Shown: piece after piece, positions 1 to 29,066 of the stretch
Position numbering within the stretch: position 1 is the first letter of the stretch
How the letters are laid out: every line of letters starts with the position of its first letter
Source of the DNA: a virus
Virus record (IMG/VR): IMGVR_UViG_3300031857_001009
Coordinates: 1-29,066 of that record
Strand: one strand, 5' to 3'
Length of the DNA stretch: 29,066 nt
Notes under the pieces: generated by a model
Told to the model about the DNA's origin: nothing
Seen by the model: only the letters and a program-made list of their open reading frames with translations
The model's database searches: none
Program-made: the position numbers and the translations under genes

Positions 1-127
1 CAATGTATCGAGCAAGGTCCTCTCGGATAGATTCGAGATCTGCAGACCAGACCAAATGTGGATCTCTCAGTAGGGCAGCAGCCTGCTTAAAGTCAGCGGC
101 GATCCTCAGTTCTCTTCTAGTAGCCAT
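1..127 (-). CDS. Partial hypothetical protein, C-terminus beyond the left edge
   Basis: An open minus-strand frame starts at an ATG at 127 and runs off the window with no stop. The visible 42 residues begin MATRRELRIAADFKQAAALL and look helical and charged, with alternating hydrophobic residues. The start lies within the 3' end of the metalloprotease gene, overlapping by 22 nt, like other junctions in this block. I do not recognise the family, and only the N-terminus is available. Confidence 0.55.
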   Translation of the reverse strand, partial: MATRRELRIAADFKQAAALLRDPHLVWSADLESIREDLARYI

Positions 128-450
128 GATGTCAACTCTGGGTTTTCTTTGAGGACCATGAGAATCGGGTTCTCCCAAACGCTAATGAAATGGTGTTCCC
201 ATTCCTCGTATTCCATTTTTTTGGAAGGCGAATCGTTCTGGAAAATAAACCGACAGGCGTGAAGTAACTCATGAAAGACTGTGACTCTCTTTTTGCTCTC
301 TCCAAGCTCTCGGTCAATGACGATAATGTTTCGGGAATCTTGTGTGTAACCTGCACTTGAATCGGCAAGTAGCGGGTCATCTTTTGATGTGAGTTGAACG
401 ATGCGGTATTGCTGGAATCCAATTTTGACAACATCAGGACACCTTGACAT
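106..450 (-). CDS. HEXXH metallopeptidase, ImmA/IrrE-like
   Basis: This 114-residue protein has a zincin motif HELLH at residues 60-64, preceded by a hydrophobic strand and followed by a helix with EEWEHH that could supply a third zinc ligand. The arrangement resembles ImmA/IrrE-type metallopeptidases, which in mobile elements often cleave repressors; small SprT-like proteins also share HEXXH. No partner repressor is visible nearby, so the target is unknown. The ATG at 450 has a GAGGAAA ribosome-binding site, encoded by the end of the preceding gene, which it overlaps by 17 nt. Zinc peptidase is well supported; the subfamily is inferred. Confidence 0.65.
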   Translation of the reverse strand: MSRCPDVVKIGFQQYRIVQLTSKDDPLLADSSAGYTQDSRNIIVIDRELGESKKRVTVFHELLHACRFIFQNDSPSKKMEYEEWEHHFISVWENPILMVLKENPELTSWLLEEN

Positions 451-640
451 TCTGAATTTCCTCTAGTGCTTCTCTAAGGTCGGACAGGTAAATGTAGTCA
501 CCATGCTGGTTACCTGTGTGGTGTAAGTCTATGGCTTTCCAAAAGACTTCGGCTTCTAGCCTTCTGCCTTCTCTTACCCCTGTTTCGTAGGCTGCCATGC
601 AAGCCTTGTGGATGGTTTCTTGGAACTCGCTATTTGTCAT
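434..640 (-). CDS. Small hypothetical protein, early-region paralogue
   Basis: A 68-residue acidic helical protein of unknown function. Its pattern (a charged N-terminal helix with GVREGRRLEAEVFWKAI, then GDYIYLSDLREALEE) parallels the protein at 1263-1451 (ERERIIKLLEE, then VDYMSLTDFIALIKGE). Both may descend from one small family. The ATG overlaps the end of the 29-residue membrane peptide gene and has a purine-rich GGGGCAGAAA ahead of it. No catalytic motif is evident. Confidence 0.7.
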   Translation of the reverse strand: MTNSEFQETIHKACMAAYETGVREGRRLEAEVFWKAIDLHHTGNQHGDYIYLSDLREALEEIQNVKVS

Positions 641-719
641 TTTCTGCCCCTGTTTTTAGTAAAAGTATTGCTATAAGTAAAGTATTGACCACCGACAATA
701 TGAGGATGTATTCAATCAC
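630..719 (-). CDS. 29-residue single-span membrane peptide
   Basis: A short ORF begins at a GTG (719-717) and ends with TAG at 630-632. The product reads MIEYILILSVVNTLLIAILL followed by a polar tail, KTGAENDK, so about 18 residues form one clear transmembrane helix. AAGGAGA lies at normal spacing upstream, and the GTG overlaps the TGA of the upstream gene as GTGA, a sign of translational coupling. It overlaps the next gene by 11 nt and fills an otherwise empty gap. Function is unknown; small phage membrane peptides can modulate lysis, exclusion or host membrane proteins, but nothing here selects among these. Confidence 0.65.
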   Translation of the reverse strand: MIEYILILSVVNTLLIAILLLKTGAENDK

Positions 720-1111
720 TTCTGGTCTCCTTCAATCAGGATGGCAATCAATAAATCCGATAATTTATTAATTGTCATTCTGCCCTTGTTTGGAAATGGC
801 TCAATGTCCCTGTAGATAATCCACAAAAGCTCATGGATAACCTCATCATTTAGTAGCTTTTCCTGAATACTGTCAAGCTGGAGAGCCATGCCGTAAGCAA
901 CCGCTTCATCCCACAGCTCTTGAGGTGTTTTTGCTGATTGTTCCATGTAATAAGGGTTAGTTGCCACTGCCCCGCAATTACAGGTTGCCGTTGGTAAGTC
1001 ATCAGTAAAATCAAACCCGCAGTGATGGCTAGGGCTTTTACGCCTATACGGCATCTCAGCACCATGAGCAGCAAACATGTCATCATCCATCGCATCCCAA
1101 AAAGATGTCAT
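716..1111 (-). CDS. Hypothetical protein with Cys/His cluster
   Basis: A 131-residue protein of unknown family. Around residues 29-47 it has HHCGFDF and then TCNCG, a possible zinc-binding knuckle. The C-terminal half is helical (LWDEAVAYGMALQLDSIQEK, HELLWIIYRDI) and ends in KLSDLLIAILIEGDQK, which resembles the C-terminus of the protein at 1263-1451. The ATG overlaps the upstream TGA (ATGA). The last codons, GGA GAC CAG AAG TGA, double as ribosome-binding site and coupled stop/start for the membrane peptide. Confidence 0.65.
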   Translation of the reverse strand: MTSFWDAMDDDMFAAHGAEMPYRRKSPSHHCGFDFTDDLPTATCNCGAVATNPYYMEQSAKTPQELWDEAVAYGMALQLDSIQEKLLNDEVIHELLWIIYRDIEPFPNKGRMTINKLSDLLIAILIEGDQK

Positions 1112-1266
1112 TTCTTTTCTCCCTTGATTAGCCTTAGAGCCGTAATAAGCCCAGCTATAGCCCGCTGCTTTTCCAGAGCGTTATTGCGTGTGGTATTCAG
1201 CTTGATTGGTTTGCTTGGGTCATGATTAGCCTTCAGCCATTTTCCCCATGATTTATCTAGCTTCAC
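1108..1266 (-). CDS. 52-residue basic hypothetical protein
   Basis: This ORF has a GTG start at 1266-1264, overlapping the preceding TGA as GTGA, and ends at a TGA overlapping the next ATG (ATGA). A GGAGAG sequence precedes the GTG. The protein begins MKLDKSWGKWLKANHDPSKP, is lysine- and arginine-rich, and ends in a helix (AIAGLITALRLIKGEKK). It fills a gap of about 150 nt and is coupled at both ends, which is strong positional evidence. A nucleic-acid-binding role is possible from charge alone; I recognise no family. Confidence 0.65.
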   Translation of the reverse strand: MKLDKSWGKWLKANHDPSKPIKLNTTRNNALEKQRAIAGLITALRLIKGEKK

Positions 1267-1451
1267 TTCTGCTCTCCTTTGATTAGTGCTATGAAATCGG
1301 TCAGGCTCATGTAGTCCACCTGATTATTGCTTGCATCGAAACGATTGAAGTTTTCTTCTAGCAGCTTGATGATTCGCTCTCGCTCTTGCTCCGCACCTCG
1401 CATCTCAGCGGCTACAAAGTCACCTATTGTTTGCCAGAAGTCATTACTCAT
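1263..1451 (-). CDS. Small hypothetical protein, early-region paralogue
   Basis: A 62-residue acidic helical protein from the ATG at 1451 (MSNDFWQTIGDF); an alternative ATG four codons upstream (1463) is also possible. Both ATGs are preceded by AGGTGG within a near-exact 12-nt tandem duplication, so either may be used. The ATG at 1451 overlaps the TAA of the redoxin gene by 8 nt. The C-terminal part resembles the proteins at 434-640 and 716-1111. Function is unknown. Confidence 0.65.
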   Translation of the reverse strand: MSNDFWQTIGDFVAAEMRGAEQERERIIKLLEENFNRFDASNNQVDYMSLTDFIALIKGEQK

Positions 1452-1749
1452 CTTCCACCTCATCTGCCACCTGTTTGATTGGCTCTAGCGGGACATTTAT
1501 CCCATGCGCCCGCTCGTTCTTCAGGTGTGTCTCTAGGCTTTTGATTTTTTCTAGCCTGAATCCACCCCAACGGCGGTCATCGGTCTCAACAATCGGTGCT
1601 GAGGTCAGTCCTAGCTCAAGGAATCTGTCAACAGCTTTCGGTGACTTGTCTAGTCGGCGTGTCTTGTAGATGATGCCTCTGCGGTCAAACTCACGCTTTG
1701 TGGTTTCGCATTGAACGCAGTTTGGCTTTGTCCATAGAGTGATAGTCAT
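1444..1749 (-). CDS. nrdH: NrdH-type glutaredoxin/redoxin
   Basis: A 101-residue small redox protein. Near the N-terminus it has the beta strand TITLWTKPNC followed by CVQC, the active-site motif typical of NrdH redoxins. The thioredoxin-fold cis-Pro region TSAPIVETDD and the GGFRLEKIKSLETHL helix follow. NrdH proteins reduce class Ib ribonucleotide reductase using electrons from thioredoxin reductase. No ribonucleotide reductase is in the window, so it probably supports the host enzyme or one encoded elsewhere in the phage. It is about 25 residues longer than typical NrdH, with a charged tail. The ATG at 1749 overlaps the upstream stop (TGATG); a GTG one codon earlier (1752) is the alternative. 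Confidence 0.85.
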   Translation of the reverse strand: MTITLWTKPNCVQCETTKREFDRRGIIYKTRRLDKSPKAVDRFLELGLTSAPIVETDDRRWGGFRLEKIKSLETHLKNERAHGINVPLEPIKQVADEVEDE

Positions 1750-2000
1750 CACAGCTTTGCCCCTGTCCTCAAAGAAATCTCTTTGCGCTCGTCTTTGATG
1801 ATGTCAAGGCACTTGTCATAGCCCTTGCGCTCGACCTTGGTCATCTTCACTCGGTCAGCCATTAGCTGAGTTCTCATTGACAGCCAAGTGGTTGCGTATT
1901 GTGCGCCCTCCTGAATGCCATGACGAAAAGCCTCGTCTAGTTCGTATTCAAACAGTCTGTCTGCAATCCAAAACTTAATGTCTCTCCAAGTTGCTCTCAT
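1749..2000 (-). CDS. Hypothetical protein, helical
   Basis: An 83-residue charged protein beginning MRATWRDIKFWIADRLFEYE, with an aromatic-rich N-terminal amphipathic helix and a basic C-terminal half (MTKVERKGYDKCLDIIKDER). The segment FRHGIQEGAQYATTWL resembles the 'G..EG...' helices of other small proteins in this block. It overlaps both neighbours by 3-4 nt. I see no recognised domain. Confidence 0.65.
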   Translation of the reverse strand: MRATWRDIKFWIADRLFEYELDEAFRHGIQEGAQYATTWLSMRTQLMADRVKMTKVERKGYDKCLDIIKDERKEISLRTGAKL

Positions 2001-2191
2001 GCGTTCTCTCCCATCAGTTCTTTAGCAGCCCAACGCAATGCGTCAGCTAATGCGGGGTTGCCTTTGTTGTGTGCGTGGTTAGAAAGCTCCTCAAGAGCTT
2101 CGATGCAGGATTCAAATCCTCTGCTGAATTGAGCCATGCCGTAAAGGTCAATCTGGCGATCAACATGGTTTCTAAATTCTTCAACTGTCAT
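1997..2191 (-). CDS. Hypothetical protein, helical
   Basis: A 64-residue acidic protein, MTVEEFRNHVDRQIDLYGMA, then two predicted helices (FESCIEALEELSNHAH and LADALRWAAKELMG). Its ATG overlaps the stop of the 36-residue membrane protein (ATGA), whose final codons provide the ribosome-binding site GGGGAAAAG. It has the same size and composition as the other early small proteins. Function is unknown. Confidence 0.65.
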   Translation of the reverse strand: MTVEEFRNHVDRQIDLYGMAQFSRGFESCIEALEELSNHAHNKGNPALADALRWAAKELMGENA

Positions 2192-2298
2192 TTCTTTTCC
2201 CCTGTGTCGTAGTTATCTTCAGAGAAGTTGACTCCGAAGTGTGCCATAAGTGCGGCGATAAAAAACGGAACGCAGAATGCAAGTCCTAGCAGGTCCAT
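2188..2298 (-). CDS. 36-residue single-span membrane protein
   Basis: A short ORF from the ATG at 2298 to a TGA at 2188-2190 encodes MDLLGLAFCVPFFIAALMAH followed by a polar tail, FGVNFSEDNYDTGEKK. Residues 3-19 form one hydrophobic helix. A GGGG ribosome-binding site precedes the ATG, and the stop overlaps the next start as ATGA. It fills a gap of about 130 nt. This is the second tiny membrane peptide in the operon; function is unknown. Confidence 0.65.
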   Translation of the reverse strand: MDLLGLAFCVPFFIAALMAHFGVNFSEDNYDTGEKK

Positions 2299-2315
2299 TT
2301 GTTTTCCCCTTCCGG

Positions 2316-2342
2316 GGTGAGGGCCTAAGCCCCCACCTTTTT
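2316..2342 (+). terminator. Candidate hairpin terminator, plus-strand orientation
   Basis: On the plus strand GGTGAGGGC, a CTAA loop and GCCCCCACC form a nine-position stem with one A/C mismatch, followed by TTTTTG. On the minus strand the same stem has a G-U pair in place of the mismatch but no U tract after it; it overlaps the stop codon of the gene at 2325. It may block antisense transcription or act as an mRNA stem between two genes. Just beyond, CCCC-GGAA-GGGG on the minus strand could sequester the ribosome-binding site of the 36-residue membrane protein. Confidence 0.35.
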
Positions 2343-2513
2343 GTTTAGTTCTGCGGACAAAATTGCAAAAGCTTTGCTTGCCAGTTTGATGTATTGATCC
2401 ATTAAAACATTGGCTGTTTCAAATTCGCCGGCCTCCATCGCTTGACGAGCGACTGCGTGCGTCGAGATTGCTAGATTGTTGATTGTTGTGTATTCAATGT
2501 GCTTGCTGTTCAT
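2325..2513 (-). CDS. Hypothetical protein, first gene of the left operon
   Basis: A 62-residue protein beginning MNSKHIEYTTINNLAISTHA, with a helical pattern (AVARQAMEAGEFETANVLMD, YIKLASKAFAILSAELNKK) suggestive of a short helical hairpin. It has a GAAAGGGAA ribosome-binding site and is the first gene after the candidate promoter at 2545-2572. Its stop codon lies in the hairpin at 2316-2337. I recognise no family. Confidence 0.65.
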   Translation of the reverse strand: MNSKHIEYTTINNLAISTHAVARQAMEAGEFETANVLMDQYIKLASKAFAILSAELNKKVGA

Positions 2514-2544
2514 CTGGGTTCCCTTTCTCTTTCTTGCCCTGATG

Positions 2545-2572
2545 AGAATAGGTTAGTCCGAGTCAGGGTCAA
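2545..2572 (-). promoter_or_regulatory. Candidate sigma70-like promoter of the left operon
   Basis: On the minus strand TTGACC (2572-2567) is followed after 16 nt by TATTCT (2550-2545), then about 30 nt to the ATG at 2513 with a GAAAGGGAA ribosome-binding site. It sits in the only sizeable noncoding gap between the replication genes and the run of small genes to the left, where a start of transcription is expected. Confidence 0.5.
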
Positions 2573-2616
2573 TAAAAGCCCAAAACTTGCGTTGTTATGT
2601 AATCGTTATATTTCAG

Positions 2617-3021
2617 TTATAGGGCTAAAATCCTGATAATTGCGCCTGTTTCTCGGTCATCGTTATAGAACTTGCGGGCTGCAATCTCGACAACTTGGGA
2701 GTCATCGCCCCAAATAAGGCCTGATTGCCCTATGCCGTCTAAGCAGCCCCGGAGGAGCTTATCGGGCGGTCAGAGATCGGGCGGCACTATTGGCAACGCC
2801 CGATCTTTTATCCTCACAGTCTTAGGTCTTTCTAAAAAGAAATCCACCTCGACCCTAATAGGACCGAGATGGATGTTCTTGTTTGCGAATGGTTGACAAG
2901 CATCTTCAATAGCCGCTCGCCACTTTTTTAGGTTAGCTGATTGAGCCTCGACAATCCTGCCGTTGAATACACGCTTAGACCCTTGAGGGGTCGGTCTGCC
3001 GTAAACATGAAGTTCAATCAC
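2617..3021 (-). pseudogene. rusA: RusA-family Holliday junction resolvase with in-frame TGA
   Basis: From a GTG at 3021 the frame begins MIELHVYGRPTPQGSKRVFN, a typical RusA N-terminus, and stops at TGA (2772-2770) after IVPPDL. The same frame continues without another stop to 2617 and reads PPDKLLRGCLDGIGQSGLIW followed by GDDSQVVEIAARKFY, which matches the conserved RusA core (PDxDKLLRxxLDxL, then W.DD.QV). Total length would be about 134 codons, normal for the family. CCGCCCGAT occurs on both sides of the stop, so a 9-nt or 15-nt insertion may have introduced it. Either resolvase activity is lost, a truncated 83-residue product is made, or the UGA (followed by C, a leaky context) is read through. 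Family assignment is firm; functional status is open. Confidence 0.75.
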
Positions 3022-3030
3022 CCCTCTAGT

Positions 3031-3303
3031 TTAGAAGGGCATTTCCGATCTGGTGATGGTCGGGTTGTTTATGTTGATTGCTGCGACTTGCTTTGGAACA
3101 TTGTCCCGGCCGGTGAAGCTCTCAATCTTGACTGACAGATCACCTGAGACTTCTAGGGTTTCCCCTTCTCTTACCTGTTCCTTAGTCCAGACTGTCACCC
3201 ATTGGGTGCGCTCCTCGCCCTTCTTGTCTTTGTATTTCTCTACTCCCTTGAAACCATATGAGGGAATAAGTCTTGCGACCTCGACTGTTGCTTTTACTCT
3301 CAT
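3031..3303 (-). CDS. Putative single-stranded-DNA-binding-like protein
   Basis: A 90-residue protein beginning MRVKATVEVARLIPSYGFKG. The middle, WVTVWTKEQVREGETLEVSG followed by DLSVKIESFTGRDN, resembles the OB-fold core of SSB proteins, where a 'W..E...G..V.V.G.L.V' pattern precedes a strand with aromatic residues. The usual acidic C-terminal tip is absent, and the protein is shorter than bacterial SSB. The neighbours are replication and resolvase genes. I rate the fold as plausible rather than certain. It overlaps the upstream zinc-binding gene by 4 nt. Confidence 0.45.
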   Translation of the reverse strand: MRVKATVEVARLIPSYGFKGVEKYKDKKGEERTQWVTVWTKEQVREGETLEVSGDLSVKIESFTGRDNVPKQVAAININNPTITRSEMPF

Positions 3304-3548
3304 TGTGTTGCCTTTCTATGCGCCTCATTGACGCAATCTTGGTGACCGCAGGTTCTCTCGCCTTTCATGACGAGACTGCCGTCTTCTCTTATTGGGGTGA
3401 CCATATCCTCGGCATAGTTTCCTTGCCAAATCAGACAGTCACCTATCTTTGTTTGTTTCCTTGCCCTGCAAGATTGACAAGTGTCGGGGTTCTTGCGGGT
3501 CAAGAGTATTTCCCACACTAGTCCGCAGCGAGGACAAAGTTTCTGCAT
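3300..3548 (-). CDS. Zinc-binding protein, HNH-like C-terminus
   Basis: An 82-residue protein with two CxxC pairs near the N-terminus (CPRC and CQSC, residues 5-29) and a second cluster near the end, CGHQDCVNEAH. The latter matches the 'C..CVNP.H' end of small phage HNH proteins, preceded by CLIWQGNY. The catalytic HH or DH is not clear, so it may be a structural zinc protein rather than a nuclease. It lies just downstream of the initiator gene, consistent with a DNA-metabolism role. Confidence 0.55.
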   Translation of the reverse strand: MQKLCPRCGLVWEILLTRKNPDTCQSCRARKQTKIGDCLIWQGNYAEDMVTPIREDGSLVMKGERTCGHQDCVNEAHRKATQ

Positions 3549-3552
3549 GAGG

Positions 3553-4344
3553 TTAGTCTAGGCAAATTTTGCATAATAGGAGCATCTTTCCATGAGGGCA
3601 TTTTGGTGGTGGGGAAGCTTGGGCTTCGAGTTCTGCCATCTGCTTTAGATAGTCATCGGAGTGCTTGCGTTCGTTTTCCTTCTTTGCCTGCGCCGATGCC
3701 GATCCGACAGCACCGAACTTCCAAGGCTGAGCCTTTGCCCTCTGTTGCTCTTGATTCATCCAACGCTGGAATGTCAGCGACCAGTCTTTGTGCTTTGTGC
3801 CTTTAGACCAGTAGTAGAGCTTGAACTGCTCGATGTTGTAAGTCGGGTCTAAATCAGGCCACTTAGTTTTGAACATCTCTAAAAGCTCTTTTGTTGGATT
3901 CCAGTCTTCGGGTAAAGGAAAATCTTTCCTAAAGGTTCTCTTTGGGTTATCTAACGGTTCGGGCGGTCTGGACACCGCACCCCCTGCGGTCTGGACACCG
4001 CCCCTTCCTGCGGTCTCTGTGTCACCTGCGGTCTGTAGACCGCCCCCCTTCTTTCGGCGGTGATTAGTGCTGCCATCGCAATCATCGGGGCAGGTAATGG
4101 ACAATTTATACAGGTTTGTAATTCCATCCCGGCGAACCTCAGTCAACTCCCCAAGTGCGATCAGTTCGTCAATTGCCCTTTGAACAGTTCTTCGATTCAA
4201 GCCCCCGGCAAGCCTGCCAATGGTCTCATGGGATGGATAAGCTCCATGTTCACCCTCAAAGTTGGCGATAGCGATCAGAACTAAGCGGGTTGAGTAAGTG
4301 GCCTGCGAGTGATAAAGACTTAGGGTTAGTGCTGAAATTGACAT
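3553..4344 (-). CDS. Winged-helix replication initiator
   Basis: A 263-residue protein. Residues about 15-100 form a helix-turn-helix domain (GAYPSHETIGRLAGGLNRRT then VQRAIDELIALGELTEVRRD), the form found in phage replisome organisers. A low-complexity Gly/Thr/Arg linker follows (about 104-132), encoded by the iteron-like repeats. The C-terminal domain (EDWNPTKELLEMFKTKWPDL, WSLTFQRWMNQ) resembles DnaD-like/primosome-interacting regions. The last residues, CPHGKMLLLCKIC, form a small zinc knuckle. DNA-binding domain, repeat-encoded linker and interaction domain occur in the same order as in lambda O. It probably binds the origin and recruits host helicase. Confidence 0.7.
   Translation of the reverse strand: MSISALTLSLYHSQATYSTRLVLIAIANFEGEHGAYPSHETIGRLAGGLNRRTVQRAIDELIALGELTEVRRDGITNLYKLSITCPDDCDGSTNHRRKKGGGLQTAGDTETAGRGGVQTAGGAVSRPPEPLDNPKRTFRKDFPLPEDWNPTKELLEMFKTKWPDLDPTYNIEQFKLYYWSKGTKHKDWSLTFQRWMNQEQQRAKAQPWKFGAVGSASAQAKKENERKHSDDYLKQMAELEAQASPPPKCPHGKMLLLCKICLD
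3963..4043. repeat. Four iteron-like repeats inside the initiator gene, candidate origin
   Basis: GCGGTCT occurs four times in one orientation, starting at 3963, 3986, 4010 and 4028 (spacings 23, 24 and 18 nt). The first two units are identical 16-mers, GCGGTCTGGACACCGC. The fourth, GCGGTCTGTAGACCGC, is a perfect inverted repeat with 7-bp arms. The third is degenerate in its right arm. The run encodes only the linker of the initiator. Such iterons in an initiator gene are the lambda-type origin layout. A less repetitive stretch with inverted repeat GGAAAATCTTTCC lies alongside at about 3917-3929. Origin function is inferred. Confidence 0.5.
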
Positions 4345-4553
4345 TAGGCAACCAACTGTATTTTTTGAAATGCCTCTTTTGCTCTGCGATCTCTCGCTCC
4401 ACCAGCCCAGCGACCAGCGTTGAAGTAAAGCTTCTTGATTGCGTCTAGCTGATCCTGTCGCTGCTTACGCTCTGATAGGTCAATCTTCTCTTGTTCCGCT
4501 TCTATCCGAAGAGCGTGTTCACGCATCTTTCTTGCTAGCTGTTCAATATCCAT
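4344..4553 (-). CDS. Coiled-coil hypothetical protein
   Basis: A 69-residue highly charged helical protein, MDIEQLARKMREHALRIEAE followed by KIDLSERKQRQDQLDAIKKL, then FNAGRWAGGARDRRAKEAFQ. The heptad-like pattern suggests a coiled coil. Its stop overlaps the initiator start (TAATG), so it is translated just ahead of it and may be an accessory factor. I recognise no family. Confidence 0.65.
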   Translation of the reverse strand: MDIEQLARKMREHALRIEAEQEKIDLSERKQRQDQLDAIKKLYFNAGRWAGGARDRRAKEAFQKIQLVA

Positions 4554-4565
4554 TCTTTCCCCTTC

Positions 4566-4910
4566 TTAGATTAGATAACTAGGTGGCTGTGTCTCTACCT
4601 TGCTACCATCCTCGGACAATTTATACCAAGTCAAATGCGGTGCGTCAAATACTGGACTGGAAAAGTCTTCCCATGATGCCAATTTGTGCCCAAACTCCCT
4701 AGCCTCAGCTGCCACATTTGCGTCAGCCTCCATCTCAAAGTTGTATTTAGAACAAACCAAAATCAAATTATCTAGCCTGTCTAATAATTTGGAACTCCCC
4801 ATTTTGCGGCCTTTTCTGTGGTGCACCTCTAAGGCCTCAGTTGCTCCGCAGTGATAACAATAAAAATCCCTTTCCCTGATTTTTTTCCTAATGTATTCGC
4901 TAATAGCCAT
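4566..4910 (-). CDS. HNH-family endonuclease, short actinophage type
   Basis: A 114-residue protein from the ATG at 4910 (MAISEYIRKKIRERDFYCYH); an upstream ATG at 4937 lies deeper in the preceding gene and is less likely. It has CYHCG, then EVHHRKGRK as the HH core, then LDNLILVCSKYN. The C-terminal REFGHKLASWED and SPVFDAPHLTWYKL match a family of phage HNH proteins. The second zinc pair is incomplete (one Cys only), as in some of its relatives. The start overlaps the stop of the larger HNH gene upstream by 11 nt. It may be a homing-type endonuclease. Confidence 0.7.
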   Translation of the reverse strand: MAISEYIRKKIRERDFYCYHCGATEALEVHHRKGRKMGSSKLLDRLDNLILVCSKYNFEMEADANVAAEAREFGHKLASWEDFSSPVFDAPHLTWYKLSEDGSKVETQPPSYLI

Positions 4911-5643
4911 ACTTCTTCTTTCTAAGCTTCCATTCACTAACAGTTAATTTATTTTTTGACTGATTGCACTTAGCGCAACTTTGGATGAGATTACCAAGCC
5001 CATGTATTCCATTTTTAGCAATCGGAATCACATGATCTAAATGTTTTGAAAATTGGCCACAATAGGCGCATGGTCTCATCATCATTCTGCGGATGTTTTT
5101 TACTGGAATTATAAAAATCGAAGATTCAGCCATCCTTGCTCTACGCCTCATAAGTATGAGTTTGCGAACTTCAGGCTTTTTAGCTTGATAGCGATATTGA
5201 GCAGCCTTGGCTTTTTCTGGACTATTTATTCTAAATCTTCTAGAGGCAGCAGCTACCTTGTCTTTATTTTTTTGACTCCAGACCCTATCCGCCTCTTTTT
5301 TATAATCTGCATTTTTTATCCGCCATTGCCTTTTTTGCTCAGACAACTTCTCGGCGTTTATTTTTCTATAATTAGCGTTATAAATAGATAATTTTTCCGC
5401 ATTTGCAAGTTGATATCTTTTATCCCAAATTTTTATTTTGTCTTTATTTTTACCAGCCCAAGCTCTTTTAGCGGCATTCACTTTTTCACGATTTGCAGCC
5501 CGGTAAAGCCTGTTTGCAATAACATCGCAACTTTTACAAGTTGATCTAAACCCGGATTTAGATGATTTAGAGCCTCGATGGGCGGAAAATGCGTCTAAAG
5601 ATTTTGATTGCTTGCACTTGGTGCAGGTCTTATAATCAGACAT
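4900..5643 (-). CDS. HNH endonuclease with zinc finger and basic repeats
   Basis: A 247-residue, strongly basic protein. The N-terminus has CTKCKQSKSLDAF and later CKSC, a zinc finger common in phage HNH proteins. Residues about 40-165 contain imperfect repeats of an 'N.EK......R.W..KN' unit, probably DNA-binding helices. The C-terminus has CAYCG, LDHVIPIAKNGIHGLGNLI and CAKCNQSKNK, a full HNH core with two zinc Cys pairs. The gene is more A/T-rich than its neighbours by eye and has its own promoter and leader hairpin, typical of a mobile homing endonuclease inserted between replication genes. Confidence 0.85.
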   Translation of the reverse strand: MSDYKTCTKCKQSKSLDAFSAHRGSKSSKSGFRSTCKSCDVIANRLYRAANREKVNAAKRAWAGKNKDKIKIWDKRYQLANAEKLSIYNANYRKINAEKLSEQKRQWRIKNADYKKEADRVWSQKNKDKVAAASRRFRINSPEKAKAAQYRYQAKKPEVRKLILMRRRARMAESSIFIIPVKNIRRMMMRPCAYCGQFSKHLDHVIPIAKNGIHGLGNLIQSCAKCNQSKNKLTVSEWKLRKKKYGY

Positions 5644-5670
5644 AGTGGACTCTCTTTCAGTCTGCTCATG

Positions 5671-5697
5671 CCCCGGGATGTTTGCGCATCGCCGGGG
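5671..5697 (-). promoter_or_regulatory. Hairpin at the very 5' end of the HNH transcript
   Basis: On the minus strand CCCCGG, a bulged C, GATG, loop CGCAAA, CATC and CCGGGG form a 10-bp stem. It begins at about the predicted transcription start, roughly 6 nt after the TATACT hexamer. Such a 5' terminal stem could protect the mRNA from decay or modulate translation. Read on the plus strand the stem is followed by TTTTT (5698-5702), so it could also terminate plus-strand transcription; no plus-strand gene lies upstream of it. Confidence 0.5.
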
Positions 5698-5702
5698 TTT
5701 TT

Positions 5703-5711
5703 AGTATAGCA
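5703..5711 (-). promoter_or_regulatory. Extended -10 promoter for the HNH operon
   Basis: The minus strand reads TGC-TATACT (5711-5703), a good extended -10 element. A weak TTTATA lies 17 nt upstream. It is about 60 nt from the HNH start in a 159-nt noncoding gap. The TGC(TA...T) form recurs at 21997-22005 and 20682-20690. Confidence 0.55.
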
Positions 5712-5802
5712 CCGATATTTTGGTTTATAAAGGCTTTTGACCATCAAAATAGATAAGGATAACCAAAAGCGGTCTAATGCCCTCTAATCGCATCCTAAGG
5801 CC

Positions 5803-6126
5803 TTACAGCCTAGTTTCTTGCCCTATGAGTTTGGCTTGGGTTGCTAGAACCATGCTGGCGGTCTCAATGCTCTTTATCTTCTGCCTAATTCGACCCAGTT
5901 CGGCCTTCCTCAAATCCCTAGCCAGCCGCAGATCAGCGGACTCAAGTTTGGCAATGGCTTCCCGGTCTCGGACTGTCCCGGCGGCTTTGATGTAAGCCTT
6001 CTGCTCGGCTAAATCCAAATCGTATTCGGCTTCAGCTAATGCTTTCTCGGCCTCGAACAGCGCAGTCGAACCCTTAGAGTTCTCCGCTATCAGTTCCGCT
6101 AGTTGCCTCTGGATTTCCTGTATCAC
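5803..6126 (-). CDS. Coiled-coil protein of the recombination block
   Basis: A 107-residue, Ala/Glu/Lys-rich helical protein beginning at a GTG (MIQEIQRQLAELIAENSKGS). The pattern, with an AYIKAAGTVRDREA segment, a charged coiled coil, and a final IKSIETASMVLATQAKL, resembles uncharacterised coiled-coil proteins found next to phage recombinases. A GGGGTG sequence lies upstream of the start. Noncoding DNA follows to 5643. The exact role is unknown. Confidence 0.6.
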   Translation of the reverse strand: MIQEIQRQLAELIAENSKGSTALFEAEKALAEAEYDLDLAEQKAYIKAAGTVRDREAIAKLESADLRLARDLRKAELGRIRQKIKSIETASMVLATQAKLIGQETRL

Positions 6127-6259
6127 TCAACACCCCTAACAGAAGCTCGATGAGTTCCCTGTTCCAGAACTGAGCTTCACTTTCCTGTCCTCGAAACCTT
6201 GCCACCAGATACGCCTCCTCCAGCTCTTGGAGTTTGGCTCTCTTCAAATCGCTGAGCAT
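6074..6259 (-). CDS. Small hypothetical protein in overlapping frames
   Basis: A 61-residue ORF, MLSDLKRAKLQELEEAYLVA, with a helical and plausible sequence (FRGQESEAQFWNRELIELLL). It overlaps the upstream annealing-protein gene by 83 nt and the downstream coiled-coil gene by 53 nt, more than other junctions here. Without it, 6127-6176 would be noncoding. The ribosome-binding site is weak. I judge it more likely real than not because its composition looks coding in this frame. Confidence 0.45.
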   Translation of the reverse strand: MLSDLKRAKLQELEEAYLVARFRGQESEAQFWNRELIELLLGVLSDTGNPEATSGTDSGEL

Positions 6260-6701
6260 AAAGTTTCAACCCTTCTAGGATTTCCTGAGAAGCGTTGTTG
6301 GCTTTAGCTTGTGCATAAAGGTCTCGCAGTTCTTCGATTGTGCCAAGACTACCAGCTCTTTCTAGCCAATCCATCCTTGCAACCTTTTCCATTTCTTCCC
6401 TGCTTGGACGCTTTGAGCCTGAGTAGATGTAGTTAGCGAGCGCACGACCGATTGAAGAAGTCTCGCATCGCTCTAAGGCAAACGCATCAGAGTTTGCCTC
6501 ACTGGCCCACCCCGTTGTCTTTGGTAAGTCGGTGGCCTGATCGCCAGCGGTCAAATAAATTCTCGTCTCGATAATCCACAGCGCAGAGTCCTTACTGTGA
6601 TTTAGGGTAATAATTCGAGCATCAGAGTTCTTCTCATCAGCCCAGAATGTTTTGAGTCTTTCCTCAACAGTTGCGTATTGTGACAAATCAAACCTAGCCA
6701 T
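6177..6701 (-). CDS. Putative recombinase / ssDNA-annealing protein
   Basis: A 174-residue protein directly downstream of the YqaJ exonuclease, with the ATG overlapping its stop by 1 nt. It begins MARFDLSQYATVEERLKTFW. It contains the segment RCETSSIGRALANYIYSG, which resembles the 'ETSAIGRALA' motif of ERF/Sak-type annealing proteins, and a Gly-rich C-terminal tail. An exonuclease plus annealing protein is the usual phage two-gene homologous recombination pair. Part of the ERF fold is not obvious, so the assignment rests on the motif and the neighbour. Confidence 0.55.
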   Translation of the reverse strand: MARFDLSQYATVEERLKTFWADEKNSDARIITLNHSKDSALWIIETRIYLTAGDQATDLPKTTGWASEANSDAFALERCETSSIGRALANYIYSGSKRPSREEMEKVARMDWLERAGSLGTIEELRDLYAQAKANNASQEILEGLKLYAQRFEESQTPRAGGGVSGGKVSRTGK

Positions 6702-7591
6702 TATTTCTTTCCCTTCTTGACTACTAGATAGGGGAGACCTTCTCCCTTTGCCTGCCTCGATGCTATGCGAACTTTCTGTCCGTCAACTTCCATGTAGGCG
6801 TATTTAGCCCGACCCATTGCATCGAGAACCTGTGACTTGATTAGGCGCAGTTCTTCCGCTGCCTCATCGTATTTAGCCTGTGCGTTTGCAAGGTAGTGCA
6901 GCGAGTCAATCTCAACCTCCGTCTCGTCAATCAGCGGGTGCTGGTAACGGACAGCTTCGTAGGTTGACTCCGAGCCATCCCACTCAGGTCGTTGGTCTGC
7001 AAACATACAAGCCTGAAAGTCAATCGCCTTCTGTCGAGCAATGTCAATCTCAAAGTCATCACGCTCAATCCAGTAGTCGTGCCAAGTCATTCCTGCGACT
7101 GCCACCAAAGCGGCCTTCTTGAGTCCGAGAATGTCTAGGTAGTGCTGCACCTGAGCGTAATAACCAGCAGGCAACTCCTCCCAAGTCTGTCGGCCTGTCT
7201 TGACCTCAATCACAATCCACTCGCCTGTCTCTTTGTGTCGAGCCAGCGCATCAGGGTTTGCATGACGAAACGGAATAAGAGCATCTTGATAAGTGCCAGT
7301 CAGGAAAATCTCATACTCAGGATGCTCCTCTGACCAGAGCTGAAGAATCGGCAACTCGAACGCTTTGCCGAATCTGATTGCCCAGTTCTCCTCAATCTGT
7401 GAGGGTATCTTGCCTGTCTTCTTTAGGAATAGAGCCATAGGTGACTCGAAAGGATTTAGTCCCATGATTGTGGAGATCTCAGATCCCCCGATGGATCCCT
7501 TGCGGGCTTCGTGCCATTCAGGCGTGCCAGCCTCAAAGACTCCGAGTAGTGTCGCTTCATTGAATTTCTCAGGTGCATGTATTTTGAACAT
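6701..7591 (-). CDS. YqaJ-like exonuclease (lambda Exo superfamily)
   Basis: A 296-residue protein with the YqaJ viral recombinase core. GGSEISTIMGLNPFESP (about residues 30-47) is the N-terminal signature. NPDALA supplies the metal-binding Asp, IVIEVKTG the ExK, and GYYAQVQHYLDI the QxxxY helix. It degrades one strand of dsDNA ends to feed an annealing protein. Start is ATG at 7591 with GGGGAGAAAA upstream. Function in phage recombination and possibly concatemer formation is well supported. Confidence 0.85.
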   Translation of the reverse strand: MFKIHAPEKFNEATLLGVFEAGTPEWHEARKGSIGGSEISTIMGLNPFESPMALFLKKTGKIPSQIEENWAIRFGKAFELPILQLWSEEHPEYEIFLTGTYQDALIPFRHANPDALARHKETGEWIVIEVKTGRQTWEELPAGYYAQVQHYLDILGLKKAALVAVAGMTWHDYWIERDDFEIDIARQKAIDFQACMFADQRPEWDGSESTYEAVRYQHPLIDETEVEIDSLHYLANAQAKYDEAAEELRLIKSQVLDAMGRAKYAYMEVDGQKVRIASRQAKGEGLPYLVVKKGKK

Positions 7592-7640
7592 GTCTGTATT
7601 TTCTCCCCTGCCTCCGACATTTATTCCGTAGGCTTCTACA

Positions 7641-7892
7641 ATGGCACATTTTGACCAGAAGCACTATCGCCTTCTCAAGGCTATTCATGCGGCTAATGGC
7701 GTGCCTTGCGAGGATTTCCCTGAGCTTTTCTATCCTGAGGACATTCGAGATGAGACACGCCGAAGGTTGTCTATCGTGATCGCCAAGAGGCTCTGTGACA
7801 CCTGCCCAGTCAAGGCTGAGTGCTTTAGGTATGCGGTGGAATCAGGCCAAAAGTATGGCATTTGGGCTGCAACTTTGCCCTCTGAAAGGTAG
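7641..7892 (+). CDS. whiB: WhiB-family Fe-S transcription factor
   Basis: The only plus-strand protein gene, 83 residues. Four cysteines, C23, C52, C55 and C61 (C-X28-C-X2-C-X5-C), form the WhiB [4Fe-4S] ligand set. The turn motif YGIWAATLP follows, with the GIW core but AA where GG is usual, and the tail is unusually short with little of the basic AT-hook-like C-terminus. WhiB proteins are nearly confined to Actinobacteria and their phages; phage copies such as the TM4 protein can act as dominant negatives on host WhiB function. Divergent from the exonuclease gene, with a 49-nt gap. The ribosome-binding site is weak, and the start could be regulated or leaderless. Confidence 0.9.
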   Translation: MAHFDQKHYRLLKAIHAANGVPCEDFPELFYPEDIRDETRRRLSIVIAKRLCDTCPVKAECFRYAVESGQKYGIWAATLPSER

Positions 7893-7921
7893 TTGACAGG
7901 TATTCAGAAAGTCCCTATGCT
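7893..7921 (+). promoter_or_regulatory. Consensus promoter for the candidate noncoding RNA
   Basis: TTGACA at 7893-7898 directly abuts the whiB stop; 17 nt later is TATGCT (7916-7921). This is the best -35/-10 pair in the window. The predicted start is about 7928, exactly where the first inverted repeat begins. No ORF with a ribosome-binding site follows before the terminator. Confidence 0.7.
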
Positions 7922-7927
7922 AAAAGC

Positions 7928-8033
7928 ACTAATCATGCGTGTTGCTTGACCCGATTAGTCTTGAGTGGACCGCAACGGCTAAAGGTTTTTACCTTAGAAA
8001 ATCCCCTGATGAAAGTCGGGGGTTTTTTCTTTT
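7928..8033 (+). ncRNA. Candidate small noncoding RNA, about 105 nt
   Basis: Between the promoter at 7893-7921 and the T tract there is no usable reading frame; the only ATG gives a 4-codon ORF (MRVA). Three stems are visible. ACTAATC/GATTAGT (7928-7934 with 7953-7959, 18-nt loop) starts at the predicted +1. CTAAAGGT-TTTT-ACCTTAG (7979-7997) has one bulged A. The terminator stem at 8000-8024 follows. A small CCG-CAA-CGG lies between the first two. It resembles no RNA family I know. It could be a regulatory RNA acting on host or phage mRNAs, or a very short leader. Confidence 0.6.
8000..8033 (+). terminator. Terminator, probably bidirectional
   Basis: AATCCCC (8000-8006) pairs with GGGGGTT (8018-8024) with a G-U, closing an inner loop that contains GA/TC pairs, and T tracts follow (8023-8028 and beyond). 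On the minus strand the same stem is followed by ATTTTC, so it can also end the lysis operon, which converges here from the right. It ends the noncoding RNA. Confidence 0.7.
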
Positions 8034-8226
8034 AATCCTTTTTGAATGCGACAGAGGTCAGCAGGCTCAAAAACCCTGCACCCAGAGATACCGAAGCAAG
8101 CCCAGCCCAGTCAATGGCGAATAGGCCAATTGAGCCTGATCCAAGGAATGCGATTGCTGCCTGAGCGACAGTCTTTATAGCCCTCTCGCCAGCGTAATTT
8201 AGGAAGTCCAGACTAAAGATCTTCAT
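8032..8226 (-). CDS. Holin, r1t type
   Basis: A 64-residue membrane protein beginning MKIFSLDFLNYAGERAIKTV. The ERAIKTVAQAAIAFLGSG helix, DWAGLASVSLGAGFLSLLTS second helix and short charged C-terminus (FKKD) match the r1t-type holin pattern (ER..KT.AQ...., ..DW..L...A). Two transmembrane segments. It is the last gene of the lysis operon and ends at the bidirectional terminator. Holin forms the membrane hole that times lysis and lets the M23 enzyme through. Confidence 0.75.
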   Translation of the reverse strand: MKIFSLDFLNYAGERAIKTVAQAAIAFLGSGSIGLFAIDWAGLASVSLGAGFLSLLTSVAFKKD

Positions 8227-8434
8227 GATTGCCCTTTCTAGTTTTTACATCTTCGTAAGTAGCAAAAGCAGTATAAGCGGTCAGGATGATAGAAATCAAA
8301 GCCACTCCGCCGATGATTAGTTCTCGGCTGACTGATGAATCTGCCTCATAAGTAATCGCCCCAAACAGAATCATGAATGCAGACAGGGCAAAAGACAAGT
8401 AGATAAGTCTTCTGCGGTGTTTCCAGCTAGGCAC
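8213..8434 (-). CDS. Two-helix membrane protein, possible second holin or antiholin
   Basis: A 73-residue protein beginning with a basic stretch, MPSWKHRRRL, then two transmembrane helices (IYLSFALSAFMILFGAITYE and LIIGGVALISIILTAYTAFA) and a charged tail (YEDVKTRKGNHEDL). It overlaps the peptidase gene by 8 nt and the r1t-type holin by 14 nt. Its place in the lysis cassette suggests an antiholin or co-holin; the sequence alone does not decide. Confidence 0.65.
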   Translation of the reverse strand: MPSWKHRRRLIYLSFALSAFMILFGAITYEADSSVSRELIIGGVALISIILTAYTAFATYEDVKTRKGNHEDL

Positions 8435-8849
8435 TTAGTCGCTCGTCAATGAAGGTTTCAGGGTCAAAAACAACTCCGAAGAAAACTGAGGTTGGCCTTG
8501 GACCTATTGTGAGATGAAGGTGGCTACCTTTGGATGCTGAGCCTGTGTTGCCGGTCAGTCCGACAGTCTGAGATTTCTTTATCTTTGTCCCTGTCTTCAA
8601 CTTTGGTTCTTCCTGAAGGTGGCAGTAGCCGATGAAAACTGTTCGCTTGCCGATCTCATCCCAAGCTGATTGAACTAAAACCCAACCTAGAATCCTCGAC
8701 CACTTGACCGACTGGACTGTGCCGTCAGCCACCGCTGGAATGCGTGAGCCTTCCTTTGGAGCGTAATCAAGACCTCGATGTGCGATCAGGCGATTAGCCG
8801 TTGCCCCGAAGCGTGAGGTTATGAGCTTCTTAGAGAAGGGGTGTCTCAT
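8427..8849 (-). CDS. M23 metallopeptidase (endolysin)
   Basis: A 140-residue protein consisting almost only of an M23/LytM domain. HRGLDYA (residues 24-30) supplies the HxxxD zinc ligands, GYCHL is the catalytic-site segment, and HLHL gives the HxH ligand. It should cleave peptide cross-links in cell-wall peptidoglycan. No signal peptide or cell-wall-binding domain is present, so it likely needs the holins for export. It overlaps the XhlA-like gene (4 nt) and the next membrane protein (8 nt). Confidence 0.85.
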   Translation of the reverse strand: MRHPFSKKLITSRFGATANRLIAHRGLDYAPKEGSRIPAVADGTVQSVKWSRILGWVLVQSAWDEIGKRTVFIGYCHLQEEPKLKTGTKIKKSQTVGLTGNTGSASKGSHLHLTIGPRPTSVFFGVVFDPETFIDERLSA

Positions 8850-9088
8850 CGGATCAAGGCCCAGAGTGCTGCAATAAACCCTGTGATACCCGAACCAAGT
8901 GCTGTAAAGACAAGCTTCTCAATCCACTCCATGCGAGCAAGTTTCTGCTCTACTCGATTCATGCGTTGAGGCAAATCCTTGAGATTCCGAATATCCGAGA
9001 CAATTTCTATTTGAACTGCCTGCAGCTCTACCAATTTTTCGTAGATGTCTCGTTGCGTTATGCGAACGCCGTTTGTTTCCTCAGCCAT
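8846..9088 (-). CDS. XhlA-like membrane-anchored protein
   Basis: An 80-residue protein with a coiled-coil N-terminal region (DIYEKLVELQAVQIEIVSDI, RMNRVEQKLARMEWIEKL) and one C-terminal transmembrane helix (VFTALGSGITGFIAALWALI). This is the layout of haemolysin XhlA-like phage proteins, which act with holin in lysis. It sits immediately upstream of the M23 enzyme, coupled by an ATGA overlap. Confidence 0.65.
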   Translation of the reverse strand: MAEETNGVRITQRDIYEKLVELQAVQIEIVSDIRNLKDLPQRMNRVEQKLARMEWIEKLVFTALGSGITGFIAALWALIR

Positions 9089-9090
9089 GA

Positions 9091-9339
9091 CTAGCCTAGA
9101 AGTGCGAGTATCTCGGCCTCTGATAGACCTAGTGCTTCGAGCTTTGCCTTTGCACTTTCTTTGTTTGCCTGTTTCTGAGCCTCGGCAGTTTCCCTCTCAG
9201 CCTGTTCGATGGCGGCTTGTGCGGCTTGTGCCTCACGCTCAGCTATCTCAGCGTCTGTGAGAAATATGATTTGAACTTTGTCGGGGTGACCCTCTGGCAA
9301 AGAGCAGTCAACAACTAATCTCGATGGTCTGTCTGTCAT
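9091..9339 (-). CDS. Small Ala/Glu-rich protein after the tail genes
   Basis: An 82-residue protein, MTDRPSRLVVDCSLPEGHPD at the N-terminus, then a long Ala/Glu/Lys helix (DAEIAEREAQAAQAAIEQAE) and a final KLEALGLSEAEILALLG. This pattern is common in actinophage genomes between tail fibre and lysis genes, but its role is not established; a chaperone for fibre assembly has been supposed by position only. I see no enzyme motif. Confidence 0.6.
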   Translation of the reverse strand: MTDRPSRLVVDCSLPEGHPDKVQIIFLTDAEIAEREAQAAQAAIEQAERETAEAQKQANKESAKAKLEALGLSEAEILALLG

Positions 9340-9362
9340 GTTTTTATTCTACCTGTCTTTCA

Positions 9363-9914
9363 TCAGGAGACCGTTACGCCCCCAGAGCTTCCTTTAAGTA
9401 TGCCGTAGAGGGTTGCGGAGCTGTATTGAGCAAGATTTGATGAAGAACCACCTGGGTCAGAAAAAATTTGAATTGAGGAAATTGCAGCAGTGCTTGACCA
9501 TAATCCACCGACAATGGACTGGTATGCGGAAGTAGCGTTGTTTTCCCCAATTGCATCTATAGAACATGATTTGTTAGTTGAACTTCTGTAATTTGGAATA
9601 TACATGTAGGCATTTCCAAAAGTAGATGCAGTTGCACCAGATGCAACTGTATATGCATTGAAATAGGTGTTGTAACCAGCCGCTATTGTCTCACTATAGC
9701 TCGCAGCCGTAGAGCCATTTCCATATAAAATCTTGTATGTATAAATAGTGCTTGAGCTGTCATTGAATCTAATTCCCAAAGCAGTATTGGAACCAGTGTT
9801 TCTAGTGGAAAAAACAACCAATAAATCATCATAAATTTGTGGAATGCTAAGAAATTCAATTTCAGCCTGAGCCGAAGCAGCTTCTATATGTTCAATCTTT
9901 GTCCAAGCACTCAT
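9363..9914 (-). CDS. Tail fibre-like protein, paralogue 3
   Basis: A 183-residue protein beginning MSAWTKIEHIEAASAQAEIE. Together with the two genes upstream it forms a tandem family sharing 'F.SIP.TY.DL...F' near the start, 'RFN..' in the middle and '...AI..I.I........S..LYGI' at the end. It is rich in Ser, Thr, Tyr and Asn, as beta-structured adhesins are, and ends in a Gly/Ser tail (KGSSGGVTVS). Likely a receptor-binding or accessory fibre subunit; the family is not one I can name. Confidence 0.6.
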   Translation of the reverse strand: MSAWTKIEHIEAASAQAEIEFLSIPQIYDDLLVVFSTRNTGSNTALGIRFNDSSSTIYTYKILYGNGSTAASYSETIAAGYNTYFNAYTVASGATASTFGNAYMYIPNYRSSTNKSCSIDAIGENNATSAYQSIVGGLWSSTAAISSIQIFSDPGGSSSNLAQYSSATLYGILKGSSGGVTVS

Positions 9915-9961
9915 GTCTAGCTCCTACCTGCAAAGTTTATTTTCATTTTTCTTTACCCTGC

Positions 9962-10435
9962 CTAAGAGACTATTCCATACAAACTAAGTGTCGAACCAAC
10001 TGCTATTTGAGTAGTTGAATCGGGGTCAATAAGAATGGAGGTAATAGCATTTGTGCTTGCCCATCTGCTTGCACTTGCATAAGCAACCATACTTGCATCG
10101 TTTGAGCGAGCTAATACAGTCTTGTGTTTGTCTGTTGCCGAGTAATCCATGATGTGTGCGATGAAGTCGCTTTGAGTATTTCCAAGCTCGACAACACGCC
10201 CGTCAGAACCTGAAGTCGAACTTGTTGTTGAGCCGTTACCATTCATTTGAACTCTTGTGTAATTGCTAGTATCTGCGTTGTAGGTCAAGTAAACAGGTGA
10301 ATCAGCACTCAAAGCTCCGCTGAAAACTAAAACTAAATCTCGGTAGGTTGCAGGGATAGAAGAAAAAGTAACAGAGTTAACTGCTGAGCCTGTAACTGTG
10401 TAATTAGCCAAAGCAATATAAGTAGCCGTAGGCAT
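9962..10435 (-). CDS. Tail fibre-like protein, paralogue 2
   Basis: A 157-residue protein beginning MPTATYIALANYTVTGSAVN. It shares with its neighbours SVTFSSIPATYRDLVLVFSG, YLTYNADTSNYTRVQMNG and a final IAVGSTLSLYGIVS. The sequence is rich in Ser and Thr with few charges, as expected for a beta-sheet fibre domain. It overlaps the preceding paralogue by 1 nt and probably arose by tandem duplication. Confidence 0.6.
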   Translation of the reverse strand: MPTATYIALANYTVTGSAVNSVTFSSIPATYRDLVLVFSGALSADSPVYLTYNADTSNYTRVQMNGNGSTTSSTSGSDGRVVELGNTQSDFIAHIMDYSATDKHKTVLARSNDASMVAYASASRWASTNAITSILIDPDSTTQIAVGSTLSLYGIVS

Positions 10436-11031
10436 TAGCTAGACCTCATTCCATATAGGGAGAAGCGAGAGCCAACAGGAAAATTACCGCTAGCGGGGGA
10501 AAGCGTAATTGTCGTGACTGCACCAGTATTTCTCCAGTCACCTGACAATAACCCAAGCATTCTTTCTTCTGCTGACGAAGTTCCCATAAATCCAGTCAAC
10601 GCTCTAATTGTTTTATTTTTTGTTGTTTCAAATGGGTCAAGTATGTCAACAACGCTGGCAGTAAATACATTCGAGTTATTGTTATCTCCCGCAGCCCATC
10701 CCATGCGAGCATATGTCTGATTTGCAAAGCCTGTCGAGACAACTATTAAGCTGCTTTCGCCCGTGCTTAGGGCATGGAAAGAGTAATTTGAGCCTGTGTC
10801 GCTGTTAAATCTCAATCTCATGTCAGTAAAACCAACAACCGATGAAGTCCTGTAAGTAGCCCTCAATTGTAAATGCTGATAAGTAGTTCCGTAAGTTGAA
10901 TTCAGGTTAGAAAAAGAAACAGAAGAAACGGCAGTTCCAACGCTTACAGTTTCAATCCACTCATAAGCACCAGCAGCACCGCCACCGCCTCCTGCTCCCG
11001 CAACAGCAAGAACTCCTAAAGGAATAGGCAT
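10435..11031 (-). CDS. Tail fibre-like protein, paralogue 1
   Basis: A 198-residue protein that starts MPIPLGVLAVAGAGGGGGAA, a glycine-rich N-terminal segment likely to be a flexible tether. The body matches the two downstream paralogues: SVSFSNLNSTYGTTYQHLQL, DMRLRFNSDTGSNYSFHAL, and a closing FPVGSRFSLYGMRSS. It overlaps the tail protein upstream by 1 nt. By position, the first of three candidate receptor-binding components. Confidence 0.6.
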   Translation of the reverse strand: MPIPLGVLAVAGAGGGGGAAGAYEWIETVSVGTAVSSVSFSNLNSTYGTTYQHLQLRATYRTSSVVGFTDMRLRFNSDTGSNYSFHALSTGESSLIVVSTGFANQTYARMGWAAGDNNNSNVFTASVVDILDPFETTKNKTIRALTGFMGTSSAEERMLGLLSGDWRNTGAVTTITLSPASGNFPVGSRFSLYGMRSS

Positions 11032-11576
11032 TATGCAGTTATCTTTCCAACTACTCGGTATGTGTTAGCTGCAACCTTTTGAACAGTTGCGGCATTGTAT
11101 TGCTGATCTATCTTGAAGGACACGCTTGTCCCGGCGGTCCCGGCACCTGCCCATGAGGTGACCGAGCTACCAGCCACGATCACAACAGTTCCAGCGGCAT
11201 CACGCCAGATGTCAACCCTGTCACCGATTGAGAAAACATCCGGGACTGTGATTGTTGCTGCGGTTGTTGCAAGTGAATAGATTGTGTCATTTGCATCGGT
11301 AGCGGCGATTGTATAGGCCGTTGCAGTTGCGGCGATTGTGTTGACCGCAGGGGTTGTGTTGACAGGCCAGACCTGTTCCCAGTAAGTCGTAAAGACCTCA
11401 ATCTTGTTGGTGTCAGTTAGATAGGACACCATGCCTTCGGTGGCTGTGCCGATGGCTGAGCCTCTTGCGGCTGAGCCTGCAAAGACCATGACTGCTTGGT
11501 CTTGTAGGTAATCCTGAACATTCGCAGCGGTTAGAACCTCACCTGCGGTAAATACTTTACGGCCTAAACCTGCCAT
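11031..11576 (-). CDS. Minor tail protein
   Basis: A 181-residue protein beginning MAGLGRKVFTAGEVLTAANV, which continues QDYLQDQAVMVFAGSAARGS. This 'F..GEVLTAANVQ.YL.DQ..MVF' N-terminus is widespread in actinophage tail/baseplate proteins. The rest is a Thr/Ala-rich beta-structured region (TIAATATAYTIAATDANDTI). It probably connects the distal tail to fibres. It lies 10 nt downstream of the hub protein. Confidence 0.65.
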   Translation of the reverse strand: MAGLGRKVFTAGEVLTAANVQDYLQDQAVMVFAGSAARGSAIGTATEGMVSYLTDTNKIEVFTTYWEQVWPVNTTPAVNTIAATATAYTIAATDANDTIYSLATTAATITVPDVFSIGDRVDIWRDAAGTVVIVAGSSVTSWAGAGTAGTSVSFKIDQQYNAATVQKVAANTYRVVGKITA

Positions 11577-11586
11577 GTTTCTCCTA

Positions 11587-12819
11587 TTAGAAGGCTAATG
11601 CGTTGCCTGCGTCTAGCTTACCAAACTGAGCGTCATCCAAGACTAAGAGCGCAAAGTCAAGGGTCGAGAAGCCTAAAGACATGATGTGATTGTCTAGGTC
11701 AATTGAGTTGTCAATGCGGATGATTTCAGCATATTTAGAGATAGCCGGGGCAATGCCGTTGGGGGTGAATTTGATTTCGACAACATCGCCAATTTCTAAG
11801 CCGAGCAGGTTATTCTGCTCCTGATCAGTCAGCTCATCAAGCAAAATCTCAACCGACTCAAAGCGGTATTCAGGCTGTGAGTATTTGTTTGCATAGAAGT
11901 CAGCTAAGTCATCAACATCGCCATTGTCGTTGATTAGAAGCCCGGTTCGGGTCAGGTTGAAGATTCCGTAAGTGTCTATTGACTCAAGGTCTAGGGCTGT
12001 CACCTCATAAGAGGTTATCTCCGAGCTGACAACAATCTCGTTCGCTAGTAACTCTGATCCGTATTGAACTTTAAGGGACTGATATCTGATACCAGTTCCG
12101 TCATCAGCAAGGGTCACGCCTTGAGAAGTCGGAGCGGCAATGCGGTCTCGGAAGATTACATTTCCTGATTTACCGATAAAGAAAGCACCGGGTTCGCTTC
12201 GCTCGACTAGGCGCAAGTAGCTAAGGGCATTGGTGTTGTCGGCGATTGTGTCTGCGCCGAGTGTCATTAGGCCTGTGTCAACATCTCGAAGAGTAGAGGG
12301 CCAGTTGATTTCAGGCAGGTCAAGGATTGCGTTTATTCTTTCCCCTGACTTCTGGACTGAGTTTGTCCTTGTGGCGATTGTCTGTGTGGCGAATGAAGAT
12401 GTTGCATCCGAGCAAGCTGCCGAAGCGGTTGAGTCTCCGTTTGGCTGATAGGTCAGATTCCAGTCATCGACAAGGCCGGCGAATTGCACAATCCCACCTG
12501 ATGAAATCCTGACCTGACGCTTTGGAACTATCTGCCCTGCGTATGGGGATAGAGCGTATTCAGGGTCGAAGGTTCGGTCATTGTTATTGAAGACTATGTT
12601 TGCCAACCCTGAGTCGAACTGGTCAAGCTGGCGGTTCTTGCCTCGCTGGATTGCTACCGACTGAACAAGGTTCGTCACATCGAAGAACAGAACACCAGCC
12701 AAAAGGTATTCGGTGTTGTTCAGCTTGCCCTTTATCGGATCGTCAAGGATAAAATAAGGGCCAAGACCTGACGAGAGAATGTCAAATCCAAGCTCTACCT
12801 TCTGGACTGGCTGACTCAA
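11587..12819 (-). CDS. Distal tail / hub-like minor tail protein
   Basis: A 410-residue protein following the tape measure gene by a 4-nt overlap. It begins MSQPVQKVELGFDILSSGLG and contains SVAIQRGKNRQLDQFDSGLA and NNDRTFDPEYALSPY, segments typical of the minor tail proteins that combine distal-tail and hub-like beta domains in actinophages. The C-terminus has LLGLEIGDVVEIKFTPNG, and ends without a fibre-like repeat. It is likely the protein on which baseplate and fibres assemble. Confidence 0.7.
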   Translation of the reverse strand: MSQPVQKVELGFDILSSGLGPYFILDDPIKGKLNNTEYLLAGVLFFDVTNLVQSVAIQRGKNRQLDQFDSGLANIVFNNNDRTFDPEYALSPYAGQIVPKRQVRISSGGIVQFAGLVDDWNLTYQPNGDSTASAACSDATSSFATQTIATRTNSVQKSGERINAILDLPEINWPSTLRDVDTGLMTLGADTIADNTNALSYLRLVERSEPGAFFIGKSGNVIFRDRIAAPTSQGVTLADDGTGIRYQSLKVQYGSELLANEIVVSSEITSYEVTALDLESIDTYGIFNLTRTGLLINDNGDVDDLADFYANKYSQPEYRFESVEILLDELTDQEQNNLLGLEIGDVVEIKFTPNGIAPAISKYAEIIRIDNSIDLDNHIMSLGFSTLDFALLVLDDAQFGKLDAGNALAF

Positions 12820-15464
12820 TTTGTCGGACTCACTAGAACTTGACCACCAGCGGAAACATACTTGGTGATGGTGTTACCCAAAGTCTTACCAACCATTGCC
12901 AGAGACTGCGTTGAGTCGGTCTTGACATTTATGTTGATTGTCGTTCCAACTGCACCTGTGCCTAGTGACTGAATTAGACCAAGCTGAGAGCGGAACTCGT
13001 TTCTTAGATTGACCGCACTCATAGCTTCGGCAGTTCTGCCAGCAATAGCAGATTCATTAGCAAACCTGTTAGCTGCGTTGATGCGCTCGTTGAGGTATTC
13101 GATAACCCTGCTTACATCGCTCATGGAGTCAATGAAGATACCTGTTGCATCTCTTACCGAAGATGCGGCTAAGTTTATGCCGGTCATGCCACCACCAGCA
13201 GCTCCGCCAGTTACACCCGGCGTTGTGCCAGTAATGTTTTGAATCTTCTCTTCAGCCTTAGTCTCTACCTGTCCGAGCTTCTTTAGGAACTCCGAGACAA
13301 CCCTGTCAAGTCCTCCCAAGTCACCCTTCATAGACTCGATGTTCTCTTGGAAGGCTTCTCGGATTTTCTTGACGGCCTCGATCAGAGTCATGTTTGCGTC
13401 AATGACTTCCTGATTGAAGTCAAGTTGTAGTTCCTTGAGTGCTTCAGTCAGGTCAAGCTGCGTTTGAACATAAAGGTTCTTTAGTTCCCTTGTTGCCAAG
13501 CCTTGCTTGTTGTAAATCTCACGAGCTAGTGAGTCCATGCCTGTTTCGGCTGTTGCCTCAAGTGCTAGGAATAGTCTCTGAAGTTCTGCCTGCGTCTGAG
13601 GTGTCGATTCAAGAATTGCCGAAGCAAGTTCGTTTCCTGTGTCAGTTCCAGCCTGAACGACCTGCTCAATAAAGGTCTGCGAGAACCCAGCAGCGTTGAG
13701 TTTTCCCGCCTTCTCAAGTAGGGCCTGTGACTTTGACAGTCTGTTTGTTAGTCCTGCAATCAAGTTAGCGACAGACTTAGTTTCTTCGACCTCAAAGATG
13801 TCGGCAAGTGAAACTCTTACAACAGACTCGAAAGCCGTTCTAAGCCGATCCTGTGACTGCTGAATAATGTCTGCGAGCTTGTTAGCAAAGTCTTGCTCTG
13901 TCTTTAGGACTTGTTCCGCATAACGCTTCTGAGCAGCGGCTATCGTTTTGTTGTAGGTCTCTTGTGCTTTGGCAAGGTCTTTCTGTGAATCCTTGATAAA
14001 TTTTTGAACACGCTCAAAAGCAGTCGGCCCAGTTGCGCCTCCGCCTCCGCCTCCACCACCGCCGCCACCTTCCTCAATAGGCTTGAAAGCAGCAACGAAC
14101 TTATTGCTGAGATTTCGGAATCTATTTAGCTCGCCTGTCGTTCCGGTTATTTCATTTCTCAAGCCCTGAAGCCTGATGTTATTTAGGTCTCTGATGTGAT
14201 CAGCAGCAACAAGGCCCTGCGTTCCCAAATCGCTTGTTGCCTCAGTTGCGTATTCAAGTCCCGGAATAAGCCCCTTGTAAGCAGATGAGCCAGCGGTCGC
14301 AGCAGTAACCCAAGCGTCTTCTGTTTTTAGAATTGCAATGCGCTGCTCTTCTAGTGCATCATTAGCCTTCTCGGTGTTCTGATAAACCAAATACATTCCA
14401 GCAGCAATTAGCGCAATTGCAGCAGCAGCAGCGACAAAGATGTTGGCTGCGCTTACGCCATTGAACAAAGCCATCGCACCTGTGGCAATTTGTATAGCCC
14501 CAGTCAAGGCTCGCATGGTAACTAGGCCAATACCTATGGCAATAAAAAAGTCCTTGATGGTGTCAAAGTTTTTGACAAACCAATCGCCAAAGTCAAAAGC
14601 CGACTTTAGGACATTGCCAATAGCATCACCAAAATCTTGAACAGCTTTCTTGCCATCAGGCGAGTTGATCCATTTGCCGAGTTGTTCTAGCTTTGGAATA
14701 AGGAAGTCTGCAAATTGCCTTACTAACTGCCCGACAACTGGCAGAAGGGCTGTTCCGATTTCAGCCTGTAGGTCTGTAAAAGTAGCTGTAAGGATTCGCT
14801 GTTGGTTCGCAAGTGAGTCAGAGGTGTTTGCAAAGTCACCTGCGGTTTTAGCTGTTGACTCTAAGAGCAACCCATACCGAGCCTGAACCTTTTCCTGCTC
14901 GGTCATTGTCTCGCCGACTGCGATCAGTCCAGTTCTTAGGGCGTAAGCCTTGACCTCCGAATCAAGCAGGTTGATACCAAATCTCTTTAGTGGTTCTGCC
15001 TCGCCAGATAGCCCAGACTGAAAGACTTGCAAAGCCTCGGATACTTGAATGTTGAACACCGATGCAAAGTCCGAAGCTCGCTGAGTAACCTCACCAATAA
15101 ACCCTGCTACATCTCCACCTGCTCCGACAACCCTTTCGGCAAACGCAGAGAATCTAACGGCAGCCTGATTGAACTCGGTTCTTGCTAAACCAAAGGATTG
15201 TGCAGCGTTCTCACCAATCTTGAGGACTTCATCCGCCGACTTGCCAAAGGCAACATTGACAGCGTTGGTGGATTCTTCTAAAGAACTGGCGGCAGTTATG
15301 GACTGCTTGGCGAATAGGGCAATAGCAGCACCAGCAGCAGCGGCAGCAACTCCGACAGCCTTGAACGCCTTGTCAAATCCAGCATTAAAATCCTGAATAG
15401 CCTTTTGAGCGTTCTTGATTCCCTTGTCATCCCAGACAGATTTTAGGACTACATTTACTGCCAT
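12816..15464 (-). CDS. Tape measure protein
   Basis: The longest gene in the window, 882 residues, placed right after the tail chaperones. Residues about 1-300 are helical and Ala-rich (KAFKAVGVAAAAAGAAIALF). Residues about 308-365 contain hydrophobic helices, including ANIFVAAAAAIALIAAGMYL. A Gly run (about 11 residues, near 14040-14070) separates the N-terminal part from a long coiled coil (KFIKDSQKDLAKAQETYNKT). Tape measures set tail length and pass into the host membrane. By the usual rule of roughly 1.5 Angstrom per residue, the tail would be around 130 nm. Confidence 0.85.
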   Translation of the reverse strand: MAVNVVLKSVWDDKGIKNAQKAIQDFNAGFDKAFKAVGVAAAAAGAAIALFAKQSITAASSLEESTNAVNVAFGKSADEVLKIGENAAQSFGLARTEFNQAAVRFSAFAERVVGAGGDVAGFIGEVTQRASDFASVFNIQVSEALQVFQSGLSGEAEPLKRFGINLLDSEVKAYALRTGLIAVGETMTEQEKVQARYGLLLESTAKTAGDFANTSDSLANQQRILTATFTDLQAEIGTALLPVVGQLVRQFADFLIPKLEQLGKWINSPDGKKAVQDFGDAIGNVLKSAFDFGDWFVKNFDTIKDFFIAIGIGLVTMRALTGAIQIATGAMALFNGVSAANIFVAAAAAIALIAAGMYLVYQNTEKANDALEEQRIAILKTEDAWVTAATAGSSAYKGLIPGLEYATEATSDLGTQGLVAADHIRDLNNIRLQGLRNEITGTTGELNRFRNLSNKFVAAFKPIEEGGGGGGGGGGGATGPTAFERVQKFIKDSQKDLAKAQETYNKTIAAAQKRYAEQVLKTEQDFANKLADIIQQSQDRLRTAFESVVRVSLADIFEVEETKSVANLIAGLTNRLSKSQALLEKAGKLNAAGFSQTFIEQVVQAGTDTGNELASAILESTPQTQAELQRLFLALEATAETGMDSLAREIYNKQGLATRELKNLYVQTQLDLTEALKELQLDFNQEVIDANMTLIEAVKKIREAFQENIESMKGDLGGLDRVVSEFLKKLGQVETKAEEKIQNITGTTPGVTGGAAGGGMTGINLAASSVRDATGIFIDSMSDVSRVIEYLNERINAANRFANESAIAGRTAEAMSAVNLRNEFRSQLGLIQSLGTGAVGTTININVKTDSTQSLAMVGKTLGNTITKYVSAGGQVLVSPTN

Positions 15465-16076
15465 TTATAGAATTCCTCTGTTCGCATCTCGGTAAAACTC
15501 GCCAACGCTCTTATTTATTCGCTTCTGAAATTGTGGAAGGTCTTGCTCAACGGCAGGCCAAGCAATACGAGACGCACCCGTCTTCAGAATGCCAGAGGCC
15601 CTATTCAGGTTAGCGATGAACTTTCGACCTGCCTCGTAGGGAGTTCGTCTGGCGTAGGCAACCAAGTCACCCGAAGCAGTGCGTCTTACTACCGGGGTTA
15701 GGCCACTGTTTCTCTTACCTCGACCAATGCTTTTACCTGATCTACCAGCCATGTCAACGATGCTGGCAGCGGCAGATTTGAGCTTGATGCTTACCAAAGA
15801 TGTTGTCAGGCTTCTGCCTCCAGTCTTTGCATTAACTCGTATTTGAGTAGCATCAGGGGCAAATTTGACACCCCAACCCGTTGCTCCATAGTTGAATCTC
15901 ATACCACTAAGCGGAGTCACTCCTCGAATAGCCTGCTTGATTGGACTCTCAGCCTCTTTAGCAATGCCTCTAATGTCTTTGACAAATTGCTTTCTCAAAT
16001 TTGGTTCGGTGTCTTTGACACGCTTAAGAGCTTCTTTCAAATCTCTCGCAGTAATAGTCGCAGTTGGCTTTAGCAT
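15465..16076 (-). CDS. HK97 gp10-like tail completion/head-tail joining protein
   Basis: A 203-residue basic protein beginning MLKPTATITARDLKEALKRV, with RKQFVKDIRGIAKEAESPIK, an Arg/Lys-rich centre and a C-terminal RINKSVGEFYRDANRG. The pattern of an N-terminal helix followed by a basic beta region fits gp10-like tail completion proteins. Such genes usually lie between connector and tail terminator; here it sits after the chaperones and a terminator, so the assignment is tentative. Confidence 0.45.
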   Translation of the reverse strand: MLKPTATITARDLKEALKRVKDTEPNLRKQFVKDIRGIAKEAESPIKQAIRGVTPLSGMRFNYGATGWGVKFAPDATQIRVNAKTGGRSLTTSLVSIKLKSAAASIVDMAGRSGKSIGRGKRNSGLTPVVRRTASGDLVAYARRTPYEAGRKFIANLNRASGILKTGASRIAWPAVEQDLPQFQKRINKSVGEFYRDANRGIL

Positions 16077-16100
16077 CAGACACCTCTGGTCAATTCTACC

Positions 16101-16130
16101 TAATAGAAAACCGACCCCGAAGGGTCGGTC
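16101..16130 (-). terminator. Terminator between tail chaperones and tape measure block
   Basis: On the minus strand ACCGACCC, a TTCG tetraloop and GGGTCGGT form a perfect 8-bp stem followed by TTTTCTATT. The UUCG loop gives very stable RNA. It sits directly after the frameshifted chaperone stop and before the gp10-like gene. It may attenuate expression of the tape measure block relative to tail tube. A TAGAAT hexamer just downstream could be a weak -10. Confidence 0.75.
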
Positions 16131-16131
16131 T

Positions 16132-16535
16132 CTATTTCTTTGACATCTCTTGCGCTCGCCAGACTAGGTAGCGGCCCATTGTCCAAAGCATTCGCTCATC
16201 GAGCTTCATAAGCTCTAGGGGACTCACTTTGTATTCGTAAGCAATGTTAACGAGATACCAGTGAGCCGAGCTATCTCCTAGCCCTTCGATGCTTTTGGGT
16301 CAACAGCTCCTACTGAAGCAACAGTCTCAACCCACTTGTCAAAGTCGAGATTGGTTTGCTTCTCTCTGGTAAGTGCTGACCATGCGAGCCAGAGCAGGTG
16401 AGTAACTTTCATCTCCTGCCCTAGCTTCGCAATGCTGAGGTTGTATTGGGACTCAAACTTAACCATGTCAGCCATGATTACCTTGACATCCTTCTTAGTC
16501 TCGTCGTTGAACTCGACTTCGAGTTGCATCCTCAT
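16132..16535 (-). CDS. Tail assembly chaperone GT fusion via -1 frameshift
   Basis: The first 81 codons are those of the G-like ORF. At 16299-16293 the minus strand reads C CCA AAA, a perfect X-XXY-YYZ slippery heptamer in the correct frame. A -1 slip continues through SIEGLGDSSAHWYLVNIAYE and VSPLELMKLDERMLWTMGRY to a TAG at 16132-16134, giving about 134 residues. The extension has no separate good start and otherwise would leave a gap of about 150 nt. This G/GT arrangement just upstream of the tape measure is conserved in siphoviruses; the stem at 16101-16130 is too far away to be the main stimulator. Confidence 0.85.
16278..16535 (-). CDS. Tail assembly chaperone G-like protein
   Basis: An 85-residue product of the unshifted frame, starting MRMQLEVEFNDETKKDVKVI; a start two codons later is possible. 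It is helical and acidic, and contains HLLWLAWSALTREKQTNLDF. It ends with KASKG after the slippery site. G proteins coat the tape measure during tail assembly and are not part of the virion. The ribosome-binding site is AAGGAGA. Confidence 0.75.
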   Translation of the reverse strand: MRMQLEVEFNDETKKDVKVIMADMVKFESQYNLSIAKLGQEMKVTHLLWLAWSALTREKQTNLDFDKWVETVASVGAVDPKASKG

Positions 16536-16561
16536 CTTGGTCTCCTTTCTTATTTAGTTAT

Positions 16562-16975
16562 CTAGGCTGATGTGCCTCTAGTGACTGCACCAGTGATGGT
16601 CCATGTTAGGTTCTGGACAGCCAAGTCGCCGACTGCGCCACTAACGGGGGCCACATTGTCCACAAGGACTGTGAACTCATACTTAGGGGTATTGGTTCCC
16701 GCTGGTGTTCCAGCAGGGAAAACGGCCACTGTTGCAACTGTGTTGAACAAGTTGTAAAGAATGCCGTCTAGTGCTGTGCTTGCGTAGTCGTTGTGCATCG
16801 AAAGGGTTACTGAGCCAGACTTTAGCCCGCCCTTGTATTCCCTCCAACCACTTGAGCCAAAGCTCGTGGTTTCGATTGCGTCTGAAGTTGTGGTTAGTTC
16901 AACGGAGTTTACATTCTGCGAGATTGCAGTTCCGTTGAGCTGGACAACAACATCCGTAAGGATTTGCTTTGCCAT
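16562..16975 (-). CDS. Major tail (tube) protein
   Basis: A 137-residue protein, MAKQILTDVVVQLNGTAISQ, then NVNSVELTTTSDAIETTSFG, a clear tail-tube signature, with SSGWREYKGGLKSGSVTLSM and a C-terminal NLTWTITGAVTRGTSA. It should assemble as hexameric rings around the tape measure. It is short for a tube protein and lacks an Ig-like extension. It lies between the terminator-like protein and the chaperones, the expected position. Confidence 0.8.
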   Translation of the reverse strand: MAKQILTDVVVQLNGTAISQNVNSVELTTTSDAIETTSFGSSGWREYKGGLKSGSVTLSMHNDYASTALDGILYNLFNTVATVAVFPAGTPAGTNTPKYEFTVLVDNVAPVSGAVGDLAVQNLTWTITGAVTRGTSA

Positions 16976-16990
16976 TTATTTATCTCCTAA

Positions 16991-17398
16991 TTAGTTAGCT
17001 AACACACGAACATTGAACTCGGCTGCCAGATAAGTAACATCTGAAATCAGCACTGATCCGTAGTTCGTCATTTCGGTCACTATGCAGTCAAAGGCCTTTC
17101 CGCCTAGTGTCCTATCCGATTCTACCGCAAGCGAAACGGATGAGTCTCCGGTGCTTGAGCAGTAGGCATCGAGATTTCTTTGAGCAGTTCTTTCATCTAC
17201 CCTGCCAACAACTACCTGAACGGCAAAGTTGTATTCGGTCATTCCACGCTTGAAGTCTTGGTGGTATTGCACTCTTGCAAGTTGCACTATTGCGATTGGA
17301 GGCGATGGGTTGTCGGGGATAGTTGGGGAAACTCTTAGCCCCGGAATGGTTGCAAGGTTCGCAGCAAGTCCATCACGCAGCTCTGTGATTGAGGCCAC
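16991..17398 (-). CDS. Tail terminator-like protein
   Basis: A 135-residue protein beginning MASITELRDGLAANLATIPG, followed by LRVSPTIPDNPSPPIAIVQL. The N-terminal helix, PP(I/A) strand and later VQVVVGRVDERTAQRNLDAY match tail terminator / head-tail joining proteins of siphoviruses. It follows the connector with a 1-nt overlap and precedes the tail tube gene, as expected for the ring that caps the tube. Confidence 0.65.
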   Translation of the reverse strand: MASITELRDGLAANLATIPGLRVSPTIPDNPSPPIAIVQLARVQYHQDFKRGMTEYNFAVQVVVGRVDERTAQRNLDAYCSSTGDSSVSLAVESDRTLGGKAFDCIVTEMTNYGSVLISDVTYLAAEFNVRVLAN

Positions 17399-17991
17399 TA
17401 TGCCATCCTGATTTTGCGGTATGGGTCAACTAGGTGCTGAACATCTGGGTCGAGTCTGAAGCCGACACGCATTGAGCCAAGCTCTCCGCTGATAATTCCT
17501 AGAGGCGAGTCAAGCCGCTTGAAGATTCTTGAGGCAAGAATGACAGTTGCCTGAGTGATTGCGATTGGCACTGAAGTCCAACCCCAAGTGCCGACTATCT
17601 CAACTGTGGCTTCGCCGTTGCGGTATGGGAACAGGTAGTCCTCAATTGCCCTGATCTGATAGTAAGAAGTTGTCACGCCACCTGCTCGACCATTCAGAGG
17701 CTCTGCCTGCCAGTCTTTCGCTTCCCAAGTGGTGTCAAAAGTCTCGCCGTCTTCGGATGTCTTAACTCTGGTCAGGGTAATAAAGTCCTCGGTCTCGCAG
17801 ACATAGTTGTCAATAGGGGCAAAGATTTTGGTAGCTGTTCCAGCGTTGTAAAAGTAACGCTCAGTGTAAGAGTCAATCTGGCGTGAGGCTGATTCAATCG
17901 CCATTTCTAGTAGCGGATCGTCAATGCCGTCAGCTATTCCTAGTGCTGCCTTGAGCTGTAAAAGTGTGCAATATCCATTGGTGACGGCCAT
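17398..17991 (-). CDS. Head-tail connector (gp6-like adaptor)
   Basis: A 197-residue protein beginning MAVTNGYCTLLQLKAALGIA, then DDPLLEMAIESASRQIDSYT. These match head-tail connector (HK97 gp6 / SPP1 gp15-like) proteins, in which an N-terminal helical bundle docks on the portal. It is separated from the capsid gene by the glycan cassette, whereas it normally follows the capsid gene directly. Confidence 0.75.
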   Translation of the reverse strand: MAVTNGYCTLLQLKAALGIADGIDDPLLEMAIESASRQIDSYTERYFYNAGTATKIFAPIDNYVCETEDFITLTRVKTSEDGETFDTTWEAKDWQAEPLNGRAGGVTTSYYQIRAIEDYLFPYRNGEATVEIVGTWGWTSVPIAITQATVILASRIFKRLDSPLGIISGELGSMRVGFRLDPDVQHLVDPYRKIRMA

Positions 17992-18004
17992 TATTCCTCC
18001 GCCT

Positions 18005-18799
18005 CTATTCTACCGACATTGTTCTGACCATCTCCGAAATCATCGGCCCTCTGAGGTAGCGGCTGTTGCGCCAGAGCAGTCGGTTGGTGTAGCTGAATTT
18101 GGTGGCAAGTCTGCGGTCAATCATGTTCGTTATGGTTGGTATCACTTCGATATCATCTCTGCCTAGCCGCTTGGCAATCATCTTTACTAGGTCGTATTTG
18201 GAAACCCAGTCATCGGGGACTAGGTGCTGAGTTCCAGCTAATAGGTAATTCTGTTTTATTATCCCTGCGACCACCCTTGCAAACGCCTCAGTTGTCACGC
18301 CGTTCCAGTAGTGATTGACAAAGCCGTTTATCCTTGCGCCTTCGGGTTGGTTCTTTACCCAGTCGAATAGCGAGCCTGTGCCGTTCGCTCCGATTATTGA
18401 GCATCGCAGGTTGAGCCAGTTGGCTGCCGAGACCTCGCCTCGCTTCTTGCTCACGCCGTAGGGGTCGGTTGCGTCTCGTTCGGAGTCTTCTGTATAGAAA
18501 CCTTTGTCACCTGCAAACACGCAGTCAGTTGCAATCTGAATGAAGTAGATGTCTTTGCGAGTTGCGAGCAGGTGCGGGTAATCGCCGTTTATCTTTTCCA
18601 GCTTCTCGACTGTCGGCTTCTTCTGTGGGATTACGCCAATGCAGTTAATTACAACATCGCCTTCGGTCAGCATGAATCGGTCAATCGAGTTGGGTGCTTC
18701 ATACTCCGAGCGTGAGGGTGCAATCAAGTCAAAAGAAGAAAGCTCTTTGACCATCGCCGAGCCAAGCATCCCCTCAGCTCCCAAGATGAGAACCTTCAC
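18005..18799 (-). CDS. NAD(P)-dependent sugar reductase, RmlD-like
   Basis: A 264-residue Rossmann-fold protein. The GAEGMLG motif at residues 8-14 binds the cofactor. FIQIATDCVFAGDKGFYTED and DPYGVSKKRGE carry the extended-SDR catalytic Thr and YxxxK. This matches dTDP-4-dehydrorhamnose reductase (RmlD) and related NDP-sugar epimerase/reductases. It follows two glycosyltransferases, suggesting local provision of a modified sugar. No complete dTDP-rhamnose pathway is present in the window, so a host precursor is likely. Substrate specificity cannot be set from sequence. Confidence 0.75.
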   Translation of the reverse strand: MKVLILGAEGMLGSAMVKELSSFDLIAPSRSEYEAPNSIDRFMLTEGDVVINCIGVIPQKKPTVEKLEKINGDYPHLLATRKDIYFIQIATDCVFAGDKGFYTEDSERDATDPYGVSKKRGEVSAANWLNLRCSIIGANGTGSLFDWVKNQPEGARINGFVNHYWNGVTTEAFARVVAGIIKQNYLLAGTQHLVPDDWVSKYDLVKMIAKRLGRDDIEVIPTITNMIDRRLATKFSYTNRLLWRNSRYLRGPMISEMVRTMSVE

Positions 18800-19491
18800 C
18801 TGAGCGACCTTGATAGCTGTCTAATTTGCTCCATGCCCTCTGCTCTTTCATCAGGCCCAAGCAATGCCCCAGAGGTTGTCATGCGGTCATAACCTCTGTC
18901 AAAAACAATCCTCATCGTAGGAGTGTTGTATGGCTTTACAAGGTCCGTTTTCCTCATGTGTAGCGCAAGACCCCAGTCGGCGAATCTTATGCCCTCAGGG
19001 AAGCCTCCAGAGGCTTGCCAGAGGTGTTTGGTCATGGGGTTAGCACCGCCCAATTCAAACTCATAATCAAGGGTCATTGGATTCCAAATGCACTGCTGAA
19101 CCGAGTCCGACCCTTTGGTTCTAAGCCAGTCGCAAACTAGGTTGCATCCCGCCGCCTCTGCCTCAGGTATCGAGTTCAAGGCTTTAGGCAGGAAATAGTC
19201 GTCAACATTACAAATAGCTATCCACTTGCCAACGCATAGATAGATTGCTTGATTCCAATACTCGGCATAGCTATTTAGGTTTTCTTTTATTACCCTGACA
19301 ACACCCTCATTCGGAACGCTTGCCTTGACCGCTTCCCAGTTCTTCTCATCGGTGACAATGTTTATCTCAAACGGCTTAGTCTCTAGCGACTGCACTCCTG
19401 CCCACCATTGAGGCAGGAATTGAGAATAACCATCTCCCCAAATTGCTAGGGGTAGAGAGATTAGACCAGAGTCTTCAGGAATGGTAACCAA
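18796..19491 (-). CDS. Glycosyltransferase, GT-A (GT2-like) fold
   Basis: A 231-residue protein. NQAIYLCVGKWIAICNVDDY (about residues 88-107) contains the DD sugar-nucleotide/metal motif of GT-A enzymes, preceded by FEINIVTDEKNWEAV. A C-terminal PEGIRFADWGLALHMRK fits the acceptor domain pattern of GT2-like enzymes. It overlaps the GT-B gene by 31 nt and the reductase by 4 nt. It probably transfers a sugar to a virion or host surface substrate. Confidence 0.65.
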   Translation of the reverse strand: MVTIPEDSGLISLPLAIWGDGYSQFLPQWWAGVQSLETKPFEINIVTDEKNWEAVKASVPNEGVVRVIKENLNSYAEYWNQAIYLCVGKWIAICNVDDYFLPKALNSIPEAEAAGCNLVCDWLRTKGSDSVQQCIWNPMTLDYEFELGGANPMTKHLWQASGGFPEGIRFADWGLALHMRKTDLVKPYNTPTMRIVFDRGYDRMTTSGALLGPDERAEGMEQIRQLSRSLR

Positions 19492-20663
19492 TAGTGATTC
19501 CAGACTTTCACATCGTCAAACTGTTGAGCGAACTTGCGTGAGGTTTCTGAGTAGCGACCTTCTTCTTTTGTTACCTGATAAGCCTTCTCTAGCTGTTGTG
19601 CGATTGACGAGATATAGGGAACTTTCCACCATGCAATCTGCGCCTCATCCCAGAAGAGCTGTCCCTGAACCTTGAAGCCGTCTTCTGCTACCAAGTCTCT
19701 CGGCCCTGTCCAGTCGGATGCGATGACTCTTGTGCCACAGGCTTGCGCCTCAATGATTGGAATTTCAAATCCGCCACCGAGCGAAATCTGCAAGACAACA
19801 TCGGCAGCCGAGTAGAAGCCAGCTAGGTCTTTCGGATCAACTCCTAAGCGGTAGTCGATGGGGTCAGGGAAGATAACAGAAGACATATCAAGCCCGCAAG
19901 CCTCAGCTAGTCGGGGAAGGTGAAAGCCACCATAAACACCCTTTGGTTCGGTGTGAACATAGAGATAAGCGTTCGGGTGTGTCTGTCGGAACATTGCAAA
20001 AGCCATGAAAGCCTCAGCGAAAGCCTTGCGGTGAATTGACTTGTTTGCTTTGTTAGCGGCATTCATTACGACTAGGAAGTCATCTTCCTTCACGCCTAGA
20101 AACTCTCTGCCGTCTTGCTTGCCAATCTTGTCGGTGCGCTTAAAGGTGTTGACTGTATCTATCGAGTGAGGAATATAAATGCCCTCAATGCCGACATCTT
20201 GCAACTGCTCCATGCCGAAGGGTGACATTGCAATCGGTTGAACATTGTCTTTGTCTAGCCAACGCTTGACCGCAGGGGGCATTGAGATATGGTCTAGCGG
20301 TGTCCAGCTAAGAATGTTCGGCCACTCTTCTGTCGGCCACATCTCAGGCTTTAGAACCCAGACATCGCAAAGTGTCAGGATGTAATCTTTCCAATCCTTC
20401 TTTGCCATCTGCATCTTGTGTCCGACTGCAAGTGCATCCTGCGACATCGGCTCATAACCTCTTGCGTAGTGTGGGATTTCTCCATAAGGGGTTTTGTGCG
20501 TTGAGTTGTTTCCCTCTAGTCCGTAGTTCGAGACATGGGCAACATTCGCTCCATGCTTTGCAAGGTTGTCAACAAGTTGCCCGATCTGCATTCCGTAGCC
20601 TGTCGGCTGGTATGGCGAATTGGAGAAGGTTGTAACTGTTAGGTCTAACTGCTCTGGCTTCAT
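19461..20663 (-). CDS. Glycosyltransferase, GT-B (GT4-like) fold
   Basis: A 400-residue two-domain protein. The N-terminal domain has SPYQPTGYGMQIGQLVDNLA and begins after MKPEQLDLTVTTFS; the C-terminal domain has FLVVMNAANKANKSIHRKAF, FYSAADVVLQISLGGGFEIP and IIEAQACGTRVIASDWTGPR, the classic GT4 nucleotide-sugar-binding E-x7-E region. It is the first gene of the glycan cassette, preceded by its own promoter-like sequence and AAAGGA. Confidence 0.8.
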   Translation of the reverse strand: MKPEQLDLTVTTFSNSPYQPTGYGMQIGQLVDNLAKHGANVAHVSNYGLEGNNSTHKTPYGEIPHYARGYEPMSQDALAVGHKMQMAKKDWKDYILTLCDVWVLKPEMWPTEEWPNILSWTPLDHISMPPAVKRWLDKDNVQPIAMSPFGMEQLQDVGIEGIYIPHSIDTVNTFKRTDKIGKQDGREFLGVKEDDFLVVMNAANKANKSIHRKAFAEAFMAFAMFRQTHPNAYLYVHTEPKGVYGGFHLPRLAEACGLDMSSVIFPDPIDYRLGVDPKDLAGFYSAADVVLQISLGGGFEIPIIEAQACGTRVIASDWTGPRDLVAEDGFKVQGQLFWDEAQIAWWKVPYISSIAQQLEKAYQVTKEEGRYSETSRKFAQQFDDVKVWNHYWLPFLKTLV

Positions 20664-20681
20664 AAATTCCTTTCTACCCCC

Positions 20682-20690
20682 ACAATAGCA
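20682..20690 (-). promoter_or_regulatory. Extended -10 promoter candidate for the glycan cassette
   Basis: The minus strand reads TGC-TATTGT (20690-20682), directly fused to the T tract of the capsid terminator; the 5' part, TTTTGCTA, is identical to that upstream of the capsid gene. There is no good -35. It lies about 19 nt from the glycosyltransferase start, leaving a very short leader with an AAAGGA ribosome-binding site. Confidence 0.4.
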
Positions 20691-20716
20691 AAATCCCCCG
20701 ACTTTGTGCCGGGGGA
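20690..20716 (-). terminator. Terminator after the major capsid gene
   Basis: On the minus strand TCCCCCG (20716-20710), a 9-nt loop, and CGGGGGA (20700-20694) form a perfect 7-bp stem followed by TTTT. It sits 24 nt after the capsid stop. It would let abundant capsid mRNA end here while some read-through supports downstream genes. Confidence 0.8.
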
Positions 20717-20739
20717 CTTGCTTAGATTTCTAAGGTTGA

Positions 20740-21912
20740 CTAGGCAGCCGAACCCTTGAAAATCTGGAAGTGGCTCTGGTGTGACAGGTCTCCGTCAACA
20801 CGAAGCATGAAGCGGAAGACGGCAAGGTCGTTTGCGAACTTGAAGTCATCGCTTCTGTCAACACGCAGACCACCTGCAAGACGAATCTTGTAGGAAGGTA
20901 GGTGTCCGAATCCGATGGACGCAGCAGCTGAACCAACAGCAGCAACAGCAGGGTTCTCGTGGACTGTGTATCCGAGAAGGCTGTCACGAGTTGCTCCGTT
21001 TAGACCAGGCTCGAATAGGTAGTATCCGTCTGTGGTCTTTAGCTTGCGAGCGTTGCGAATTGCGGTTGGGGACATGAGCCATCCAGTTCCCTGAAGCTTC
21101 CTAACAGCAGGGTCAACTGCGTAGGTCAGGTCAATGAGCTGGTCAGCGGTGAATAGACCACCTGCGATGGTTCCGGATACACCGGTTCCAGCAGCGGTCA
21201 TAATTCCGTTTGGCTTGTCGCTTCCGTCACCAGTGGTTAGAGCAGCGTTGACTGCGTAGCCAATGGAGTTACCGGCTGCACGAGCTAGAACCTCAGCGAT
21301 GTCAACACCGCTGTCTTCGATCAGCTCACGAGCAACTGGAACTAGGAATGCATACTTGTATGCGCCTAGAGTGATGGAGCTGAAGGTTGGCTCTGACTCG
21401 TCAATGGTTGCGCCTGCGGTCTCAAGAACAGCAGTTGCGTAGTTGGTCAGAACTGGAATCTTCAGGTCTTCTCCGCCAGCGGTCTCAAAACGCTCTCCGA
21501 GGGAAAGCATTGGACCAACTTCACGAGCTAGGTCATACACTCTTGCAACGAAGGACTGAGGAACAACTCCACCAGCGTTTGATGGGGTTAGAGTTCCACG
21601 AGTCTCAAAGTTGTGAGAACGAATCTCACCCTTTGCAAGCGAACGAACATAGTCGTAATCTGACTTTGATACTTCTGAAACCTCGAAGCCAGAAGTTGCA
21701 GCTGCGGCCTTAGCCTCACGCTCTTCTGCCTTACGGATGGTCTCGATTGCGGCTGCTCTCTCGTCAAGGTCTGCGTTGATGCGGTCGAACTTGCCCTGCT
21801 CTTCAGCAGTCAAGTCTCTCTTCTCAGCAGCAGCGGAGTCAAGCAGGGCCTTTGCTTCCTCCCATGCCTTAGCACGAGCCTCAGCCTGAGCCTTAATAAA
21901 GGACTGTGACAT
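20740..21912 (-). CDS. Major capsid protein, HK97 fold
   Basis: A 390-residue protein. Residues 1-80 are a charged helical delta/scaffolding domain (MSQSFIKAQAEARAKAWEEA). The HK97 capsid domain follows, with GTLTPSNAGGVVPQSFVARV (about 105-124), TNYATAVLETAGATIDESEP and RELIEDSGVDIAEVLARAA. It is a typical Phage_capsid family member whose N-terminal helix would be removed by the prohead protease. The gene has its own promoter and terminator, a strong AGGAG ribosome-binding site and a leader hairpin, consistent with very high expression. Confidence 0.9.
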   Translation of the reverse strand: MSQSFIKAQAEARAKAWEEAKALLDSAAAEKRDLTAEEQGKFDRINADLDERAAAIETIRKAEEREAKAAAATSGFEVSEVSKSDYDYVRSLAKGEIRSHNFETRGTLTPSNAGGVVPQSFVARVYDLAREVGPMLSLGERFETAGGEDLKIPVLTNYATAVLETAGATIDESEPTFSSITLGAYKYAFLVPVARELIEDSGVDIAEVLARAAGNSIGYAVNAALTTGDGSDKPNGIMTAAGTGVSGTIAGGLFTADQLIDLTYAVDPAVRKLQGTGWLMSPTAIRNARKLKTTDGYYLFEPGLNGATRDSLLGYTVHENPAVAAVGSAAASIGFGHLPSYKIRLAGGLRVDRSDDFKFANDLAVFRFMLRVDGDLSHQSHFQIFKGSAA

Positions 21913-21939
21913 TTTGGTCTCCTAATAGTTTTATTTGAC

Positions 21940-21965
21940 TTCAGCTGCGCTGACGCAGAACTGAA
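21940..21965 (-). promoter_or_regulatory. Leader hairpin of the major capsid mRNA
   Basis: In the roughly 78-nt leader the minus strand reads TTCAG-TT-CTGCG-TCAG-CGCAG-CTGAA: a 10-bp stem with a two-base bulge and a TCAG loop. It lies 17 nt upstream of the AGGAG ribosome-binding site and does not sequester it. It could stabilise the mRNA or serve translational regulation. Confidence 0.5.
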
Positions 21966-21996
21966 ACAGGCGGTGCTTACACTCAACCCTGTTTAT

Positions 21997-22005
21997 ATCT
22001 TAGCA
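21997..22005 (-). promoter_or_regulatory. Extended -10 promoter candidate for the major capsid gene
   Basis: The minus strand reads TGC-TAAGAT (22005-21997) immediately after a terminator, about 85 nt from the capsid ATG. No good -35 is visible. The sequence TTTTGCTA recurs at the glycan cassette promoter. The layout of terminator, then promoter, then leader hairpin supports a separate capsid transcript. Confidence 0.5.
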
Positions 22006-22047
22006 AAAGGAAAACCCCAGAGGTAGAAAGGATAGACCCTCTGGGGT
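22006..22047 (-). terminator. Terminator upstream of the major capsid gene
   Basis: On the minus strand ACCCCAGAGG, a 14-nt loop and CCTCTGGGGT form a perfect 10-bp stem followed by TTTCCTTTT. It ends transcription coming from the terminase, portal and protease genes, just upstream of the capsid promoter. Confidence 0.85.
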
Positions 22048-22069
22048 GGTTACTCGCTAAACCTTGCGA

Positions 22070-22294
22070 TCAGGGGATTCGCTTTTCAGTTGGTTCAATG
22101 ATGCGAGTTTCCTTTATAGCGGCATACGCCGATGCGCCGCTGTTTTTATCGCTGTCAGCTTTGACTGCGACATCTTTGTTGTCTAGCTTCCAAATGGCAT
22201 CAGCCCACTTGTCTGCTAGTGAATAAATCTCTCCAACGCTAGGGTCTCCTGCGATTGCGAGAATGGTTTGCTTGATCTGTTCTTTGGTTGCCAT
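22070..22294 (-). CDS. Hypothetical head-region protein
   Basis: A 74-residue protein, MATKEQIKQTILAIAGDPSV then GEIYSLADKWADAIWKLDNK. The N-terminal helix pattern (I...IL..AG.PS.G.I..LAD..A.A) is common in small actinophage proteins next to the capsid genes. It ends with KETRIIEPTEKRIP. It overlaps the protease stop by 1 nt (TAATG). Its role is unknown; it may assist assembly. Confidence 0.6.
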   Translation of the reverse strand: MATKEQIKQTILAIAGDPSVGEIYSLADKWADAIWKLDNKDVAVKADSDKNSGASAYAAIKETRIIEPTEKRIP

Positions 22295-23817
22295 TAGTTC
22301 CTCTTTAGTAGTAGGTCAAGCTGTTTGCGCTTTAGGTCCAGCAGGTTTGGCTCTTCGGTCTTTTCTTCTTCTACCTGCGTCACAGGGGAAAGAGTGTCAA
22401 CAACCTTCTTGATTAGCTCTGCCTCGGTGTCTGACAAATCAGAACCTTCCTCTAGCTTGAGGACTGCATCAGCCAAAGCGTCAGCGTCAACCTGCGCTCT
22501 AGTTGCAACCTTGTCGAGTGAGCGAACCATTGCCTCGGTTGCAGCGTAAGCAGGAAACGCAACAATGCTTGTCTCGAACAAACGAACACTCTTGAGAGTG
22601 CGCTGTGTCATTTCTTGATTCCATGAGTCTTTGATAACTGAGAAGCCAAAGCTCATCTTGTTTAGGTCTCCTCGGCGGAGTAGCTCAGCCATGTCTCGAC
22701 CATCGGAAGTGTTTGGCAGGCTTGCTTCTACCCTGAGTCCAATCTCGTCCTCGTAGAGCTTCATTGTGCCTGAGCGAGTGGATGCAAGAACTCGACCAGT
22801 GTCGTGATTGACCAACAGCTTGACATCGTTGCGAGAGCGTAGCGAGCGACGGAATGCGCCGGGTTCGATTGTCTCGACAAAGCCACCTAAGTCTTCTGAT
22901 GGGGAGTTGAACTTTGCAGCGTAACCAATAAAGGTCATGCCATCGCCTTCGGCCCTTAGCTCAAAGTCAGCGTCAAAGTTTCTGGTTTCTTGCTTCATGT
23001 TTGCTCTCTCTTGCTCGGCTTCTAGTCTAGTCTTTACACCTTCTGCATAAGCCATCGCTCGTCTCGCAGATCGCTTAGTTGTTCCGCCACCCCATAGAGC
23101 CATTGCAACAACTCCGGGTGATGGGAAGTTTTCTGATGAGGGGTTGGCATCAGGTGAATCTAAATCTCCCAAGTGTCTTGCAATCCAAGCTGCAATCCGA
23201 ACCCACTTGTCGGCGGAGACATTGCCCTCAGCCATTGCTCTAGCTTCTCTGATTGTGCGATCTACTAGACCATCTCCGCCAAGCCCTTCGGAATACCATT
23301 GCAAACCTCTGCGAGCAGATGCTCTCATGTAGGCAGGTGCGGTCAAATCAACCTGACGAACCTCGTCATCGTCTTCATCGTCTTCTGGCTCATCCATTGG
23401 TTCTGGTAGCGGGTCAATCTTTGTCAGCGTTGAGAACTTGTGTCCAACATAGACATCGGTGTCATCCCAGCCACCCTCTACTCTTTGGTAAACCTGAATC
23501 AAAGCGGCAGGGTCATCGGGAGTGCCTGTGATTGTGAATGATGAGTCTGGAACATTTATTGTTCCGTCTCGCTCAATCTGGACAATCTCGCCTCTGGCTC
23601 GACCGCCTGAAGTATTCCAAGAAACATAATCGCCAACCTCAAGCTCAGTTGGTCTTGCTCTTTCTCCACCGGGTTCGATGCCCTCAGAGATTGAGACAGC
23701 GACCATCTGGTCAATGGCATCTTGCTTGGTTGTGTGACAGCCAATTACTTCGCCGTCTTCTTTTACAGTGGCCCAACCTGAGCAGTCAGGTGATTGGTCA
23801 GTTATGAAGTATGGCAT
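22294..23817 (-). CDS. Prohead protease with N-terminal TUDOR-like and additional domain
   Basis: A 507-residue protein. Residues about 60-135 (VGDYVSWNTSGGRARGEIVQ, HKFSTLTKI) look like a DUF2945/HVA1 TUDOR-like domain. Residues about 160-270 (YMRASARRGLQWYSEGLGG, VSADKWVRIAAWIARHLGD) form a second domain seen in phage head proteins. Residues about 275-440 are an HK97 S78 protease: GYAAKFNSPSEDL, LLVNHD with the catalytic His and NKMSFGFSV with the Ser. An internal ATG at 22998 with GAGAGAG ahead would give a 234-residue protease of standard size. The protease matures the capsid by cutting scaffold domains. Confidence 0.8.
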   Translation of the reverse strand: MPYFITDQSPDCSGWATVKEDGEVIGCHTTKQDAIDQMVAVSISEGIEPGGERARPTELEVGDYVSWNTSGGRARGEIVQIERDGTINVPDSSFTITGTPDDPAALIQVYQRVEGGWDDTDVYVGHKFSTLTKIDPLPEPMDEPEDDEDDDEVRQVDLTAPAYMRASARRGLQWYSEGLGGDGLVDRTIREARAMAEGNVSADKWVRIAAWIARHLGDLDSPDANPSSENFPSPGVVAMALWGGGTTKRSARRAMAYAEGVKTRLEAEQERANMKQETRNFDADFELRAEGDGMTFIGYAAKFNSPSEDLGGFVETIEPGAFRRSLRSRNDVKLLVNHDTGRVLASTRSGTMKLYEDEIGLRVEASLPNTSDGRDMAELLRRGDLNKMSFGFSVIKDSWNQEMTQRTLKSVRLFETSIVAFPAYAATEAMVRSLDKVATRAQVDADALADAVLKLEEGSDLSDTEAELIKKVVDTLSPVTQVEEEKTEEPNLLDLKRKQLDLLLKRN

Positions 23818-25256
23818 TAGCCGAGCCTCGCATTCACAGTTATTGTTCCCCCTAGTGCAACCGCTGTTCCGTTTATTGTGATGCCGCCTGCGGTTGTGTT
23901 GATGCTGATCGTCTGAGTTCCAGAGTCATAAACAATCGGCGATGTTGCAGCTACAACTCCAGAAGGTCCTTGCGGGCCAGTCGCTCCGGTTGCACCCTGC
24001 GGTCCAGTTGGGCCTGTCGGTCCTGTCGCTCCCGTAGCTCCAGTTGCTCCGGTTGGTCCAGCAGGTCCAGTTTCGCCTTGAATACCCTGTGGGCCTTGTG
24101 CGCCTGTTGCGCCAGTAGCACCAGTAGGGCCAGCCGGACCAGTATCACCTGTGTCACCTTTATCGCCCTTGTCACCCTTGAGTCCCTGAATACCTTGCTC
24201 CCCCTGAATACCTTGTGATCCTTGCGGTCCGGTTGCGCCAGTAGCTCCTGTTGGACCTGTGTTGCCTGTGTCCCCCTTATCACCCTTATCTCCCTTTAGT
24301 CCTTGAATCCCCTGTGGGCCAGTTGCACCTGTCGCTCCAGTAGCTCCGGTTGCGCCAGTCGCTCCGGTGTCACCCTTGTCACCTTTCGGCAAAACAAAGT
24401 TTAGAGTCTGCGATGGTGCTGTGCCTGTAACTGTTACCGCTGCCGCTGTTCCGCTTGTAACTGTTCCAACCGATAGAACTGTTGGCTGGCCTAAGACTGT
24501 TTCATTGACCCAAAGCTGTGTTGCCGAATCATAAACAAGCGACTGCCCATCGGTTAGACCATTGAACTTGACATTGTGAAGTTCGTCTAGTTCGTATCCG
24601 TTCTGAATGTTGACAAACAGAACACCATTGTTCTGGTTGGCCCTAACGCAATAGCCAATAAAGACTGAGTTGTTTGGTGGGACTGGCTTTGTCGAAGTCA
24701 GACCGCCGGGGACTGTTGGGGATAGCCAAACTGCTGCACCTTCGGTTAGTCCGTTGGTGTTTATGTTTCTGACAAGTCCAAAGCTGGCAGCGAATCCTTT
24801 GCTTCCACCGCTAATTGTCTCTGCCATAACTGCGATGGTTTTTGAACTAGTGACCTCTGAGTTTGCCTGAGCGTATGCGACAAGTTTGTTATTGCCGTCT
24901 GAGCCTGTGATGTAGACAGCTTTGCCCTTAGTGCGTTCAGTGTTATCCGAAGACTTTGCCAAGATAAAAAGCTCTTGCCCGACATTTTGATTGACAGTCG
25001 GGGTCATGCCAAGTTCTAGGGTCTTGTCTGTGTCGTTCCAACCAATTCGACCAACTGCGATAGAGGGAACTGAATTGACATTGAACTGGATGTAAGCAGG
25101 CTCAGCAATTGCGGTTGCGCCGATGATGTTGTCTACAAGTGTGGCTTGGTTCTGATTGACAGTTGCGCTGAATGTTCCGCTGGTGGTTATGGTTGCGGTA
25201 TTCGGTGCGGTGACTTGAACAATGCTTGTGCCACTTGTGACTGTGATTACGCTCAA
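23817..25256 (-). CDS. Collagen-like fibre protein
   Basis: A 479-residue protein with a TTG start overlapping the upstream stop (TTGA). Residues about 1-290 are a beta-rich domain ([37 protein letters not shown]) common in phage tail fibre and adhesin proteins. Residues 292-432 are 47 perfect Gly-X-Y triplets ([10 protein letters not shown]...), predicted to form a collagen-like triple helix. A 47-residue C-terminal domain ([18 protein letters not shown]) follows. Gene position between portal and protease suggests a head or vertex fibre rather than a tail fibre. Confidence 0.8.
23961..24383 (-). repeat. Collagen-encoding repeat tract
   Basis: About 423 nt of imperfect 9-nt repeats encode 47 Gly-X-Y triplets with no interruption. 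Recurrent blocks ([25 protein letters not shown]) occur at least twice, implying expansion by internal duplication. Such tracts recombine readily and vary in length between strains. Confidence 0.85.
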
Positions 25257-25600
25257 CGAGTTACCTCTGGGTCAACATTGAAGTTGCCTTCTAGTAGGCG
25301 AGTGACATAACCTCCCGATGTCACTAGCTCAAGGTCATAGACATAAGGGCCAGAGGGAACGCCTGCGGTTGTTGCAGCGGAGATGTCTAAGAGAATTGAG
25401 CCGGCAGTTCCGCCTAATGTGATGCCAGTTCCAGAAGTCAAGCTGATGACGGCATTTGTTGAGTCATAAGTTTCTCTTACCTGCATCCTTGCCGAGTAGC
25501 CAGTCAGGTTGACGGCTGTTCCGTTCAAGGTCCAAGTCAGGTTGTAATCAAAAGATGCGCCTTGCCAGCAGTTCAGGTTTAGCGTTGCAGGTGCTTGCAT
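25253..25600 (-). CDS. Ig-like/BppU-like beta-sandwich protein
   Basis: A 115-residue protein, [20 protein letters not shown], with [20 protein letters not shown], a central Thr/Gly-rich region and a C-terminal [20 protein letters not shown]. The '[11 protein letters not shown]...' and '..VYDLEL..G.VTRLL.G.F' patterns match a small phage domain resembling BppU/Ig-like decoration proteins. Its position between portal and collagen-like gene suggests a structural partner for that fibre. It overlaps the portal stop (TAATG). Confidence 0.65.
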
Positions 25601-26955
25601 TATCCCTCCGGGTAAACAGATGTTGGGTCGGCTGGGTTGATCTGTGCGACACCCTGAAGTTGAACGCTTGGAACGCCTGTGTGTGCGATTGGTGGCAAGC
25701 CCATAGCTGCGAGGCTTTCGGCAGGGTCAAAACCTGAGTTGATTAGTCGCTGAGCCATGAGAACACGCTTGTCAGTTGCGGATAGGTCAGCTGCGTCAAT
25801 GTTGACATTTGCAAGTGGAACTCTGAGGATGTCACCGCCGTCAATCTTTGACAGGCCTTCTGCGACACGAGCGTCATTGGTTGTCAGGATGCCAGCTTGG
25901 ATTCCTTGCGAGTAGGCAGAGAAGCGAGACTGTGCATCGCCTCGGAGCAGGCTGTTCATGTTGAACTCAACAAATGCGCCCTGTCCGTTTGGATAGACCT
26001 GAAGCAGAGTCGAGAGTGAGTTCTCGATGATTGCAACATAAGGTCTGAGGGTGTGAGTCACGAACTCAATGGAAGTCTGCTCAATGCTTGAGTAGGTGTT
26101 TGTTCCGGGCAGGTTCATCAGGTGCGATGGGATGTTCCAGATTCGGCATAGGTCTTCGATAAACATTCTGCGTGAGTCGAGTAGCTGAGACTCTTCTGGG
26201 TTGATGCCGATGTCCTTGATGTCAAGACCTGAGTGCAGAACGATTGTCTTGTGAGCTTTTCTCCAGCCGCCATGACGAGCGTCAACCGACTTCGCCAGAA
26301 GCTTCGCCTGATCCTCAGTGAGCGACTGAGGGGTCACTAGAGCGTAGTTACCCGATGCGCCTTGTCCAAAGAAACGCTGTGCGTATGAGTCGAGAGCAAG
26401 TCCTAAACCAAGAGCGTCTTTCATTGCCTCAACTCTTGACACGCCTCGGATTCCACCGGGTCGCATCACTGATTCCACAATGTGCAAAATCTCGTCAGAG
26501 GTGTAAGTCTTCTGGTCTTCCTCATAAGTGAACATCACTCGACCATTGCGGTTGCGCTTGACTTCAATCTTCGTCGGGTTGAGAACCATCAGGTTGATTG
26601 GGAAACCTTCTTCGTCTCTGAAGACTCGAACGAAAGCGTTGCCGTCAAGCATCAGGGAAGCGATGATTGAGCTGATGAATGGAGTGCGGTCAACGAAAGA
26701 AATGTCAGGTCTATTCACCCAGTCAGGCTTTGGCCTCATTAGAAGTTTCTGTCCGTCTCTGCGAACCCATGCATCCATCGGCAGGGTTGAGATTGTTCCA
26801 GCGATCAGCGAGATGGCAGCCGACACGCCTGCGAGTTTGTAGACATTGTCTTCGTCAATGAAAGTGCCTGAGTTGTTCTGCAGCTCAAAGTCAAGACCAG
26901 CACCCCAAAGGCTGTTAGGGGTTACTGCTCGCTTCTCGAAAATGTTTCCTAGCAT
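25600..26955 (-). CDS. Portal protein
   Basis: A 451-residue protein from the ATG at 26955 (a TTG one codon upstream is possible). It has YKLAGVSAAISLIAGTISTL, the HK97-family portal signature near the N-terminus, then TYTSDEILHIVESVMRPGGI and SIEQTSIEFVTHTLRPYVAI, the conserved portal core. The portal is the dodecameric ring through which DNA enters and leaves the head and where the terminase docks. The ATG overlaps the stop of the membrane protein gene upstream. Confidence 0.9.
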   Translation of the reverse strand: MLGNIFEKRAVTPNSLWGAGLDFELQNNSGTFIDEDNVYKLAGVSAAISLIAGTISTLPMDAWVRRDGQKLLMRPKPDWVNRPDISFVDRTPFISSIIASLMLDGNAFVRVFRDEEGFPINLMVLNPTKIEVKRNRNGRVMFTYEEDQKTYTSDEILHIVESVMRPGGIRGVSRVEAMKDALGLGLALDSYAQRFFGQGASGNYALVTPQSLTEDQAKLLAKSVDARHGGWRKAHKTIVLHSGLDIKDIGINPEESQLLDSRRMFIEDLCRIWNIPSHLMNLPGTNTYSSIEQTSIEFVTHTLRPYVAIIENSLSTLLQVYPNGQGAFVEFNMNSLLRGDAQSRFSAYSQGIQAGILTTNDARVAEGLSKIDGGDILRVPLANVNIDAADLSATDKRVLMAQRLINSGFDPAESLAAMGLPPIAHTGVPSVQLQGVAQINPADPTSVYPEG

Positions 26956-27098
26956 CAACGCCTCTCAATAGCTATGCCGAAGAGGATGGAGAAAGCTCCA
27001 CCAACAATGATTCCCGCAGGGATAAAAATAAGACCAACCCCGACACTTATGGCAATTGCCCCTGCAACCTGTAGAGCTGTGACCAATTTAGAAGACAT
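26955..27098 (-). CDS. 47-residue membrane protein between terminase and portal
   Basis: An ORF from the ATG at 27098 to a TGA at 26955-26957. The product begins MSSKLVTALQVAGAIAISVG and continues with IFIPAGIIVGGAFSILFGIA, two hydrophobic segments, and ends IERR. It overlaps the end of the terminase gene by 11 nt and the portal start by 1 nt. A membrane-spanning peptide of this kind here is unusual but occurs in some actinophages. It fills a 130-nt gap. The role is unknown. Confidence 0.65.
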   Translation of the reverse strand: MSSKLVTALQVAGAIAISVGVGLIFIPAGIIVGGAFSILFGIAIERR

Positions 27099-28593
27099 AG
27101 ACACCCGGAGTTAGTTGTTCGGGTTCTATTCTAACCTGTAAGGCTCTATCTACTGCTATAACCGCTGCGACTGCTGCGTCAATACGGCGTGATGATGCTC
27201 TGTTTTCTTTCACTATCCTGACTCCTAGATTGTCGGTTTTTACTACTGCGTTTGAGAGATGACGAGCCAGTAGTGGGTCTCCATCATGTCTGAGCTTCTT
27301 GTCAACTACAGCGTCAAAGAACTTGGCGCAAGCCGGGACCATACGCCTTGCGTTTGTGGATGGATACTCAACGATTGGGTAGCCCTCTTCGGCGAGAACC
27401 TGCATTGACCTTTGCCAGCGGTAAGGGTCGCAGACTATCTCTTTGACCTTAGGGTTGGCGGTCACGAACTCCCTAATCTTGTTCTCGACCTGAAGGATGT
27501 CAACTCGCCAAGTAGCGTCATGAATGTTTGGGTCTTTCTCCCATGCCTGAATCATAAAGACTTGCGGTTCATCCTCGACTGTTGCACCGACTAGGACTGT
27601 CGAGTCACCTGAGAACGATCCGTCAAAGCCAATTATGTATTCCTTGTCTGTCAGGTCGAGCGGTGCTTCACAGGCTTCCCAAGAACCTGACGGCAACCAT
27701 GACACCGCAGACGATACCCATTGCCCGCAACGCTTGGTGCGGAACTCTGGCTCAGGTGTTCGCCTGACTGCCGACTCGAAATCTTCTGCCGAACAGATGT
27801 CTCCATAGCCGGGGTTTGACATTCGCCAAGTCTCAGGTTGTGTGTGGTCAGCTTCGGCAGGTGCTTCCCAACTTGCCATGAAGAAAGTCGGGTCTTCTAC
27901 TTCGCCTCTAGCAACCTTCTGCCCATACTGATACAGCGTGTATGCAATCGAGTCTTGACCTGTGGTGTCGGTGCGAACTCCGGGTGTGGTGATGGCGATG
28001 AGAGTTGCTAAGCGACCTCTTGCACCCATAGCCAAAGACATGACATCGAACAGTTCTCGATTGGGCTGAGCGTGAAGCTCGTCAAAGATTACAGCCGATG
28101 GGTTTAGACCTTCTTTGGAATAAGCCTCGGCAGATAGAACTCGATAGACCGAACCATTTGACGGAAGCTCGATTGCGTCTCTGTAAAGTTTGGTTAGCTT
28201 TGAGAGTTCTTCGCTTGCCTCAATCATTCGCTTAGCGTCTTGAAAGACAATCCTTGCTTGCTCTTTCTCGGCGGCCACGCTGTAAACTTCCGCTCCTCTG
28301 ACTCCAAGTATCAGAGAGTAAAGACCGAAGATAGAACCGAGTGCAGACTTGCCGTTTTTTCTCGGCATCAGGATCAGGTTTATGGCGTGGCGGTAGAGGC
28401 CGTCTTGTCCTGCGAAGACATGGCGGATTAGTTCCTTCTGCCAATCTCGCAGGTGTAACTGCTCGCCTGCTCTGCCGGCAATTGAGTCTTTGGTTACAAC
28501 GCCAAAGGCTTCGGCAAAGTCAATGACAAATTCCCCTTCACCTGATTCAATCAGATTTTGAGGGACTGGTGTCAGCCACTGTGGAGGCCACAC
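27088..28593 (-). CDS. Terminase large subunit
   Basis: A 501-residue protein starting at a GTG (MWPPQWLTPVPQNLIESGEG). The deviant Walker A is LILMPRKNGKSALG and Walker B is SAVIFDELHAQP, followed by a motif III region LATLIAITTPG. The C-terminal nuclease has IIGFDGSFSGDSTVLVGAT and VDPYRWQ (written here as CDPYRW) and RIDAAVAAVIAVDRA. This is the ATP-powered DNA-packaging motor of the Terminase_1 type. It overlaps the small subunit by 47 nt. Confidence 0.9.
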   Translation of the reverse strand: MWPPQWLTPVPQNLIESGEGEFVIDFAEAFGVVTKDSIAGRAGEQLHLRDWQKELIRHVFAGQDGLYRHAINLILMPRKNGKSALGSIFGLYSLILGVRGAEVYSVAAEKEQARIVFQDAKRMIEASEELSKLTKLYRDAIELPSNGSVYRVLSAEAYSKEGLNPSAVIFDELHAQPNRELFDVMSLAMGARGRLATLIAITTPGVRTDTTGQDSIAYTLYQYGQKVARGEVEDPTFFMASWEAPAEADHTQPETWRMSNPGYGDICSAEDFESAVRRTPEPEFRTKRCGQWVSSAVSWLPSGSWEACEAPLDLTDKEYIIGFDGSFSGDSTVLVGATVEDEPQVFMIQAWEKDPNIHDATWRVDILQVENKIREFVTANPKVKEIVCDPYRWQRSMQVLAEEGYPIVEYPSTNARRMVPACAKFFDAVVDKKLRHDGDPLLARHLSNAVVKTDNLGVRIVKENRASSRRIDAAVAAVIAVDRALQVRIEPEQLTPGVYVF

Positions 28594-29017
28594 GCTCTGC
28601 CTTCTTTCTCATAAGTTCTTCAAGTTTGCTCGCTGCCTTGACTTCGGCTATGCCAAGACGAGTTCTATCAGTTGGGGTAAAGCCAAGCATTGACAGATTT
28701 GAGCTAATCATCTTTTCTAAATCATGCAAGGCTCGGTAAAGCCTCCACTCACTTGTCTCGTGAATCTTCGTGATGAGGTCGGTTCTCCGATCCATCTGCT
28801 CACAGGTGATGAGCAAGAGCTGAGTATCCGAGTTGCGAGCAATCCAGTTCTCGCCTGTCTTCATCGCTGCATCCCAAAGCTGTTGGCCTGCGAACTCAAG
28901 CGGTCGAGCCGGTGCAATGTAGCCACCTGCGACATAGCTGACCTCTTTGGGCAAGGGTCTTCTTCCGGGGTTGCCTAAGTGTCTTTTTAGTTCGGCTGGC
29001 TTCGGCGGATTCGGCAT
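28547..29017 (-). CDS. Terminase small subunit (P27-like)
   Basis: A 156-residue protein beginning MPNPPKPAELKRHLGNPGRR with PLPKE, the standard N-terminus of actinophage P27-family small terminases. The centre is helical (LWDAAMKTGENWIARNSDTQ) and the C-terminal part charged (KLEELMRKKAERVAS). It recognises the packaging site and recruits the large subunit. The ribosome-binding site is weak, and about 49 nt of noncoding DNA remain to the right edge. Confidence 0.75.
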   Translation of the reverse strand: MPNPPKPAELKRHLGNPGRRPLPKEVSYVAGGYIAPARPLEFAGQQLWDAAMKTGENWIARNSDTQLLLITCEQMDRRTDLITKIHETSEWRLYRALHDLEKMISSNLSMLGFTPTDRTRLGIAEVKAASKLEELMRKKAERVASTVADTSPSKSD

Positions 29018-29066
29018 TTTCTTAGCTTACCCGAAAAGGTTTGAACTGCTACTGTGTGCAGAACAT

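Follow-up and report, generated by a model that had tools for sequence, protein, structure and literature searches.

Our comparison of related phage sequences suggests that the stretch between the whiB-like gene and the holin gene of one IMG/VR virus record holds a real small-RNA gene, and that this site is an exchangeable slot for phage regulatory RNAs. The whole record of 29,066 bases was analysed and is called the window hereafter. The gene seems to be self-contained and accessory, with a predicted RNA of about 101 nt and no protein product, and we think it very probable that it is a real RNA gene under selection. The explanation that we prefer as a whole, in which an accessory sRNA gene is transcribed by the host polymerase and its product acts in trans on an RNA of the host or of a rival, is given a probability of roughly 0.47.

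That this stretch encodes a phage noncoding RNA, as a sequence-only reading of the window had proposed, is now well supported by an RNA body better kept than nearby third codon positions, by a frame-breaking indel, by other phages that carry similarly built RNAs in this slot, and by the lack of an Rfam match at gathering score. The features by which a bacterial trans-acting sRNA gene is recognized were found here, namely a promoter, an intrinsic terminator, no conserved long frame and, in comparison with one diverged copy, a conserved 5' segment.

The phage and the unit between whiB and holin

Names given by Pfam and PHROGs to window proteins include terminase, portal, prohead protease, major head protein, tape measure, M23 peptidase, r1t holin, RecE-like exonuclease, replication initiator and WhiB; neither an integrase nor a cas family was found among the 22 distinct window proteins scanned, a subset of all its proteins. 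The terminase is closest, within the phage collection, to that of phiPsal1 of Pontimonas salivibrio (60.6% identity), a phage that its authors term lytic in the available part of their report (PMC6106888). Because of this closest terminase, the lytic character ascribed to phiPsal1 and the lack of an integrase among the scanned proteins, it is likely that the host belongs to Microbacteriaceae and that the phage is virulent. The source looks like a freshwater actinophage. As a separate observation, at 22294-23817 and 23817-25256, the prohead protease matches Hva1_TUDOR in its N-terminal part, and a protein with collagen repeats is encoded between head genes.

The whiB-like gene (7641-7892, plus strand; Pfam PF02467, E 7.5e-13) lies back to back with recE, faces the holin end and is directly upstream of the promoter, its stop codon ending one base before the -35 box. 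It is, as had been noticed earlier, the sole plus-strand gene identified, all ORFs longer than 112 aa being on the minus strand. By eye, TAGGCT at 7629-7634 ends 6 nt ahead of the whiB ATG, and this is also the case in L032, a diverged relative; whiB may therefore have a promoter of its own and be leaderless. The convergent holin gene (r1t type; 8032-8226, minus strand; Pfam PF16945, E 1.6e-17) adjoins the RNA cassette with its stop codon.

The promoter (7893-7921, plus strand) consists of TTGACA at 7893-7898, a 17-nt spacer and TATGCT at 7916-7921, and matches the consensus at 10 of 12 positions. The unit is closed by an intrinsic terminator (8003-8028, plus strand) with an 8-bp stem at 8003-8022 and a T6 run at 8023-8028. 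Both elements had been seen in the sequence-only reading and were confirmed. The predicted RNA, which we call type A, occupies 7928-8028 on the plus strand, its start being placed from the -10 box and its end from the terminator. Both strands of the 29,066 bases were scanned for a -35 box with at least 5/6 matches, at least 10/12 overall and a spacing of 16-18 nt, followed 50-200 nt on by a stem of at least 6 pairs and T5; the unit at 7893-8028 was the one occurrence, and none was found in 150 dinucleotide shuffles.

The absence of a named RNA family, also stated earlier, was borne out by zero Rfam 15 matches at gathering score in the window; a permissive Rfam search (E up to 10) of 5 loci gave five matches, each at or below 53% of its gathering score. 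ARAGORN predicted no tRNA or tmRNA gene in the window and 6 loci. Against phage records, blastn found no match for the 1.1-kb region, and at E up to 1 it gave one weak match for type A (E 0.4), three for type C (E 0.5) and none for type B, the two other types being described in the following section. Among 398 host-family genomes (Microbacteriaceae, the family of MAG G001), matches occurred in 1 for A, 5 for B and 0 for C; at 19-32 nt and E 0.004-0.009 per genome they are at chance level over 398 genomes, and an empty answer shows little in this search, which had no known positive. We found no report of this RNA or this slot in the open-licence literature searched.

Occupants of the slot in related phages

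The slot is filled in 12 records, six with type A (including the window), five with type B and one with type C. Apart from the window, 11 contigs (5 A, 5 B, 1 C) were recovered both by a scan for the terminator flank and by a scan for any T run before the holin end; the two patterns are built on this terminator flank, so that cassettes with other ends would escape them. Type A was present in 5 of 57 WhiB-bearing loci, the holin gene being located in 46 of the 57, these five included. Among holin-bearing contigs, taken as the best 80 of 186, 79 had enough flank; nine of these were filled (5 A, 3 B, 1 C) and the other 70 carried neither the unit nor one of its kind, and the RNA unit is therefore an accessory cassette. 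The contigs with the second WhiB (n=14, L215 being a more distant member at 77%) comprised five with type B, one with type C and eight empty ones. An empty site runs directly from ACC to the holin stop TAGTC, at which the insert is 152 nt long in type B and 174 nt in type C. In many window relatives the stop codons of whiB and holin overlap, and the type A cassette sits between them (by eye).

At the same spot, each of the three types carries TTGACA with a TAxxxT box 17 nt downstream; in type C this box is TAAGTT, a poor -10, and TATAAG is found there at 15 nt. The distance from promoter to holin end is 142 nt in type A (145 nt in L032), 142 nt in type B and 164 nt in type C, and the predicted RNAs are about 101-130 nt long. 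The bodies show no significant similarity, the highest global score, that of B with C, being reached by 17 of 1000 shuffles; common ancestry of the three was not established. Types A and C have related terminators (90% over 31 nt) and GCAACnGC in common (by eye), and the three types may be distant homologues.

Six of the 70 empty holin contigs had a strong hairpin no more than 120 nt from the holin end, and in none of the 70 was such a hairpin followed by T5, indicating that the terminator arrives with the cassette and that the junction does not require it. In phiPsal1, the space between an HTH gene and the holin gene contains only a hairpin and no cassette (by eye).

Several other arrangements were observed on reading these loci. 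In the more distant relatives L043, L044 and L046-L050, a simple GC-rich hairpin directly follows the whiB stop with no cassette (by eye). In a different phage group (L051-L058), a conserved stretch like TTGACATGGAATAATCGTAGGTCTATGAT lies downstream of whiB and is followed by a small ORF (by eye). Within 2321-3031, the type B contig L157 has two whiB-like ORFs in succession; a small ORF on the other strand, with CxxC-like pairs that look Zn-ribbon-like by eye, overlaps the second of them and has a TTG start at the -35 region of the sRNA, and the same small ORF is found at 43-234 of the type C contig L158. Other 18-mer matches (L059, L064) look like chance on reading, and so do ten further gapped-palindrome loci (L066-L075), judged on short local matches only.

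We propose, tentatively and at somewhat less than an even chance for the joint claim, that freshwater actinophages, small and probably virulent, keep a dedicated RNA slot at the whiB-holin junction. Unrelated regulatory RNAs built to one blueprint would be exchanged there in the manner of moron genes, and would serve as weapons or counter-defences specific to a host or a rival. The blueprint in this joint proposal would consist of a perfect -35 box, TAxxxT 17 nt on and a common terminator flank, to which A and C would add a 5' hairpin that may be refolded during transcription. Such a fixed slot with exchangeable RNAs makes the holin end a simple anchor for gathering phage RNAs from metagenomes, and function becomes testable by comparing filled with empty relatives.

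Conservation and predicted folding of the type A RNA

Type A was found in the window, L003, L004, L005, L006 and L032, and nucleotides 1-32 of the RNA are identical in all six copies. L005 and L006 are near-identical to the window. L003 and L004 match the window at 96-100% over the block 7592-8226, which runs from the recE-whiB gap and takes in holin, and at 71-86% in the flanks, a pattern which suggests that whiB, RNA and holin were recently exchanged together among the three; these two records say little about selection, because the block looks recently exchanged.

The estimate of conservation thus comes from L032, which overlaps the window over 2.5 kb. Identical columns number 69/76 (91%) in the RNA body, 32/35 in the promoter and 13/22 in the terminator stem, as compared with 540/638 (85%) in the covered part of recE, 213/252 (85%) in whiB, 145/195 (74%) in holin, 183/208 (88%) in the gene at 8213-8434 and 371/415 (89%) in the M23 gene. 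The third codon positions of seven neighbouring genes, when pooled, are identical at 486/740 (66%), and the RNA body exceeds them (Fisher p 2e-6) as well as holin (p 0.003); it is not significantly above the whole of recE, whiB, the 8213-8434 gene and the M23 gene (p 0.17 to 0.84). In this single comparison the conservation of the RNA is close to that of coding sequence, a notable level for noncoding DNA; local recombination could be an alternative cause of the identity.

A run of 44 nt (7916-7959, plus strand), reaching from the -10 box to GATTAGT and including the 6 nt before +1, is identical in L032 and is a candidate functional core. It is the fourth-longest identical run between the two sequences, and the three longer ones (153, 56 and 47 nt) are all coding.

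The predicted RNA of the window has a fold energy of -32.6 kcal/mol and a z of -3.1 relative to shuffles, the z values of the other copies being -3.7 for L032, -1.3 for type B and -2.3 for type C. The sequence-only reading had drawn a first hairpin from the inverted repeat ACTAATC (7928-7934) and GATTAGT (7953-7959). The repeat (7928-7959, plus strand) is present and does start at the predicted +1; the stem is absent from the minimum-energy fold and has a pair probability of 0.01-0.03 at equilibrium in both the window and L032, and as an equilibrium structure it is doubtful. In folds of successive prefixes it is the best structure for about the first 32-40 nt of the transcript, beyond which it is supplanted by a long-range stem, TGTTGC/GCAACG (7937-7945 with 7972-7979, plus strand). 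It is thus a candidate transient hairpin, probably a minor fold formed early in transcription. In type C, a predicted 9-bp 5' hairpin is likewise best up to about nt 70 and then gives place to a long-range stem, a suggestive parallel between A and C.

The second stem, also proposed earlier, was recovered in the fold prediction as the small hairpin AAGGT-TTTT-ACCTT (7982-7995, plus strand); a loop base differs in L032 with the stem intact. The long-range stem has one consistent change in L032, from U-G to U-A, and the L032 terminator has its own stem with a different loop. Covariation, proposed earlier as a check on the stems, was not seen: no pair was altered on both sides, either among the 31 of type A (2 sequences) or among the 31 of type B (3 sequences); two and three distinct rows are too few diverged copies for this check, and type C is one sequence. 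In these same sets of 2 and 3 sequences none of the predicted consensus pairs of A and B is broken.

Possible function and relation to known systems

In the mechanism that we prefer, host RNA polymerase with the housekeeping sigma factor would read the unit from its own promoter, as the boxes imply, and would halt at its own terminator just short of the holin gene, so that an RNA of about 101 nt but no protein is made. Lineages differ in which RNA of this build occupies the slot, and in some the slot is empty. The RNA would act in trans, most likely through its 5' part (about nt 1-32) pairing with a host or competing-phage RNA, and turnover of the slot RNAs would be consistent with targets that vary between hosts. 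The sequence-only reading had suggested a regulatory RNA, a sponge or an immunity-type transcript, each of which may prove right. Nothing was found that explains type A as a protein gene, a tRNA, a known RNA family or a CRISPR mimic. A trans-acting RNA directed at a host or rival target appears to be the most economical reading; base pairing as its mode of action is a possibility to which we give a little less than even odds. Actinobacteria are generally held to lack Hfq, and pairing would accordingly be expected to proceed without it.

The phage itself offered no clear target: among the start regions of 44 window genes (best 8 of 44) the best duplex had z -2.2 by plain duplex energies without accessibility and with mononucleotide shuffles, and an exact antisense match of at least 10 nt to minus-strand mRNAs was not found outside the RNA's own locus. 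Type A shares 14 11-mers with 106 related viral loci against a shuffle mean of 8.1, 4 12-mers against 2.3 and no 14-mer; this sharing is only somewhat above the shuffle mean and includes no convincing target.

Of the alternatives, the one that we weigh most, though as unlikely, is that the RNA binds a protein, mimicking a host or phage RNA and titrating, for example, a nuclease or a regulator, or acting as a mimic of CRISPR repeats of the Racr kind. A compact, stably folded, accessory RNA with its own promoter would suit such a role. CRISPR repeats were taken from 13 arrays in 14 Cas1 regions of Microbacteriaceae, a group that may not be the host's. The middle part of type B (L157 3025-3161, L155 2308-2444) weakly resembles type I-E-like repeats from this set, its best score in 26 comparisons being matched in 2.6% of shuffles, with no correction for the three RNAs. 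Against this stand the lack of such likeness in type A (59% of shuffles do as well as the best of its 26 comparisons), for which CRISPR mimicry was rejected, and in type C (18%), the presence of Cas1 in 14 of 199 Microbacteriaceae genomes searched, and the absence of a tRNA or of an Rfam family at gathering score. Mimicry by B and C as judged with mononucleotide shuffles (z up to 4.9 and 4.1) mostly disappeared with dinucleotide shuffles.

The remaining alternatives concern the DNA, the whiB message and a peptide. Promoter and inverted repeat might be a regulated site, or the promoter might interfere with late transcripts that approach the holin end, and the RNA would then be idle; that the identical run covers the -10 box and the 6 nt before +1, and that the repeat begins at +1, would fit this. 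The half-sites are, however, 25 bp apart, which we take as wide for one dimer, the predicted transcript ends before the holin gene, nothing like this repeat is seen by eye at +1 of type B, and the small hairpin keeps its stem in L032 despite a loop-base change, so that we regard an element acting at the DNA level as quite improbable. To much the same degree we doubt that the unit is a plain whiB 3' untranslated region with a terminator insulating convergent operons. It does directly follow the whiB stop codon, some relatives have a simple GC-rich hairpin after whiB, as described above (L043, L044, L046-L050), and the terminator stem is as poorly kept in L032 (13/22 columns) as that of a plain terminator would be; yet TTGACA with TAxxxT 17 nt on recurs in three sequences that are not significantly alike, 64 of the 70 empty holin contigs have no strong hairpin there, and the well-kept part lies upstream of the terminator. 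A small protein gene is very improbable. The earlier statement that only a 4-codon frame exists did not hold, as a 61-codon GTG frame spans 7939-8124; both it and the 4-codon frame (7935-7949) are open in the window, and the latter is intact in L032. The long frame, however, crosses the terminator and is ended after 8 codons in L032 by a 1-nt insertion within the conserved RNA, and the 4-codon frame has no ribosome-binding site in the predicted 7-nt leader (by eye).

Turning to known systems, the phage regulatory RNAs in the available parts of the papers compared are mainly those of prophages in a few model bacteria, and actinophage RNAs are there without a known role. L5, D29 and StarStuff (PMC5712189) and WC1 (PMC10986025) are described in those parts as making abundant noncoding intergenic transcripts with no known function, and the right-end region as toxic to M. 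smegmatis; the right-end transcripts come from the early lytic promoter over about 500 bp, and the accessible text mentions no swappable slot (PMC5712189, PMC10986025). The window unit had no significant match in the phage collection. Racrs are likewise small phage RNAs behind their own promoter at an intergenic site and, according to the available sections, resemble CRISPR repeats (PMC10651486). The window unit has a predicted promoter, is intergenic and has no cas genes among the 22 scanned proteins; type A, however, is unlike the 13 Microbacteriaceae repeats compared.

The nearest parallels, as far as the accessible portions of the papers describe them, are the Pas sRNAs (PMC13192938) and the sRNAs at the moron site of lambdoid prophages (PMC4104026); what looks different here is that one site is occupied by RNAs which replace one another, in phages that are small and probably virulent. 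The Pas sRNAs, found in phages and prophages of E. coli and known to take part in many RNA-RNA interactions, are accessory, lie in several cases beside the holin/lysozyme operon and vary in presence between strains, whereas host and phages are different here and the comparison is one of description (PMC13192938, available part). AgvB and AsxR are anti-sRNAs of lambdoid prophages, AgvB pairing with the host sRNA GcvB, and are small RNAs at a fixed moron insertion site between phage genes that differ between phages; they are 51-60 nt long, Hfq-bound and from E. coli prophages, in contrast to about 101-130 nt (predicted) in phages of actinobacteria here, and are homologous with conserved 3' regions and variable 5' ends, unlike the slot types without significant similarity (PMC4104026, from its accessible sections). 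The slot resembles theirs as an insertion site in phage genomes that varies between relatives, and the type A RNA differs in being identical at its 5' end and variable towards the terminator.
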